Shown one piece after another: positions 1-64,000 of a DNA stretch of 64,000 bases (positions are counted from its first letter, which is position 1; each line of letters opens with the position of its first letter). Location: the NCBI RefSeq assembly GCF_000420485.1, contig NZ_ATVA01000015.1, positions 186,001-250,000 of the forward strand, given 5' to 3'. The notes beneath the pieces were generated by a model. It was not told the DNA's origin and did no database searches. It saw only the letters and a program-made list of their open reading frames with translations. This DNA comes from Paucidesulfovibrio longus DSM 6739. Lineage in GTDB: Bacteria > Desulfobacterota > Desulfovibrionia > Desulfovibrionales > Desulfovibrionaceae. The translations under genes were made by a program, and so were the position numbers.

Positions 1-1
1 C

Positions 2-607
2 TCCCGCGTGCGCTCCAAGGCCCAGGGCATGGCCAAGGAGATCATCGCCAAGGCCATGCAGGAGGCCGAGCTCATCCGCGAAAAGGCCCACCAGGAAGGC
101 GTCAGCCAGGGCCTGAACGAAGGGGAACGCCTGCTCCAGGAACAGCTCGATAACACCGCCGCCGGACTCGGCCAGGTGCTCGAGTCCATCCGTCAACAGG
201 CCGACGCGGTCTGGGAAGCGCGCAAGGCCGACCTGCTCCAACTCATCCACGCCGCCGTGGAAACCACCCTCGGCGTGGAACTGGCCGAACGCCGTGCGGA
301 AATCCTGGAGCTGCTGCTGCGCCAAGCCCTGGACCGGCTTGAATCCGACCGTTTCCTGACCCTGCGCTGCGCCCCCGAAGACGCGGACCTGCTCGACGAA
401 CTTTTGCAGAAGGCCCGCCAGACCAACCCCAAGCTGCTCAAATGGATGGTCCGCCCGGACTCCTCCATGACCGCCGGGGTCGTGGTCGAAGCCGAGAACG
501 CCAAGGTGGAGAACGGCGTGGACGGCCGCTGGGAAGGGGTCCGGGTGATCCTGGACCAGCTCGCCCTGCGCCTGCCCGACGACGCCGAGCCGGGCGGGGA
601 GCGCTAG
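2..607 (+). CDS. fliH: Flagellar export stator protein FliH (5' end outside window)
   Basis: FliH is the cytoplasmic stator/regulator of the flagellar type III export ATPase and binds FliI. The reading frame is open to the left edge of the window, and the roughly 200 residues seen are fewer than is usual for FliH (about 220-260), so the true start lies upstream; the GTG at 8 is probably internal. The first part is a charged, Ala/Glu/Gln-rich helical segment typical of the FliH/V-ATPase E-subunit fold. The C-terminal half fits the FliH domain. fliI follows after 4 bases, which supports the call. Fairly sure from context and composition. Confidence 0.85.
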   Translation, partial: SRVRSKAQGMAKEIIAKAMQEAELIREKAHQEGVSQGLNEGERLLQEQLDNTAAGLGQVLESIRQQADAVWEARKADLLQLIHAAVETTLGVELAERRAEILELLLRQALDRLESDRFLTLRCAPEDADLLDELLQKARQTNPKLLKWMVRPDSSMTAGVVVEAENAKVENGVDGRWEGVRVILDQLALRLPDDAEPGGER

Positions 608-611
608 GCGC

Positions 612-1958
612 ATGCCCCTGGACCCGCGCGAAGCAGCCCGGATGATCCGGGAGATCGACCCCTGCCGCTCCTACGGCAAGGTCACCAAGGTCGTGGGACT
701 CATCGCCGAAGGCCAGGGCATCCGCGCTCCGCTCGGTTCGGTCTGCCATCTTTTGCCGAACGGTGCCGCCAAGGAAGGCGTCGCCGCCGAGGTGGTCGGA
801 TTCCGCGACGGCGCCTGCCTGTTCATGCCCTACGGCGACATGCGCGGCATTCAGCCCGGCAGCCTGATCCGCAACTCTTCCAGCCCGCCGCTCGTGCCCG
901 TGGCCCAGGCCATGCTCGGCCGCGCCCTGGACGCCTTCGGCACGCCGCTGGACGGCAACGGCTCCTTTGCTCCGGAAACCCATGTTCCCTTGTATCGCGA
1001 GCCTCCGAACCCCCTGGACCGACCCCGCATCGTCGAGCCCCTGGACGTGGGCGTTCGCGCCATCAACGGCCTGCTGACCCTGGGCAAGGGCCAGCGCGTG
1101 GGCATCATGGCCGGTTCCGGCGTGGGCAAATCCACACTCATGGGCATGATCGCCCGGACCACCAAGGCCGACATCAACGTCATCGGCCTCGTGGGCGAGC
1201 GCGGCCGCGAGGTCGTGGAATTCATGGAGCGCGATCTCGGTCCCGAGGGCATGGCCCGCAGCGTGCTCGTTATCGCCACTTCGGACAAGAGCCCGCTGAT
1301 CCGCATGCGCGCGGCATACGCGGCCACGGCCATCGCGGAATGGTTCCGCGACCAGGGCAAGGACGTGCTGATGATGATGGATTCCGTGACGCGCTTCTGC
1401 ATGGCCGGACGCGAGGTAGGGCTGGCTGCGGGCGAACCGCCCACGCGCGGCGGCTACACGCCCTCGGTGTTCGCGCACCTGCCCCAGCTCCTGGAGCGCG
1501 CGGGTAAAAGTCCCAAGGGCTCCATCACGGGCATCTACACCGTGCTCGTGGACGGCGACGACTTTACCGAGCCCATCGCGGACGCCACCCGGTCCATCCT
1601 CGACGGGCACATCGTGCTCACCCGGGAACTGGCCGACCAGGGGCACTACCCCTCCATCGACGTGCTCAAGAGCATCAGCCGACTGCGCTCGGACATCACC
1701 CCGCGCGCCGCGCTGGACGCGGGACGAACCGTCCTGCGCCACATGGCGACCTTCCAGCGCGTGGAGGACATGGTCAACATCGGCGCCTACCAGAAAGGAT
1801 CCAACCCGGACATCGACAAAGCCATCGCCATGCGCGGCCCCATCAACACCTACCTGCGCCAAAATGTTGACGAGAAGGAACCGCTGGAAACAAGCTTCAT
1901 CAAGCTCACGGAACTGGCGGAAGGCAAAGGCCCTTCGGCCAAACCCAAATCACGCTGA
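612..1958 (+). CDS. fliI: Flagellum-specific ATPase FliI
   Basis: ATPase that energises the flagellar type III protein export apparatus; related to the F1 ATPase beta subunit and to T3SS ATPases such as YscN. The Walker A motif GSGVGKST is clearly visible, followed by the GERGREV motif and a Walker B-like MMMDS(V)TR segment. The 448-residue length is normal for the family. It begins with ATG 4 bases after fliH, with GGGGAG upstream as a possible ribosome site. The last codons are followed by about 70 bases before the next gene. No missing catalytic residue noticed. Confidence 0.97.
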   Translation: MPLDPREAARMIREIDPCRSYGKVTKVVGLIAEGQGIRAPLGSVCHLLPNGAAKEGVAAEVVGFRDGACLFMPYGDMRGIQPGSLIRNSSSPPLVPVAQAMLGRALDAFGTPLDGNGSFAPETHVPLYREPPNPLDRPRIVEPLDVGVRAINGLLTLGKGQRVGIMAGSGVGKSTLMGMIARTTKADINVIGLVGERGREVVEFMERDLGPEGMARSVLVIATSDKSPLIRMRAAYAATAIAEWFRDQGKDVLMMMDSVTRFCMAGREVGLAAGEPPTRGGYTPSVFAHLPQLLERAGKSPKGSITGIYTVLVDGDDFTEPIADATRSILDGHIVLTRELADQGHYPSIDVLKSISRLRSDITPRAALDAGRTVLRHMATFQRVEDMVNIGAYQKGSNPDIDKAIAMRGPINTYLRQNVDEKEPLETSFIKLTELAEGKGPSAKPKSR

Positions 1959-2030
1959 CCCCCCTTCCCCGCAACGCTCCCCCGCAGAAGCGGTCTTCCG
2001 TACCGAAGCGATTTGGGGTATGCCCCTGCC

Positions 2031-2795
2031 ATGAATACCGTCACCGGCCTCGTGCTCACCTACAACGGCGAGCGACTTCTGGATCAGTGCCTTGCCTCCC
2101 TCGACTTTTGCGATGAAATTCTGGTGGTGGACTCTCTGTCCAGGGACGGCACCGTGGAGATCGCCAAAGCGCACGGCGCGCGGATCATCGAACGGGCCTG
2201 GCCCGGCCCCGTGGACCAGTTCCGGCACGCGCTGGAAAACATCCATACGGACTGGGTCGTCAGCCTGGACCAGGACGAATTCCTGGACCCCCGCCTCAAA
2301 AACGCCCTCGTCGCGACGCTCAAAGAGGGCTCGCCTCCCGCGGACCTCGCGGGCTATTGGGTCAACCGCCGATCGTTTTATTTCAATCGCTTCATGAAGC
2401 ATTCGGGCTGGTACCCGGACCGGCTGCTGCGCGTATTCCGCAGCGGGCGCATGACTGTCAGCGCGTCCGGGGCGCACTACCGCTTCACTCCGGACGGGCC
2501 GACGCAGCGCCTTGCCGGAGACATCGTGCACTACCCCTACCGCAACTTCGCCGAACACATGGAGAAGATGAACTCCTACGCCCAGCAGGGGGCGGACGCT
2601 CTGCGCGCCAAAGGCCGCAAGGGGGGGGTTTTCCGCGCGATCGCTCACGCCAAGCTGCGCTTTCTCAAGCTCTACGTGCTCAAGCTCGGCGTGCTCGACG
2701 GCCGCGCGGGATTCATCAACGCCTGCGCCGGAGCCTATTACGCCTTCCAGAAATATGTGCGGATCGAGGAATCCGGCCCCTGGGGGGAATTGTGA
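2031..2795 (+). CDS. Family 2 glycosyltransferase, WaaE/KdtX-like
   Basis: Predicted cytoplasmic GT-A glycosyltransferase of 254 residues, likely adding a sugar to the LPS core. The N-terminus reads VLTYNGERLLDQCLASL and is followed by a DEILVVDSLSRDGT segment and an SLDQDE segment (DXD-like), the pattern of the WaaE/KdtX family. I prefer the ATG at 2031; an in-frame TTG at 2013 would add six poorly conserved residues. A run of nine G near 2625-2633 is a spot where sequencing error could hide, but the frame continues in agreement with the duplicate at 4506-4704. The acceptor sugar cannot be told from sequence. Confidence 0.85.
   Translation: MNTVTGLVLTYNGERLLDQCLASLDFCDEILVVDSLSRDGTVEIAKAHGARIIERAWPGPVDQFRHALENIHTDWVVSLDQDEFLDPRLKNALVATLKEGSPPADLAGYWVNRRSFYFNRFMKHSGWYPDRLLRVFRSGRMTVSASGAHYRFTPDGPTQRLAGDIVHYPYRNFAEHMEKMNSYAQQGADALRAKGRKGGVFRAIAHAKLRFLKLYVLKLGVLDGRAGFINACAGAYYAFQKYVRIEESGPWGEL
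2594..2795 (+). repeat. Duplicated glycosyltransferase 3' end, copy 1
   Basis: The last about 200 bases of the glycosyltransferase gene recur at 4506-4704 in the same orientation. Bases 2646-2728 are identical to 4558-4640 (83 bases without a mismatch), while the flanking parts of the repeat differ at many positions, including synonymous ones. This suggests tandem paralogues with local gene conversion rather than a very recent simple duplication. Confidence 0.9.
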
Positions 2796-2802
2796 TCGCG
2801 TA
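2794..2802. repeat. 9-bp inverted repeat arm at left edge of KAP islet
   Basis: GATCGCGTA at 2794-2802 overlaps the glycosyltransferase stop codon; its reverse complement lies at 4305-4313, just upstream of the KAP gene. The two arms bracket the foreign-looking gene. A pairing this short could be chance. Confidence 0.3.
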
Positions 2803-2819
2803 AACGGGACTGTTCCGCG

Positions 2820-4268
2820 TCAAAGTTCATTTCTGCTATCCTTCTGCGGTTCAGTGTCCAACGTGAACTGCGAAGCAAATCCCACTTCGTTAAGAATGTT
2901 TCTAAGTATAGGGCGTTCGTTCGAAATCGCTCTTCGTGTTATGAACTCGTAAAATTTCTGTGAGTGCTCTTCACCAGATTGATAAACTCGGTTTCGTAAA
3001 TTTTGAGCAATTGTTGAGGTTTCAGAATCGAAATTTTGAATGCTCTTTGCGTTTAAGTAATTAATAATAGCTGTGTACCAATAATTAAATGGATAGCTTG
3101 TAACTTCTGGGTGGTTTGGTCTTGGAGAATTTTGAGATAAAAATATATTAAAATTCATATCGCTATATATGGATGCAATGTTTCTGTTGTCAGCTTTCGA
3201 GATAGTCAATAATAATAATGCGGTAGCAAATGCAAAAGGCGCTGGATCATATGCCCGTATAAGCACACTTATCTGACTACATACTTGAACGGCATCTCTT
3301 AGACTTGGTGTATATGCAGTAAAAATATTACATAACATTTTTTCAATCGTCGATTCTCTCCAGAATTCACTTTCTTCGTGTTCTCTCGTCGTGCTTTGTA
3401 TCACGCCAAAATTTAAGCTTATATTCATAGCATTCACGACATAAGAGACGAACTTCTCCCAGCTTGGATCCGGGAGATGGTAGTCCAAGTCGATAAAACG
3501 GCGCAGATAGGCGTCCGAGCCGGACTCGCCAAGGCCGTAGAGCTGGTTGACAGATTGGACAAGATGGTTTCGGTCCACGGCCAGGACAAAGATGATGCCC
3601 TTGACGTTGAAAAGATGCTTAATGCGCTCCAGGAGCTTGACCGCATAGTCCGGGCGGCAGCGGTCCAATTCGTCCACGAAGATGACCATAGGGATTTGGT
3701 GTTTTTTCGACTTGCTTATCTTCTCGACCAATTCACCAAGCTGCTTTCGGAAGTCCTCCATGTATTGCTTTTGCTCTTGATGCGCCGTTACGAAGTCCAT
3801 TTCCTTGTCCAAGCGGCAGGCGTCGATAAGACCGTCAACGTCCGCGCCAACGCATCTGGCCAATACTTTGGCCAAGGTTGCTATCAAATCCAGAGGCCGG
3901 GCGCGGAGCTTGTTGGTGAGAGCCTTAATTTTCGTCGCGTCTTTCTGAAAGATGCGTTGCTGGTCTAACTGAGTTGTCAGTTCCTCTACAAAAGCCACAA
4001 GAGGATCCACCGCGTAGTCCGTGTTCCAGGCATTGAAGAGCACGCAAGGATGACCCTTCTTCCGAAGCGACGCGCTCCACATGGCCAAAAGCGACGACTT
4101 GCCCGTGCCCCAGCCGGAATCCAGCGCCAGGGTCATGGGGCGATCCGTGACCGAAAGCAGCAGACGCTCAAGCGGGGCGATCTGCGTTTGCCGGTCGAGT
4201 TGATCCTTTTCCCAGGGTTTGTCCGAGTCGATGCTGTTGATGTCGATGTCCGGAAGTGTGGGGAACAT
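2820..4268 (-). CDS. KAP family P-loop NTPase (candidate phage-defence protein)
   Basis: 482-residue P-loop NTPase. Walker A is GWGTGKSS at residues 52-59, followed by the KAP-typical FNAWNTDYAVDPLVAFVEEL segment. Walker B is MVIFVDELDRCRPDYAVKLL near 194-212, and VLAVDRNHL follows. I see no transmembrane insertion between the two motifs, so this is a soluble-type KAP protein. The family includes PifA of plasmid F, which excludes phage T7, and KAP genes often sit in defence or mobile loci. The start is ATG with AGGAAGG about 7 bases upstream. The C-terminal third (about 2820-3430) is strikingly AT-rich against GC-rich neighbours, a sign of horizontal transfer. Its exact function is unknown. 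Confidence 0.85.
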   Translation of the reverse strand: MFPTLPDIDINSIDSDKPWEKDQLDRQTQIAPLERLLLSVTDRPMTLALDSGWGTGKSSLLAMWSASLRKKGHPCVLFNAWNTDYAVDPLVAFVEELTTQLDQQRIFQKDATKIKALTNKLRARPLDLIATLAKVLARCVGADVDGLIDACRLDKEMDFVTAHQEQKQYMEDFRKQLGELVEKISKSKKHQIPMVIFVDELDRCRPDYAVKLLERIKHLFNVKGIIFVLAVDRNHLVQSVNQLYGLGESGSDAYLRRFIDLDYHLPDPSWEKFVSYVVNAMNISLNFGVIQSTTREHEESEFWRESTIEKMLCNIFTAYTPSLRDAVQVCSQISVLIRAYDPAPFAFATALLLLTISKADNRNIASIYSDMNFNIFLSQNSPRPNHPEVTSYPFNYWYTAIINYLNAKSIQNFDSETSTIAQNLRNRVYQSGEEHSQKFYEFITRRAISNERPILRNILNEVGFASQFTLDTEPQKDSRNEL

Positions 4269-4303
4269 GGCTGACCTTCCTATTCTCTTTTGTTCTTCGT
4301 CCG

Positions 4304-4488
4304 CTACGCGATCTTGCTGCCCTCGTCCAGGAGGGTGGCCCAGTCGTTACTTTCTATGTTGAATTCATATCCTTACTTACTGGTGAAGGCCATTCCATGC
4401 CCATACGTATAAGGGCGTCGGTAAGTTGCTGCTGCTCCTGTTCGGGCAGTTCCTGGAGCGGGGCCTTAAACGAGGGGAGGTTTCCTAA
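4304..4488 (-). pseudogene. Remnant C-terminus of an unknown gene upstream of the KAP NTPase
   Basis: Two overlapping minus-strand frames look like protein ends rather than antisense noise. One ends with TAG at 4354-4356 and includes LQELPEQEQQQLTDALIRMG; the other ends with TAG at 4304-4306 and reads WATLLDEGSKIA. Neither has a plausible start, because upstream sequence becomes the antisense of the glycosyltransferase fragment. The first faintly recalls C-termini of DapA/NanA-type aldolases, but this is too short to trust. It may be the tail of a partner gene that arrived with the KAP gene and was cut off and frameshifted. Confidence 0.35.
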
Positions 4489-4505
4489 GTGGAGGTACCC
4501 TGGCT

Positions 4506-4704
4506 GGACGCTCTGCGCGCTAAAGGCCGCAAAGGCGGCCTGTTGCGGGCCGTGGCCCACGCCAAGCTGCGCTTTCTCAAGCTCTACGTGCTCAAGCTCG
4601 GCGTGCTCGACGGCCGCGCGGGATTCATCAACGCCTGCGCAGGGGCCTACTACGCCTTTCAGAAATATGTGCGGATCGAAGAGAAGGGAGACTGGGGAGC
4701 GTAA
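4506..4704 (+). pseudogene. Orphan 3' fragment of a second WaaE-like glycosyltransferase
   Basis: An open stretch encodes about 65 residues matching the C-terminal quarter of the gene at 2031-2795 (DALRAKGRKGG then AHAKLRFLKLYVLKLGVLDG and onward to the stop). Everything upstream of the GGACG at 4506 is unrelated to the glycosyltransferase, so the catalytic N-terminal domain is missing and no start or ribosome site supports expression. It most likely marks a former tandem paralogue whose 5' three-quarters were lost when the KAP islet arrived. Confidence 0.8.
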
Positions 4705-4739
4705 GGCCTTGCACCCCCCGCTCCCCAGCCGGTCAGCCG

Positions 4740-6584
4740 TCAATAGCGGTTGAATTCGTCGCCCAGGTCGATCTCGTCCTCAGGTTCGCGCAGTTCCGAT
4801 TCCTCCGGCTCCGCTCCCCAGGCGTCCGATTCCAGAGCCGCCGGGGCTGCGCCAGAACGGCGGCTGCCCGCTTCGGGCAAGGCCCGTGTGCTGCTTTCGG
4901 CCCTTCCCCCCTCGCCCAGCTTGATCCACTCCAACAATTCCTGGAGCTTGGTAGCCTGATCAGTCAACTCCATGGCTGCCGAAGCGGTTTGTTCGGCGCT
5001 GGCCGTATTCTGCTGCGTGACCTTGTCGATCTGCTGCATGCCGGTATCGACCTGCGCAATGCCTTCGGCCTGTTCGCGGGACGCGGCAGCGATGTCCGCC
5101 ACCAGGTCTGCGACCTTGGAAGCGGCTTCCACGATGCTGTCGAAACTTTCATCCAGGCGCTGGGAAAGCTCCTGCCCGGCCTTGACCCTGGACACGGCGT
5201 CCTCGATAAGCTCGGCCGTTTCCTGCGCGGCCTTGGCGCTGCGCCCCGCAAGATTGCGGACTTCTTCGGCGACAACGGCAAAGCCCTTGCCGTGTTGCCC
5301 GGCCCTGGCGGCCTCCACGGCCGCGTTGAGCGCCAGAAGGTTGGTCTGGAACGCGATTTCGTCGATGACCTTGATGATCTTGGACACCTGCTGGCTGGAC
5401 GTGGAAATCTGGTTCATGGATTCACCCATTTCCACACCGGCACGCTTGCCCTGGTCGATGACCTCCTTGACCTTTCCGACCATGCGGTCGGCCTGGGCGG
5501 CGGCCTCGGCATTGGCCTTGGTCTGCCCACCCATCTGGGTCATGGTGCTGGAAATCTCCTCCACGGCCGAGGCCTGCTCCGACGCGCCGGAGGAAAGGGA
5601 CTGGCTGGACTCGGAAACCTGCCCGGCGCTGTTCGCGACCTCATCGGCGGTGATCATGACTTCGCTGAACATGCTGCGCAGCCTTTCGACCATACGCTTG
5701 AGCGCCGCGCCCATGGAGTCGCGCTCCGAGGCCAGGGAAACCTTGTGGGTCATGTCGCCGCCTGCGATGGCCTCGGCGACGACCACCCGGCTTTCCAGTC
5801 GATCCGCCATGTTGTCCAGCGCCTTGGCCAGACGGCCCATCTCGTCCGCACGCTCCAGGTGCATCCGGTTGGAAAAATAGCCGTCCCGAATGTCCTCCGC
5901 CAACCCCACGGCCTGGCGCACGGGAAGTATGATGCTTCGGCCGAGCAGCCAGACCATGAACAGGGCGACAACCACGCCCGCAGACGTGCAGCCGGCGATG
6001 ACGTAGATCACCATTCGGTAATCCGTCGCGGCATCGATCCTGTCGCCTTCCACTCGGTTGAGGACCACTTCGGTCAGCTTGTCGATATGGCTGCGCATGC
6101 TCTCGAAAGCGGCAGCTCCCTCGCCCAGGATTCGCTCCCGCAGCGCGGCATCATAGCCTCGCCCCGCCTTGATGTCTTCCATCAGCTTTGCGGAAAGCGT
6201 TTCCCATGTCTTCACATCGGCGTTGAACGCAGTTCGGATGGCTACAACTTCCGGATCCGGGTTGAGCTCAAAAAAAGCGTTCGTGCGATCCTTCATCTGT
6301 TTGATATTGGTCTCGTAGTCGTCGAGCAACTGCTTGGCCACGTCCGACCCCGGAGTGGCAAATACCAGGGATCGCTCCGCGACCAGCGCCTGTTGCAGAT
6401 CCCTGTCCGCCTCCAGCAATTTGTCCATGCTCGGCAACCGGACCTGTAGAACGTTATCAAGATCGGCGAGAAGCGTTCCGGAAACGATGTAACTCGACAC
6501 TCCCAGCACGACAATTGCGGCCACTGTACAGGCGAAGCCCACGCTCAATTTCAGCCGGATTCCCATGTTGCCCCAGATCGCCAT
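4740..6584 (-). CDS. Methyl-accepting chemotaxis protein
   Basis: Membrane chemoreceptor of 614 residues. A first transmembrane helix spans about residues 10-32, a helical periplasmic region of the four-helix-bundle type about 33-190, and a second membrane helix about 192-214. A HAMP domain follows, then a long signalling coiled coil whose conserved hairpin reads [20 protein letters not shown] and continues into [13 protein letters not shown]. The acidic tail lacks a NWETF-type CheR-docking pentapeptide. The start is ATG with GAGGAG 5 bases upstream. The gene is monocistronic and convergent with the glycosyltransferase fragment. The periplasmic domain does not reveal the ligand. Confidence 0.95.
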
Positions 6585-6751
6585 AATGTCTCCTCTCTTG
6601 CTGCCGTATTATCGGATCATTCCAAGACATAGTACACTACTGCATCCGCCCATCGGAATCCACGACAATGTTCCCCAGAACACTTCGTACATGACTGCCG
6701 GCACAGAATATCAAACAAAAAAACAGGATGTTAGACAGCAAGGATTCTCAC

Positions 6752-6785
6752 AAAAAAAATAAAACGCCCGGCAGAGCCGGGCGTT
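6752..6785 (-). terminator. Rho-independent terminator after hisA
   Basis: A perfect 10-bp stem (6763-6772 with 6776-6785, AACGCCCGGC) with a 3-base loop is followed on the minus strand by a T-rich tract at 6763-6752. It lies about 28 bases beyond the hisA stop and closes the gua-tat-his gene string. Confidence 0.92.
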
Positions 6786-6813
6786 CAAGAGACATGTTCA
6801 AGTGAACGAATGC

Positions 6814-7545
6814 TCAATTCTGGGTGCGGAGCCACTCCAGAGCGGCGCGGACGTCCAGCGTCCCCGTATAGATGGCGCGGCCGGAGATAGCCCCTTCAAG
6901 CCCTTTGGCGCAGAGCGGAGCAAGGCGCTTGAGGTCGTCCAGGGTATGCACGCCGCCTGCGGCGATGACCGGAAGACTGGTGCGCTCGCAAAGCGCTTCC
7001 AGAGCGTCGAGATTGACCCCGGTCTGCATGCCGTCGCGGGAGATATCCGTGTAGATGATGAAGGCGGCCCCGGCCAATTCCATGCGGGGCAGCACGTCGA
7101 AAATGTGCAGGCCTGCATCCTCGACCCAGCCCTTGGTCTTGAGCTTGCCGTCCACCGCGTCCAGCGAGACCCCCACCTGCCCGGGCAGCGCGGCGCACAT
7201 CTCGGCGAAAAGCTGCGGCTGCTCCAGGGCGATGGTCCCGATGATCAGGCGGCGCACGCCCGCGTCCACATATGCCCGCGCCGTTTCCAGGTCGCGAATG
7301 CCGCCGCCGAGCTGCACGGGAATGTCTATGGCGGAGCAGATGTCGCTGATCAAATCCGCGTTGCGCGGACGGCCGGAAAAAGCGCCGTCCAGATCCACGA
7401 CGTGCAGATACTCGCAGCCCATGGCGGCCCACTCGCGGGCCATGGCCACGGGGTCAGGCGAAAAGACGGTGACCTGATCCTCCTTGCCCTGGGCAAGGCG
7501 CACGCACTGTCCGTCCTTGAGGTCCACCGCGGGGAAAAGAATCAC
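6814..7545 (-). CDS. hisA: Phosphoribosylformimino-5-aminoimidazole carboxamide ribotide isomerase HisA
   Basis: Histidine biosynthesis enzyme that isomerises ProFAR to PRFAR (an Amadori rearrangement) in the cytoplasm. The beta-alpha barrel begins [11 protein letters not shown], which carries the catalytic base Asp8, and the second catalytic Asp sits in YTDISRDGM. Phosphate-binding GGGIRD and [11 protein letters not shown] segments are present. The 243-residue length is normal. Its ATG overlaps the stop of the upstream lipoprotein gene by 4 bases, so the two are translationally coupled. Confidence 0.97.
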
Positions 7546-8186
7546 AGTCCCAGCTCCAGAAGCATCTCGTTCAGGCCGTAGCGGGCCAGCTCGTTGGCCG
7601 TAAGCCAGGTGCCGCCGCGATCAAAATGACGTCCGGCATTGCCGAGATCCTCGGAAAGCGCACGCTGGGTTTCGTCGTAATGCCTGCGGGCCAGCAAGAC
7701 TTGGTTCTTCACATCAAGAATATAGAGATCCATGACCACTCCGGCGGGCTTTTCCACACCCCAGTCGCTGCCCTGACGCTCCTGCCAGGAGAGCAGCTGC
7801 GGAATGACGAGATAGTCCACCTTCATGCACTCGCCGACGGCGATCCAGTACTTGAGGGCGCTGACGCGCTTCCCGCCGGACTGGTCGAAGGTCGTGATTT
7901 CCTGGCACTGCCGCGTGTTGGCGGCGGGAATCACGCCGCTCACGCCGTGGGAGGCCATCAGGTCGGCAACGGTCTGGTCGAGGCTCACGAGCACTTCGCG
8001 GGCCACGCCCTTGCCCTCGCTGGGCAGGTATCCGGCAAGAAGCTGCCAGTCGTACTTGGGGTTGGTCACGCCCGCGACGGCGTAAACGCCTTTCGGGCGT
8101 TCGATGGGCGGAACGCGATGTTCCGCGCAACCTGCCAGAATGACCGCAGCCATGCAAAAGACCAGAACAGGTGCGATGCGATTCAT
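7542..8186 (-). CDS. Putative lipoprotein of unknown function between hisB and hisA
   Basis: A 214-residue protein with a lipoprotein signal peptide: MNRIAP, a hydrophobic stretch, then the lipobox LAGC with Cys20. The mature part resembles secreted or outer-membrane-linked lipoproteins that include a conserved [21 protein letters not shown] segment, but I do not recognise a named family. It overlaps hisB by 1 base and hisA by 4, so it is co-translated with two histidine enzymes although it must act in the envelope. The linkage to histidine synthesis is probably operonic rather than functional. Confidence 0.8.
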
Positions 8187-8773
8187 CAGTCCAAACTCCC
8201 TTTGGTGCTGGTGACGCCTTGCCGCGTCAAGGCGACTGCCCGCTTCAGGGCCAGTCCCGTGGCCTTGAAGGCGGCTTCCAGCAGATGGTGGCCGTTGAGG
8301 CCGTGCTCATAGCGCAGGTGCAGGTTCATCCCGGCTCGGAAAGCCAGGGACTTGAAAAATTCCCGCCAGAGATCCTTTTCCTCGCCCGCGATCACCGCAG
8401 GCAGCAGATCATCGGAATATGCAAGATAGGCCCGGCCGGACAGGTCCACCACGGCTTCGGCCAGGGCTTCGTCCATGGGCACCTTGGCCCAGCCGATGCG
8501 TTCTATGCCCGCCTTGTCGCCGAGGGCGTCGGCAAGCGCCTGTCCCAGGCAGAGCCCCACGTCCTCGATGCTGTGGTGGGCGTCGATCTCCAGGTCGCCC
8601 TTGCAGGACAGCTCCAGGTCGAACCCGGCCCAGAAAGCCAGGAGCGTGAGCATATGATCCGCGAAGCCGTAGCCGGTGGAAATCTCGGCACGTCCTTGGC
8701 CGTCCAGCAAGAGACGGATTCGGATGTCCGTCTCCCTGGTGGTTCTGGTAAGTGTGGCTTCGCGCTTCTGCAT
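8186..8773 (-). CDS. hisB: Imidazoleglycerol-phosphate dehydratase HisB
   Basis: Dehydrates imidazoleglycerol phosphate in histidine biosynthesis; an Mn-dependent enzyme. The metal-binding [12 protein letters not shown] and HHLLEAAF motifs are present and define the two halves of the fold. The segment after DHML reads [11 protein letters not shown], where most family members have a His (xHGxFDL) at the Trp position. Single-domain form of about 195 residues, with no phosphatase fusion. I chose the second ATG (8773) because it is about 8 bases from GAGAGG; ATG 8779 is too close to it. Confidence 0.93.
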
Positions 8774-8822
8774 GGGCATACCTCTCTCGTATTATAGGAG
8801 AACCGGGAAAAAGGAAACCTCC

Positions 8823-10043
8823 CTATTCCCCTTTGCCATCGACCTGATCCGGACCGGACGCCAGCGCGTCCTGTTCCGCTTCGGCCTTTTTGGCTTCCTG
8901 ATCCGCCTTTTCTTCCTTGGTGCGCTTGCCGAAGAAGAAGGCGACCCAGATTCCGATTTCATACAGGATCACGAGCGGGCCGGCCATCAGGGTCTGGGTG
9001 AACGGATCCGGCGGCGTGAGAACCGCAGCCACGATGAAGGACACGAGGATCGCGTACTTGCGGTACTTGCGAAGCATCCGGTGGTTCACGAGGCCCACGC
9101 GGGAAAGGAAGAAGATGAAAATCGGGAGTTCGAAGATCAAACCGAAAGCTATCAGCAGCCGGAGCGAAAAGCCGAGATATTCTGACAGCTTCGGAGTGAA
9201 GGAGATCATATCCGAAGTGTAGCTGGCGAAAAACTCGAAGCCGAAGGGGAAGACCACGAAATAGCCGAACAAGCCGCCGGCAACGAAAAACACGGCGGAA
9301 ATGACGGCTATGGGCATGATCCAGCGCCGTTCATGCGCGTAAAGCCCCGGCGCGACAAAGCACCAGAGCTGATAGAACAGGAACGGGCTCATCAGGAAGA
9401 AGCCCGCCACCGCGCCGACCTTGACGTTGGCGAAGAACGCTTCGGGCGGATAGGTGTAGATGAACTGGCCCTGGTGCATGACCACCTTGACCATGGACTG
9501 CTGAAGCGAATCGAAGAAAATCGGCAGCTGGTCCATGTAGGGGAAGTCGGTGCCTTCGAGCCCCTTGGCAATTGCCTGCTGGAACTTGAGGAAGAAATCC
9601 ACGGGCAGCACCGCGGTGTTTTCGGAAACCTTGGTCAGCGCCTTGGCCATGGGTTCCATGAGAATGCGGAACATCTGCTCGGCAAAAGGATAGCAGATCA
9701 GGAAGCCGACGATAACGCCGATGGCCGCGCGCGTGAGCCGCTTGCGCAGCTCCAGAAGATGCTCCATGAGCGTCATGCGCCCCTGGCCGTCCTCTTCCTC
9801 GCCCTCGGACTCGCCGTCCCCGGACTCTCCGCCTCCGGAGCCATCATCGCCGGAATCACCGGGCTCGCCGGATTCGGAAGCGCTGTCCTCTGCGGAAGCC
9901 GCACCTGCCGAGTCCCCATTGGGTTCGGACGTGGGCTCCTCCGTTTCGTCTCCGCCGTCCTCCAGCGAAGGGTCGTCCACCCCAGTGGTTTCCTCGCGGG
10001 CGTCCTCGGGCAATTCCTTGGGCGTTCCGTTCTCAGGACTCAT
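8823..10043 (-). CDS. tatC: Twin-arginine translocase subunit TatC with long acidic N-terminal extension
   Basis: Inner-membrane receptor subunit for folded twin-arginine substrates. From about residue 90 the sequence is a normal TatC: MTLMEHLLELRKRL, six membrane segments, and an ERRWIMPI region. The first about 88 residues are very unusual, almost entirely Glu/Asp/Ser/Gly and lying on the cytoplasmic side. There is also a charged Lys/Glu-rich tail of about 35 residues. Total 406 residues against about 250 for typical TatC. The ATG overlaps the tatB stop by 4 bases. The extension is in frame with high coding quality, but a start nearer the MTLMEH methionine cannot be excluded. Confidence 0.92.
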   Translation of the reverse strand: MSPENGTPKELPEDAREETTGVDDPSLEDGGDETEEPTSEPNGDSAGAASAEDSASESGEPGDSGDDGSGGGESGDGESEGEEEDGQGRMTLMEHLLELRKRLTRAAIGVIVGFLICYPFAEQMFRILMEPMAKALTKVSENTAVLPVDFFLKFQQAIAKGLEGTDFPYMDQLPIFFDSLQQSMVKVVMHQGQFIYTYPPEAFFANVKVGAVAGFFLMSPFLFYQLWCFVAPGLYAHERRWIMPIAVISAVFFVAGGLFGYFVVFPFGFEFFASYTSDMISFTPKLSEYLGFSLRLLIAFGLIFELPIFIFFLSRVGLVNHRMLRKYRKYAILVSFIVAAVLTPPDPFTQTLMAGPLVILYEIGIWVAFFFGKRTKEEKADQEAKKAEAEQDALASGPDQVDGKGE

Positions 10044-10411
10044 GCGCTCTCCCCGCTCTTCTCCGTGGCCGGGGCAGGGGCCGCTTCCGCCGCTGCGGAC
10101 TCCTGTTCCTTGTTCTTCGTCTCCGCCGGGGAGGAATCCGCTGCGTCGGAAGGAGACTCCAACACGGCCTCGGCCTTTTCCATGGCCGCCTTCTTGGCGG
10201 CTTCACGGGCCGCTTCTTCCTGCTTTTTTATTTCCTGCTCGGCCTGTTTGACTTCCTTGTCCAGGGTGTCCTTGACATCCTGGCCGACGCGCTTGAACTC
10301 CGCGAGGCCTTTGCCCACGGAGCGCATCATTTCGGGAAGCTTCTGCGGGCCGATGACGATGAGAGCCACGATGATGATAATGATCAGTTCCGTCGAGCCG
10401 ATGCCGAACAT
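10040..10411 (-). CDS. tatB: Sec-independent protein translocase subunit TatB
   Basis: Small Tat subunit that pairs with TatC in substrate recognition. It begins MFGIGSTELIIIIIVALIVI, a single membrane helix, followed by GPQKLPEM, the conserved hinge, and an amphipathic helix. The tail (about 70 residues) is rich in Lys, Glu and Ala. At 123 residues and with Glu8 it fits TatB better than TatA. The ATG at 10411 is chosen because the TatA/B N-terminus starts there; upstream in-frame residues are non-conserved. No separate tatA is seen in this window. Confidence 0.9.
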   Translation of the reverse strand: MFGIGSTELIIIIIVALIVIGPQKLPEMMRSVGKGLAEFKRVGQDVKDTLDKEVKQAEQEIKKQEEAAREAAKKAAMEKAEAVLESPSDAADSSPAETKNKEQESAAAEAAPAPATEKSGESA

Positions 10412-10460
10412 GCCGTTCCCCGTCCTGTCGCCGTTTTTCGAGCAGTACCAGCCACTCCGC

Positions 10461-11999
10461 CTATTCCCATTCGATGGTGCTCGGCGGTTTGGAGGAAATG
10501 TCCAGGACAACCCTGTTCACTCCCTTGACCTCGTTGATGATCCGGTTGGAGATGCGCGCCAGCAGTTCCGACGGCAGCCGCGACCAGTCCGCGGTCATGG
10601 CGTCCACGCTGTCCACGATGCGCAAGGCAATGACGTGCTCATAGGTACGGTCGTCGCCCATGACGCCCACGGTCTTGAGCGGCAAGAGCACGGCAAAACC
10701 CTGCCATACCTTGCGATACCAATCCGAGGCGAGCAGCTCGTTCTGCACGATGCGGTCCGCGAGGCGCAGAATCTGAAGGCGCTCGCGGGTGATCTCGCCG
10801 ATGACGCGGATGGCCAGTCCCGGTCCGGGGAACGGGTGGCGCCAGATGATGTGTTCCGGCATGCCCAGCTCGTAGGCGGCGCGGCGCACCTCGTCCTTGA
10901 AGAGTTCCCGCAGGGGCTCCACCAGCTTCAGATTCATCTTTTCAGGCAGGCCGCCCACGTTGTGGTGGCTCTTGATGACCGCGGAGGGGCCTTTGAAGGA
11001 CTCGGACTCGATCACGTCCGGGTAGAGCGTGCCCTGGCCGAGATATTTCACGCCGTCGATGGCCTTGGCCTCGCGGTCGAAGACGTCGATGAAGGTGTAG
11101 CCGATGATCTTGCGCTTCTTTTCAGGGTCGGTCACGCCTTCGAGCTTGTTCAGGAACTCGTCGGCCGCGTCCACGCACTTGACGTTGAGCTCGAAGTGCT
11201 CCTCCAGGAAGCCGATGACTTCCTGACGCTCGCCCATGCGCAGAAGACCGTTGTCCACGAAGATGCAATGCAGGTTCTTGCCGATGGCCTTGTGCAGCAG
11301 CACCGCGGCCACGGTGGAGTCGATGCCGCCGGAAAGGCCGAGCACGACCTTGTCGTCGCCGATCTTGGTGCGCAGCTCCTCCACGGTGTTCTCGACGAAG
11401 GAAGCCATGGACCAGGAAGGCTTCAGTCCGGCGACCTTGAAGAGGAAATTCTGGAGCACCAGGGGTCCGTCCTGAGTGTGGGCCACTTCGGGATGGAACT
11501 GAAGCGCGTAGATCTTCCGGCCGGGATGGCCCATGGCCGCGAAGGGAATCGACTCGGTCCGGCCCATGATCTCGAAGTCCGGCGGGATGGCCTCGACCCT
11601 GTCGCCGTGGGACATCCAGACGGTCATGTCCTCCGGGCTTTCCACGCCCTCGAAGAGCGGGCAGTCGCCCAGGACTTCGAACTGCGCCCGGCCGTATTCG
11701 CGCTCGGAAGAGGCCACGACCTTGCCGCCGAGATTGTGGGACAAAAGCTGCATTCCGTAGCAGATGCCCAGAATGGGCAGCCCAAGTTCCAGGTAGGACG
11801 GGTCCAGGCCCGGGGAGCCGGGATCAAGCACGCTGGAAGGTCCGCCGGAAAGGATCAGGGCCTGGGGATTGAGCGCCTTGACCCGTTCGGGGTCAACGGT
11901 GCAGGGGTGGATCTCCGAATAGACGCCCGCCTCCCGGACGCGCCGGGCAATGAGCTGGGTGAACTGGGATCCGAAGTCGAGAATGACGACTTTGTCCAT
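10461..11999 (-). CDS. guaA: GMP synthase (glutamine-hydrolysing)
   Basis: Converts XMP, glutamine and ATP to GMP in the cytoplasm. The N-terminal class I amidotransferase has its nucleophile Cys80 in GICYGMQ and the His/Glu of the triad in FHPEVAHT. The ATP-pyrophosphatase domain carries the P-loop LSGGIDST near residue 224. The C-terminal dimerisation domain ends in the standard TIEWE. 512 residues, a full-length enzyme. It starts with ATG after AGGAG and follows guaB by 9 bases, forming the classical gua operon. Confidence 0.98.
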
Positions 12000-12008
12000 G
12001 CTCTTCTC

Positions 12009-13466
12009 CTAGTTGGAATCGACCCGGTAGTTGGGCGCTTCCTTGGTGATGGTCACGTCGTGGACGTGGGATTCGCGCAGGCCGGCCATGGAAATCTGCA
12101 CGAACTGGGCGTTCTCCTGCAATTCCCGGATGCTGGCGCAGCCCGTATAGCCCATGCCGGAGCGCAGGCCGCCGATGAGCTGGTGCAGGGATTCGGCGAC
12201 CGGGCCGCGATAGGGCACGCGGCCGACGATGCCTTCGGGCACGAGCTTCTTGGATTTTTCCTGGAAATAGCGGTCCGAGCTGCCGCGCTTCATGGCATCG
12301 ATGGAGCCCATGCCGCGATAGGTCTTGTACGTCCTGCCCTGGTAGAGAATGGTCTCGCCGGGCGACTCCTCGGTTCCGGCCAGGATGGAGCCCATCATGA
12401 CGGAGGAGGCTCCCGCCGCAATGGCCTTGACCACGTCGCCGGAGAACTTCACGCCGCCGTCCGCGATGACGCATTTGTCCTCTTCGCGCGCAGCCCTGGA
12501 AGATTCCATGACCGCGGTGATCTGGGGCACGCCCACGCCCGCCACGATGCGGGTGGTGCAGATGGAGCCGGGGCCGATGCCGACCTTGACCGTGTCCACG
12601 CCGGCCTCGATGAGGGCCTTTGTTCCGGCATAGGTGGCCACGTTGCCGCCGATGATCTGGGCCGAGGGGAACGCGGCGCGCAGCGAGCGCACCGAGTCGA
12701 GAATGTTCTTGGAGTGGCCGTGGGCCGAGTCGAGCACGAGGAAATCGGCCCCGGCGCGCAGCAGCGCCTCGGCCCGCTCCAGTCCGGCCTCGCCGACGCC
12801 GATGGCCGCGCCCACGCGCAGTCGGCCGAGGTCGTCCTTGCAAGCGAAGGGGTACTTCTTGACCTTCTCGATGTCCTTGATGGTGATCAGGCCCTTGAGC
12901 TTGTTTTCCTCGTCCACCACGAGCAGCTTCTCGATGCGGTGCTGGTGCAGGTAGCGCTTGGCCTCTTCGGGAGCGATGCCCACGGGCACGGTCACGAGGT
13001 TGCGGCTGGTCATCAGCTCGGAGACGCGCGTCTCGCGGTCCTTGACGAAGCGGATGTCGCGGTTGGTGATGATGCCCACGAGATGGTCGCCCTTGACCAC
13101 GGGCAGGCCGGAGATGCGGTACTCGCTCATGATGTCGAGCACCTTGCCGAGGCTGTCGTCCGGGTGCACGGTGATGGGATCGATGATCATGCCGGATTCG
13201 GACTTCTTGACCTTGTCCACTTCCACGCACTGCTCGCGCACGGAGAGGTTCTTGTGCACCACGCCAACGCCGCCATGCCGGGCCAGGGATATGGCCATGC
13301 GCGCCTCGGTGACGGTGTCCATGGCCGCCGAGATCAGCGGGATGTTCAGCCGGATTTCCGGCGTCAGTTGGGTGGATACGTCCACGCTGTCCGGGGTCAC
13401 TTCGGAATATCCCGGAAGCAGGAGCACGTCGTCGAACGTCAGGGCCTTGGTCACGATCTTGTCCAT
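12009..13466 (-). CDS. guaB: Inosine-5'-monophosphate dehydrogenase
   Basis: Oxidises IMP to XMP with NAD+, the first committed step to GMP. It starts [24 protein letters not shown]-domain pair lies at about residues 93-205, inserted in the TIM barrel, and the catalytic Cys loop reads [15 protein letters not shown]. The mobile flap around [10 protein letters not shown] and the FQE region are also present. 485 residues, a normal length. guaA lies directly downstream. Confidence 0.98.
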
Positions 13467-13506
13467 GAGAACCTCGCCTGGGCGATGTTTGTTGATTTCC
13501 TGTATG

Positions 13507-14226
13507 TTAGAGGCCGAGATAGGCCTTTTTCACGCTTTCGTCGGCCAGGAGCTTTTCGCAATCGTCGGCCAGGGTGATCACGCCGTTTTCCATGACATAG
13601 CCGCGGTGGCCGGTCTTGAGCGCGAGGTTTGCGTTCTGTTCCACAAGGAAGATGGTCGTGCCCTGCTCCTTGTTGATCTGCTTGACGATCTCGAAGATCT
13701 GCTTGACCACGAGCGGAGCGAGCCCCATGGAAGGCTCGTCGAGCAGGAGCAGCTTGGGCCGGGCCATGAGGGCGCGTCCGATGGCCAGCATCTGCTGCTC
13801 GCCGCCGGAAAGCGTGCCGCCCGCCTGTCTTCTGCGCTGTTCGAGAATCGGGAACAGCTCGAACACGCGCTGCATGTCCTTCTTGATCCCATCCTTGTCG
13901 TTGCGCAGGAACGCACCCATGTCCAGGTTCTCCGTCACGGTCAGCCCGGGGAAGATGAGCCGCCCTTCCGGCACCTGGCAGATGCCCAGGGACACGATCT
14001 CCTCGGCGGGCGTGCGGGTGATGTCGCGCCCCTGGAAGAAGATCCTGCCGTTGCGCGGCTGGGTCACCCCGCAGATGGACATCAGCGTGGTGCTCTTGCC
14101 GGCTCCGTTGGCCCCGACCAGGGTGATGATCTCCCCTTCGTTGACCGTGATGTCCACGCCGTAGAGGGCCTGGATATTGCCGTAATAGGTGTCGATGGCC
14201 TTGATTTCGAGCATGGGCTTAGTCAT
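13507..14226 (-). CDS. livF: Branched-chain amino acid ABC transporter, ATP-binding protein LivF
   Basis: One of two ATPases that power the high-affinity branched-chain amino acid importer. Walker A is GANGAGKS, the ABC signature is LSGGEQQM, and Walker B is [13 protein letters not shown], all at normal spacing in 239 residues. The YYGNIQAL N-terminal pattern is typical of LivF. It is the last gene of livJ-H-M-G-F and overlaps livG by 8 bases. guaB follows on the same strand 40 bases on with no obvious terminator. Confidence 0.95.
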
Positions 14227-15010
14227 CGGTGTCCTCCCCGAGATAGGCCTTGATGACTTCCGGGTTCTTGCTCACTTCCTCGGGGGTGCCGGTGGCGATG
14301 CGCTGTCCGTAGTCCATGACGTAGATCCGGTCCGAGATGCTCATGACCATCTTCATGTCGTGCTCGATGAGCAGGACCGCGATGTTGAGGGTGTCCCGGA
14401 TGTGGTCGATGAGTTTTTCCAGCTCCAGGGTTTCCTGGGGGTTCATGCCGGCGGCGGGTTCGTCCAGCAGCAGCAGGAAAGGCTCCGTGGCCATGGCCCG
14501 CGCGATTTCCAGACGCCTCTGCGCGCCGTAGGGAAGGTTCGTGGCCAGCTCGTTGGCCCACTTCGCCAGTCCCACCATCTCCAGCATCTCGTAGCTGCGG
14601 GTGACGACCTGGGCTTCCTGTTCGCGCGTCTTCTTGTTGAGCAGCACCGCGCCGAGGATGGAGGAACGGTTCCGACAGTGCCGTCCGATCATGACGTTTT
14701 CCAGAACGGTCATGGACGGGAAGAGCCGGATGTTCTGGAAGGTCCGGGCCATGCCCAGCTCGGTGACGTGGTTGGGCTTGCGGCCGTTGATCTCCACGCG
14801 GTTCTTGCCGTCGGGCAGCGCGAATATCTCGCCCTTGGTGGGCACGTAGATGCCGGTGATGCAGTTGAAGAACGTGGTCTTGCCCGCGCCGTTGGGACCG
14901 ATGAGCGCCACGATCTCGCCCTGGCGGACCTCCAGGTCCACGTTGTTGAGCGCGCGCAGCCCGCCGAAATCCATGCACAGGCCGCGCACTTCGAGAGCGG
15001 TATTATTCAT
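14219..15010 (-). CDS. livG: Branched-chain amino acid ABC transporter, ATP-binding protein LivG
   Basis: Second ATPase of the importer. Walker A is GPNGAGKT, the signature-region equivalent is [14 protein letters not shown], and Walker B is [13 protein letters not shown]. The C-terminal [15 protein letters not shown] extension is characteristic of LivG. 263 residues. It overlaps livM upstream and livF downstream by 8 bases each, so the four downstream liv genes are tightly coupled. Confidence 0.95.
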
Positions 15011-16487
15011 TGGCGTCCACCGCCTTTGCTTTTTCGTAATGGTAGACCTTGCGGCGGGCGCTGATCAGGCCCTGCGGGCGGAAGATCATGACCATGACCA
15101 TGAACGCTCCAAAGGCGAGCATCCGGTACTCTTCGACGCCGCGCAGCCATTCGGGAACGAGGATCAGCACCAGCGCGCCGGTGATGACGCCCGGAATCGA
15201 GCCCATGCCGCCCACGACCACGATGGAGAGGATGATGATCGACTCCATCAGCGAGAAGCTCATGGGGTTGATGAAGGTCGTCTTGGCCGCGAAGACCACG
15301 CCCACGAGTCCGGCCCAGGTGGCTCCCAGGGCGAAGGCCGTCAGCTTGGTCTTGGTCTTGTCGATGCCCATGGCCTGGCAGGCGATCTCGTCCTCCTTGA
15401 GGGCGAGCCAGGCCCGGCCTATGCGCGAATTCTTCAGCCGTGTGACCACGAATATCGTGAACAGGAGCAGGCCCAGCATGATGTAGTACATGTATTCCGT
15501 GGCCTGCATGATGTTCAGGTCGACCACGAAGGGGGGCCGGTCGATGTTCGAGATGCCGGAGGGGCCTTGGGTGAAGTCGGACCAGTTTTCCAGCACGAGC
15601 CGGATGATCTCGCCGAAGCCCAGAGTCACGATGGCCAGGTAGTCGCCCTTGAGCCGCAGCACCGGGTAGCCCAGCAGGATGCCGAAGGTGGCGCCGAGGA
15701 ACATGCCGATGGGCAGCACGTACCAGAAGCTGATGCCGAAGTGGTGGTTCAGGAGGGCGTAGGTGTACGCGCCCACGGCGTAGAAGGCCACGAAGCCGAG
15801 GTCGAGCAGGCCGGCGAGGCCGATGACGATGTTCAGGCCCAGGCCGAGCACGACCCAGATCATGAAGTTGACCATGATGTTGGTCTGGTAGAACTGGACC
15901 ATCTGCGGATAGAGCACTGCCAGAACCAGCAGCAGCATGTACAGCGGGCGCATGGCCTTCTGGTTGTCGGTCAGCCACTGCATCACGTTTTCCGCGTGCG
16001 GGTTGACCGGCTCTCCCGCGGCGATGGAACGCCTGCGGAAAAAGGCCTGATAGGCCCAGACCAGGAGCGAAGGCGGGAAAAGGATCATGCAGGGCCAGTC
16101 GTGCCAGTCGCCCCGGCGTTCCAGGGGGCTGCGCATCAGGTCCACGAGCCAGAGCGGCGCGAGCAGGATCATGAAGATCTTGTCGGCGGTGGCCAGCGGC
16201 TTCGTCGTGTCGCGGCTGATGATCCAGGCCACCCAGAGCAGCGGCAGACAGACCAGGATGGCCCAGGCCAGTCCGTCGCGCGGGCGCTCTTCCTTGCGCA
16301 GTTCATGGATGTGCTTCCAGGCGAACCAAAGGATCTGGAGCACGAACACGCCGACGCCGATGTACAGGGAGTTCATCCAGCGCCAGACGATGATGTCGTT
16401 GATCGTATCGACCTTGATGACCAGGATGGGAAAGGTCAGAAATACGAACCAGAGACTTACGAGCAGGGCTTTGATGAGGTTTTTCAT
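15003..16487 (-). CDS. livM: Branched-chain amino acid ABC transporter, permease LivM
   Basis: Inner-membrane permease subunit. The C-terminal 300 residues match LivM, with multiple hydrophobic helices, GLNIVIGLAGLLDLG and the ATPase-coupling region. At 494 residues it is longer than typical LivM (300-420), because the N-terminal about 170 residues carry extra membrane segments and a loop before the core starting near the MVQFYQTNIMVNF segment. The start ATG is preceded by AGGAG and lies 9 bases after livH. Confidence 0.93.
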   Translation of the reverse strand: MKNLIKALLVSLWFVFLTFPILVIKVDTINDIIVWRWMNSLYIGVGVFVLQILWFAWKHIHELRKEERPRDGLAWAILVCLPLLWVAWIISRDTTKPLATADKIFMILLAPLWLVDLMRSPLERRGDWHDWPCMILFPPSLLVWAYQAFFRRRSIAAGEPVNPHAENVMQWLTDNQKAMRPLYMLLLVLAVLYPQMVQFYQTNIMVNFMIWVVLGLGLNIVIGLAGLLDLGFVAFYAVGAYTYALLNHHFGISFWYVLPIGMFLGATFGILLGYPVLRLKGDYLAIVTLGFGEIIRLVLENWSDFTQGPSGISNIDRPPFVVDLNIMQATEYMYYIMLGLLLFTIFVVTRLKNSRIGRAWLALKEDEIACQAMGIDKTKTKLTAFALGATWAGLVGVVFAAKTTFINPMSFSLMESIIILSIVVVGGMGSIPGVITGALVLILVPEWLRGVEEYRMLAFGAFMVMVMIFRPQGLISARRKVYHYEKAKAVDANE

Positions 16488-16496
16488 GCTCGTCTC

Positions 16497-17399
16497 CTAG
16501 ACCTTCTGGGTGGAATCCTTGCCCAGGATGCCCTCGGGCCGGAAGATGAGAATCAGCACCAGGAGCGCGAAAGCGAAAACGTCCTCGTAGTCCGAGGAGA
16601 CGTAGCCCGTGGCGAAGGCCTCGGTCCAGCCGAGCACCAGCCCGCCGAGCATGGCTCCGGGCACCGATCCGATGCCGCCGAGGACCGCCGCGGTAAAGGC
16701 CTTAACGCCGACAATGAAGCCGAAGTAGAAGTTGATCTGCCCGATGTGCGAGGCGATGAGCACGCCGCCGATGGCCGCCAGGGCCGAACCGATCACGAAG
16801 GTGGCCGAGATGACGCGGTCGACCTTGACCCCGACGAGCATGGCCATCTTGCGGTTCTGGGCGGTGGCGCGCATGGCCTTGCCGAGGCGCGTGTACTTGA
16901 TGAACAGGGTCAGACCCACGCAGACGACCGCCGTGGCCCCGATGATGAATATTTCAGAAGAACTCAGGAACGACCGGAAAGGCTGCATGAAGCCAAGATC
17001 CGGGGTCAGTTTCCTGAAGGGCAGGAAGTCCGAGGTCTGCGCCAGCAGCACGTAGTTCTGCAGGAAAATGGACATGCCGATGGCCGAGATGAGCGGAGAA
17101 AGCCGGGGCGCGTTGCGCAGCGGCTTGTAGGCTATCTTTTCGACCGTGTACCCGTAGGCCGCGGACCAGACCACGGCGCAGGCCAATGCCACGAAGAGTA
17201 TGCCCAGCACCGGGAAGCCGAGGGAACCGAGCACCCCCGCCACGATCAGGCCGGTGAAGGCGCCGATCATGTAGATCTCCCCATGGGCAAAGTTGATGAG
17301 CTCAATGATGCCGTAGACCATTGTGTAGCCTAGGGCGACGAGCGCATAGATGCTGCCCCTGGTCAGGCCGCCGAAAAAGAGTTCCAGAAAGTAGTCCAT
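16497..17399 (-). CDS. livH: Branched-chain amino acid ABC transporter, permease LivH
   Basis: Second permease of the Liv importer, 300 residues and about eight membrane helices. It begins MDYFLELFFGGLTRGSIYAL and contains GYTMVYGIIELINFAHGE, a hallmark of LivH. I start at ATG 17399, where family similarity begins, rather than at a start codon 63 bases upstream that lies in the hairpin-rich leader. It is separated from livJ by two strong hairpins. Confidence 0.94.
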   Translation of the reverse strand: MDYFLELFFGGLTRGSIYALVALGYTMVYGIIELINFAHGEIYMIGAFTGLIVAGVLGSLGFPVLGILFVALACAVVWSAAYGYTVEKIAYKPLRNAPRLSPLISAIGMSIFLQNYVLLAQTSDFLPFRKLTPDLGFMQPFRSFLSSSEIFIIGATAVVCVGLTLFIKYTRLGKAMRATAQNRKMAMLVGVKVDRVISATFVIGSALAAIGGVLIASHIGQINFYFGFIVGVKAFTAAVLGGIGSVPGAMLGGLVLGWTEAFATGYVSSDYEDVFAFALLVLILIFRPEGILGKDSTQKV

Positions 17400-17426
17400 G
17401 TTACCAACCCGCTTGAAATAACAATG

Positions 17427-17484
17427 CCAGGGGACGGGCCTTGGCCCGCCCCCTGGGATCAATCGAGGCGGCCCTGCCGCCTCG
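17427..17484 (-). terminator. Tandem hairpins between livJ and livH
   Basis: Two stem-loops lie just after the livJ stop: a 9-bp perfect stem (17464-17472 with 17476-17484) and a 14-bp stem with one mismatch (17427-17440 with 17443-17456). The second is followed by a modest T-containing stretch. This arrangement commonly lowers read-through so that the periplasmic binding protein is made in excess over the membrane genes, or protects its mRNA 3' end. The T-tract is weak, so termination would be partial. Confidence 0.6.
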
Positions 17485-17493
17485 TCCCTATCC

Positions 17494-18678
17494 TTACTTC
17501 AGCTCGACGTACTTGCCGTTCTGAACCTGGTACATGGAGAAGCCGACGCCTTCGGCATCACCCTTGGCGTCGAACTTGATCTTGCCGACCGGGGTTTCGA
17601 CGTACTCGGTGTGCAGCGCGTTGACGATGGCGTCGTAGTCGGTGGAACCGGCCTTCTCGATGGCGTTCAGCAGCGCCAGAGCGGCGGAGTAAGCCTCGTA
17701 GTAGAAGGCGCCCGGCTCGGTGCCGTACTTGGCCTTGTGCGCGTCGAGGGCCACCTGATACAGCGGGTTGGCGGAGATGTCCATAGGACCGGAAGCGTAG
17801 ACGCCCTCGGCGTAGTCGCCGGCGACCTTGATGAAGGTGTCGTCCTTCACGCCGTCATCGGAGATGAACGGAATGGTCAGATCCTTCTTGCGCATCTGGG
17901 AGACGATCTTGGAGGCTTCCGGATGGTAGCCGCCGAAGATGACGCCGTCGGCGCCGGAGTTCTTGATCTTCTGCACGACGGCGGAGTAGTCCACCGCGCC
18001 GGGGGTCACGCCCTCGAACAGAACGACGTTGATCTCGGGATCGGCGTCGATGAATTCCTGGGCGAAGGTGGCGAAGCCCTTGCCGTAGTCGCCCTTGTCA
18101 TGGATCACGGCGATGTTCTTCAGGCCGAGGCTCTTGGCGAAGTTCACGCCGAGCAGGGCCTGGGCGTCGTCCGAAGCGATGGTGCGGAAGAAGTTGGGGT
18201 AGTCGCCGCTCTGGGTCAGGGGCGGGTTGGTGGCGGAAGGCGACATGCAGACGATCTTGGATTCCTTGTAGATCGGCAGCGCGGCCTTGGTGGCGCCGGA
18301 GCAGATGTGGCCGAGCACCACGGTCACGTTCTCGGAAAGCAGCTTGGTAGCCGCGTTGGTGGCTTTCTCAGGCTTGCACTCGTCGTCCTGGGGCACGACC
18401 TTGACCTGCATGCCCAGCACGCCGCCTTCGGCGTTGATCTTCTCGGCCACCAGCTCGGCGGCGTTGACGGACGGCAGGCCGTAGGAGGCCAGGTCGCCGG
18501 AATGGGCGCCGGCAACCCCGAGGACGATCTCGCCCTTGGGGGCTTCAGCGGCCGGAGCGGCCTTTTCCTCAGCGGGGGCGGAAGCGGTCTCTTCCTTTTT
18601 CTCGCCGCCGCAGCCGACGGCCAGCATGGTCACCATGACCAGCGCAAGCACGTTCAGAATCCATTTAGCTTTCATCAT
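17494..18678 (-). CDS. livJ: Branched-chain amino acid ABC transporter, substrate-binding lipoprotein
   Basis: Periplasmic leucine-binding-type protein of 394 residues that delivers substrate to LivHM. The signal peptide ends in a lipobox LAVGC, so it is probably membrane-anchored, and an Ala/Glu/Pro linker follows. The mature domain starts IVLGVAGAHSGDLASYG and includes the type I periplasmic-binding fold with PSATNPPLTQSGDYPNFFRT. Two ATG codons are adjacent; the second (18675) is better spaced from AGGAGG. The ligand may be any branched-chain or related amino acid. Confidence 0.93.
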   Translation of the reverse strand: MMKAKWILNVLALVMVTMLAVGCGGEKKEETASAPAEEKAAPAAEAPKGEIVLGVAGAHSGDLASYGLPSVNAAELVAEKINAEGGVLGMQVKVVPQDDECKPEKATNAATKLLSENVTVVLGHICSGATKAALPIYKESKIVCMSPSATNPPLTQSGDYPNFFRTIASDDAQALLGVNFAKSLGLKNIAVIHDKGDYGKGFATFAQEFIDADPEINVVLFEGVTPGAVDYSAVVQKIKNSGADGVIFGGYHPEASKIVSQMRKKDLTIPFISDDGVKDDTFIKVAGDYAEGVYASGPMDISANPLYQVALDAHKAKYGTEPGAFYYEAYSAALALLNAIEKAGSTDYDAIVNALHTEYVETPVGKIKFDAKGDAEGVGFSMYQVQNGKYVELK

Positions 18679-18796
18679 GTCCCTCCTGACGGTATTCAGG
18701 CGCTAATAAGTGAACGACACGGACCAATTCGATACAGACGAATCCATCGTCCAACCCCGACGAAACAAGGCTCGCCGCGAGGTTGGGAAGTTGGCT

Positions 18797-18826
18797 AATC
18801 TAGTTACAATCCTCTCTTGTTGTCAA
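18797..18826 (-). promoter_or_regulatory. Predicted sigma-70 promoter for the liv operon
   Basis: On the minus strand a consensus -35 TTGACA (18826-18821) is followed after 18 bases by TAGATT (18802-18797). Transcription would start near 18790, leaving a leader of about 110 bases before livJ. Confidence 0.55.
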
Positions 18827-18852
18827 CCGAGCAGCGCTTCGGGCGTCGGCTT

Positions 18853-19488
18853 CTAGCCGTCTTCCAAAGCCTTCTTGGCCTGCTCCCGCAGGTCTTCGAA
18901 ATCATGCTTTCCCTCGGCCACTTTGCGCAGGTGCTCCTCGGCCTTTTCCGGTTGGTTGAGCCGGTACTTGTAGAGCACTCCCAGATTGTAATGCGCGAAC
19001 ATCTCGTCCGGCTCGGCCTTGAGGATGATTTCCAGCGCCTCGGCGGCCTTGTCGTAACGGTCCAGCTCGTACCAGCGCCCGGCGATGTCCATAAGCGCGA
19101 GCTTGTCCGTGCCGGCCACGGCTTCGGCGCGATCAAGAAAACCGGCTGCCGCGTCCTTGTCCCCGCGCATGGTCCGGATGCTGGCCAGTTGCAGCAGCGC
19201 CTCCAAATCCTTGGGATTCTCTTCCAGACGCTTCTCCAGGCCCGCGATCATGGCGCGAACGCCTTCCATGTCCATGCCCGCCAATCCTCCCATGCCTTCG
19301 GGAGCGCCGCCGGAAGGCGCGCCGCCGGAGGGAGCCTCCGCCGTCTGCTGGCGCATGGCCTTCTGAAGGCCCGGATTTTCCCAGCGGTAGAGCATGGAGG
19401 AAAAGAACATGGCCGCCAGCCCCAGCACGCCCGCCAAAATGACGACCTTGCGGCCGAGGGGGAACGAAGCACCTTTATCTTTATTCAT
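18853..19488 (-). CDS. Membrane-anchored TPR protein of the cytochrome c maturation operon (CcmI/CycH-like)
   Basis: 211 residues: a short cytoplasmic start, one membrane helix (about residues 15-32), a Gly/Ala/Pro linker with a SGGAP repeat, then tetratricopeptide repeats from about residue 80. As the last gene of the ccm cluster, overlapping ccmD by 8 bases, it probably holds apocytochrome c for haem attachment, as the C-terminal part of CcmI does. No CcmH-type CXXC thiol motif is present, so it does not replace CcmH. Function inferred from position and fold. Confidence 0.75.
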   Translation of the reverse strand: MNKDKGASFPLGRKVVILAGVLGLAAMFFSSMLYRWENPGLQKAMRQQTAEAPSGGAPSGGAPEGMGGLAGMDMEGVRAMIAGLEKRLEENPKDLEALLQLASIRTMRGDKDAAAGFLDRAEAVAGTDKLALMDIAGRWYELDRYDKAAEALEIILKAEPDEMFAHYNLGVLYKYRLNQPEKAEEHLRKVAEGKHDFEDLREQAKKALEDG

Positions 19489-19618
19489 GGCTTAAAAGCT
19501 CCAATTGTCTTGCCCGACGGGCCAGTCGCGCTGCGCGCGCGGCGAGAAAAATCCCATACGCCGCCAGTCCGCCCCAGACCGCGATGTTCGCCAGGATGAT
19601 GTACGTGGTTGCGCTCAT
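19481..19618 (-). CDS. ccmD: Haem exporter protein CcmD
   Basis: Small single-pass membrane protein of 45 residues. It starts MSATTYIILANIAVWGGLAA and continues through a hydrophobic helix into an Arg-rich cytoplasmic tail (RAARLARRARQLELL), the CcmD pattern. It releases holo-CcmE from CcmABC. The ATG overlaps the ccmC stop by 4 bases, and its own end overlaps the start of the TPR gene by 8. It is small enough to be missed by automatic gene calling. Confidence 0.85.
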   Translation of the reverse strand: MSATTYIILANIAVWGGLAAYGIFLAARAARLARRARQLELLSHE

Positions 19619-20298
19619 GCGCCCTCTCCTTCCGAGTTCAGCCGTTCGGCCAGCCGCGCGTCCAGTTCCTTCTCGCGGGTGCGCTGGCTCCGGCGCGTCA
19701 GCAGCAGCAGCAGCCAGACCAGCCCGAACGCGCCCAGGCCCACGAAAACCGTGTGCCACATTTCCGCCGTCATGCCGGAAGCCTTGCGCGCCGTCTCCGC
19801 CGGGTGCACCCCGCCCCAGAGCCTGGTGGCGAAGAAGACCAGCGGAACGTCCAGAAACGCGGCCACGCCGAGCACGGCGGCCACGACCTTGCGCCGCTCC
19901 CCGCCCATGGGCGAGGCGCGCAGCACCAGATAACCGGCATAGACGTACCACATGATCAGGGTGGTGGTCAGCTTGGGATCCCAAAGCCACCAATGGCCCC
20001 ATTCCGCGCGTGCCCAGATGGAGCCGCTGACCAGGGCCAGGCCCGAAAAAAGCACGCCGATCTCGGCCGCGGCCCCGGCGAGGTCGTCGAGAACCTCGCT
20101 GCGTTTCCAGAGATAGCCGATGCTGGCGACGAAAACCGTGAAAAAGCTGATCAGCGCCCACCAGCCCAGGGGAAGGTGGAGATAGAAGATCTTCTGCACC
20201 GGGCCGGACTGGGCCAGAGGCGCATATTTCCAGATGAACCACTGGTGCGCCGCCAGCGCGAGCACAATGGGCAAAGCCAGAATCCGGGTTGCGGTCAT
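19615..20298 (-). CDS. ccmC: Haem exporter/handling protein CcmC
   Basis: Six-helix membrane protein of 227 residues that presents haem to CcmE. It has the Trp-rich haem-handling motif AEWGHWWLWDPKLTTTL and flanking His residues (YLHLPLGWW). The ATG at 20298 follows AGGAG by 7 bases; upstream in-frame residues are not conserved. It sits between ccmB and ccmD. Confidence 0.95.
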   Translation of the reverse strand: MTATRILALPIVLALAAHQWFIWKYAPLAQSGPVQKIFYLHLPLGWWALISFFTVFVASIGYLWKRSEVLDDLAGAAAEIGVLFSGLALVSGSIWARAEWGHWWLWDPKLTTTLIMWYVYAGYLVLRASPMGGERRKVVAAVLGVAAFLDVPLVFFATRLWGGVHPAETARKASGMTAEMWHTVFVGLGAFGLVWLLLLLTRRSQRTREKELDARLAERLNSEGEGA

Positions 20299-20320
20299 TC
20301 CGGTTCTCCTTGAAGGATGG

Positions 20321-20998
20321 CTACTCCTCCCCCCCATAGACAAAGGGGAAGAGCAGAAGCGCGGCTCCCGCGTACAGCGCGTCGAACGCGCCCAGGAGTC
20401 CGAGCCAGGATTGCACGTCCTCTCCGCCTGCTCCCGAAAGGACCACGGCGAACAGGGTGATGCCCGCAAGCAGGGCGGGCACCAGCAGGGGAAACACGAT
20501 CACGGAAAGCAGGGATTCGCGGGCGGCCTGCCCCTGGGCCAGCGCGCCGAGCAGCGCGCCCACGACCACGAGGCCGAGGTCCGCGGCGGCCCAGGCCGCG
20601 GGCAAAAGCCAGAGCGGCCCGCGCAGGTTCTGGCCGAGAAAGACGATCATGGCAGGAAAGAACACCAGCTGCGAAACCAGCAGCAGAATGAATCCGGCCA
20701 CGGCCTTGCCCAGCCAGACGGAATGCCGGGGCACGGGCGAGGACAAGAGGCCGAGCCGCGCGCCTTCGGCCTCCTCCAGGCTGAAGAGCCCGTTGAAGAC
20801 GAGCACGAGCCCGAAGGCCGACGCCAGCCAGAACACGGCGGCCGCCGCCTGCGGGGGAACGCCCTGCCCTTCCGGATAGGCCAGGCTGAAAAGGAAGATC
20901 AGCAGCAATCCGAGGAGCACGGACTGGATCAGCCCCTGCCCGCCGGACACCGAAAGCCGGAGATCCTTGGCTGCGATGACGCCGGCGCGCTTCAGCAT
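20321..20998 (-). CDS. ccmB: Haem exporter membrane protein CcmB
   Basis: Membrane partner of the CcmA ATPase, 225 residues with six predicted helices. Family features include the N-terminal AKDLRLSVSGGQG, FNGLFSLEEAEGARLGLLSSP and a C-terminal PLLVPALLAGITL segment. It overlaps the end of ccmA by 7 bases. CcmAB with CcmC and CcmD forms the release complex for haem-loaded CcmE. Confidence 0.94.
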   Translation of the reverse strand: MLKRAGVIAAKDLRLSVSGGQGLIQSVLLGLLLIFLFSLAYPEGQGVPPQAAAAVFWLASAFGLVLVFNGLFSLEEAEGARLGLLSSPVPRHSVWLGKAVAGFILLLVSQLVFFPAMIVFLGQNLRGPLWLLPAAWAAADLGLVVVGALLGALAQGQAARESLLSVIVFPLLVPALLAGITLFAVVLSGAGGEDVQSWLGLLGAFDALYAGAALLLFPFVYGGEE

Positions 20999-21651
20999 AC
21001 CGCCTCCGGCTCGTAGTCGCGCGCCGGGCCGTACCAGCGCACGGTGTTGCCGCCCAGGGCCAGGATCGTGTCCGCCAGCAGCCGATCCTCGTGCACGTGG
21101 TGGCTGATCCAGACCACGGCGGTCCCGGCCTCGCGCAGTCCCGCGATCTCGCGGCGCAAAAGCGCCAGGGAGGCCGCGTCCAGCCCGGTGCCGGGCTCGT
21201 CCAGGAAGAGCAGCGCGGGTTCCACGAGAAAGACGCGCGCGAGGTTCAGCCGCTGGGACATGCCCCGCGAAAACGACCCGGCGCGCTCCTCGGCCACGCG
21301 GGCGAGGCCCACGCGGTCAAGCATGGCCATGAGCCGTTCCCGCTCGGCGGACATTCCGTACATTCTGGCCCAGAATCCGAGATTCTGGAGCGCTGTCAGG
21401 GCCGGATAGATGAAGGTGGCGTGGCCGAGGTAGGCGACGCGTTCCGCCGGAGCGCCGCATTCCACGCGCCCGGCCGTGAGCGGCGCCAGCCCGGCCATGG
21501 CCTTGAGCAGCGTGGTCTTGCCCGCGCCGTTTGGCCCGGCCACGAGCAGAACCTCCCCGGCCGCGACCTCGCAGTTCACGTCCCGGAAGATCAGCTTGGC
21601 GCCGAAGAACTTGGCCGCGCCCTTGATCCGCAACAGTGGCGCCGTGCTCAT
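20992..21651 (-). CDS. ccmA: Haem ABC exporter ATP-binding protein CcmA
   Basis: ABC ATPase of 219 residues. Walker A is GPNGAGKT, the signature is FSRGMSQRL, and Walker B is LLFLDEPGTGLD. The family MLDRVGLARVAEERAGSFS region agrees with CcmA. Its ATG overlaps the ccmF stop by 4 bases. In the Ccm system ATP hydrolysis drives release of the haem chaperone from CcmC. Confidence 0.95.
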   Translation of the reverse strand: MSTAPLLRIKGAAKFFGAKLIFRDVNCEVAAGEVLLVAGPNGAGKTTLLKAMAGLAPLTAGRVECGAPAERVAYLGHATFIYPALTALQNLGFWARMYGMSAERERLMAMLDRVGLARVAEERAGSFSRGMSQRLNLARVFLVEPALLFLDEPGTGLDAASLALLRREIAGLREAGTAVVWISHHVHEDRLLADTILALGGNTVRWYGPARDYEPEAVC

Positions 21652-23534
21652 GCCGGCTCCGGGTTCCTCCGCAGCAGGAGCAGCGGCGCAAGGCTCATGA
21701 GCGTGCCGCCGATCCAGAGCCAGTTGACCAGGGGGTTCACGCTGGCGCTGATGGTCACGCTGCCGTCCTTGCCGTCGTAGCCCAGCAGGGTGGTGTAGAT
21801 TTCATCGCCGAGTCCCGGAATGACGGCGACTTCGGCGAACGAGTTGCGTGAGTTGGGATACCAGCGCCGTTCGGGATGGACCACGCCGACGGTGCGTCCG
21901 TCCCTGGTCACGGTGAGTTCCGCCTTGTAGGCCAGCACCGCGCGGGAACGCTCCTGGGTCAGCTTGCCGTTGGTGATCAGATAATCGCCGACCTGCATGC
22001 TCTCGCCCTGGTGCAGCGTGCCTTCGCCCTCGATCTTGTACGGGCCGGAAAAGGCCACGGCCAGGGCCATCAGGGCCATGCCCAGGTGCACGCCGTACGC
22101 GCCCCAGGAATGGCGCGAGGAGCGCATGCGCGGGGTCAGCACGAAAAGCAGGACGATGGAAGCCATGGCGGCCACGGCACCGCTGGCCGCGATGAGCGCC
22201 AGGGGCACGCGCACGCCCGCGAACCAGAAGGCGACGAGCGAGCCCGCAAAGACCCCGGCCGTACCGGCGGCGCCGCGCATGTCGCGCAGGCCCTCTTTCC
22301 AGCCGAGCCAGGGGCAGACGCAGAAGACCAGGACCACGAGGGTGAAGAGCGGCAGGCAGACCCGGTTGTAGAAGGTCGGATCAAGCCCCACGGGGGTGCT
22401 GCTCCAGAGCTTGCTGATCACGGGCCACATGGTGCCCAGCCCGACCACAACGCCCAGGGCCAGGAAGACCCAGGCCGTGATCACGAGCATGCCCTGGCGG
22501 CTGGTGAAGCCGGAAAGGGCGCGGTACACGGGCTTCTCCCCCAGGAAAACGGCGACCAGGGCGATGGCCAGACCGCCGAGCATGAACACGGTCAGGGGCA
22601 CGGCCACGGCGCCCTCGCCGAACGTATGCAGGCTCTGGACGTCCACCCCGCTGCGCACGAGATACGTGCCGAAAACGCAGAGCAGGAACGTTCCGGCCAT
22701 GAGGAACACGTTGGTCCGCTGGAGCGCGCCGCGCCGACTTTCGATCAGCGAGGTGTGCAGGAAGGCCGTGGCCGAGAACCAGGGGATCAGCGAGGCGTTC
22801 TCAACGGGATCCCAGGCCCAGTAGCCGCCCCAGCCGAGTTCCATGTAGGACCACCAGCCGCCGAGAATGATGCCGGAGGTCAGAAAGGCCCAGGCCAGCA
22901 GGTTCCAGTTGCGGCAGACGCGGATCCAGGGCCGGGCCTCTCCCGCGAGCAGGGAGGCCAGCGCGCAGCACGCGGGCAAGGCGAACAGGCCGTAGCCCAG
23001 GAACAGCAGCGGCGGATGGAAGGCCATGCCGGGGTTTTGGAGCAGCGGGTTCAGTCCCAGCCCGTCCGCGGGAGCGGGCACCGCTTCGATGAACGGGTTG
23101 CTCGGCCCGGTAAGCAGGAGCAGGAAAAAGGCCTGCGTCAGGTTGAAGAGCAGCCAGTAAAGGCTCTTGGTTCCGTCGGAAAGGCCGCGATATCCGCGCG
23201 TGAAGACGAACACGCCGCCCGCCACGGCCATGATCAGATGCCAGAAGAGCAGCGAACCGGCGCGTCCGGCCCAGAAGGCCGTGATGCGGTAGAGCAGGGA
23301 AAGGGTGTTGTCCACGTTCTCGAAGACATAGACGAACGAGTAGTCTCTGCCCACGAGGGCGATGAGCAGGAGATAGCAGGAGAAGACCACGAAGCCCGCA
23401 TTGAGCAGCTGGCCCCGCTCCAGAAAGGGCAGCGCTCCGCGGCGGCTCTGCCAGGAGGCGTAGGCGGCGAGCCCGGCCAGGAAGAGCGAAGTGAGCAGCG
23501 CGAACAACAGCCCCACATAGGCGGCAAAATGCAT
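21648..23534 (-). CDS. ccmF: Cytochrome c haem lyase subunit CcmF
   Basis: Large membrane protein of 628 residues and some 14-15 helices that ligates haem to apocytochrome c. The haem-handling signature WGGYWAWDPVENASLIPW is present, as are flanking FHPPLLFLGY and FLMAGTFLLC(V)FGTYLVRSG segments. The start ATG follows AAGGAG. As no ccmG or ccmH is nearby, this CcmF may act without the usual thiol-redox partners. Confidence 0.96.
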   Translation of the reverse strand: MHFAAYVGLLFALLTSLFLAGLAAYASWQSRRGALPFLERGQLLNAGFVVFSCYLLLIALVGRDYSFVYVFENVDNTLSLLYRITAFWAGRAGSLLFWHLIMAVAGGVFVFTRGYRGLSDGTKSLYWLLFNLTQAFFLLLLTGPSNPFIEAVPAPADGLGLNPLLQNPGMAFHPPLLFLGYGLFALPACCALASLLAGEARPWIRVCRNWNLLAWAFLTSGIILGGWWSYMELGWGGYWAWDPVENASLIPWFSATAFLHTSLIESRRGALQRTNVFLMAGTFLLCVFGTYLVRSGVDVQSLHTFGEGAVAVPLTVFMLGGLAIALVAVFLGEKPVYRALSGFTSRQGMLVITAWVFLALGVVVGLGTMWPVISKLWSSTPVGLDPTFYNRVCLPLFTLVVLVFCVCPWLGWKEGLRDMRGAAGTAGVFAGSLVAFWFAGVRVPLALIAASGAVAAMASIVLLFVLTPRMRSSRHSWGAYGVHLGMALMALAVAFSGPYKIEGEGTLHQGESMQVGDYLITNGKLTQERSRAVLAYKAELTVTRDGRTVGVVHPERRWYPNSRNSFAEVAVIPGLGDEIYTTLLGYDGKDGSVTISASVNPLVNWLWIGGTLMSLAPLLLLRRNPEPA

Positions 23535-23653
23535 AGACGCTCCTTAAATGTCAGCGCGAAGACCGCGCAGGTGTCGCCGTTGAAGTGGGAATGATTGCCA
23601 TAGTCCGGTATGGCCTGAAATACAAGACCAATCGGGCCCTTTTCGACAAGGGC

Positions 23654-24070
23654 TCAACTGTCCGCCCGTTTTTCCTCATACTTAGACGGACATTTGGTCA
23701 CCAGCTGGCTGGCGCGGAATACTCCCGCGCCCTGATCCCAATCCCCCTTGAGGATCACTTCCACGCCTTCCTTGAAGGTATCGGGCACTGCGCCTCGATA
23801 CTCCACCCGCATGGAAACGGCCGGGTCGACCTCATCGGCCACGATGAAGGCCACGCCGAGATTGTCGTCCCGCAGGGCGATGTCCTGGGGCAGCACCTTG
23901 CCGAAGAGCCGGACGCGCTGCAAATCGGCCGCGTCGCTCTCCTTGGCCTGGGCCACGCTCAGGGTCGGGGTCGCGCCCTGGCTCAGGCCGGACGCGATCA
24001 GGTAGCCGAGCCCGCCCAGCAGCAGGACGAACGCGGCGATATATACGCCTTTGGAAGCCTTTGCACTCAT
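23654..24070 (-). CDS. ccmE: Cytochrome c maturation haem chaperone CcmE, CXXXY-type
   Basis: Periplasmic haem chaperone anchored by one N-terminal helix (about residues 9-28), followed by an OB-fold beta-barrel. 138 residues. In classical CcmE a His in HDEXY binds haem covalently; here the motif reads TKCPSKYEE with Cys127 and Tyr131. This CXXXY variant is known from Desulfovibrio and some archaea, in Ccm systems that lack CcmG and CcmH, and the gene order here agrees. The ATG at 24070 is the start that gives a normal CcmE N-terminus. About 119 bases separate it from ccmF; I see no gene in that gap. Confidence 0.93.
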   Translation of the reverse strand: MSAKASKGVYIAAFVLLLGGLGYLIASGLSQGATPTLSVAQAKESDAADLQRVRLFGKVLPQDIALRDDNLGVAFIVADEVDPAVSMRVEYRGAVPDTFKEGVEVILKGDWDQGAGVFRASQLVTKCPSKYEEKRADS

Positions 24071-24117
24071 GTTCTGGTTTCCTGTGGTTTGATGTTCTTG
24101 ATTTCGTCCGCGTCCCG

Positions 24118-25170
24118 TCAGGAGCCCTTGTCCGACACCCGCCCGGACACGACGGCGTCCCTGCGGCGGCGGGCCATCTCGCGCATGTCCACGACCTGGT
24201 CGGTCTCGTCCACGATCTCGCTGCCGAGGATTTCCTCCAGCACGTCCTCCAGGGCCACGACGCCGGCGATGCCGCCGTATTCGTCCAGGACCACGAAGAG
24301 GTGCATCCGGCTTTCCAGAAAGCGCATGAGCACCTTGTCCAGGGTCATGCTCTCCGGCACGAAGCGGACCGAACGCATCAGGTCGGAAAGCCGCTTGTCG
24401 TCCTCGTCGTCGGCCAGGGCCTCGAAGACCTGCCTGCGGTAGACCACGCCGACCACGTCTTCGGGGTTGTCCCCCTCGTAGACCGGGAATCGGCTGTGGG
24501 GCCAGTTCGAGCGCGATTCGCGGGCCTCGGCCACGGTCATGTTCGCCGGCAGCGAGAAGACCACGGTGCGCGGGGTCATGATCTGCTCCACGGTCTTGTC
24601 GTCGAGGAGCAGGATGTTGTTGATGGACCTGGCCTCGTAGGGCTTGATGACTCCGGCGCGGCGGGTCATGCTCACCAGGGCCAGGATGTCCTCCTCGCTG
24701 GCGTCGGGCGCGGTGCGGTTCCGGCGCATGGCCTTGCCCATGAGCGTGGCCAGATGGGCCACGGGCTTGAAGAGAAAGACCATCCAGAGCAGCAGCCGCG
24801 CCAGCCTGGGGGCCAGCGGCCGCGCATAGATCACGCCCACGGTCTTGGGCAGGATCTCGGAAAAGAGCAGGATTATGATCGTGAAGCCCACGGCGAACAA
24901 GCCCAGGGTCTGCTCCCCGTAGACCGCAGCCCAGGCCGCGCCGGCCAGGGACGCGCCCACGGTGTGCGCCACGGTGTTCAGGGTCAGGATGGCCGTGATC
25001 GGTTCCTCGACGTTGTTGCGCAACGTTTCCAGAACCTCGCCGGAAGAATGCCCCTGCTTCTTGAGCGATTCCACGAGGCTCCACGGAAAGGAGTAGAGCA
25101 CGGCTTCGGCAACGGAACAAAAGGCCGACACGAAGGTGGCCAGTCCGACGGCGAGTATGAGTTCTATCAT
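24118..25170 (-). CDS. CNNM/CorB-type DUF21-CBS membrane protein
   Basis: 350 residues: a DUF21 membrane domain with about four helices (starting MIELILAVGLATFVSAF, with the conserved ILPKTVGVIYARPLA), then a CBS pair (IMTPRTVVFSLPANMTVAEA and LDEYGGIAGVVALEDVLEEI). The C-terminal CorC/HlyC transporter-associated domain is absent. Relatives are magnesium or cobalt efflux-type transporters, often misnamed hemolysins. It is the first gene before ccmE, 47 bases apart, so likely co-transcribed. The transported ion is unknown. Confidence 0.88.
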   Translation of the reverse strand: MIELILAVGLATFVSAFCSVAEAVLYSFPWSLVESLKKQGHSSGEVLETLRNNVEEPITAILTLNTVAHTVGASLAGAAWAAVYGEQTLGLFAVGFTIIILLFSEILPKTVGVIYARPLAPRLARLLLWMVFLFKPVAHLATLMGKAMRRNRTAPDASEEDILALVSMTRRAGVIKPYEARSINNILLLDDKTVEQIMTPRTVVFSLPANMTVAEARESRSNWPHSRFPVYEGDNPEDVVGVVYRRQVFEALADDEDDKRLSDLMRSVRFVPESMTLDKVLMRFLESRMHLFVVLDEYGGIAGVVALEDVLEEILGSEIVDETDQVVDMREMARRRRDAVVSGRVSDKGS

Positions 25171-25206
25171 TATTTTTTTCCGGTCCCTGCATGTGGGGCC
25201 GCCTGG

Positions 25207-25235
25207 ATTGTAGCAGAGCGCCCAGCGCCCTGCAA
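25207..25235 (-). promoter_or_regulatory. Predicted promoter for the CBS protein and ccm operon
   Basis: On the minus strand TTGCAG (25235-25230), 17 bases, then TACAAT (25212-25207), a good -10 with a poor -35. Transcription would start near 25200, about 30 bases before the ATG at 25170. The 137-base gap to 25308 also has to hold the divergent promoter for the glycosyltransferase, which I could not place. Confidence 0.45.
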
Positions 25236-25307
25236 CACCGCGCCCTTGACTTGCGCGCCGCCTTGAGGGAAGTGTGGGCATCCGCTGGAACCTAAAGGAT
25301 ATACGAC

Positions 25308-26381
25308 GTGACCTCACTCCCCGCAAGCCAAACCTGCGTCGCCTTCCGGCTCGGCGCCCTGGGCGACGTGGTCCTGACCACGGGCGTCCTCGACTACTGG
25401 AAGCGCACCCGCGGCCTTTCCTTCGTCTTCATCACGCGGCCCGGCCCGGCGGAAATCCTTGCGGGACATCCCGCCATCGAGCGCATCGTCACGCCGGACG
25501 AATCCGACCTCAAGGGGACCGCCTGGCTCCGGGCCTCGGCGCGCCTGGCCCGCGAGTTCAAGGGCATGCCCCTGATCGACCTGCACGGCACCCTGCGCTC
25601 GCGCATGCTTTCCTGCCGCTGGCGCGGCCCCGTGCACCGCTACCCCAAATTCGGCCTGTCGCGCCGCCTGTTTCATCGGCTGCGCCTGGACGTCCTGCGC
25701 CGACGCCTGGAACGCACGAACGTGCCCCAGCGCTACGCCCTGGCCCTGGAGTCGTCGCCTCCCCCGGCGCAGGAACTGCTGCCGCGCATCCTGCCGGACC
25801 GCGACGCCCTGCTCCGGGCCGAAGCCCTGCTCGGTCCCCTGGACGCCACTCCACGCCCCCGCCCCCTCGTGGCCCTGCACCCCTACGCCACCCACCCGGA
25901 CAAGGCCTGGCCCCGCGAACACTGGCTCGCCCTGGCCGCGTTGCTGGACGCCGAGGGGCTGGACTGGTTCGTGCTCGGCAGGGACCGGGAGCCGCTCTTC
26001 CCGGACCTGCGCGGCGAAACGGCCGACAGCCGCTCCCGCGACCTGACCAACGCGTCAAACCTGCGCGAGGCCTGCGCCCTGCTCTCGCGCGCGGACGTGC
26101 TCGTGACCAACGATTCCGGCCCCATGCACCTCGCGGCCGGCGTGGGCACGCCCGTGGTGGCCCTGTTCGGCCCCACGTCCCGCGCCTGGGGGTTTTATCC
26201 CGCCGGGCCGTGCGACACGATTCTGGAACGGAAAATGCCCTGCCGACCCTGCACCCTGCATGGCCGCAACCGCTGCACGGGCGGGCGCGGCTGCCTGCGC
26301 GACACCGCGCCGGAGCAGGCCCTGGAGGCGGTCCGGGACGCCCTGCGCAAGACCGAACTGCGCGTCATCGACAGGAGGTGA
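25308..26381 (+). CDS. Family 9 glycosyltransferase (heptosyltransferase-like)
   Basis: GT-B enzyme of 357 residues related to the heptosyltransferases of LPS inner-core synthesis. The N-terminal FRLGALGDVVLTTGVLDYWK and the C-terminal NDSGPMHLAAGVGTPVVALF with GPTS are diagnostic of family 9. A Cys-rich stretch near the end (CRPCTLHGRNRCTGGRGCLR) recalls other ADP-heptose:LPS transferases. GTG start with AAAGGAT upstream. The cysteine desulfurase follows after 3 bases. Donor and acceptor are not certain. Confidence 0.88.
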   Translation: MTSLPASQTCVAFRLGALGDVVLTTGVLDYWKRTRGLSFVFITRPGPAEILAGHPAIERIVTPDESDLKGTAWLRASARLAREFKGMPLIDLHGTLRSRMLSCRWRGPVHRYPKFGLSRRLFHRLRLDVLRRRLERTNVPQRYALALESSPPPAQELLPRILPDRDALLRAEALLGPLDATPRPRPLVALHPYATHPDKAWPREHWLALAALLDAEGLDWFVLGRDREPLFPDLRGETADSRSRDLTNASNLREACALLSRADVLVTNDSGPMHLAAGVGTPVVALFGPTSRAWGFYPAGPCDTILERKMPCRPCTLHGRNRCTGGRGCLRDTAPEQALEAVRDALRKTELRVIDRR

Positions 26382-26384
26382 TCC

Positions 26385-27536
26385 ATGCGGCCCCTGTATT
26401 TCGACCACAACGCCACCACTCCGGTGGCCCCCGCCGTTCGCGAGGCCATGCTCCCGCTGCTGGGGGAGGTCTTCGGCAACCCGTCCAGCGGCCACGCCTG
26501 GGGCCTCGACGCCAAGGAAGCGCTCGAAGCCGCGCGCGGCCAGGTCGCCGCGCTGATCAACGCCGAGCCGGACGAGATCCATTTCACCTCCTGCGCCACG
26601 GAAGCCAACAACACCGTGATCCAGGGGCTTCTGGCCGACGGCGGCGGCATGGTCACCTCCGCGGTGGAGCACCCCTCCGTGCTCGGCCCCGCCAGGGAAA
26701 TGGCGCGGCGCGGCGCGGGTCTGGCCGTGCTGCCCGTGAACAGGGAAGGCGTGATCGACCCGGAACAGGCCGGAGAGGCGATCGGCCCGGAAACGCGGCT
26801 CGTCTCCGTGATGCTCGCCAACAACGAGACGGGCGCGATCCAGCCCGTCTGGGAGCTTGCCGAGGTCTGCCGCACCCAGGGCGCGCTGCTGCACTCGGAC
26901 GCGGCCCAGGCCGTGGGCAAGATTCCCGTGGATGTGCGCCGCCTGGACGTGGATTTCCTGACCATCGCCGGGCACAAGCTGAACGCGCCCAAGGGCGTGG
27001 GCGCGCTCTTCGTGCGGCGCGGCGCGAACCTGCCTCCCCTGCTCTTCGGCGGCGGACAGGAGAGCGGCCTGCGTCCCGGCACGGAAAACACGGCCTTCTG
27101 CGTTGGGCTTGGAGCGGCCTGCGCCCTCGCCGGACGAAAACTGGAAGAGGAAATGGCCCGCCGGCGCAAGCTGGGAGACATCCTGCTCGACGGCCTGCGC
27201 CACCTGGGGACGGATTTCATGGTCTTTTCCGAGGGCACGCGCCGATTGCCGAACACCCTTCTCGCGGGTTTCCGGGGCCTGGAAGCAGGACGCATCGTGG
27301 AAGGCCTGGCGCTGCGGGACGTCGGCGTTTCCGCCGGAGCCGCCTGCCACGGACCGGGCGCGAGTGGGGGAAGCTCCGAAGGACGGATTTCACACGTGCT
27401 CGAAGCCATGCGCGCCCCGCAGGAATACGCCCTGGGCTCGGTGCGTTTTTCCTGGGGGCTGGGAACGGCCCCGGACGACGTGCTGGAACTGGTGGAACGC
27501 CTGGGCCGGGTGCTGGCGGAGCTGCGCCGGGACTGA
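26385..27536 (+). CDS. Cysteine desulfurase (NifS/IscS family)
   Basis: PLP enzyme of 383 residues that takes sulfur from cysteine for Fe-S clusters or other uses. It starts MRPLYFDHNATTPV, has the cofactor Lys in IAGHKLNAPKG and the expected PLP-contact HSDAAQAVGK. The active-site Cys lies in a short loop, SAGAACHGPG, more like NifS-type than the long IscS loop. The ATG comes after AGGAGG and 3 bases beyond the glycosyltransferase. No scaffold gene (iscU/nifU) adjoins, so its target pathway is not clear. Confidence 0.92.
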   Translation: MRPLYFDHNATTPVAPAVREAMLPLLGEVFGNPSSGHAWGLDAKEALEAARGQVAALINAEPDEIHFTSCATEANNTVIQGLLADGGGMVTSAVEHPSVLGPAREMARRGAGLAVLPVNREGVIDPEQAGEAIGPETRLVSVMLANNETGAIQPVWELAEVCRTQGALLHSDAAQAVGKIPVDVRRLDVDFLTIAGHKLNAPKGVGALFVRRGANLPPLLFGGGQESGLRPGTENTAFCVGLGAACALAGRKLEEEMARRRKLGDILLDGLRHLGTDFMVFSEGTRRLPNTLLAGFRGLEAGRIVEGLALRDVGVSAGAACHGPGASGGSSEGRISHVLEAMRAPQEYALGSVRFSWGLGTAPDDVLELVERLGRVLAELRRD

Positions 27537-27539
27537 GCG

Positions 27540-28475
27540 TCAGCGGAAGCTGATCACCGTGATCCGGTCGATGCCCGCCATGACCAGCGCATCGAAAACC
27601 AGCGCCGCGACCACGACTCCGCTCCAAAAGATGCGCCGCGCGCCCGCGGACAGATCAGCCGCACGCTCGCGCACGAGCAAAAAGGCGTTGGCCGCGACGT
27701 AGCATTCCACGGCAAAGGGCGGAAAGCCCAGAAAGCCGAGCACGGGCATTTCGAAAATCTTGGCGTCGCCCACAAAGGGCACCGTATAGATCCACTTGGC
27801 CCCGGCCTGGAAATTCCACAACTCCCAAAGCCCCCCGCAGACCAGCCCGGCCGCGAGCAGAAGCAGGAATCGGCGCGGCGCGCCCTGCTCCCAGTCGCCG
27901 AGCAGCGAACGGCCCCCGTTGCCGTGGACCCACGGCTCCAGCAGCGGCACCAGCGCGCCCCAGATCAGGGGAAAGAAATAGCGCGGCAAGAGCAGCGGCA
28001 GGAGCAGGAAGACCGCCCCGGTAAAGGCCAGGGGCAGGTGCAGGCGGCGGGCCTCCTTGAGCGGCGGGCAGGCGGCCCTGGCGAAAAGCCCGAAGAATTC
28101 CAACAGCCGCGCCGTGGCGAAAAGACCGGGCAGCACCGTGGCGAAGGACAGGACATACCCTGCCCAACGTTCCGGGGCGTCGGCGGGCAGATTCACATAC
28201 TGCCAGTTGCCGAGCCGAAAATTGACCGCCTCGAAAAACAGCCAGAGCGTCACGGACAGGGGCAGAAGCAGCAGCCAGTCGCGCGGGTGGTCGTAGAGGT
28301 CGGACCCGGCTCCGCGCAGGGCCAGCAGCGACTCCACCGCGAAGATGTACGGCCACCAGGCGAAGCAATAATACCAGGATACGAAAGGTTCCAGCCCCAG
28401 GGCCAGCCCGGCTCCCGCCGCCAGGAAAACGAGGACGGACAGGCCCAGGACCACGGCGGGCAGGCGTACGCGCAT
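27540..28475 (-). CDS. Polytopic membrane protein of unknown function
   Basis: 311 residues with about eight or nine hydrophobic helices, rich in Leu, Phe and Trp, with conserved-looking polar patches such as FEAVNFRLGNWQYVNLP and GLWELWNFQAGAKWIYTVPF between helices. I do not recognise the family. It begins at ATG 28475, within 4 bases of the nadD stop and with GAGG upstream, so it is translated with nadD. It is convergent with the cysteine desulfurase, 3 bases away. No function proposed. Confidence 0.8.
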   Translation of the reverse strand: MRVRLPAVVLGLSVLVFLAAGAGLALGLEPFVSWYYCFAWWPYIFAVESLLALRGAGSDLYDHPRDWLLLLPLSVTLWLFFEAVNFRLGNWQYVNLPADAPERWAGYVLSFATVLPGLFATARLLEFFGLFARAACPPLKEARRLHLPLAFTGAVFLLLPLLLPRYFFPLIWGALVPLLEPWVHGNGGRSLLGDWEQGAPRRFLLLLAAGLVCGGLWELWNFQAGAKWIYTVPFVGDAKIFEMPVLGFLGFPPFAVECYVAANAFLLVRERAADLSAGARRIFWSGVVVAALVFDALVMAGIDRITVISFR

Positions 28476-28478
28476 CAA

Positions 28479-29189
28479 TCAATCCTCGTTTCCGTGTTCC
28501 GCGCCTGCGCGAGGCCCCCAGGCCTCGGAATATTCGGGCCAGCCCGCAAGCAGCGCCCGCTGCACGGCCGGAGGCACCAGCAAGGAAAGATCGCGCCCCT
28601 GCCGCCAGCGCTCACGGATGTCCCTCGCCTTGATGTCCAGGCGGGGAATGTCCAGACAGAGCAGCCGCGCGCCCGAGGCGAACCGCCAGGACGGCTCCGG
28701 CCCGCTGTTGAGCTGTTCCGCATCGGGCCAGCGCTCGGCCACAAGATCGGCCACGGCTTCGAACCCCTGGCTGTCGCGCCCGCCGCCCCGGCTGACGCAG
28801 ACCAGGCTCGCGAGCGAGGGAATCCGCAGGCCGTTCCGCCAGGTCGGAATCTCTAGGAGCGTGCCCGCTCCGAGGATGAAGTAGAGTTCCTCCGGCGGGC
28901 TGGCATAGCAGGTCAGGGTATCGCAGGTGTAGGACGGTCCACGGCGCTCGCCCTCGATGGGGCTGGCGTGCAGGCCGTGGAGCCCCTCGACAGCCAGCTC
29001 GCAAAGACCCAGCCGCAGGTCGAAGGGCAACATCCCGTCCGCGGGCTTGTGCGGCGGCACGGAAGCGGGCACGAGGTCCACGCGCTCCAGATTGAGCCGC
29101 TCAAGCACTTCCACGGCCATGCGCACATGCCCCGAGTGCACCGGGTTGAAACTGCCTCCGAGTATGCCGACGCCCTGCTTCGGTGTCAT
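28479..29189 (-). CDS. nadD: Nicotinate-nucleotide adenylyltransferase
   Basis: Adenylates nicotinate mononucleotide in NAD synthesis. The nucleotidyltransferase signature GILGGSFNPVHSGHVRMA (with the HXGH-type motif) is at the N-terminus, followed by VPASVPPHKP, also typical. The C-terminal ISATDIR-type motif appears as DIKARDIRERW. 236 residues. ATG after GGGAGG. A gap of about 120 bases separates it from the response regulator upstream (stop at 29311); no clear terminator seen. Confidence 0.94.
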   Translation of the reverse strand: MTPKQGVGILGGSFNPVHSGHVRMAVEVLERLNLERVDLVPASVPPHKPADGMLPFDLRLGLCELAVEGLHGLHASPIEGERRGPSYTCDTLTCYASPPEELYFILGAGTLLEIPTWRNGLRIPSLASLVCVSRGGGRDSQGFEAVADLVAERWPDAEQLNSGPEPSWRFASGARLLCLDIPRLDIKARDIRERWRQGRDLSLLVPPAVQRALLAGWPEYSEAWGPRAGAEHGNED

Positions 29190-29310
29190 CCTGTCGCCTC
29201 CCTGTCCGGGCCTTTGCCGTTGCGGCCCGGCGTCGAAAGACGATCATACCCTGCCCGGCGTCCCGCTTCAACCGTCCAGGGGCAAATTATGCGCCCGCAG
29301 CAAAACTCGC

Positions 29311-29733
29311 TTAAAAATCGGCCCTGGTCAGCTCGTCCATGCCCGCGTCGCCCCGGACCATGCGCTTCTCCAGACAGGCCTGCCGGACCTTTTTGACCAG
29401 CACCTCCGTGGGGCAGGGCTTGATCAGATAATCGAAAGCGCCCCGGCTCATCATCTCCATGGCGTCGTCCACCGAGGCATGTCCGGACAGCACCACCACC
29501 TGGACATCCGCGCCCAGGGCGAGAATTTCCGCAAAGGTGGCCCTGCCGTCCATGTCCGGCATCTTCATGTCCAGCAGCAGGACGTCGAACTCGCTCTCCC
29601 GCAGCGCCTCCAGGGCCTGCCGTCCTCCGGAAACCCCCAGGGCGTGCATTCCCTGGGCCGTGAGCAGGCGAACCATGTTCTCGCGATAGCGGTCCTCGTC
29701 GTCCACGATCAGCACTCTGGTCCGGGAATCCAT
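29311..29733 (-). CDS. Single-domain response regulator
   Basis: 140-residue receiver without an output domain. It starts MDSRTRVLIVDDEDRYREN, with acidic pocket DDE, phospho-acceptor Asp55 in VLLLDMKMPDMDG, Ser/Thr in VVLSGHAS and Lys in LIKPCP. It follows the kinase at 29736-30698 by 2 bases and is probably its partner. Last gene of the long signalling operon. It likely passes phosphate on or acts by protein contact. Confidence 0.9.
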   Translation of the reverse strand: MDSRTRVLIVDDEDRYRENMVRLLTAQGMHALGVSGGRQALEALRESEFDVLLLDMKMPDMDGRATFAEILALGADVQVVVLSGHASVDDAMEMMSRGAFDYLIKPCPTEVLVKKVRQACLEKRMVRGDAGMDELTRADF

Positions 29734-29735
29734 GA

Positions 29736-30698
29736 CTACTCCTCCGTTTGGTTCAGGGAAGGCAGGCGCACGATGAATTCGGCCCCCTTGCCGCGTTCGC
29801 TCTCCACGTCGATGCTGCCGCCGAGTTCGTTGACGATGCGCAAGCAGATGGAAAGGCCCAGTCCCGTTCCCTTGCCGGGATCCTTGGTGGTGAAGAAGGG
29901 GTTGAATATCTTTTCCAGGTGCTCCCTGGCGATGCCGGGGCCCGTGTCCCGGAAGCGCAGAACCGCCTCGGTCCGGCCGTCCCGGCGGACCGTGGACGTG
30001 GTGATGACGATCCTGCCGTCCCGGCCCATGGCCTGGGCCGCGTTGTTCAGCAGGTTCAGGATCACCTGGCGGAGCAGGGGCGGGTCCGTGCGGATGCAGG
30101 GAGCCGGTTCCGCGTAGCGCCGTTCGATGAAGATGTTCTTGTTGCGGATTTCCAGTTCCACCAGACGCACCATGTCGTCGATGAGCCTGTTCAGATCCGT
30201 TTCCTGGACCACGGCCTCGCGGCGGCGCGCGAAGTCGAGCATACCGTGGGTGATATTGCCGCAGCGCTCCACCTGCCGGGCGATTTCTCCGAGGCACTCC
30301 TGAAACTCGGCGAGGTCGTCCGGGCTCTCGAACCGCGCACGCGGCAGCAGCATGTCCATCAACTCCACCTCCTGGGTGATCACGGCCAGGGGGTTGTTGA
30401 TCTCATGGGCCACCCCTGCGGAAAGCTCGCCCAGGGCCGAGAGCTTCTGGGACTGGATGAGCTGCTCGCTGAGGGTTTGGATTTCCTTTTCGCGGCCCAC
30501 GAGGTTGCGCCAGAGGCGAAAGCCGAGCAAGGCCAGGGCCAGGGCGCAGACGCCCGCTATGGCCTCCCCGCCCCGCCCGCCCACGCGCAGGGCTGCGAGC
30601 GTGCCCAGGAGCACCGCCGGGGGCGCGACGTAGCGTTCCACGAAAAGCAGACGCCGAAGCGACTGCGCCCGCCCGAATTCAAGCCGTACAGCCTGCAT
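29736..30698 (-). CDS. Sensor histidine kinase with two short membrane helices
   Basis: 320 residues. Two hydrophobic segments (about 22-37 and 45-63) leave almost no periplasmic domain, so sensing may be in the membrane or through partners. A coiled coil leads to the H box LGELSAGVAHEINNPLAVI with the phospho-His near residue 98. The ATPase domain shows the N box (LNLLNNAAQA), G1 (FRDTGPGI), F box (FNPFFTTK) and G2 (GKGTGLGLSI). This is the HAMP-less NtrB/DctB-type kinase core. Its stop lies 2 bases from the next receiver gene. Confidence 0.93.
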   Translation of the reverse strand: MQAVRLEFGRAQSLRRLLFVERYVAPPAVLLGTLAALRVGGRGGEAIAGVCALALALLGFRLWRNLVGREKEIQTLSEQLIQSQKLSALGELSAGVAHEINNPLAVITQEVELMDMLLPRARFESPDDLAEFQECLGEIARQVERCGNITHGMLDFARRREAVVQETDLNRLIDDMVRLVELEIRNKNIFIERRYAEPAPCIRTDPPLLRQVILNLLNNAAQAMGRDGRIVITTSTVRRDGRTEAVLRFRDTGPGIAREHLEKIFNPFFTTKDPGKGTGLGLSICLRIVNELGGSIDVESERGKGAEFIVRLPSLNQTEE

Positions 30699-30701
30699 GG
30701 C

Positions 30702-31088
30702 CTACCTGCCCCGGTTGAGCTTGGTGCGCTCGTAGGCCTTGAGGATGCGTTCCAGAAGGTCTTCGATCTTGAACGGCTTGAGCACGTAGTCGTAGGCGCC
30801 GAGGCTGATGCCCTGGATGCCGGACTTCACGGAGCCGTGGCCCGTGAGCATGATCACCTCCACCTGCGGGCAGCGCTTCTTGATCTCCTTGAGCGTTTCC
30901 AGCCCGTCCATGCCGGGCATCTTCACGTCCAGGACGATCACGTCCACGGGATTCTCGCGCAGATATTCCAGGGCCTCCTGCCCGCTCGTGACCCCGTCCA
31001 CGTCAAGATTGCGCATCACGAAACGCTTCACGAAGAGCTTCACGAAATCGCGCTCGTCGTCGACGACCAATACCTTGACCTTGTTCAT
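30702..31088 (-). CDS. Single-domain response regulator
   Basis: Stand-alone receiver of 128 residues: MNKVKVLVVDDERDFV, phospho-acceptor Asp54 in VIVLDVKMPGMDG, Thr in IMLTGHG and Lys in YVLKPF. It lies between two kinases, 28 bases after the dCache kinase and 3 before the short kinase, so either could phosphorylate it. No output domain, suggesting a phosphorelay. Confidence 0.92.
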   Translation of the reverse strand: MNKVKVLVVDDERDFVKLFVKRFVMRNLDVDGVTSGQEALEYLRENPVDVIVLDVKMPGMDGLETLKEIKKRCPQVEVIMLTGHGSVKSGIQGISLGAYDYVLKPFKIEDLLERILKAYERTKLNRGR

Positions 31089-31115
31089 ACATACCCGCCT
31101 TGTTTGCCCCGTGTG

Positions 31116-32756
31116 CTACCTGGCCGGAAGGTGGACCGTGAACACGGCTCCCTGCTCCGGCCCGCTCTCGGCAACGATCCGGCCTCCCAGCCGCTCGATG
31201 ATGCCGTAGCTGATGGAAAGCCCCAGCCCCGTTCCCTCGCCCACCTTTTTCGTGGAAAAGAACGGATCGAAAATCTTGTCCAGTACGCCGGGAGGTATGC
31301 CCGGTCCGGTATCGCGGATGGTGAAGCCCACTTCGCGCTCGCCCCGGAAGGTCGAAACAGTGATGATCCCATCCTTGTCCACGGCGTCGATGGCGTTTTC
31401 CAGAAGATTGAGGACGACCTGCTGAATCTGGGTCGCGTCCGTGCTGATCAGCGGCAGGTCGGGCTCGAATTTCCGCTCGATGACGATGTTGCGGTGCATG
31501 GCCTCGTTGGCCAGGAAGGAAATGGTCCCCTCCAGCAGGGAGCCGAGGTCCACGTTTTCCTGGATCGGCTCCATGCGCCGGGCGAAACCGAGCATCCTGT
31601 GCGTCACGGCCTTGGCCCGCTCCACATGCCGGTCGATGTCCCGCGCCGCTTCCTCGATTTCCTCGAAGTGGCGCAAGGAAGAGGGATCCTCGTCCGTGAG
31701 CAGGTCGGTTATCCAGCCCGCTGCCTCGCGGATCAGGGTCAGGGGGTTGTTGACCTCGTGGGCCACGCCCGCCGCCATCTTGCCCAGGGCGGCCAGCTTG
31801 CCCGACTGCATCAGGTTCGCGTCCACCGCGGCCTTTTCTCGATCCGTGCGCTCCAGCTTGGCGACGATGGCCCGCGTGGTCAGCAGCGCGCCCGTAAAGA
31901 TGATCAGCGCGCCGCCGAGCACAAGGCTGAGGGCCGCGGACTTGACCGTGAGCAGCGGCGACATCTCCTCGCCGGGATCCTCGGTGATGACCAGCTTCCA
32001 GCCCAGGGTCCGCAGGGGCACGACCCCGACGAGCACCTTGCGCTCCCGGTCCGGCAGGTTCAGCACGCTCAGATCCTTGACCTCGGACACGGGCAGCACG
32101 CAGCGGCCCAGCACGGGCTCGCCGAACCGCGACGGAGTCTGGAGCACGCCCTCGCCGTTGACGAGAAAGGCGTCTCCGCGCCGGCCCACCTGGACGTTCT
32201 GCACCAGGGAGTTGAAGACTTCGGAATCGATGGTGGCGCGCAGAATCCAGGTCTTGCCCGCCTCGCGCCGCAACACCGCGATGATGAAATGCGGAAAATT
32301 GCGAAAGCCCATGAACACGTCCGAGACATAGACCCCCTTGAGCATGACCTGCTGGAACCAATCCTCGGAGGAATAGTTCACGTCGCGCAGCTTGAAAGGC
32401 CCGGCGTACGCCGCGTGCCTGCCGTCCTGGCCGATGACGCCGAGATCGATGAAGGAGTTGGACCCGGCCTGGATCGTCTCGAACAGCGCCGTGAGAAATG
32501 CCTGGTCGCCCATCTCGGCCAGCGTGTGCGTGTTGGCCAGGTTGCGGACCTGGGCGATGCGCTCGCGCAGGAACATGTCGATGGCGTAGCGCTTGTTCTC
32601 GACCATGATCCGCAGGTTGGCCGTGACCTTGTCCTCGTAGGTGCGGCTGAACTGGCCGTTGATGAAATAGCCCAGCGCCACGAGGGGAATGAGCGAGAAG
32701 CAGAGGATCACGCCCATGAATTTCCAACGCAGAATGCCGTAGCCCCTGGCGTCCAT
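31116..32756 (-). CDS. dCache sensor histidine kinase
   Basis: 546 residues. Membrane helix 1 lies near residues 13-33 and a double-Cache periplasmic domain at about 35-270, with the segment KGVYVSDVFMGFRNFPHFII. Helix 2 lies near 280-302. A coiled coil follows, then the H box LGKMAAGVAHEVNNPLTLI (His near 334) and a complete HATPase domain (GTGLGLSISYGI). The sensor is clearly paralogous to that of the kinase at 40311-42050. Start ATG after AAAGGAGG, immediately beyond the PEP-utilising protein gene. The ligand is likely a small organic molecule, judging from Cache domains in general. Confidence 0.94.
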   Translation of the reverse strand: MDARGYGILRWKFMGVILCFSLIPLVALGYFINGQFSRTYEDKVTANLRIMVENKRYAIDMFLRERIAQVRNLANTHTLAEMGDQAFLTALFETIQAGSNSFIDLGVIGQDGRHAAYAGPFKLRDVNYSSEDWFQQVMLKGVYVSDVFMGFRNFPHFIIAVLRREAGKTWILRATIDSEVFNSLVQNVQVGRRGDAFLVNGEGVLQTPSRFGEPVLGRCVLPVSEVKDLSVLNLPDRERKVLVGVVPLRTLGWKLVITEDPGEEMSPLLTVKSAALSLVLGGALIIFTGALLTTRAIVAKLERTDREKAAVDANLMQSGKLAALGKMAAGVAHEVNNPLTLIREAAGWITDLLTDEDPSSLRHFEEIEEAARDIDRHVERAKAVTHRMLGFARRMEPIQENVDLGSLLEGTISFLANEAMHRNIVIERKFEPDLPLISTDATQIQQVVLNLLENAIDAVDKDGIITVSTFRGEREVGFTIRDTGPGIPPGVLDKIFDPFFSTKKVGEGTGLGLSISYGIIERLGGRIVAESGPEQGAVFTVHLPAR

Positions 32757-32758
32757 GC

Positions 32759-35458
32759 TCAGTCCTCCTTTCCCCGTCCGTTGTTCGGGCGCGGCGCGGG
32801 GCGCGGCACTCCCGCTGCGCGCGCCGCGATTCCAGCGAGATCGCGGCGCATTTCCGCCCCTGCCCGCGCGGCTTCGTCCGGGTCGCCCATGATCATGTCG
32901 AGCTGGCGGGTGTGGACCACCAGATACCCCACGACCCGCAGCAATCGGGAAAGACGGAGCTTGTCCGCGCCTTCGATGTGGGCGTAGAGCGCGTCTTCCT
33001 TGATTTCCACGATGAATCCGCGCTCTTCGAGAATGTCGCCCACGAGCCGGGCGCGGCGGGCGCGGCGCGTCAGGTCCGCTGCGCCGCCCTTGAACCGGAA
33101 TATGGCGTAGTTTTCTTCGGCGTCGTCGCTCAGCAGCGCCTCCACCGTGCAGAAATGAAACCCGTAACGGGCCTGGAGCGAACAGAATTCACGGGACACG
33201 AGAAAATAGTTGCGCACGGCGTAGGGAGAGGGAGCGCCCTCCGCCAGGGCGGGGTCCGAGGCGGAACGAACCATGACCGAAAGCAGCCCTCCGGCGTTGA
33301 CCGCGGGCGGGCCGCGCCACTCCACGGCCTGCATGCCGTCCCAGAGCGCGAGCATTGGTTCGCTGCGGACCTCGGAAATGTCCACGGTACGGGCTTTGCG
33401 CCCTTCGAAGCGCAACGGGGCAAGTCCGTCCTCCAGGTCCACGACCCAATATTGCAGCGGCACTCCGTCGATGAGACGGCGGCTGGCCCCCTTTTCCAGG
33501 CCGGCTTCGGGCTCGCGCCCGAACATCTCGCGCACGCCCATTTCATGGCAATAGCGGATCACGTCGTGCAGGGTCCGGCAGTTCGCGGGAGCAAAAGAGG
33601 AGGATTGCGGGTCCGTGAGATGCAGCGGGGCCAGCCGGTCCAGCACCCCCACGAGGCTTCGGTGCACGGCGCTGCCCTGCATCAGGCTCCGTTCCGGGGA
33701 ACGCCGGATCAGGGCGCGGACCCGGCCCGAATAGACCGTGCGGCGGTCCGCATCCACGGTGACTTCCCCGCTCCCCTCCAGCGCCGCCAGGGCGCCCTCG
33801 AGAGAAAAAAGCGCGGGCACGCCGTATTCGCGGGCCACGCTGGCGAGGTGTCCGGCCGTGGCCCCGTGTTCCGTGACCACCGCGCAGGCGCGGGAAAGCA
33901 GCGGAGCCCAGCGCGGCAGGGCGTTGACCGCCACGAGCACGGCTCGATCGGGAAAACGCAGCGCGTCCGCATCGCTGCGTACGGGCACCACGGGTCCGGC
34001 GGCAGCGCCCGGAGAGGCCGTGACCCCGCCGGAAAGCAACGGGGTCGGCAGAGACGCCCGCAACGACGCCTCCCCCGAGGCCGATTCGTCCATGGCTTCG
34101 CCGCTTTCCGCTCCGGGAACGGGGAAATGCAGGTCGCGGCACTGGAGCAAAACAATGGCCCGATCCTCGCGCACAGCCCATTCCACGTCCTGCGGCGCGC
34201 CGAAAACCCGCTCCAGCAGGAGACCTATGCCGGCCAAAGCCGCGGCCAGCTCGTCGCTCACGGCCGGAACCTCTTGCTCCGCACGGGGAAGATTCACAAG
34301 CAGCGTGCCCTCTTCCGGGTCGCAGACCGCCTTGCGCCTCTTGCGCGCGACCTCGCGGTGCAAGACCTTCCGCCCCTTGCGGGATATCACGAATCGGTCG
34401 CAGTCCGCGCTGCCGTCCACGATGGCCTTGGGCAGGCCGGGCATGGCCGCCAGGTGCAGGACGTCCGATTCCCCGTCCAGGGGGTCGCGCGTGTAGAGCA
34501 CGCCCCCGGCAGCTGCGGAAACCATCTCCATGCAGCCCACGCACATTTCCACGTCCGAGTCGCGGATGCCCCGGTTGAGGCGGTAAGCCATGGCCGACGC
34601 GCCGTATTTGCTGGCGACCACGGTCTTGTAGGCCTCGAAGAAATGTTCCGGAGCGACGTTCAGCTCGCTGTGATACTGCCCGGCAAAGGAGGCGCCCGGA
34701 GCGTCTTCCCCCAGGGCCGAAGAACGAACGGCCAGACGCAGCGGCTCCACCTGGGTGGACTGCATCCGCGTCAGGGCGGTCTCTGCATCGCGTTGCAGCC
34801 CCGGCGGAATCTCCGCAGCCAGGATCAGCGTACGGATCTCGGAACTGAGCGCATACAGCCCGGCCATGTCGTCTCCCGCCCCGATCTGAATGCGTCGATC
34901 GATCTCGTCCTGAAGTCCGCCGTGGGCCAGAAAACGGCGGCAGGCCGAGGCAGTGACCGCGAACCCGGCGGGAATGCGCAGACCGAGGCTGCGGCGGGCT
35001 TCTCCCAGGCGGGCGAGCTTGTCCCCGGTTTCCGGGGCATGGCTTCTGTCCAGGGAGTCCAAGGGCAGCACGTTGTCGCCGCGTTCCACCGCGGGCCTGC
35101 GCGAGAGGCTCTCCCCGACAGCGGCCCGCACGGCGTCCAAGGCTTCCTGCAGGCCGGAATGCGCTCCGGGGGCCATGCGCTCAAGCTGGCGGACCATCTG
35201 GAACCCCGCGGCTAGGCAGCGCAGGCTGAGCGCCCGGATGCGGGGCATTCCGTAGGGCTTGGCGCTCCGGAGCATTTCCTCCAGATCCGCCAGGGCGGCG
35301 AGGGCTTCGTGATTGGACTTGACCAGCAGCCGGAAACTGCGGCAGCGCTCGCGGTACTCGCGGCGCAGTTCCTCGGCCCGGCTGCCCTGGCCTTGCCAGC
35401 CGCCGCGCCCGCCCGCAGAGCGAAAGAAATTGCGTATGGCCAGCAACGCGGAACCCAT
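32759..35458 (-). CDS. PEP-synthase/PPDK-like protein without the TIM-barrel domain
   Basis: 899 residues. The N-terminal about 140 are helical and unfamiliar. A PPDK_N/ATP-grasp domain follows at about 145-460 (GDKLARLGEARRSLGLRIPAGF, then RLAVRSSALGEDAPGASFAG, then PQDVEWAV). Next is a PEP-utiliser phosphohistidine domain at about 470-595 whose catalytic His, near residue 536, lies in VVTEHGATAGHLASVAREYG; the usual GG before it is GA. The remaining 300 residues are not the PEP/pyruvate TIM barrel and I do not recognise them. The gene is embedded among receiver and kinase genes, so it probably does regulatory phosphotransfer rather than gluconeogenesis. Confidence 0.82.
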   Translation of the reverse strand: MGSALLAIRNFFRSAGGRGGWQGQGSRAEELRREYRERCRSFRLLVKSNHEALAALADLEEMLRSAKPYGMPRIRALSLRCLAAGFQMVRQLERMAPGAHSGLQEALDAVRAAVGESLSRRPAVERGDNVLPLDSLDRSHAPETGDKLARLGEARRSLGLRIPAGFAVTASACRRFLAHGGLQDEIDRRIQIGAGDDMAGLYALSSEIRTLILAAEIPPGLQRDAETALTRMQSTQVEPLRLAVRSSALGEDAPGASFAGQYHSELNVAPEHFFEAYKTVVASKYGASAMAYRLNRGIRDSDVEMCVGCMEMVSAAAGGVLYTRDPLDGESDVLHLAAMPGLPKAIVDGSADCDRFVISRKGRKVLHREVARKRRKAVCDPEEGTLLVNLPRAEQEVPAVSDELAAALAGIGLLLERVFGAPQDVEWAVREDRAIVLLQCRDLHFPVPGAESGEAMDESASGEASLRASLPTPLLSGGVTASPGAAAGPVVPVRSDADALRFPDRAVLVAVNALPRWAPLLSRACAVVTEHGATAGHLASVAREYGVPALFSLEGALAALEGSGEVTVDADRRTVYSGRVRALIRRSPERSLMQGSAVHRSLVGVLDRLAPLHLTDPQSSSFAPANCRTLHDVIRYCHEMGVREMFGREPEAGLEKGASRRLIDGVPLQYWVVDLEDGLAPLRFEGRKARTVDISEVRSEPMLALWDGMQAVEWRGPPAVNAGGLLSVMVRSASDPALAEGAPSPYAVRNYFLVSREFCSLQARYGFHFCTVEALLSDDAEENYAIFRFKGGAADLTRRARRARLVGDILEERGFIVEIKEDALYAHIEGADKLRLSRLLRVVGYLVVHTRQLDMIMGDPDEAARAGAEMRRDLAGIAARAAGVPRPAPRPNNGRGKED

Positions 35459-35482
35459 CCGGCACCTTCCTGTCCCCGCACG

Positions 35483-35851
35483 CTATGCAGTTGCGGCGGC
35501 GTCCTGAATTTTGGCGAAAAGTTCGTCAAAAGCCACGGGCTTGATCATGTAATCGAACGCTCCGAGCTGCATGCCCGTATAGGCCGATTGCGCGTCCGCA
35601 TGCCCCGTGAGCAGGATGACCTCGGTCCGCGGCAGTTGGGCCTTGATGCGGCGCAACGTCTCGATGCCGTCCAGACCGGGCATGCGCACGTCCAGCACGA
35701 CCACGTCGAAGACGTGCTCGGCGAGCAATCGCAGGGCCTGCTCGCCGCTTTCCGCCGTGGTCACGTCCACGTTGCGGCGGGCCATGCGCTTGCTCACCAG
35801 CGTGAGAAACTCGGACTCGTCGTCCACGAGCAACATGCTGATCTTCTTCAC
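35483..35851 (-). CDS. Single-domain response regulator
   Basis: Receiver of 122 residues: KKISMLLVDDESEFLT, phospho-acceptor Asp54 in VVVLDVRMPGLDG, Thr in VILLTGHAD and Lys in YMIKPV. The start is GTG at 35851, with GGGAG about 7 bases upstream; an overlapping ATG is in another frame. It sits directly before the PEP-synthase-like gene (24 bases) and may be its signalling partner. Confidence 0.9.
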   Translation of the reverse strand: MKKISMLLVDDESEFLTLVSKRMARRNVDVTTAESGEQALRLLAEHVFDVVVLDVRMPGLDGIETLRRIKAQLPRTEVILLTGHADAQSAYTGMQLGAFDYMIKPVAFDELFAKIQDAAATA

Positions 35852-35875
35852 CGTTCATCTCCCCCCGCAAACGGG

Positions 35876-36478
35876 TTACGCAGCCGTCAGCATTTCCTTG
35901 ACCTGCATGAGCACAGGCAGGACCGACCAGAAAATCATCAGGAACAACCCCAGTGTGGCCAGGAGCGCCAGGACCGCCTGCCACCAGCGCAGGCCGCAGG
36001 CCTTTGTCAGGCCAAACATGACCAGAAGAGCTCGAATCGGTTCGGTGATCACCTGCATCGCAGGAATCCAGGACAGGGGCATGACCGTGCCCGAAGCAAA
36101 GGCGTAGATGGACACGAGACGCCGCAAGGCCACGCGGCGGCCGAAAAACAGAGTCAGGACCAACATGTTCAGCGCGGCGAGCAGCGCCGGCAGAAGCAGG
36201 CAGTTGATCATCAGAATGCCCGCCATGGCCAGCTTGTGGCTGTAGAAGTAGGTCATGCTGACCATGGTATAAAACAGCGAGGCATACGCGAGATACTTCA
36301 GAGAATTACGATAGTTCTCATGCGTATCTTCCAGCCTGGAGAAAAACAGCCTGGGAGCACGCATCATTTCGGTCATGGTCCCGAAGAACTTCGACGTGTC
36401 CACGGTCTGCGGCGCATCCGCCTCCAGCGAGGCCCCGCTGTCCGGGCCGCATTGCAAAATCGCGCTTTCCTTGGCCAT
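35876..36478 (-). CDS. Yip1-like multi-pass membrane protein
   Basis: 200 residues with a soluble start of about 40 residues, then about five hydrophobic helices. The segment FFGTMTEMMRAPRLFFSRLE before the first helix is typical of bacterial Yip1-domain proteins. Start ATG 36478 follows GGAGG, which overlaps the stop region of the upstream small gene, so the two are coupled. It accompanies the DASS transporter and may be an accessory or regulatory membrane protein; no biochemical role can be read from sequence. Confidence 0.75.
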   Translation of the reverse strand: MAKESAILQCGPDSGASLEADAPQTVDTSKFFGTMTEMMRAPRLFFSRLEDTHENYRNSLKYLAYASLFYTMVSMTYFYSHKLAMAGILMINCLLLPALLAALNMLVLTLFFGRRVALRRLVSIYAFASGTVMPLSWIPAMQVITEPIRALLVMFGLTKACGLRWWQAVLALLATLGLFLMIFWSVLPVLMQVKEMLTAA

Positions 36479-36482
36479 GCCT

Positions 36483-36674
36483 TTATCCTCCAAAGATTTT
36501 CGACCCCTCGACCACTCCCAGCAAAAGCATCAGCACGGTGAGCACGAAGAAAAACGCGCGCTCGGTCTGCCTGGAAAAATATATTCTGCCGTTCTCGTAG
36601 TGCAGCCGCTTGACGCGTTCGGGCTTTGCTTCCGTCGACACATCCTCGATCCGGCGACTTTCGTTCTCTTGCAT
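36483..36674 (-). CDS. Small single-pass membrane protein next to the DASS transporter
   Basis: 63 residues: a charged cytoplasmic part (MQENESRRIEDVS, then ERVKRLHYENGRIYFSRQTE) and one C-terminal helix (AFFFVLTVLMLLLGVVEG). ATG 36674 has GGAGG 7 bases upstream, which fixes the start; longer in-frame starts overlap the transporter end. It lies 77 bases after the transporter and 4 before the Yip1-like gene. Likely a small transporter-associated subunit, by position only. Confidence 0.7.
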   Translation of the reverse strand: MQENESRRIEDVSTEAKPERVKRLHYENGRIYFSRQTERAFFFVLTVLMLLLGVVEGSKIFGG

Positions 36675-36750
36675 CTCGATTCCTCCCCGTGGTTGCAGCG
36701 GGCTTGAACCCGGCGACCCGCAAAGGGCCGCCGGGGTTGTTTCAGCAGGG

Positions 36751-38604
36751 TCAGAAGCCTGGCAGGCCGCCAAACCCCCGTGTCGCCCAGTAGACCGCCG
36801 TCATTCCGATCAGCACGATGTTGGCGATGAACCACATCGGTATGCCGACCCGCAGGTAGTCCTTGGGCTCCAGATAACCGGAGGCGTACACGATGGCGTT
36901 CGGCGGGGTGCCGATGATCAGGCAGTACGCGAAGGACGAGGCGATTGCCGTGGACATGGCCATGAACGGGAGGTACGTCGTGCCGGGATGCACGATGCCC
37001 GCCATGTTCAGCGTGATGGGTCCGACTGCGGCCGCTGCCGGGCCGTCCGCCATAAGGTTCGTGAGCACCGCGGTCAGGCCGTTCGACGTGAGCATCAGCG
37101 GCAGCCCCTGGTCCATGCCCAAGGGAGCCATGAATTCGACCACGGTCTTGGCCATCCAGTACGCGGCGCCGGTCTTGTCCAGCACGCGGCCGAAGATGAT
37201 CGCGCCGGCATACAGCCAGACCACGCCCCAATCGACCTTCTCCTGATAGTCGCGCCAGTTGACCACGCCCGCCAGCAGGTAGGCCACCGCACCGGCCACC
37301 GCGATGACGCCGATGCCCAGACGCACGGGGTAGATGCCCATCTGGAAGAACGCCTTTTCCGTGAACCAGCCCCAGACCATGACGATGAAGATCACCAGTG
37401 CCCAGATCTGATGCTTGTTCCAGCTGCCCATCTTGCCGATCTCGCTCTCCAGGTGCTTCATGGCCGGAGCAAGCGAGGTGATTCTCGGCTTGAAGCGCCA
37501 GTTGACCATGACCCAGGTGATGGGGATCATGATCAAGAGGAACGGGAAGCAGTAGGTGACCCACTGGAAGTAGCCGATATCGAATCCGAACATGTCGGTC
37601 AGGTAGGTCATCATGATGACGTTGCGGGCGCCGCCGGAAGGAGCGCCGGGACCGCCGATGTTGCAGGCCATGGCGATGGCGATCATCAGCATCTTGGCCA
37701 GTTCGGGGTCTTCCTTGATGTCGTCGGTAAGGCTGTTCTGATAGAGCAGCATGCCGATGGGCAGGAACATGGCCGCCAGGGCGTGGTCCGAGATGAACGC
37801 GGCCAGGGGCGTGATGATCAGGAAGAAGATCAGCGTGATCCAACGCACGTTGGGCACGGCGAGCTTCTTGAACATCATCAGGCACACGCGCTTGTCCACG
37901 CCTGTCTTGACGAATGCCGCCGCGAACATGAGCGAGCCCATGATGAACCAGCAGGCGTCGTCCCAATATAATCCGGCGACTTCACGACGCGAGACCACGC
38001 CCGTGAAGACCAGGATCAAACCGATGCAGAAGGCCACGCCCGGCAGGGGCATGCATTCCGTGACGAAACAGAAGACCACGAACACGACCATGGCCATGGC
38101 GACCTTGATCTGCCAACTGCCCTTGTCGGCCTTGGCGCGATCCTTCTCCGAGAGCTCGTCGTAGTTCAACCGGTGCATGCGCACGTCGAACGCCGCCTGG
38201 AGCGTCGCGCGGTACTGTTCTTCGGTCAGATTCTGATCGACATATTCCATGGCCCGCTTCAGGTTGGCGCCGTCAACGGGGATCTTGTACTGCTTGCACC
38301 ACTTGGCGTCGCGCTTGAGGAAACGCTTCTTGGAAAGCGCGCCCATGCGCATGTTCTGTTCCATCATCTGGCACGTGGCCAGCTGCCACTGATCCAGATT
38401 GGACGGCTTTTCCTGGAACAATTCCTGCGCCAGGAAAGAGACGACCGCTGCGGGGCCGACCTGATACTGCGTGCCGACCTTCTGCATGCTCTTCGGGGTG
38501 GGCAGCGCCAGGATGACCGCAAACAGGACCACCGGAATAACCAAGAGCTTCCAGTTGACGTACTTGTCATACCCGGTAGCTTTTCTCTTCGTAGCTTCAG
38601 CCAT
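36751..38604 (-). CDS. DASS/SLC13-type anion transporter with soluble insert
   Basis: 617-residue membrane transporter of the divalent anion:sodium symporter family (dicarboxylates, sulfate and the like). The helical core and SNT-like motifs are visible: IGGPGAPSGGARNVIM in the first half, and LTNLMADGPAAAAVGPITL with IIGTPPNAIVYASGYL in the second. Unusually, about 110 mainly charged residues lie between the first helix (about 20-37) and the second (near 165), predicted outside the membrane. The transporter is preceded by receiver genes, so the signalling genes may control or sense its substrate. The substrate is not deducible. Confidence 0.88.
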   Translation of the reverse strand: MAEATKRKATGYDKYVNWKLLVIPVVLFAVILALPTPKSMQKVGTQYQVGPAAVVSFLAQELFQEKPSNLDQWQLATCQMMEQNMRMGALSKKRFLKRDAKWCKQYKIPVDGANLKRAMEYVDQNLTEEQYRATLQAAFDVRMHRLNYDELSEKDRAKADKGSWQIKVAMAMVVFVVFCFVTECMPLPGVAFCIGLILVFTGVVSRREVAGLYWDDACWFIMGSLMFAAAFVKTGVDKRVCLMMFKKLAVPNVRWITLIFFLIITPLAAFISDHALAAMFLPIGMLLYQNSLTDDIKEDPELAKMLMIAIAMACNIGGPGAPSGGARNVIMMTYLTDMFGFDIGYFQWVTYCFPFLLIMIPITWVMVNWRFKPRITSLAPAMKHLESEIGKMGSWNKHQIWALVIFIVMVWGWFTEKAFFQMGIYPVRLGIGVIAVAGAVAYLLAGVVNWRDYQEKVDWGVVWLYAGAIIFGRVLDKTGAAYWMAKTVVEFMAPLGMDQGLPLMLTSNGLTAVLTNLMADGPAAAAVGPITLNMAGIVHPGTTYLPFMAMSTAIASSFAYCLIIGTPPNAIVYASGYLEPKDYLRVGIPMWFIANIVLIGMTAVYWATRGFGGLPGF

Positions 38605-38653
38605 TTCACACCTCTTTCTTAGGTTTGATGCCCCTCGCGGGCCGCGCGGATCG

Positions 38654-39553
38654 TCAGTTCGCGATGATGCGGCCTATTTCGAAGAACATCTCCTGCTCCC
38701 GGACCACGCCGACGACCTTGCCGCCGCGGGCCACGGCCAGACGCCGGGCGCGCTGCGAGAACATGGTCTCGGCGATTTCCATGAGGTTCGCGGTCGCGTC
38801 GATCACGGGCGGGCAGTCGGACATGATGTCCGCAACCTTCTTGTCCGCGATTTCCTGGATCCGCGAGGTGAAGAGCCCCTGCCAGAACATGGTCGAATAC
38901 TGCAGGCTGTCCGCCATGGACGGCTTGGGCACGCTCAGGTAGGCGGGCCGCGCAGCCGCGATCAGATCCATGGGGCTGAGGATGCCCGTGAGGTCGCCGG
39001 TCTTGTCGAAAACAAGGATGGAGCGGTGGCCGGTGTCCATAAGTCGGTCGGTGGACACGAGCTGCGTTCCGAGTTCCTTGAGCTTGACGATGGCCGAACG
39101 CACGGTTTCGTCCTCGGTGATGGTGGCGTAGTTGGTCAGCGGAATCATGATTTCCTCCGCCAACCGCTCTCGGTAGGGTTCCTGCTTGGCCGCGGCCACC
39201 GCGTCCCGGATCTTCGCCGAGAGCAGGTCCACGTCGCAGGGCTTGTTCAGGTAATCCGTCGCGCCGGAGTCGAGAGCCTCCTTGGCGCTGGGAAGCGCGC
39301 CGTGTCCCGTGAGCATGATCACGGGAACGTCGGCATCGATTTCCTTGATCTTTTTCAAGGTTTCGTGCCCGTCCATCCCTTCCATCTTCACGTCGAGGAT
39401 GACCACGTCGGGCTTTTCGCTCATCTTGACCAGGGCTTCCTCGCCGCTGGCCGCCATGACGGTCTCGTACCCCTTGCGTTCCAGAATCTTGGCCGTGGTG
39501 GTGCGAAAACGTTCCTCGTCATCAACCATCAATACTTTTATATTGATTGACAT
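38654..39553 (-). CDS. Response regulator with CBS-domain pair output
   Basis: 299 residues: a receiver domain (KVLMVDDEERFRTTTAK, phospho-acceptor Asp54 in VVILDVKMEGMDG, Lys in LNKPCD) followed from about residue 130 by two CBS motifs (IMIPLTNYATITEDETVRSA and VADIMSDCPPVIDATANLME). CBS pairs bind adenine nucleotides, so the protein could join phosphorylation to energy state. ATG 39553 is preceded by GGAGG at 5 bases. It lies 20 bases after the first receiver gene and 49 before the transporter. Confidence 0.9.
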   Translation of the reverse strand: MSINIKVLMVDDEERFRTTTAKILERKGYETVMAASGEEALVKMSEKPDVVILDVKMEGMDGHETLKKIKEIDADVPVIMLTGHGALPSAKEALDSGATDYLNKPCDVDLLSAKIRDAVAAAKQEPYRERLAEEIMIPLTNYATITEDETVRSAIVKLKELGTQLVSTDRLMDTGHRSILVFDKTGDLTGILSPMDLIAAARPAYLSVPKPSMADSLQYSTMFWQGLFTSRIQEIADKKVADIMSDCPPVIDATANLMEIAETMFSQRARRLAVARGGKVVGVVREQEMFFEIGRIIAN

Positions 39554-39572
39554 CAGTACCTCCTTTTGGGCG

Positions 39573-39989
39573 TCAATCACCTCTGACGACATTCCGACTC
39601 CTGGCTAAGTGTATTTTTTCCTCGAGCTTCTTCCTCCTTTCAAACGCCTCTTCCGACTTGCTCAACAGGCTCTTCATGCTCACAGGCTTGATCAGATAGT
39701 CTGCCGCGCCGAGCTGGATGCCTTCCACCGCGGATTCCAGGGCGGCGTGCCCCGTAAGCATGATCACTTCAATCATGGGGTCTATTTTCTTGATTTCCGT
39801 CAGCACCTTGAGTCCGCCCATTCCCGGCATCTTGATGTCGAGAAAGACGACGTGCACCGTTTCGGACTCCAGAAGCCGAAGCGCTTCCTCGCCGCTGGAC
39901 GCGGTGAGCACGTCGATGCCGATCTTGGAGAACAGCTTTTTGGTCGTGTAGAGGAGACGTTCCTCGTCATCCACAATCATGATTCTCAT
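39573..39989 (-). CDS. Single-domain response regulator, first gene of the sigma-54 operon
   Basis: Receiver of 138 residues: MRIMIVDDEERLLYTTKKLF, phospho-acceptor Asp51 in VVFLDIKMPGMGG, Thr in VIMLTGHA, Lys in LIKPVS, and a charged helical tail. The upstream region holds a -24/-12 promoter at 40108-40123 and three TCGTGC repeats. It is the nearest receiver to the kinase at 40311-42050, a likely partner. Confidence 0.92.
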   Translation of the reverse strand: MRIMIVDDEERLLYTTKKLFSKIGIDVLTASSGEEALRLLESETVHVVFLDIKMPGMGGLKVLTEIKKIDPMIEVIMLTGHAALESAVEGIQLGAADYLIKPVSMKSLLSKSEEAFERRKKLEEKIHLARSRNVVRGD

Positions 39990-40107
39990 AGCGACTCTTG
40001 TTGTTGCTGCCTTTGGGCTGACGCCTCTGCCGGGGATCACCCTTTGCCGCTCGCCTTTCGCAATTCTCGCAAACCCGCACGGCGACCGCCTCGATGCACA
40101 GAGACAA

Positions 40108-40123
40108 AGCAAGCCATGTGCCA
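40108..40123 (-). promoter_or_regulatory. Sigma-54 (-24/-12) promoter of the receiver/transporter operon
   Basis: The minus strand reads TGGCACATGGCTTGCT, i.e. TGGCACA-N4-TTGCT, with GG and GC exactly 10 bases apart. It matches the sigma-54 consensus (TGGCACG-N4-TTGCW) at all but one defined position. Transcription would start near 40096, leaving a leader of about 105 bases before the gene at 39989. An AT-rich segment lies upstream (40124-40155). Confidence 0.8.
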
Positions 40124-40161
40124 TGATTTTTCTTATACATTTTAAGTGTTTATTCGCGCAA

Positions 40162-40226
40162 TCGTGCAAAAACGCCATGCCCGACATACAGGCCGATCGT
40201 GCGGACGGTTTTCGCAGCTCTCGTGC
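40162..40226 (-). promoter_or_regulatory. Three TCGTGC repeats, candidate enhancer sites
   Basis: TCGTGC occurs at 40162-40167, 40197-40202 and 40221-40226 (minus strand GCACGA), 40-100 bases upstream of the -24 box and separated from it by AT-rich DNA. That is the usual layout of activator enhancer, bend and sigma-54 promoter. Whether an activator binds there is inference. Confidence 0.35.
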
Positions 40227-40244
40227 AGGCGGGAGAGTGGGCGC

Positions 40245-40281
40245 AAAAAAGCCCGCCGGAACGCGACTGGTTCCGACGGGC
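40245..40281 (-). terminator. Terminator after the dCache kinase gene
   Basis: A 12-bp stem with one G-U pair (40270-40281 with 40251-40262, GCCCG..CGGAAC) is followed on the minus strand by six T (40250-40245). It ends the kinase unit 30 bases after its stop. The rest of the 320-base gap (39990-40310) holds the promoter and repeats described separately. Confidence 0.85.
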
Positions 40282-40310
40282 CGGGAGGGGGCCGAATACT
40301 GCAAAAAACG

Positions 40311-42050
40311 TTATTTCGTTGGCCTGGGCAGACGTACCGTAAAGGTCGTTCCGACGCCCTTGGTGCTCCGCACGTCCATCTGCCCGCCCATGCGGTCCAC
40401 GATGCCGTGGCAGACCGAAAGCCCCAGCCCGGTGCCCTTGCCCACGGGCTTGGTCGTGAAGAACGGGGTAAAGATGCGTTCCATGTTTTCCGGGTTGATG
40501 CCGGAGCCGTTGTCCCGAACGTCGATGCCGACCATGCCGTCCTCGCCGAGACTGCAAGACACGGTCACCAATCCGCCGCCTTCCGGATGCCGCTCCTCCA
40601 CGGCGTGCAGGGCGTTGTTCAGCAGATTGAGCAACACCTGCTGCACCTGGCCGGGATCGGCCCGAACGAAAAGAGGACGATCCAGCGGCTCCAGTTCGAG
40701 GCGGATTCCGTTTACCGCGGCTTTTTCCTCGATCATGCCCACGATTTCCGGCAGGAAGGAACGGACGTCCATATCCTGCACCACGGATTCCCCCTGGCGG
40801 CCGAACTTGAGGATCGCTTGCGTGATCTTTGCGCAACGGCTGATCTGAATGCGCAATTGCTCCAAGGAGGTGCGCAATTCTTTGCTCTCCTCGCCCTCTT
40901 TGAGGTCATTCTTTTCGACCATGTCGTTCATGACCATTTCCATATAGGAAAGATCGCTCTTCATGACCTGCAAAGGGTTGTTGATTTCATGGGCGATGCC
41001 CGTGGTCATCTCTCCCAATTCCGCAAGCCGTGCCGCTCGGTAGAGATGATTGCGAAGGGTTTCCTTCTCGAGGAATACGCGACTGAGCGCGTGCTCGATG
41101 TGGGTGCTGAGCATGAAGGCGAGCGCGGCGATGAGCAGGCCGCCGAACAACAGGATGGCCGCGATCCAGCTCGCCGCCTCCTGAAGCCCGGCAAAGGCGT
41201 CGTCCTTCTCCTGTCGGACCACGAGCAGCCATTTGCCGTCGTTGATCCAGGATGTGCAATACAGATATTCCTTGCCGTCGGCATCTTCGGCCGCATAGAC
41301 GTGCACCGCCCGCTTCGGCAGCGCTCCCAGCTTCGGCAGGTCGGATTGGGACAAAAGCGGGGCCTTGGAACGCGGCTCGGTCTGATAGCGGCCCTCCGCG
41401 TCGAGCACCCAGGCCTCGCCCGTGACGCCCAAACGGATGCCCTCCACCAAACCGCTGAAGCGATGCGGATCCATCGTGGCCCGCAACACGATCCGTCCTG
41501 CGGCCTCCTGGCGCGAAATTGCAATGACGAAATGCGGCTCGTTGCGATATCCCAGGAAAACGTCGCTGACGTGGTATCCTTTTTCCAGGGTGGCCGTGTA
41601 CCAGGGAGCCTTGGAATAATCCTTGCCCAACAGGTCGTACGGTCCGGCATACGCCTGCTGCACGCCGTTCGGCGCGATAAAGCCGAGATCGACGAAGGCG
41701 GGACAGCTCCGGCGCAGATGCCGCAAGCGGTTTTCCAGGTCGGACTGGTTTTCGAGTCCACGCCCTCCATCGGTATCGAGCAGCATTTCAAGATCGGCCC
41801 GACGTTCTTCGAGATAGGAGTCGATCATGCGGCCATGATCCTCGACGATGCGGCGCATGGCTCCCACGGTGGAACTCTTGACCGAATTGACGAAGGCGGC
41901 CTGCCCGACCAGCAACACGAACAGAAACGGCACCACCGGGGCGATGACCATCACCGCCAGCAGCCGCTTGCGGATTCCGCGAAACGGATTGCCCTCCCCC
42001 GTGGAGTCCTGCCCCCCTTTTCGTTGATCCTTTCCTTTGTCCTTGACCAT
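40311..42050 (-). CDS. dCache sensor histidine kinase
   Basis: 579 residues: a short cytoplasmic start, helix 1 near 28-52, a double-Cache periplasmic domain to about 290, helix 2 near 292-314, then a DHp domain with LGEMTTGIAHEINNPLQVM (His near 352). A full HATPase domain follows (LNLLNNALHA, RDNGSGI, FTPFFTTK, GKGTGLGLSV). The periplasmic segment KGYHVSDVFLGYRNEPHFVI nearly repeats that of the kinase at 31116-32756. Transcribed from a sigma-54 promoter at 42197-42212 and ended by its own terminator. Divergent from the AAA+ regulator, which may control it. Confidence 0.94.
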   Translation of the reverse strand: MVKDKGKDQRKGGQDSTGEGNPFRGIRKRLLAVMVIAPVVPFLFVLLVGQAAFVNSVKSSTVGAMRRIVEDHGRMIDSYLEERRADLEMLLDTDGGRGLENQSDLENRLRHLRRSCPAFVDLGFIAPNGVQQAYAGPYDLLGKDYSKAPWYTATLEKGYHVSDVFLGYRNEPHFVIAISRQEAAGRIVLRATMDPHRFSGLVEGIRLGVTGEAWVLDAEGRYQTEPRSKAPLLSQSDLPKLGALPKRAVHVYAAEDADGKEYLYCTSWINDGKWLLVVRQEKDDAFAGLQEAASWIAAILLFGGLLIAALAFMLSTHIEHALSRVFLEKETLRNHLYRAARLAELGEMTTGIAHEINNPLQVMKSDLSYMEMVMNDMVEKNDLKEGEESKELRTSLEQLRIQISRCAKITQAILKFGRQGESVVQDMDVRSFLPEIVGMIEEKAAVNGIRLELEPLDRPLFVRADPGQVQQVLLNLLNNALHAVEERHPEGGGLVTVSCSLGEDGMVGIDVRDNGSGINPENMERIFTPFFTTKPVGKGTGLGLSVCHGIVDRMGGQMDVRSTKGVGTTFTVRLPRPTK

Positions 42051-42196
42051 GGCTTCCGTCCTTTCCTGGTCCGCCGCCGCAATCGCGGCGCATGCGGCTT
42101 TTTACCGATGCTGCCCAGCTTCCGCCCCATCGGCAAAGGCTTTCCGCTTCCGCACGAAATTCCGCGCAACAATCGCCATTTCCGCAAAAGAAATAT

Positions 42197-42212
42197 AGCA
42201 ACGGCCATGCCA
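42197..42212 (-). promoter_or_regulatory. Sigma-54 (-24/-12) promoter of the dCache kinase gene
   Basis: The minus strand reads TGGCATGGCCGTTGCT, i.e. TGGCATG-N4-TTGCT with GG and GC 10 bases apart, one mismatch to the sigma-54 consensus. Transcription would start near 42185, about 135 bases before the kinase ATG. It lies in the 295-base divergent region shared with the AAA+ regulator at 42346; no other feature was recognised in that gap. Confidence 0.78.
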
Positions 42213-42345
42213 TTGCGTTTAATCATTGACGCCCTATTGCCGGATAGCTAATGCGATTCGGTATGTCCTTTCATAATGGCTTCCTAATGCTCTTTTTGGC
42301 GTGACCGCCGCAGGCTTGCGAGACACTTCCCGGAGGCAGAGACTG

Positions 42346-44958
42346 ATGTTCAGGAACGCGGACCCCGACGCCCCCCGACGAGAACGCTCCTTTGTCCGAT
42401 TCTTCCACTCGCTGGACCTCAAAGCCAAACTGATGGTCACGGTGATTCCCTGCCTGGTGATCATCCTGATGACCACCGGCTACGTAACCTACCGACTTTC
42501 AACAGACTATATGGATATCGCCCTGGAGCGCAACGTGCGCATCCGGGATCTGGCCCAGGCCAACGCCGTGGAACGCTTTCTGGACCAGTGCCGCCGCGAC
42601 CTGCTCATGGCCTCGCGCCAGCCCCTGGACGAGGCGGCCATGCTCAAGACGCTCGAAGACCTGAGAGAATCCGGCGGCATCCAATATTCCGAATTCGCGT
42701 ATCTTTCCCCGGATGGAGACGACCATATCCTGCTCGTGGTCAATGACGGACGGACATACAGCGTGCCCGGATCGAGCATCAACCACATCCGGCCCAACCC
42801 GTTGCTGCATCTCGACCGGCTGCCCCGGCTTTCCCCCGGGGAAGTCCATCCCTCGGACATTCTGGACATGGAGTATCCCTTCCCCACGGAGCAGAACGCC
42901 AATCACCGCATCGCGGAAAAGATCATCCGTTTCGTGACCCCCTACACCGCGCCCGGCAAGACCGCTCCGGGCTTCCTTTCCCTGGCCGTGCGCGCCTCGG
43001 AGCTGCGGAACATCCTATCGCTCTACAACTCCCGCCAATCCCCGCTCTGGGGATATCCCCGGTCCGACGAGGTGCGCTTCAGCTTCCTCTTCGACAACCA
43101 GGGCTGGATTCTCTTCCAGTCCGGCGACATGGACCATCCCGAAGCCGATTTGACCACGTTCCTGGCCCGCTCCGGCTACAAGGGCACGCTGGGCCGGCCC
43201 GACCTGGCCTGCGCCTTCCGGCCGAGCACCGCCCATGGCGACTATTGGGAAATGGTCGCCGAGGGCGCGGAAGGCCGCGCGGGCATCGCCAAGCTGCGCG
43301 ACGACGGGCACAACTCGGCAAAAGTCGCCAACTATTATCTTTCCTGGGCTCCGGTGAGATTCAAGCTTTCCCCGGACGCCCCTCCCATCGTCTATGCCGG
43401 TGCCGCCTACGTGGACCGGAGCCAGCTCGCCGTGACCGCGGGATACAAATATCTCGACGTCATGCTCGTCATCACCCTGGGCAGCATCCTGCTGCTTTCC
43501 CTGCTCGTCTATGCCATGAGCCGACTGGCCATGGGCCCCATCTTCCGGCTGACCCGCGCGGTTTCCGGAATGCAGGCCACAGGCAGGCTCCAGCGCCTTG
43601 AACTTCCCAAATCCGGCTACGAGACCGCGCGCCTCCAGGCCGCCATCAACGGCATGATCGACCGCATGCGCGACCAGATGGAGCAGATCCGGCAAAAGGA
43701 CGAGACCATCGAGCACGTCAACCTCAAGGAACGCGCCCGGCTGGAAGGCGATCTCGCCATGCTGGAGGAAGTGCTGCAAGGAGACATGCCCGAAATCGTT
43801 GGAGTCGGACCGCGCATGGCCCTGTTCAAGGGCGACATCGCCAAGGCCGCGCAGGTGGACGTGGACGTGCTGATCATGGGCGAGACGGGCACGGGCAAGC
43901 AGCTCGTGGCCGAGGCCATACACAGCCACAGCAGGCGCGCGGACGCCACCTTCATCTCGCTGAACTGCGGCGCGCTCGACGAGAACCTGCTCCTCGACGC
44001 CCTTTTCGGCCATGTGAAAGGCGCGTTCAGCGAGGCCAAGTCCGACCGCAAAGGAGCCTTTCTGGAAGCCGACGGCGGCACGCTCTTCCTGGACGAAATC
44101 CAGTCCGCGTCCGCCAAGGTCCAGCAGGCCCTGCTCCGGGCCATCGCCATGCGCAAGATCAAGCCGCTGGGACAGGATACGGAAATCGACGTGAACGTGC
44201 GCCTGATCTGCGCCACCAACGCCGATCTCAATGAAATGATCGAGGAAGGACTGTTCCGCGAAGATCTGTACTATCGCCTCAAAGTCCTGGCCATTCAGAC
44301 ACCGGCCCTGCGCGAACACCCGGAGAGCATCCCCGCCTTGGCGCTGCACTACCTGCGGCAGGCCGAGCAGCTCGTGAACCGCGAGGGACTGAGCCTGAGC
44401 AAGGGCGCGCTGCGCAAGATGACGGGCTATCACTGGCCCGGAAACATCCGCGAGCTGATCAACAGCATCACCCGCGCCGCGGTCATGGCAGAGTCCGATG
44501 TGATCCAGGCGGACGAGATCCGGCTGGAAATCGAGGGCTTGAGCTACGTCTCCCCTCTGGATCAGAGCGTGTCCAAAGATGCGCTTCCTTCCACGGGCGA
44601 GGAGCCGATGCTTGCCGAGGAGGATCGCGAGACGCCCGACGAGCCGGACTACGCCGCAGCCGAGCCCAAACACAGGGAGCCGGCCGGACGCTCTGCGCCA
44701 GCGGAACAGGAAAGAAGCGGAACGCCCCAGTCGCAGCCGGAATTGAACCGCCGGCAAAGACGCGCCCTGCCCCTGATCCGCAAGCGCGGAACCATCACGC
44801 GCGGAGACTATCAGGATATCGTGGGCGGCAAGCTGGCCTCGCGGACGGCCATCTACGACCTTCAGGATCTCGTGAAGAAAGGGGTGCTCATCAAGGAAGG
44901 ACGCGGTCCGGCCACCAAGTATGTAATCAACCCCAAGGCGCGGCTTCTGGCGGGCTGA
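42346..44958 (+). CDS. Membrane-bound AAA+ regulator of the sigma-54 activator type with winged-helix C-terminus
   Basis: 870 residues. Helix 1 lies near 29-50, a periplasmic Cache-like sensor about 50-368, helix 2 370-393, a HAMP-like linker and coiled coil to about 480, and an AAA+ domain about 485-720. Walker A is GETGTGKQ (about 512-519), Walker B TLFLDEI, and YHWPGNIREL is the sensor II region. The loop that should read GAFTGA is GAFSEA (559-564). Instead of a Fis-type helix-turn-helix, an acidic linker leads to a winged-helix-like domain (about 802-870: GTITRGDYQDIVGGKLASRT). ATG 42346 is chosen for GGAGG 9 bases upstream; GTG 42301 is the alternative. It probably senses an external ligand directly. 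Confidence 0.88.
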   Translation: MFRNADPDAPRRERSFVRFFHSLDLKAKLMVTVIPCLVIILMTTGYVTYRLSTDYMDIALERNVRIRDLAQANAVERFLDQCRRDLLMASRQPLDEAAMLKTLEDLRESGGIQYSEFAYLSPDGDDHILLVVNDGRTYSVPGSSINHIRPNPLLHLDRLPRLSPGEVHPSDILDMEYPFPTEQNANHRIAEKIIRFVTPYTAPGKTAPGFLSLAVRASELRNILSLYNSRQSPLWGYPRSDEVRFSFLFDNQGWILFQSGDMDHPEADLTTFLARSGYKGTLGRPDLACAFRPSTAHGDYWEMVAEGAEGRAGIAKLRDDGHNSAKVANYYLSWAPVRFKLSPDAPPIVYAGAAYVDRSQLAVTAGYKYLDVMLVITLGSILLLSLLVYAMSRLAMGPIFRLTRAVSGMQATGRLQRLELPKSGYETARLQAAINGMIDRMRDQMEQIRQKDETIEHVNLKERARLEGDLAMLEEVLQGDMPEIVGVGPRMALFKGDIAKAAQVDVDVLIMGETGTGKQLVAEAIHSHSRRADATFISLNCGALDENLLLDALFGHVKGAFSEAKSDRKGAFLEADGGTLFLDEIQSASAKVQQALLRAIAMRKIKPLGQDTEIDVNVRLICATNADLNEMIEEGLFREDLYYRLKVLAIQTPALREHPESIPALALHYLRQAEQLVNREGLSLSKGALRKMTGYHWPGNIRELINSITRAAVMAESDVIQADEIRLEIEGLSYVSPLDQSVSKDALPSTGEEPMLAEEDRETPDEPDYAAAEPKHREPAGRSAPAEQERSGTPQSQPELNRRQRRALPLIRKRGTITRGDYQDIVGGKLASRTAIYDLQDLVKKGVLIKEGRGPATKYVINPKARLLAG

Positions 44959-44978
44959 ATCCGTTCTCCCGCTCCATG

Positions 44979-45013
44979 AAAAAGCGACCGGGATCCCTAT
45001 GGATTCCGGTCGC
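44979..45013 (-). terminator. Terminator after the polysaccharide deacetylase gene
   Basis: Stem of 13 bp (44984-44996 with 45001-45013, GCGACCGGRATCC, one G-U or mismatch) with loop CTAT. The minus-strand copy is followed by five T (44983-44979). It may also act weakly on plus-strand transcripts from the AAA+ regulator, but that side lacks a T-tract. Confidence 0.75.
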
Positions 45014-45042
45014 ATTGCCTCAGCGGTCGGGTCGCAGACTCG

Positions 45043-46122
45043 TCAGTATTTTACCTTGTCCGTACGGCCGAGCGTGCCCTTGCCGCCGAACAGCGCATCC
45101 AGAAAAAGGTTGTCGCCGGGGGTGGTGAAGTAGCCCATCTCCACCTTCACGGGCTTGCCCATCCGCAGCAGCTCGCTGACCGTCACGAAGCGGTAGCCCC
45201 GGGCCTGGAGAAGCGGCACCAGTTCCCGGACCACGGTCTGCGTGGTCTTGGGCACGGCATTGGCGTGCATCAGGTAGATGACCCCAGGCCGCGCCTGTCG
45301 CAAATCGTAGCGGACAATGGCCTCCGGACCGCTGCCGCCGTGGGGACCGCTCGATTCCCCCTCCACGCTCCAGCCGATCACGGGCAGGCCCAGGGAGGCG
45401 ATCACCGGCAGGGTCCGGGCTTCGTTGCGCCCGTAGGGCAGGCGCATCAGCCGCAGGGATTCGGGCACGAGGCGCATCTCGCCGGAAACGCCGCGCAGCT
45501 TGGCCCGCTCCGCCAGCCGCTCGCGCAGAATCTCGTATTCCGCCTGCGTCCAGAGCAGTTGTTCCCGAATCTCTTCCTCGTTCATCAGCGCGAGGTTCCC
45601 GTGGGTCCAGGCATGGTTCCCCAGCTCGAACAACGGATCGGCCATGAGCTGCATGGTCTTGTCCGGGTGGGACCGCATCCATTTGCCGCCCGCGAAGAAC
45701 GTGGCGGAAATGTTGTTCTCCCGCAGGAAGTTCACGAGGTCGAAGCGATACCCCGCCAAATGGGGCGCTCGCTCGCAAAGGTCGAAGGTCAGGGCGGCGA
45801 CCTTTTCCCCGCCTTCGGGCTCCACGGCCACGATGACCTTCTGCAATGCTTCCGGCACGGGCGGCAGCTCGTGCAGCGGCTCGGTCCGCTCCGGCGGTCG
45901 GAGGTCCGGCGCGTCCAGGGTCATGCGGGCGATGTCGTGATCGCCGCCCCGGAGCTGATCCGGCGTCCAGAGCGTTTCCAGAATTTTACGAGAGCCGAAG
46001 GATTCGGCCCCGCCATGATTCTCCGCAAGCCCGACGCGACCGGCGCACCCGACCAAAATCACGCAAAAAACAGCTGCAACCAGTCGAAACGACTTGCTGC
46101 GATTCCGATGGATGGTCAGCAT
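45043..46122 (-). CDS. NodB-domain polysaccharide deacetylase lipoprotein
   Basis: 359 residues with a lipoprotein signal (hydrophobic stretch then LVGC). The NodB fold shows TFDLCERAPHL, where the catalytic or metal Asp is kept but the second Asp of the usual TFDDG is Leu. It also has the metal-binding pair in GNHAWTHGN and an RLPYGRNE segment (the usual RxPYG motif). HANAVPKTT supplies the late His motif. It probably removes acetyl groups from peptidoglycan or another glycan in the envelope. Downstream of proA (25 bases) on the same strand. Confidence 0.88.
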   Translation of the reverse strand: MLTIHRNRSKSFRLVAAVFCVILVGCAGRVGLAENHGGAESFGSRKILETLWTPDQLRGGDHDIARMTLDAPDLRPPERTEPLHELPPVPEALQKVIVAVEPEGGEKVAALTFDLCERAPHLAGYRFDLVNFLRENNISATFFAGGKWMRSHPDKTMQLMADPLFELGNHAWTHGNLALMNEEEIREQLLWTQAEYEILRERLAERAKLRGVSGEMRLVPESLRLMRLPYGRNEARTLPVIASLGLPVIGWSVEGESSGPHGGSGPEAIVRYDLRQARPGVIYLMHANAVPKTTQTVVRELVPLLQARGYRFVTVSELLRMGKPVKVEMGYFTTPGDNLFLDALFGGKGTLGRTDKVKY

Positions 46123-46147
46123 GAATCTCCCGGCAACGCCCCGCAGG

Positions 46148-47410
46148 CTACTGCCTGATCTGGCCTTCGCCCAGCAACACGAACTTGGTCGAGGTCAGCT
46201 CCTTAACTCCCATGGGCCCGTAGGCGTGCAGCTTGGAAGTGGAGATGCCGATCTCCGCGCCCAGACCGAGCTGCGCCCCGTCGTTGAAACGGGTCGTGGC
46301 GTTGACCACCACCAGGGAGGCGTCCGCCTCGCGCAGGAAGCGCATGGACCGGGCATGGTCATTGGTCAGGATGGCCTCGGTGTGGTTGGATCCATAGCGG
46401 GCGATGTGTTCCAGCGCCTCGTCCATGTCGGCCACGACCTTCACGGCCAGGGCCAGATCCAGATACTCCTTGCCCCAATCCTCGTCCGTGGCGGGTTCGG
46501 CGTACTTGTCGCCCAGGAGCGGCAGCGAACGTTCGCACGCGCGGAAGACCACGCGGTCGCGGCCAAGGCGCTCGGCCACGCGGGGCAGGAGCCCCGGAGC
46601 CACGCGCTCGTGTACGAGGAGACATTCCAAGGCGTTGCAGCCGCTGGGATATTGCGTCTTGGCGTTGTGGATGATCTCCACGGCGCGGTCCAGGTCGCAG
46701 CTGTCGTCCGCGAAGATATGGCACACGCCCTTGAAATGCTTGAGCACGGGCATGGTCGCCTGTTCGGTCACGGCGCGAATGAGCCCTTCGCCGCCGCGCG
46801 GGATGACCACGTCTATATATTCGGAAAGCTTGAGCATCTCCTTGACGGCCTCGCGGTCCGTCGTCGGCAGCACCTGCACGGCGTCGCGCGGCAGCCCGGC
46901 CTTTTCCAGAGCCAGGTGCATCAGCGACGCCAGGGCCTGGTTGGAATGGAAGGCTTCGGACCCACCGCGCAGGATCGTGGCGTTGCCAGCCTTCAGGCAG
47001 AGAATGCCCGCGTCCACGGTGGCGTTGGGCCGCGACTCGTAGATCATGGCCACCACGCCGAGAGGAACGCGCATCTTGCCCACGAGCATTCCGTTGGGCC
47101 GTTTGCCCAGGGATTCGATCTCTCCCAGGGGATCGGGCATGGCCGCGACCTCTCGGCAGCCCTGGATCATCGCGCCGAGCACCTTCTCGGAGATGGTCAG
47201 GCGCTGGATCCGTGCGCGGTCGAGTCCGTTCTTTTCGGCTGCCGCAAGATCGCGAGCATTCTCCCGGAGCACGAACTCGCGCTCGGACTCCAGCAAATCT
47301 GCAAGGGCGCTCAGCGCCCCGGTTCGGGCGCTGCCCTCTGCCGAAGCGAGCTTGCGTGCGGCCTCTTTGGCCTTGCGCCCGATCTCGCGGACCTCATGCT
47401 TGATGCTCAT
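46148..47410 (-). CDS. proA: Gamma-glutamyl phosphate reductase
   Basis: Reduces glutamate-5-phosphate to the semialdehyde in proline synthesis (cytoplasm, NADPH). The aldehyde dehydrogenase-like fold has the catalytic Cys in AKTQYPSGCNALECLL and VPLGVVAMIYESRPN in the N-terminal domain. 420 residues, normal. Start ATG 47410 has GGAGG 4 bases upstream; an in-frame start 24 bases earlier lacks support. No proB is adjacent. Confidence 0.96.
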   Translation of the reverse strand: MSIKHEVREIGRKAKEAARKLASAEGSARTGALSALADLLESEREFVLRENARDLAAAEKNGLDRARIQRLTISEKVLGAMIQGCREVAAMPDPLGEIESLGKRPNGMLVGKMRVPLGVVAMIYESRPNATVDAGILCLKAGNATILRGGSEAFHSNQALASLMHLALEKAGLPRDAVQVLPTTDREAVKEMLKLSEYIDVVIPRGGEGLIRAVTEQATMPVLKHFKGVCHIFADDSCDLDRAVEIIHNAKTQYPSGCNALECLLVHERVAPGLLPRVAERLGRDRVVFRACERSLPLLGDKYAEPATDEDWGKEYLDLALAVKVVADMDEALEHIARYGSNHTEAILTNDHARSMRFLREADASLVVVNATTRFNDGAQLGLGAEIGISTSKLHAYGPMGVKELTSTKFVLLGEGQIRQ

Positions 47411-47470
47411 GCAACCTCCAAGGAAATCTTGCAATGTTCTGCGGGAACGGATCGCCGCCCCCCGTGCACA

Positions 47471-47499
47471 TCGCTACCGCCCGAAGCCGCTGCTGTCAA
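47471..47499 (-). promoter_or_regulatory. Possible promoter for proA
   Basis: Minus strand TTGACA (47499-47494), 17 bases, TAGCGA (47476-47471). Consensus -35, poor -10. The start would be near 47464, about 55 bases upstream of the proA ATG. Confidence 0.35.
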
Positions 47500-47562
47500 C
47501 GCGGGCCGAATATTTCACGCTTTTCGTGGACATGCGATTTCCTTTTTTGTAAATTGCATCTC

Positions 47563-47600
47563 GCTCTCGGAGGGCTTCGCCGTTCTTCCGAGCTTTTTTT
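47563..47600 (+). terminator. Terminator-like hairpin in the proA/TPR gap
   Basis: A 6-bp stem (CTCGGA 47566-47571 with TCCGAG 47587-47592) is followed by C and seven T (47594-47600) on the plus strand. No plus-strand gene is known to end here, so it may stop stray transcription or be an accident of the AT-rich spacer (47411-47700), in which no further gene is visible. Confidence 0.3.
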
Positions 47601-47621
47601 GCTCCTCACGCATGTTCTGCT

Positions 47622-47650
47622 TTGACCTTTTTTACAATTTTGCTTACTAA
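47622..47650 (+). promoter_or_regulatory. Predicted promoter for the TPR-ior operon
   Basis: TTGACC at 47622-47627, a 17-base T-rich spacer and TACTAA at 47645-47650. Transcription would begin near 47657, about 45 bases before the ATG at 47701. Confidence 0.45.
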
Positions 47651-47700
47651 CTGCTTCCGCGACTTCCAACTACACGCAATACCGGAGGCTGAAGGGACGC

Positions 47701-48363
47701 ATGTCTGACAACATCACGCAAAAGCCGATCGAGCCGCACGAGCTGGCCGACGAAGTCACCAAGGAAGCCACGCCCATCTTCGACGCCCTGATGCGCTACA
47801 AGCACGTCATCGCCGGAGTCGCGGGAGTGGTGATCGCCGTCGCCGCCATCTACACAGGCGTGACGCTCTGGAACTCCTACACGCATTCCTCCGCCAAGGA
47901 GAAGCTGGGCAACATCCTGCTGACCACCAGCGCGCAGGAGCGCATCGACGCGCTGAAGGACTTTGTCGCGGACGCCCCCGAAGGCGTGCGCAACGGAGCC
48001 ACCTTCGAGCTGGTGGGGGCGCAGATGCAGATGGGCCAGCTCGACGACGCGGTCCAGACCTGGGACCAGCTCATCGCGCGTCTCGAAAACCCTGAACTGC
48101 TGGCCCTGGCCAAGCTCGGCAAGGCCCGGACCCTGCTGCTCGCGGGCAAGGCCGAGGAAGCCCTGGCCATGGCCCAGGGGCTGCGCGCCGACACGCCGGA
48201 ATCCTTTGCCGCCCCGGTGAACCGCATCGTGGCCGCGGCCGCGGAGCAGGCCGGGAACACCCAGGCCGCCCTGGAAGCCTATCAGGCGCTGCTCTCCGGC
48301 GGACAGACCGCGGACGCGGAATACCTCAAATACAAGATCAGTCGCCTTCAGGCCGCTCAATAG
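47701..48363 (+). CDS. YfgM-like membrane-anchored TPR protein
   Basis: 220 residues: about 30 cytoplasmic residues, one membrane helix (about 35-55, HVIAGVAGVVIAVAAIYTGV), then a periplasmic tetratricopeptide domain. The layout matches YfgM/TPR_21 proteins, envelope chaperones linked to the Sec translocon. The start has GAAGGGA upstream. It lies 25 bases before iorA and is probably co-transcribed; a functional link to IorAB is not evident. Confidence 0.8.
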   Translation: MSDNITQKPIEPHELADEVTKEATPIFDALMRYKHVIAGVAGVVIAVAAIYTGVTLWNSYTHSSAKEKLGNILLTTSAQERIDALKDFVADAPEGVRNGATFELVGAQMQMGQLDDAVQTWDQLIARLENPELLALAKLGKARTLLLAGKAEEALAMAQGLRADTPESFAAPVNRIVAAAAEQAGNTQAALEAYQALLSGGQTADAEYLKYKISRLQAAQ

Positions 48364-48388
48364 GCGAACTCCAACCCTGGGAGGGAAT

Positions 48389-50227
48389 ATGCCTCATCCA
48401 CTCCTGGCCGCAGGGCCGGGCGAGACGCTCCTTCTTCTCGGCAACGAAGCCATCGTGCGCGGTGCCGTGGAAGCGGGCGTGAATTTCGTCAGTTGCTATC
48501 CCGGCACTCCGTCCTCGGAAGTGCCGGACACCTTTTTCCGCCTTTCCCCGGACGGCGCCTATACCTTCGAATATTCCGTCAACGAGAAGGTCGCCCTGGA
48601 AGTTGCGGGCGGCGCCACCCTCGGCGGGGCCATGACCCTGTGCACCATGAAGCACGTGGGCGTGAACGTCGCCGCCGACCCCCTGATGACCCTTGCCTAC
48701 ACGGGCACGCCCGGCGGGCTCGTGCTCCTTTCCGCGGATGATCCCGGCTGCCATTCCAGCCAGAACGAGCAGGACAACCGCTACTACGCCCGCCTCGCGG
48801 GCATGCCGGTTTTCGAGCCGTCCACGGCCCAGGAATGCAAGGACATGACCCGCGACGCGCTGCTGCTCTCCCGCAAGACCGGCTCGCCCGTGCTCCTGCG
48901 CACCACCACCCGCGTGAACCACCTGCGCGGCCCCGTGGTCTGCGGCCCTGTGAGCGCTCCGGCCAAGCCCGCAGGCTTCGCCAAGAACCCGTCGCTCTTC
49001 GTGCCCATTCCGGCCTTTGCCCGGCCCATGCACACCCGCCTCCTGGAGCGCATCGAAACCCTGCGGGCCGAGGCGGAAACCTCCGCCTACAATATGGTTT
49101 CCGGCCAGGGCAGCCTGGGCGTCATCGCCACGGGCATCAGCCGGGCCTACCTCCACGACGCCCTGCTGGACAGCGGTCTCACGGGCAAGGTCAAGGTGCT
49201 GGAGCTGGGCCAGAGCGCGCCCCTGCCGGAAAAGCTGGTGCTCGATTTCCTCTCCGGCCTGGACGCGGTCCTGGTGGCCGAGGAGCTGGAGCCCATCCTT
49301 GAAAACGAAGTGCGCGTCCTGGCGCAGAAGAACAAGCTCTCCCTGGCCGTCCACGGCAAGGAGATGCTGCCCCGCTTCGGCGAATTCAACACCGGGGTGC
49401 TGGCCGAGGCCGTCAAATCCCTCGCGGGCGAGGGCGAATTCGTCTGCGCCTCCTGCGAGCCCGCCGAGGGCCTGCCCATGCGCCCGCCGAACCTCTGCGC
49501 GGGCTGCCCGCACCGCGCCGCGTACTACGCGGTGCGCCAGGTCTTCGGCAACGACGCGGTCTATTCCTCGGACATCGGCTGCTACACCCTGGGAATCCTG
49601 CCGCCCCTGTCCTGCGCGGACTTCCTGCTCTGCATGGGCTCCAGCGTCAGCGCGGGTTCGGGCCTGTCCAAGGCCACGGGCCAGACCGTGGTGGCCTTCA
49701 TCGGCGACTCCACCTTCTTCCATTCCGGCGTCACCGGCCTGATCAACGCCGTCTACAACGAGCACGACCTGCTCCTGGTGATCCTGGACAACCGCACCAC
49801 GGCCATGACCGGACACCAGCCCAACCCCGGCGTGGACGCCACCAACCTGGGCGAAAATCCGTCCAAGGTGGACATCGAGGCGGTCTGCCGCGGCTGCGGC
49901 GTGACCAACCTCCTCAAGGTCAACCCGCTGAACGTGGAAAAGACCAAGGCCGCGCTCGAAGAGCTTCGCCGGGCCAAGGGCGTTCGCGTGCTGCTCACCG
50001 AGGAGCCCTGCCCGCTCTTCGCCCGCCGCGTCTACCGCAAGAAGCCCAAGATGGCGGCCTATGTGGATGCGGGCTACGACGCCTCCGAAGGCGTGCTGGA
50101 AAAGCTGGCCTGTCCCGCTTTCCGCCTCTGCGACGGCAAGATGTCCATCGACGAACTGATGTGCAACGGTTGCATGGTCTGCGTGCAGCTCTCCGAGAAT
50201 ATCAAGGCGCGCAAGAGGGGTGCATAG
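48389..50227 (+). CDS. iorA: Indolepyruvate ferredoxin oxidoreductase, alpha subunit
   Basis: TPP-dependent subunit (612 residues) that oxidises aryl pyruvates to aryl-acetyl-CoA with ferredoxin. The N-terminal pyrimidine-binding domain includes SCYPGTPSSEVPDTF, and the TPP/Mg-binding domain includes FIGDSTFFHSGVTGLINAVY with NRTTAMTGHQPNPG. The C-terminus should be a two-cluster ferredoxin domain, but only CNGCMVC plus isolated Cys remain; the first CxxCxxC is replaced by YDASEGVLEKLAC and the last Cys of the second by Ser. ATG after GGGAGGG. iorB abuts. Confidence 0.93.
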   Translation: MPHPLLAAGPGETLLLLGNEAIVRGAVEAGVNFVSCYPGTPSSEVPDTFFRLSPDGAYTFEYSVNEKVALEVAGGATLGGAMTLCTMKHVGVNVAADPLMTLAYTGTPGGLVLLSADDPGCHSSQNEQDNRYYARLAGMPVFEPSTAQECKDMTRDALLLSRKTGSPVLLRTTTRVNHLRGPVVCGPVSAPAKPAGFAKNPSLFVPIPAFARPMHTRLLERIETLRAEAETSAYNMVSGQGSLGVIATGISRAYLHDALLDSGLTGKVKVLELGQSAPLPEKLVLDFLSGLDAVLVAEELEPILENEVRVLAQKNKLSLAVHGKEMLPRFGEFNTGVLAEAVKSLAGEGEFVCASCEPAEGLPMRPPNLCAGCPHRAAYYAVRQVFGNDAVYSSDIGCYTLGILPPLSCADFLLCMGSSVSAGSGLSKATGQTVVAFIGDSTFFHSGVTGLINAVYNEHDLLLVILDNRTTAMTGHQPNPGVDATNLGENPSKVDIEAVCRGCGVTNLLKVNPLNVEKTKAALEELRRAKGVRVLLTEEPCPLFARRVYRKKPKMAAYVDAGYDASEGVLEKLACPAFRLCDGKMSIDELMCNGCMVCVQLSENIKARKRGA

Positions 50228-50821
50228 ATGAGCAACGTCAAGCCGCTTCGCATCTTCATGACCGGCGTGGGCGGACAGGGAACCCTGACCGCCACCACCC
50301 TCCTGGCCAAGGCCGCGCTGCTGCGCGGTCTGCCCGTCACTTCCGGCGAAATCCACGGCATGGCCCAGCGCGGCGGCGTGGTGGAATCCACGCTGCTCAT
50401 CGGGCTGAAAAGCCCCAAGATCGGGCCGGGCGAGGCCGACATCCTGCTCGGCTTCGAACCGCTGGAAAGCCTGCGCGCCCTGACCTATCTGCGGCGCGAC
50501 GGGCTGGTCTTCTCCAGCTCCGAGGCCATTCCGCCCCTCTCCGTGGCCACGGGACAGCACGCCTGCCCCGATCTGGACGCCGTGCGCGCCCGCATCGCCG
50601 AATGGACCGGGAAAGCCTGGTACATTCCCTGCCAGACCATCGGCATCCAGGCCGGAGCCGCCCAGAGCGGCAACATCGCCCTGCTGGGCGCGGCCGCCGA
50701 AGGCGGCGCGTTTCCCTTCGGGCCGGACGCCCTGGAAGAAGCCATCAAGGCCGACATGAAGCCGAAGATCGCCGAAATCAACCTCAAGGCCCTGGAACTG
50801 GGCCGCAAAGCCGTGGCCTAA
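50228..50821 (+). CDS. iorB: Indolepyruvate ferredoxin oxidoreductase, beta subunit
   Basis: Gamma-type subunit of the 2-oxoacid oxidoreductase family, 197 residues, starting with RIFMTGVGGQGTLTATTLLA, a nucleotide-binding-like glycine pattern typical of IorB. It also has SGEIHGMAQRGGVVES. The ATG follows the iorA stop directly. With IorA it forms the enzyme for aromatic amino acid-derived 2-oxoacids. Confidence 0.94.
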   Translation: MSNVKPLRIFMTGVGGQGTLTATTLLAKAALLRGLPVTSGEIHGMAQRGGVVESTLLIGLKSPKIGPGEADILLGFEPLESLRALTYLRRDGLVFSSSEAIPPLSVATGQHACPDLDAVRARIAEWTGKAWYIPCQTIGIQAGAAQSGNIALLGAAAEGGAFPFGPDALEEAIKADMKPKIAEINLKALELGRKAVA

Positions 50822-50830
50822 GGAGCGCAT

Positions 50831-52378
<1,548 letters not shown>

Positions 52379-52379
52379 C

Positions 52380-53282
52380 GTGAATACGTCAAGCTCCGGC
52401 TCGTCGCCCGCACTTCGCGGCGCTCTCGCGGCGTTGGCCGCCACCGTGATCTGGTCCGGGAACTTCATCGTGGCGAGGGGCGTGGCCGACGCCGTGCCCC
52501 CGGCCACGCTGGCGTTCTGCCGCTGGAGCGTGGCCTTTCTGGCCCTGCTGCCCTTTGCCGCCCGCTCGCTGCGCCGGGAAATGCCGACGCTGCTGGCCCA
52601 CAAGGGCTACGTCGCGGCCACGGCCCTGCTCGGGGTCACGGTCTTCAATACCTTGATCTACGTGGCCGGGCATACCACCGAGGCGCTGAACCTCTCGCTG
52701 ATTTCCACCTTCATTCCGGCGTTCATCCTGGTTCTCGCGCGCGTCTTTCTGGGCGAGGCGCTGACCCCGGCCCGTCTCGGCGGCCTGCTTGCGGCGGTCT
52801 GCGGAGTGGTGCTGTTGATCACGCGCGGCCAACCGACCCTGCTGCTCTCCATCCGCCCCAATCCCGGCGACCTCTGGATGCTGCTGGCAGCGCTTCTCTT
52901 CGCAGGCTATTCCATTCTGGTGCGCCGCAAGCCCCGCGACATCGGCCCCACGGCGCTGCTGGGGGCCAGCTTCGGCCTGGGGCTGGCCCTGCTCGCCCCC
53001 TGGACCGCCCTGGAACTGGCGCTCGGCGCGACCGCGCACTTCGACCTCAGGATCGTAAGCGCCATCCTCTACATCGGCCTGGGCGCGTCTCTCGCGGCCT
53101 ACTGGCTCTGGTCCTACGCTCTGGGCAGCATCGGCCCGTCCAAGGCAGGCATCATCTACTACTCGTTGCCGCTTTTCTGCGGAATCGAGGCCTCCCTGCT
53201 GCTCGGCGAACCCGTGACCTGGGTGCATTTCGCCTCCGGCGGCCTGATCATCGGCGGCATCTGGACGGCGACCCGGCACTGA
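52380..53282 (+). CDS. EamA-family (DMT) transporter
   Basis: 300 residues with ten hydrophobic helices in two EamA repeats; the first includes ATVIWSGNFIVARGVAD and ends near ITRGQPTLL. DMT-superfamily permeases export or exchange metabolites such as amino acids. I start at GTG 52380, just past the activator stop; it has only a weak ribosome site, so translation may be coupled. The substrate is unknown. Confidence 0.88.
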   Translation: MNTSSSGSSPALRGALAALAATVIWSGNFIVARGVADAVPPATLAFCRWSVAFLALLPFAARSLRREMPTLLAHKGYVAATALLGVTVFNTLIYVAGHTTEALNLSLISTFIPAFILVLARVFLGEALTPARLGGLLAAVCGVVLLITRGQPTLLLSIRPNPGDLWMLLAALLFAGYSILVRRKPRDIGPTALLGASFGLGLALLAPWTALELALGATAHFDLRIVSAILYIGLGASLAAYWLWSYALGSIGPSKAGIIYYSLPLFCGIEASLLLGEPVTWVHFASGGLIIGGIWTATRH

Positions 53283-53307
53283 GCCACGGACGTGGAAACC
53301 GGACGCG

Positions 53308-53339
53308 GAAGCCGGACCCCGCAAGCGCGATCCGGCTTC
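53308..53339. terminator. Inverted repeat between convergent genes
   Basis: A 9-bp stem GAAGCCGGA/TCCGGCTTC (53308-53316 with 53331-53339) with a 14-base loop lies between the EamA gene and the AsmA-like gene. No T-tract follows on either strand, so terminator function is only possible. Confidence 0.35.
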
Positions 53340-53391
53340 AAGACGCGCGAAAACCGCGCACGTATTCGCTTCCCGGCGCGATTTCCCCGCT

Positions 53392-56300
53392 CTAGAAGGC
53401 GTCCTTGAGGGTGTCGATAAAGTCCTCGACAGCTTTGACGCCGCCCTTTGCCGAATCTTCCACCGCGCCGCCCACGGCATCGGATCCGCTTTGAATGGCA
53501 TCCTGTCCGCCTTCGACAACGCCCTTGGCCGCGCTTCGGGCAACATCGGCCCCTGTTCCCAACACCGTGCCCACGGCCTCTGCGCCGCCCTTGACCACGC
53601 CGCCCAGCAGCCCCACGGCCCCGCGCGCCACGCTGGCCGCGTATTCCTCGGCGCTGACGCGGTAGCGCGGTTCGTCGAGCGTGCCCGTGATGCGCACAGG
53701 CACGGGAATGCCGTAATATTCGTCGCAGGGCGCGCCGCCCTGGCCGCTTGCGTCGGGCACGGCCATGGCCCGCACGAGATAATCGATGCCGCCGTCAGGG
53801 AGATTGACGAATCCGGCTCCTCCGGCGCGCAGTCCCGGAGCCTTGACGCAGAGATCGTCGCAATTCACCCGGCCCTTGCGGGCTACCACCGTGCCCGTGA
53901 CCTCGCCGAACCTGGTGCTGTCGTCCCGGCCCCCCTCCAGCACCGCCGTGGTCAGCTTGTCCACCACGGTGAGCATCTCGAAGAGGTCCAGACCGGGATA
54001 CTCGCCATCGCGCACCGCGAAGCCCGCCGAGCCGCTGAAGCTGCGCTTGAAACGCTCCGCATCCAGACCTGTCCAGGTCAGAGGTTCGATGGTCCGCATG
54101 GTCAAGGTGCCCCGCGCATCTTCGATTCCGGCAAAACGCTGGAGCAGCGGCCCCAGGGCGAGCGCGCGCACCGTGGCGGTCAGGCTGTTGGCTCCCTCCC
54201 CTTGCGCGTCCAGCTTCCAGGCCAATTCCAGGTGGCCCTTGTCCAGGGAGACGCGGCAGGGGTCCAATTCCGCCACGCCGTCCCTCGCGTGCAGGACGCC
54301 CTTGATGTCGGCGAAGGACAAGCCCTGCCAGGTCAGCACGCCCACCTCGACATCCATGTCCGCACGCATGGTGCGGAATTGGGTCAGGAAATCGGATTGT
54401 CCGGATTCCTCATTCCCGTCCTGTGCCGTCGCGTTGGCCTCGCCGCCCCCGGCAGAGCCGTGAGTCTGCGCGCTTGCAGCCGCTTCCGCGTCCTTTGCCG
54501 CCTCTGCTTTCGGCGGCAGATAGCGGTCAATATCCAGCCGGTCCGCCTTCAGAACGACGTCATACACCGCGGGGTCGGTCCGCATGCGCAGCCGCCCCTT
54601 CAGGGAACTGCCGTCGAGCAGCAGCTCGAAATCCGGCACGTCCACGTTGCCCGGCGCGTAGCTGAATTCCACGGTTCCGTGCAAATCCGTCAGGGCCTTG
54701 GGGTCTGTGGTTTCCGGCAGTTTCAGGGGAACAAGATCCCCCAGGGCCTGGGAGAGCCTGCGCAGGTCCAGATGCTCCAAAGCCAGCTTGCCGGATGCTT
54801 CCGGAGCCTCCCGCAGATTCGCAGCGGACAGGGAGCCGGACACGCCGCCGCCGGGCGCGGCAAGCCCGAACGAATCCGCACGCACGCCGAACGTGTGCAG
54901 GTCGCCGAAGACCTTGCCCGTGACCAGACGATATTCGTCTTCGCCCCGCGTCAGGCGAACGTCCAGCGGCTCCACGGCCACGACTCCGCGCTTGGCGTGC
55001 AGGGCCAGCCGCAGGCCCGCAATATCCATCTTGCCGACGTGCAGCCTATTGATTCCCAACGTGGTCCGCAGTTCCATCTTCCTTACGCTGGTCAGCCACT
55101 GCGGCTCGGAAGCGGTGCTGGTGGCGTTGCCGCCCGCTTCCGCCACGGGCCGGCCCGCATCCGCGTCGATGGGAGTCCAGCTCTGCCCTGCGTCCGCAGC
55201 GTCCGTCGCGTTCGGTTCCGGAGAAGACGGAGGCAGGTAGCGATCCAGGTCGAAATGCTCGCCATCCAGGACCAGCAGATAGTCGGGCTGATCCAGACGG
55301 GCCGATGCGCTTCCTTCCAGATGTTGCCCGTCCAGGTCCAGGGCGAGAAACGGCAGGTTCAGACGGTCCGGGAGCATGTCGAAACGGAGCGTCGCCCCCA
55401 GAGCGCTCAGGGCGGCGGGGTCCGCGGTTTCCGGCGGCTGCGCGCCCAGCGCCGCGAGCACGTAACGGGGATTGCAGTTCTTGAGCTCCAGCACGCCGCT
55501 GACCGCCGGAGCCGTTTGCAGGTCGCGCACGGAAAAGGAACCGCTGACCTGGGCCTCGTAGCCGAGGACGGTGAAGGCGGATGCGCTGGCCGTGCCCTTG
55601 TCCAGGTCGGCCCGCAGCTGATCCACGGCAAGGCTGATTTCCGCAGCGCCTCCGGGCAGGTCCGCGCCCTCGGCGCGAAGCGCCAAGGTCAGGCGCGGCA
55701 CCGCGAACTGGCTGCGGTCCAGGTCGAAGGCAAGATTTCCGGCGAGCTTGAAACGCCCGGCCAGTTTCGGATCGTCGAGTCCGAAACCGAATTCGGCCTC
55801 CACATCCAGGGGAGCCCCGTAGCGCACCTCGCCCACATGCAGGCTGCCGCCGGAAAGCTCATAGCGGACGGCAGCGGATTGATCATCCCAGACAAGGCGG
55901 ACATTCTCCGCGCTCAGGCCGTCCAGGCTGGCGTCGGTCAGGCGAAAGGAACCGGACGGAACCTCGTCCGAGGGCGCGTCGGCAGCGCTTTCCTGGGCGA
56001 CCACGCCGCCCTTCACGGAATCCCCAGCAGTTCCGGACTGGGCTGGGGCCTCGCTTCGGCGCTCCGCAAGCTCCAAGAGGTCGTCCCAGTTGGTCCGGCC
56101 CTCTGCGTTGCGGGCCAGCAGCAATTCCAGCCCGTCCACCTCCACGCCCCCGACGCGCAGCTCGCCGGACAACAGCGGCAACAGCTGAAGCCCCACGGAT
56201 ACGCGGCCCACCCGCAGCATGGGCTCCTCGCCGAACCCCTGCGCGTTGCCGAGGGTCACGTTTTCGGCCTCCACGGCCAGCCAGGGAAAGATCGAAAGCT

Positions 56301-56469
56301 CCAAAGGTCCGGCCAGGAGCAGCTCCCGCCCGGTCTGCTCGCGCACGAGTTCCGCCACTTGGCCTCGATAGTCGTTGGGATCGAAAAGCGCCGCGAACAC
56401 GGCAAGACCGGCCACGCAAAGGCCCGCCAGGATCAAGGCGATCTTGAACAGTATCTTGAGAAATCTCAC
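53392..56469 (-). CDS. AsmA-like envelope protein with Gly/Ala-rich tail
   Basis: 1025 residues. An N-terminal membrane helix (about 5-28) is followed by FDPNDYRGQVAELVREQTGRELLLAG, the classical AsmA start, then long repeating beta-rich segments in the periplasm, as in AsmA/TamB bridge proteins for lipid transport. Two acidic, Ala/Glu/Ser-rich linkers interrupt the repeats (near residues 420-445 and 670-695). The last about 85 residues are a Gly/Ala/Val-rich amphipathic tail (for example VARGAVGLLGGVVKGGAEAV). GTG start after AGGAG. Likely works in outer membrane lipid homeostasis. Confidence 0.88.
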   Translation of the reverse strand: MRFLKILFKIALILAGLCVAGLAVFAALFDPNDYRGQVAELVREQTGRELLLAGPLELSIFPWLAVEAENVTLGNAQGFGEEPMLRVGRVSVGLQLLPLLSGELRVGGVEVDGLELLLARNAEGRTNWDDLLELAERRSEAPAQSGTAGDSVKGGVVAQESAADAPSDEVPSGSFRLTDASLDGLSAENVRLVWDDQSAAVRYELSGGSLHVGEVRYGAPLDVEAEFGFGLDDPKLAGRFKLAGNLAFDLDRSQFAVPRLTLALRAEGADLPGGAAEISLAVDQLRADLDKGTASASAFTVLGYEAQVSGSFSVRDLQTAPAVSGVLELKNCNPRYVLAALGAQPPETADPAALSALGATLRFDMLPDRLNLPFLALDLDGQHLEGSASARLDQPDYLLVLDGEHFDLDRYLPPSSPEPNATDAADAGQSWTPIDADAGRPVAEAGGNATSTASEPQWLTSVRKMELRTTLGINRLHVGKMDIAGLRLALHAKRGVVAVEPLDVRLTRGEDEYRLVTGKVFGDLHTFGVRADSFGLAAPGGGVSGSLSAANLREAPEASGKLALEHLDLRRLSQALGDLVPLKLPETTDPKALTDLHGTVEFSYAPGNVDVPDFELLLDGSSLKGRLRMRTDPAVYDVVLKADRLDIDRYLPPKAEAAKDAEAAASAQTHGSAGGGEANATAQDGNEESGQSDFLTQFRTMRADMDVEVGVLTWQGLSFADIKGVLHARDGVAELDPCRVSLDKGHLELAWKLDAQGEGANSLTATVRALALGPLLQRFAGIEDARGTLTMRTIEPLTWTGLDAERFKRSFSGSAGFAVRDGEYPGLDLFEMLTVVDKLTTAVLEGGRDDSTRFGEVTGTVVARKGRVNCDDLCVKAPGLRAGGAGFVNLPDGGIDYLVRAMAVPDASGQGGAPCDEYYGIPVPVRITGTLDEPRYRVSAEEYAASVARGAVGLLGGVVKGGAEAVGTVLGTGADVARSAAKGVVEGGQDAIQSGSDAVGGAVEDSAKGGVKAVEDFIDTLKDAF

Positions 56470-56580
56470 ACTATTTCTCCTGATGCACAGGATGAGGACA
56501 TTGTGGCTTTCATGGCGGAATCACATGGATCGGCAAAAGACAGGAGAACGCGGAACACGGGAGCGCGAACCACCCGAAGC

Positions 56581-56955
56581 TTATTCCCGCTCCGGCCTTC
56601 GCATCAACGCAAGAATCGCCCGCAGCTCTGAGGCGGCTTCGCGCAGCAGAAGCGATTCCCTCGGCTGCGGCATCTGAACCGGGCCGGGCGGCGAGACGCC
56701 GTCTGCACGGGGTTCCCCCTCTTCCAGACGTTTGCGCGCCCCCTCAAGGGTCAGCCCTTCGTCGTAAAGCAGGGATTTGATGAGGCGCAGCAGACCGAGA
56801 TGCTCCTCGGTGTACAGGCGCTGGCCGGATGCCGTGCGCACGGGCACAAGCTGCTCGAACTGGCTTTCCCAGAAGCGAAGCACCGACGTTTTGACGCCCA
56901 GTTCCTGGGCCGCCTCGCCGATCCGGTAGCGTTTGAACTTGCCGAGATCGTTCAT
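56581..56955 (-). CDS. MerR-family transcriptional regulator
   Basis: 124 residues. The N-terminal winged helix-turn-helix reads YRIGEAAQELGVKTSVLRFW, with ESQFEQLVPVRTASGQRLYT completing the MerR wing, followed by a short Leu-rich dimerisation helix. There are no Cys residues, so no thiolate metal-binding site. It lies downstream of the pheT terminator and 111 bases before the AsmA-like gene. The effector is unknown. Confidence 0.9.
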   Translation of the reverse strand: MNDLGKFKRYRIGEAAQELGVKTSVLRFWESQFEQLVPVRTASGQRLYTEEHLGLLRLIKSLLYDEGLTLEGARKRLEEGEPRADGVSPPGPVQMPQPRESLLLREAASELRAILALMRRPERE

Positions 56956-57006
56956 GCCCGATCCATATCAGAGAGCCGCAGACGGGGAAAGTGTTCTCCC
57001 GCCGCG

Positions 57007-57046
57007 AAAAGCAAAAGGCCCGCGCGGAGAACGTCCGCGCGGGCCT
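57007..57046 (-). terminator. Strong terminator after pheT
   Basis: A perfect 13-bp stem (57016-57028 with 57034-57046, AGGCCCGCGCGGA) with a 5-base loop, followed on the minus strand by TTTTGCTTTT (57016-57007). It lies 22 bases beyond the pheT stop and ends the thrS-to-pheT operon. Confidence 0.93.
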
Positions 57047-57068
57047 ATCAGGTCTTGTCGAGAGCCCT

Positions 57069-59465
57069 CTAGAGCGAAACGCCGAGCTTGTTCACGAGAT
57101 TCTGCACAAGCTGGTTGTGAACCTTGTCCACTTCCTTGTCCTTGAGGGTCTTGCTGGCATGGCGGTAGATCATCCGGAAGGAGAGGTTGCGCGTCTCGCC
57201 TTTTTCGTCCGGAACATACACGGCCACCAGGGCCGAGGATTCCAGCAGGGCCGGACGGTCGGCGTTCACGGCATCGAGAACCGCGCCCACGGTGAGGGTG
57301 CGCGGCGCCTGGAAGGTCACGTCGCGGCGCACGGCCGGGAGCTTGGGCAGCTCGCTGAAACGCACGGCATTGGCGGCCATGAGTTCCGCCAGGAGATCGG
57401 CGTCGAGTTCCGCGAGCCAGACTTCCTTGCGGGCGTGATAGTTGTCCGCGATTTCCGGCTTGACCTTGCCGATGACGCCCAGGGCGCGCCCGGCCAGGGT
57501 CACGTCCACGCAGGGCTCCAGGAAGGAATGCTCCGCAGCGTTGGCGAAGGCGGCCGCGCCAAGCTTGAACTGGTCGAGCAGCTGCTCCACCAACCCCTTG
57601 ATGTCCAGGTAGTCGATGTCTGCCTGGGTCCAGGGCCAGTCCTCGGCAAAGCGGCTTCCGTAAAGGATCATGCCCAGACGGTTCTGCTCGCGGGTTTCCG
57701 TATCCGAAGCCGGATCAGCCTGGAATATCTTTGCGATTTCAAAGAGGCGCAGGCGGTTGTTGCTCTGGGCAACGTTGTTCCTGAGGCTGTTCAAAAGCCC
57801 AGGGGCAAGGGCCGTGCGCAGCACGTTCTGGTCTTCGGAGAGCGGGTTGGCCACGGCCACGCGGCCCTCGGCGGGCAATCCCAGAAGGTCCAGGTCGCCC
57901 TGGCCCGTGAAGCTGTAGTTGATGGCCTCGCGCAGGCCGACTCCGCGCGCCCAGGTCTTGAGCATGCGGTTCACGCCGTAGGGCGTGTCGCGGGTAATGC
58001 GGGCTTGGGTGGACTTGGAGATGCGGGGCAGCTTCTCCGGAATGCGGTCCATGCCGTGCACGCGGGCCACTTCCTCGAAGAGATCCACTTCGCGCTCCAG
58101 GTCGAGCCGGTGCGACGGGCTGCTCACCGCCCAGGAAGCGTCGTCCGAAGCGTCCACGGCGCAGCCCATGCCCTCGAGCACCTGCTTGCAGAACGCGGGC
58201 TCGAAGTCGATGCCGATGAGCGAATTGAGGCGCTTGCGGCGGAAGATATGGTGCCGCTCCAGCCAGGGCCGGGGTTCGCCCACGGAAACATGCGGCAGCA
58301 CCTGCGCGCCGGAAAGCTCGGCCATGAGCTGGGCCGCGCGGGCCGTGGCATACGGGGTGTTCGCCTGGTCCACGCCGCGCTCGAAGCGGTAGGAGGCTTC
58401 GGAATGCAGCGCAAGGCGGCGGGCGGTCTTGCGGATCGTTCCGGGCCGGAACACCGCGCCTTCGAGCAGAACGTTGCTGGACTGATCGTTGATCTCGGTG
58501 TCCAGTCCGCCCATGACGCCAGCCAGGGCCACGGGGCGCTCACCGTCCCAGATGAGCAGATCGGAGGCGAGCAGCTTGCGCTGCTGTCCGTCCAGGGTGG
58601 TCAGGGTCATGCCCTCGCTGGCCGGGGCGATGCGGACGCGGTCGCCCTTCATCAGATCCCAGTCAAAGGCGTGCAGGGGCTGGCCCAGTTCCATGAGAAT
58701 ATAGTTGGTCACGTCCACGAGATTGCTGATGGCCCGGACGCCCACGGCGTGCAGGCGATAGCGCAGCCAGTACGGGGACGGGCCGATCTTCGCTCCGCGC
58801 AGATAGCGGGCGGAATACATCGGGCAAAGCTCGGGATCGTCGATGACGATCTCGGCGAAGGGGCGATGGGCCTCGCCGCCCTCGACGAGCTTCAGCTCCG
58901 GCAGCGTCAGAGGAAGATTGAAGGCCAGCGCCGTCTCGCGGGCGATGCCGAGGTGCGAGAGACAGTCGGCCCTGTTGGGCGTGATGTCGATATCCAGGAC
59001 TTCCCGCTCGGCGCCCACGGCGTCCAGGAACAGGTCGCCGGGCCGCGAGTTCTCCGGCAGGACCAGAATCCCGCTGTGGTCCTCGGAAAGGCCCATCTCC
59101 CGTTCGGAGAGGATCATGCCGTTGGACGGCTTGCCGCGCAGCTTGGCCTTCTTGAGCTTCAGGCCGCCGGGCAGGGTCGTGCCGACCTTGGCCACGGCGA
59201 CTTTCTGGCCCTTGGCCACGTTGGGCGCGCCGCAGACGATGTCGAGCACTTCGTCGCCGACGTCCACCCGGCAGACCGAAAGATGGTCCGCTTCGGGGTG
59301 CGCATCGCACTCGGCCACGAAACCGACCACGATCCCGGCCAGCTCGGCAAAGGGGTCGCGGATTTCCTCCAGCTCCAGGCCGAGCATGGTCAGACGGTCG
59401 CCCAGAGCCTGGGCCTCGCCTTCATAGGGCGTGAATTCACGCAGCCAATTCAAACTGACAAGCAT
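57069..59465 (-). CDS. pheT: Phenylalanyl-tRNA synthetase beta subunit
   Basis: 798 residues, full length. It starts MLVSLNWLREFTPYEG. The N-terminal tRNA-binding (EMAP-like) domain covers about 40-150, then come the B3/B4 editing domain, the B5 domain, the catalytic-like core (FEIAKIFQAD) and the C-terminal ferredoxin-fold anticodon domain (AVRRDVTFQAPRTL). Pairs with PheS as a heterotetramer. ATG 21 bases after pheS with GAGG. Confidence 0.97.
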   Translation of the reverse strand: MLVSLNWLREFTPYEGEAQALGDRLTMLGLELEEIRDPFAELAGIVVGFVAECDAHPEADHLSVCRVDVGDEVLDIVCGAPNVAKGQKVAVAKVGTTLPGGLKLKKAKLRGKPSNGMILSEREMGLSEDHSGILVLPENSRPGDLFLDAVGAEREVLDIDITPNRADCLSHLGIARETALAFNLPLTLPELKLVEGGEAHRPFAEIVIDDPELCPMYSARYLRGAKIGPSPYWLRYRLHAVGVRAISNLVDVTNYILMELGQPLHAFDWDLMKGDRVRIAPASEGMTLTTLDGQQRKLLASDLLIWDGERPVALAGVMGGLDTEINDQSSNVLLEGAVFRPGTIRKTARRLALHSEASYRFERGVDQANTPYATARAAQLMAELSGAQVLPHVSVGEPRPWLERHHIFRRKRLNSLIGIDFEPAFCKQVLEGMGCAVDASDDASWAVSSPSHRLDLEREVDLFEEVARVHGMDRIPEKLPRISKSTQARITRDTPYGVNRMLKTWARGVGLREAINYSFTGQGDLDLLGLPAEGRVAVANPLSEDQNVLRTALAPGLLNSLRNNVAQSNNRLRLFEIAKIFQADPASDTETREQNRLGMILYGSRFAEDWPWTQADIDYLDIKGLVEQLLDQFKLGAAAFANAAEHSFLEPCVDVTLAGRALGVIGKVKPEIADNYHARKEVWLAELDADLLAELMAANAVRFSELPKLPAVRRDVTFQAPRTLTVGAVLDAVNADRPALLESSALVAVYVPDEKGETRNLSFRMIYRHASKTLKDKEVDKVHNQLVQNLVNKLGVSL

Positions 59466-59486
59466 AAGCGCCTCGGAGATGCGAAA

Positions 59487-60539
59487 TTAGCAGAACTGCT
59501 CAAGGAATCGTACGTCGTTCTCGAAGAACATGCGCAGGTCGCCGATGCCGTATTTGAGCATGGCCACGCGCTCGACGCCGAGACCGAAGGCGAACCCCTG
59601 AATTTCTTCGGGATCATAGCCCACGGACTTGAACACGTTGGGGTCGATCATGCCGCAGCCGAGGATTTCCACCCAGCCGGTGCCCTTGCAGACGCGGCAG
59701 GTGTTCCCGTCCTTCTCGCCCTTGCCCCCGCAGTTGAAGCAGGAAATGTCCACTTCGGCGCTGGGTTCCGTAAAGGGGAAGAAGCTCGGCCGGAAGCGCA
59801 CGCTGACGTCCGCGCCGAAAAGCTGGCGCACGAAGGAGGCCAGGGTTCCGCGCAGGTCGGCCATGCTCACGTTCTTGTCCGCGAGGAAGCCCTCGATCTG
59901 ATGGAACATGGGCGTGTGGGTCAGGTCGGAGTCGCGGCGGTAGACGCGGCCCGGCGCGACGGCGGCCACGGGCGGCTTGCGGTCCAGCATGGTGCGGATC
60001 TGGAGCGAGGAGGTATGCGTGCGCAGCAAAATGCGGTCGGAAACGTAGAGCGTGTCCTGCATGTCGCGGGCCGGGTGGTCCGGGGGCATGTTCAGGGCCT
60101 CGAAGTTGTACCAGTCGTTTTCGACCTCAGGCCCGGAGACGACCTCGAAACCGAGTCCGGTGAAGACGTCGCAGATTTCGTCCATGACCAGGGTCACGGG
60201 ATGCAGGGAACCGGCCCAGGGCTTGCGTCCGGGCAGGGTGGGATCGAAGCGGGAAAGGCCCTCGTCGGTTTCGGCCCGTTCCAGCCTTTTCTGGCGGGAT
60301 TCGAGCTGCTCCGTGAGCGCCGTCTTGACTTCGTTGGCCTTTTTTCCGGCTGCGGGCTTGTCTTCGTCGGAAAGCTCGCGCAGGTCCGCCATGATGGCGG
60401 CCAGGCGGCCCTTGCGGCCGAGGAACTCGATCTTGAGTTCCTCCAGCTCCTTCAAAGAGCGAGCCTGACCCGCTTTCGGTTCACAATCGCGGGCCAGGCT
60501 CTCAAGTCCTTCAATAAAGGACTGCAATTCTTTGGACAT
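59487..60539 (-). CDS. pheS: Phenylalanyl-tRNA synthetase alpha subunit
   Basis: 350 residues: an N-terminal coiled coil, then the class II catalytic core with motif 2 around [20 protein letters not shown] and motif 3 near [18 protein letters not shown]. Between [11 protein letters not shown] and LGCGM lies a Cys-rich zinc-finger-like insertion ([18 protein letters not shown]), found in many bacterial PheS. The start lies 1 base after the rplT stop, so translation is coupled. Confidence 0.97.
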
Positions 60540-60540
60540 G

Positions 60541-60894
60541 CTAGTTCAGATGGGCTTTGGCCTGCTCGGCGACTTTGGCGAAGATGTCCTTGTCGCGAAC
60601 CGCCATGTCGGCGAGAACTTTGCGGTTCAGCTCGATGCCGGCCAGCTTGAGGCCATTGATGAACTTGCTGTAGGACAGGCCGTGCAGGCGAGCGGCGGCG
60701 TTGATGCGCACGATCCACAGCTTGCGGAACTCGCGCTTGCGCTCCTTGCGGCCGCGGAAAGCCATGCAGAGCGCTTTCTCGACGCGTTCCCGCGCGGTAC
60801 GGTACAGGCGGCTGCCCGCTCCGCGGTAGCCCTTTGCCATCTTCAAATATTTCTTATGGCGACGACGGGCCGCCATGCCTCTCTTGACTCTCAT
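60541..60894 (-). CDS. rplT: Ribosomal protein L20
   Basis: 117 residues, very basic, [20 protein letters not shown] at the start, standard for bL20, a 50S assembly protein. It lies in the order infC-rpmI-rplT-pheS-pheT. In other bacteria L20 represses this operon; I did not identify a leader structure here. Confidence 0.98.
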
Positions 60895-60985
60895 TCAAGC
60901 CTCCATCTCTTCGTACCTGCACCCTCCCTTGCGGGCGGCGGCAGGTGGACGTGTAACAGGTTGATCCGACCGTCAAGCCCGCAGG

Positions 60986-61183
60986 CTAGACGTAGGGCAG
61001 CAGACGACGGACAGCGCTCTCGTTGGTACGATCCACCAGGGTGGCCTGACCCAGACGACGCTTTCTCTTGGCGTTCTTCTTGGTCAGGATGTGGCGCAGG
61101 TTTTTCCTGCGGCGGCGAAACTTGCCGCTCCCGGTCTTCTCGAACCGCTTGGCAGCGCTCCGGTTGGTCTTGATCTTAGGCAT
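60986..61183 (-). CDS. rpmI: Ribosomal protein L35
   Basis: 65 residues, basic, starting MPKIKTNRSAAKRFEKTGSG, typical bL35. ATG with AGGAGG 5 bases upstream. It stands between infC (88 bases) and rplT (91 bases); the gaps hold no other gene. Confidence 0.98.
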   Translation of the reverse strand: MPKIKTNRSAAKRFEKTGSGKFRRRRKNLRHILTKKNAKRKRRLGQATLVDRTNESAVRRLLPYV

Positions 61184-61271
61184 GACATCCTCCTGGATTC
61201 CGGGCCGAGGCCCGGATCATTCTTCACGTTCGCTTTCCGGGACGCCCTTTCGGGCTCCAGGAAGAAGCGGA

Positions 61272-61820
61272 CTACTTCTTCGAGGGTGTGAGCAGCATGG
61301 TCATGGTCCGCCCTTCCGCGGACGGCGGCTGATCCACCTTGGAGATTTCCTTCAAGTCCTCGATAACCCGCTCCAGAACCATAAGGCCCCTGTCCTTGTG
61401 CACGATCTCTCGTCCACGGAAGAACACGGTCACTTTGCAGCGGTCGCCTTTTTCGAGAAATTTGACAATGTTACGCAGCTTGGTCTGGTAGTCGTGGTCG
61501 TCGGTTTTCGGACGAAACTTGACTTCCTTGATCTGGATGACCGTCTGCTTTTTCTTGGCTTCCTGCTGTCGCTTCTGCTGCTGATACTTGAAACGGCCGT
61601 AGTCCATAATCCTACAGACAGGAGGATCGGCGGCTGCGGCGACCTCTACGAGGTCGAGACCTCGTTCGCGGGCCAAGTTCAAGGCTTCCTGGGTGGGCAG
61701 AATGCCCAGCTGGTTTCCTTCCTCGTCGACCACACGGACCTTGGGAATTCTGATCCGCTCATTGCGGCGGACGCCATCATCCTTACGCGGGAATCGGCGT
61801 TCCTGACGTCGAAAAGCTAT
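61272..61820 (-). CDS. infC: Translation initiation factor IF-3, apparent ATA start
   Basis: 182 residues if started at ATA 61820: [20 protein letters not shown] leads into the IF3 N-domain ([19 protein letters not shown]), then linker and C-domain ending [11 protein letters not shown]. No ATG or TTG lies in frame near the required N-terminus. GTG at 61733 would cut off the conserved RRNERIR segment. ATA has an ideal GGAGGA 7 bases upstream. E. coli infC uses AUU, through which IF3 represses its own synthesis, so a rare start is expected. The gene overlaps the end of thrS by 38 bases in another frame. Confidence 0.9.
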
Positions 61821-63741
61821 AACTCATTCCTCCTCGTTCAAAGGGCTCACGGGCCGCGGCCAAAATCAGATCCGCAGCTTCCTCAAGCGACAACATGCCG
61901 GGATCGTCTCCGTCGCGCCAGCGAACGTTGACAGCCCCGGCTTCCTTTTCCTTGTCACCGACGACCAGCATGTACGGGATCTTCTCGACCTGAGCCTCCC
62001 GTACCTTGTATCCGAGTTTTTCGTTGCGGGTATCCGCCTCGACCCGAATGCCCTTTTGGGCCAGGACCGAGCGGACCTTTTCCGCAAACTCGTTCTGGGC
62101 GTCCGTAACGGTAAGCACCCGAGCCTGGACCGGGGCGAGCCACACCGGGAAAGCCCCGGCATAGTGCTCGATCAGCACGCCCAGGAACCTTTCGATGGAG
62201 CCCAGGATCACGCGGTGCAGCATGACGGGACGGTGGCGTGCTCCGTCATCGCCCACATATACCAAGTCGAATCGGTCTGGCAAGGTAAAATCACACTGGA
62301 TCGTCGCGCATTGCCAGCGGCGCTCCAGGGCGTCCTTGATGATGATGTCGATCTTGGGACCGTAGAAGGCGCCGTCGCCCTCGTTGATGTCGTAGTCCCA
62401 GCCCATGGCCTCCAGGGCGTTTTTCAAGGCCTCGGTGGCGCGTTCCCAGTCCTCGTCCGAGCCGATGGACTTTTCGGGGCGCGTGGAAATTTCGGCCTCG
62501 AACTCGAAGCCGAAAAGGCCCATGACGTCCTTGACGAAGGTGGCCACGCCGATGATCTCGTCCTGGAGCTGGTCCGGGCGGCAGAGCAGATGCGCGTCGT
62601 CCTGGGTGAAGGAGCGCACGCGCAAAAGGCCGTGCAGCACGCCGGATTTCTCGTGGCGGTGGACCACGCCGTGCTCGAAGTAGCGGATGGGCAGATCGCG
62701 ATAGCTGCGGATCCGCGACTTGTAGATGAGCATGTGCGACAGGCAGTTCATGGGCTTGATGCCGTAGGCCTGCTCGTCGATCTCAGTGAAATACATGTTT
62801 TCGCGGTAGTTGTCGTAGTGGCCGGACTTCTCCCAAAGCTCGCGCTTGAGGATCAGCGGTCCCTGCACGAACTGGTAGCCGCGCTTGAGGTGCTCCTTCT
62901 TCTCGAAGTCCTCCAGGATGGCCCGCACCAGCGCGCCCTTGGGATGCCAGAGGATCATTCCGCCGCCCACGTCCTCGTGGATGGAGAAGAGGTCGAGCTG
63001 GGTGCCGAGCTTGCGGTGGTCGCGCTTCTTGGCCTCTTCCAGACGGTCCAGATACTGCTTGAGCTGCTTGGGGCTGGCCCAGGCCGTGCCGTAGATGCGC
63101 TGGAGCTGCTTGTTCTTCTCGTCGCCGCGCCAGTAGGCCCCGGCCACGGAGAGCAGCTTGAAGGCGTTGAGCAGGCCGGTCCGGGGCACGTGGGGGCCGC
63201 GGCAAAGATCCGTGAAGCTGCCGTGCTCGTAGATGGAGTAGACATCCGCGCCGAGGTCGTCGATGATCTCGCCCTTGTAGGATTCGCCCTGGGCCTCAAA
63301 AAAGGCCTTGGCCTCGGCCGCGCTCATTTCCCGGCGGGAAAAGGGCTTGTCCGCGCCGGCGGAACGGTTCATCTCCTCTTCGATCTTCTCCAGATCTTCG
63401 GGAGTGAAGGGGCGCTCGAAATCGAAATCATAATAAAAGCCGTTTTCCACGGACGGGCCGATGGTGACCTTCGCCTCCGGGAAGAGCTTCTTCACGGCCT
63501 CGGCCATGAGATGGGCCGTGGAATGGCGGATGATCTCAAGCCCGTCTTCGCTGTCCGCGAAGACGGGCTCGATGGTGGTGCAGGTTTCGGGCAGGGGAGT
63601 GGAAAGATCGAGAAGCGCGTCGCCGCAGCGGCAGACGACCGTATTCTTGAACTGCTTCTTGGACAGGCCTTGCTTGAGCGCTTCCCCGCAGGGGGCGCCG
63701 GCCTGGACTTCCACCGACTGACCGTTCACTTGGATCTGCAC
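61783..63741 (-). CDS. thrS: Threonyl-tRNA synthetase
   Basis: 652 residues. N-terminal TGS domain ([15 protein letters not shown]), the second additional domain with [16 protein letters not shown] for editing, and the class II core with zinc ligands (Cys in [12 protein letters not shown] and later His). The C-terminal anticodon domain follows. The tail after EPFERGGM is longer than usual because the frame runs over the infC start. Start GTG 63741 with GGGAG 7 bases upstream; a longer in-frame start at 63840 adds non-conserved residues. Confidence 0.96.
61818..61833 (-). promoter_or_regulatory. Ribosome site and ATA start codon of infC
   Basis: Minus strand GGAGGA (61833-61828), 7 bases, ATA (61820-61818). 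It lies inside the 3' end of thrS. An ATG at 61827-61825 touches the ribosome site and belongs to the thrS frame, so it cannot serve infC. Confidence 0.75.
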
Positions 63742-63827
63742 GTTTGATCTCCCGTCTTCTGAGCAGAAATCATCCAGTTCCCCTGCGCCTTGAAATACAT
63801 ATAATGGGGAGCATCCGAAGACGAAGG

Positions 63828-63856
63828 TTGTTAAACCCATGCACGCCCCCTGTCAA
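63828..63856 (-). promoter_or_regulatory. Predicted promoter of the thrS-infC-rpmI-rplT-pheST operon
   Basis: Minus strand TTGACA (63856-63851), 17 bases, TAACAA (63833-63828). The -35 is perfect and the -10 weak. Transcription would start near 63820, leaving a leader of about 80 bases before the GTG. The remaining bases to 64000 show no gene or repeat that I can support. Confidence 0.5.
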
Positions 63857-64000
63857 GCGCCGGAGCGGCCAGCCTGCTTTTGCCGCTGGTTTGCGCTTCA
63901 TCTTCAAACATATTATTCTACCATTGCATATTCAACGCCGTTCGGTTAAGCGCCAGCTTCAACGCGAATCCTGCCGCCCGATGCGACGGCTTTGCACTTT

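Follow-up and report, generated by a model that had tools for sequence, protein, structure and literature searches.

The window analysed here, 64,000 nucleotides from Paucidesulfovibrio longus DSM 6739, encodes a transmembrane AAA+ regulator of the sigma-54 activator type in which the L1 loop reads GAFSEA at the GAFTGA position. A preliminary description, made from the sequence alone, had offered two alternatives for such a protein: either its changed loop still remodels sigma-54, or the protein has some other target, an anti-activator being one example. The question raised by this locus is which of the two holds, and what an altered loop means in an otherwise complete regulator.

Domain layout and genomic neighbourhood

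The open reading frame is preceded by a GGAGG ribosome-binding site ahead of its ATG and encodes a single chain of 870 residues with, in order, a transmembrane (TM) helix, a periplasmic sensor, a second TM helix, the AAA+ domain with GAFSEA, an acidic disordered linker and a winged helix (Table 1). Pfam detected Sigma54_activat (PF00158) at residues 487-650 (2e-60) together with AAA_lid_14 and detected no receiver domain, as in a one-component layout; hydropathy gave two TM segments. Walker A lies at residues 512-519, Walker B at 579-584, the arginines at 638 and 644 and WPGNIREL at 697-704. In the AlphaFold2 model of the whole protein (mean pLDDT 75.8, pTM 0.46), residues 481-735 match 1ojl, which we take to be ZraR, with Z 28.6 and rmsd 1.8 over 251 residues (VIA). 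The loop itself, residues 558-566, is poorly modelled (pLDDT <50).

A Pfam sequence scan of the sensor region gave no match. An AlphaFold2 model of this region by itself, built from 27 sequences (its own and those of 26 relatives), had a pLDDT of 87.0, and the best Foldseek E value against double-Cache domains was 1.8e-9. By VIA the model matched TlpQ (6fu4; Z 18.0, rmsd 3.7, 245 residues) and TlpA (6e0a; Z 18.0, rmsd 3.4, 246 residues). The sensor, which lies between the two TM helices, is therefore predicted to be a double-Cache domain whose long N-terminal helix carries two Cache lobes.

Pfam found no Fis-type HTH_8 domain in the 870-residue protein. The linker is acidic, with 16 D/E against 6 K/R in residues 731-800, and residues 802-861 are modelled with pLDDT 82-87 as three helices (802-814, 819-826 and 832-844) and a beta hairpin (strands 848-851 and 858-861). 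The core of this domain is strongly conserved in the family alignment (RTAxYDLxxLVxxGLL...GxGPxTRY). Its Pfam matches were all sub-threshold, and sequence and profile searches against the PDB gave weak matches, the best profile being a Fic family protein (E 0.04). Judged by the model, residues 797-866 replace the Fis domain with a winged helix of three helices and a beta-hairpin wing. The one-component transmembrane AAA+ layout, the periplasmic sensor between two helices and the winged-helix-like domain that follows an acidic linker in place of Fis, all proposed in the preliminary description, are thus borne out.

Table 1. Features of the regulator and its divergent operon, in positions of the window.
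Feature	Position	Strand	Basis or remark
DASS-family sodium:sulfate/dicarboxylate symporter (target operon gene 4, predicted)	36751-38604	-	Pfam Na_sulph_symp, NCBIfam dass
Receiver and CBS domain protein (target operon gene 3, predicted)	38654-39592	-	Pfam, which found no DNA-binding domain
Receiver-domain protein (target operon gene 2, predicted)	39573-40304	-	Response_reg at ORF residues 108-215; longest ORF, true start probably further in
dCache histidine kinase (target operon gene 1, predicted)	40311-42050	-	Pfam dCache_1, HATPase_c; HisKA just under cut-off
Predicted sigma-54 promoter of divergent operon, TGGCATGGCCGTTGCT	42212-42197	-	-24/-12 score and genome-wide strict pattern
One-component transmembrane sigma-54-type activator, DVU0151-like, 870 aa	42346-44958	+	
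First TM helix	42430-42486	+	About residues 29-47; hydropathy segment about 22-51; helix in AlphaFold2 model
Periplasmic double-Cache sensor (predicted)	42493-43443	+	About residues 50-366; AlphaFold2 of sensor alone, Foldseek/VIA
Second TM helix	43450-43518	+	About residues 369-391; hydropathy segment about 368-400; model helix 367-412
HAMP-like linker	43516-43674	+	Residues 391-443; Pfam HAMP 15.2 bits against a cut-off of 25
Sigma-54-type AAA+ domain and lid	43795-44550	+	Residues 484-735; Pfam, VIA fold match
L1 loop GAFSEA (GAFTGA position)	44020-44037	+	Residues 559-564
Acidic linker, predicted disordered	44536-44733	+	Residues 731-796; pLDDT <50
C-terminal winged-helix domain, predicted DNA-binding	44734-44943	+	Residues 797-866; model secondary structure and conserved core

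The divergent operon of the window is of a kinase-led type. Neighbouring operons were compared across the 166 family members described below, with genes chosen by a crude ORF-plus-BLAST script and named by a Pfam scan of one representative per gene cluster. A TSUP (TauE/SafE) permease operon was found in 103 members, a dCache-type-kinase-led operon in 24 (8 of these with a DASS gene within the stretch examined) and a CBS-DASS operon in 10; 29 stayed unassigned, many of them because the flank examined reached only 1.5 kb. Given these transporter-type neighbours, the ligand is likely a small anion or organic acid.

The L1 loop across the family

At E<=1e-100, 165 of 288 genomes from the window's own taxonomic family (own genome included) had a match, which is far beyond chance, as did 37 of 99 genomes of relatives and, outside the family, 15 of 22 genomes of another family and 1 of the 8 from a third. 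Of 297 genomes drawn phylum-wide, 26 had a match at E<=1e-95, and 10 of those 26 belong to the window's own family. Two peptide patterns retrieved 30 named relatives from Desulfovibrio/Desulfovibrionaceae, Desulfobacterales/Desulfobacteraceae, Desulfacinum and unplaced Deltaproteobacteria. The window's own genome carries a second copy (L085) which is 46% identical, has the loop GAFTEA and adjoins a TSUP permease. Among the matches listed, at least 187 were distinct, and 166 were examined (the window, L046-L208, L018 and L035); 21 were dropped before their loops were seen, being close repeats or cut by contig ends. The first 45 members, whose loops were seen early, were all retained, with L001-L030 swapped for longer or same stretches.

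In these 166 members, the window included, the loop reads GAFTEA in 67, GAFSEA in 61, GAFTDG in 12, GAFSDA in 12 and GAYTEA in 5, with nine singletons making up the rest. The fifth residue is E in 137, D in 26, and G, Q and A in one each; it is acidic in 163/166, and remains so when each cluster is given one row (74/76 at 70% identity, 42/44 at 55%). The remaining loop positions are conserved. In the window's own genome, the 24 further sigma-54-type activators have G at this position in 20 cases, H in 2, S in 1 and D in 1. The preliminary description had asked whether GAFSEA is fixed in homologues: the exact motif is not, occurring in 61/166, and it is the acidic fifth residue that is nearly fixed. 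It had also held that homologues of the same layout with an intact GAFTGA and proven normal activation would refute it; members with the intact motif amount to a marginal 1/166 (L072). From the family alignment, the acidic loop is the rule of a large, already described protein family and not a defect.

The residues K518, D583, E584, N625, R638, R644 and R702 of the ATPase are kept in 45/45 members, a count that covers the first 45. Elsewhere in the AAA+ domain, residue 551 is D in 166/166 family members versus S in 21/24 of the other activators of the same genome, residue 552 is A, T, S or V in 164/166 versus E in 20/24, and residue 571 is A in 166/166 versus 0/24. Residue 565 is K or R in 154/166 family members.

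Divergent promoters and the action of the altered loop

The strict pattern TGGCAYGNNNNTTGCT occurs at 10 sites in the window's own 3.7-Mb genome, including that of the window, against 0 in the reversed control, and the chance of a strict site in the window's intergenic strand is about 0.0004. Promoters of the 166 members were then scored with a matrix entered by hand from the sigma-54 consensus, which left the C at -12 unscored. At a score of >=10, a lenient threshold which 12.7% of random windows pass (n=1660), sites facing away from the regulator were found in 162/166 members versus 14/166 on the forward strand, and were absent from 4/166; at >=12 the counts were 145/166 and 6/166, with 6.0% of random windows. 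Clustering at 55% identity gave divergent sites in 42/44 clusters and forward sites in 4/44 at >=10, and 36/44 and 0/44 at >=12. With the -12 C scored, a score of >=12 was reached by 36/45 divergent and 1/45 forward regions and by 3.1% of random windows. Members with a glutamate loop have the consensus C at -12 in 126/137 cases. One sigma-54 gene (PF04552) was found in the window's own genome, and is common to the GAFTGA activators. With -24/-12 sites conserved beside acidic-loop regulators, the altered loop therefore accompanies sigma-54 promoters of the ordinary type, and the cell has GAFTGA activators as well.

Since the acidic loop is nearly fixed and -24/-12 sites are so widely conserved, the protein most likely activates the divergent operon. 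We consider it highly probable that this regulator is a DVU0151-type enhancer-binding protein, one-component and membrane-bound, which activates sigma-54 transcription of the kinase/response-regulator/DASS operon. In this mechanism a small molecule in the periplasm would bind the double-Cache domain, and the signal would cross the membrane by way of the second helix and then the HAMP-like linker to reach the AAA+ domain. The winged helix would anchor the regulator on the upstream side of the divergent promoter, where the activated AAA+ ring would hydrolyse ATP and its GAFSEA L1 loops would remodel sigma-54 RNA polymerase at TGGCATGGCCGTTGCT. Such remodelling would turn on the operon for the kinase, the response regulators and the DASS transporter.

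Two further features of the upstream regions were noted. A T is present at promoter position -11 in 149/162 sites. As a family-specific trait this was rejected, with 79 strict sites for TTGCT (reversed control 5) and 3 for TTGCA (control 3) in 20 genomes. The dyad TTGCGC-N4..8-GCGCAA, with <=1 mismatch, was found in 40/162 upstream regions versus 1.2% of shuffles, having been derived from the same upstream sequences that were later scored; in the window's intergenic region its best match has 4 mismatches, a level reached by 86% of shuffles. Because the motif came from the same sequences and cannot be made out in the window, we claim no binding site for it.

At promoter -12, each of the 12 GAFTDG members carries A (4) or T (8), versus C in 142/150 sites scoring >=10 beside other loops. 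Covariation of loop and promoter was rejected: GAFTDG forms one clade, the loop changes once on the tree (FastTree), and a test on independent pairs has one pair. The clade's 13th row, L068 (GAYTDG), has a weak site, with C, and a -12 other than C is also found with other loops, e.g. in L073, L082, L119, L122 and L060. Long branches (L072, L079 and others) make single placements in the tree unsure. Since TGGCAYGNNNNTTGDT sites exceed the reversed control (61 versus 25 in 20 genomes), promoters with a non-C -12 exist regardless of GAFTDG. The association, as placed by the tree, is a single evolutionary event.

How an acidic loop would work on sigma-54 can be read in more than one way. Tentatively, the family may be an activator branch with a rebuilt L1 contact, in which the loop needs an acidic residue, in most cases glutamate, instead of just tolerating it, the changes at 551, 552 and 565 are compensating, and the ring holds sigma-54 or the -12 DNA in another manner than the GAFTGA activators of the same cell. 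A variant of the sigma-54 activator explanation, compatible with it, treats the acidic loop as a built-in bypass that frees the AAA+ domain from repression by its own sensor; the signal would then control DNA binding, protein level or the assembly of the ring at the membrane. For NorR, every one of the 19 substitutions at the second GAFTGA glycine is reported: G266D and G266N were fully constitutive and formed open complexes in vitro at lower ATPase activity and with a weaker footprint; activity with Q, S, C or M was still partly regulated, and glutamate was non-functional (PMC2941729). A bypass agrees with the constitutive yet sigma-54-competent D and N variants and with the acidic residue fixed at the equivalent position in the family. 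We nevertheless regard it as unlikely, for the NorR effect was seen for D and N but not for E, and 1/166 members has G at the fifth position in the same layout. The aspartate has experimental precedent in these NorR variants and in DVU2106, whose loop is listed as GAFTDA (PMC4641369) and which in E. coli activates the sigma-54 promoters of orp (PMC3897727). For the glutamate loop, the counter-evidence from NorR is set against strong genomic evidence from the DVU0151-type family.

TyrR and VpsR are activators that have lost GAFTGA and act with sigma-70 polymerase or another target, and VpsR is among the structural matches of the AAA+ model. The present loop, which departs from GAFTGA at the second glycine, might likewise no longer act on sigma-54. 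The inactivation of NorR by glutamate at this glycine (PMC2941729) would fit, as would the negative RpoN pull-down reported for VfmH (GAFTDA), a matter its authors leave open (PMC10714721). This is improbable, however, given the conservation of the remaining loop positions and the -24/-12 sites in 162/166 divergent regions, including the 126/137 glutamate-loop members with C at -12. An anti-activator, a decoy that would block sigma-54 or enter the AAA+ ring of another activator as a subunit, would account for the altered loop and is very improbable, as the ATPase residues are intact in all 45 members counted and a decoy would not need its own sensor, winged helix and divergent promoter together. 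Both of these readings found little support, with nothing speaking for them apart from the loop and the NorR and VfmH results. Of the alternatives posed at the outset, continued action on sigma-54 is thus favoured by the divergent sites, while the second is disfavoured by the acidic loop (163/166), the ATPase residues and these same sites. Finally, a sequencing or assembly error is refuted in practice, since both same-genus genomes have GAFSEA there too, in partly different codons, the loop recurs in 61/166 members including the window, and nothing was found in favour of an error.

Comparison with known systems

Within the set of papers searched, GAFSEA and DVU0151 led to Kazakov et al. 2015 (PMC4641369) alone, and a search for the loops GAFTEA, GAFTDG, GAFSDA and GAFTDS found no relevant paper. 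DVU0151 of Desulfovibrio vulgaris Hildenborough is described by Kazakov et al. as a single-component regulator with GAFSEA, the one regulator there that lacks a Fis domain, with a winged-helix match in its orthologues; it is divergent to a sigma-54 promoter, and its regulon is a prediction (PMC4641369). GAFSEA and GAFTDA are counted there among the variants expected to retain activity, and the 870-residue protein is filed as a loop variant for this reason. The sigma-54 targets given in that work include TSUP-type transporters, whose substrates are not known there. The terms sigma-54, NtrC, enhancer and Desulfo- are absent from the main text of a survey of transmembrane transcription regulators (PMC10269533).

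The loop, the winged helix and the layout are therefore already published, as set out for DVU0151 in PMC4641369. New here are the family size, the near-fixation of an acidic residue in the loop, the conservation of promoter and transporter neighbours, the prediction of a double-Cache sensor and the contrast of glutamate with NorR. More than 160 natural sequences share one nearly fixed change in the most-studied contact of sigma-54 activation and keep promoters of the usual type, and this natural acidic-loop set makes the real requirements of the GAFTGA loop directly testable. The proposed function would also provide sulfate reducers with a membrane-bound, kinase-free path from a periplasmic signal to sigma-54 transcription.

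The 870-residue protein has the receiver-less chain, acidic-loop AAA+ domain, C-terminal winged helix and divergent sigma-54 promoter of the DVU0151 type, in which it is placed by layout, loop and neighbourhood. As described for DVU0151, it is a single chain with GAFSEA, a winged helix instead of Fis, a long N-terminal region (in DVU0151 without an assigned sensing type) and a divergent sigma-54 promoter of a transport operon. It differs in its predicted target, which is DVU0150-DVU0146, filed as transmembrane transport, for DVU0151 and the kinase/response-regulator/DASS operon in the window; the more DVU0151-like neighbourhood of this genome may be that of the second copy beside a TSUP permease (L085). 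NorR is likewise a sigma-54 AAA+ activator in which an acidic residue at the second GAFTGA glycine is compatible with open complexes, but it has a GAF sensor, and the glutamate reported as non-functional there is the norm (137/166) in the DVU0151-type family. DVU2106, a proven sigma-54 activator, has a naturally acidic residue at the fifth position of the loop, but the residue is aspartate instead of glutamate and the protein's DNA-binding domain is of Fis type according to Kazakov et al. The AAA+ domains of FlrC, NtrC1, LuxO, PspF and 1ojl share the fold and catalytic residues (Z 19.5-28.7; VIA, Foldseek), and compared with the 24 activators of the same genome the present domain has D551 for S and A, T, S or V at 552 for E. 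The dCache chemoreceptors TlpQ, TlpA and TlpC have the same predicted sensor fold (Z 16.8-18.0) at 9-13% identity, and the output of the 870-residue protein differs from theirs in being an AAA+ activator.

Loop variation among the activators

Across the 166 members of the regulator family, the window's own member included, an intact GAFTGA loop was found only in L072, a homologue in a relative's genome (G016). The glycine of L072 may be a reversion from the acidic loop, with E or D at its fifth residue, because the tree places L072 among acidic-loop members, albeit on a long branch and with an unsure position. Variant loops were also seen in other activators of the P. longus genome, namely GAFTDA in L216, GAFTHA in L210, GSFTHA in L226, and GAFTSA in L232.

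Promoter variant at -12

In the P. longus genome, a strict -24 element is paired with TTGAT at -12 in four places, for example at G000:C17:77590-77605 and G000:C19:3864-3879. When all TTG[AGT]T forms at -12 were taken together, 61 occurrences were counted in 20 genomes versus 25 for the reversed motif in the same genomes. TTG[AGT]T may be a -12 variant that occurs naturally among the sigma-54 promoters of the group of organisms to which P. longus belongs.

Neighboring genes and a second regulator copy

The genes beyond the DASS symporter, the last gene of the predicted divergent target operon, are listed below together with the window's second sigma-54 activator. The order of the receiver and PPDK_N/PEP-utilizers genes also occurs near several relatives, including L046, L047, and L055. 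The second activator is immediately preceded by a gene pair, presumably resembling indolepyruvate ferredoxin oxidoreductase.

Features of the window outside the regulator and DASS operon
Feature	Window position	Strand	Remark
899-aa protein, PPDK_N and PEP-utilizers domains	32762-35458	-	After DASS operon
Single receiver domain protein	35486-35851	-	After DASS operon
Yip1-like membrane protein	35876-36493	-	Between DASS symporter and receiver; Pfam match just under cut-off
96-aa ORF	36483-36773	-	Between DASS symporter and single receiver gene; no Pfam family
Sigma-54 activator	50831-52378	+	GAF domain, GAFTGA, Fis HTH

The P. longus genome carries a second regulator copy, L085 (G000:C12:413000-430500), with the loop GAFTEA, and a TSUP permease operon lies divergent to it. 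L085 is perhaps a closer counterpart of the Desulfovibrio vulgaris Hildenborough regulator DVU0151 than is the window regulator.
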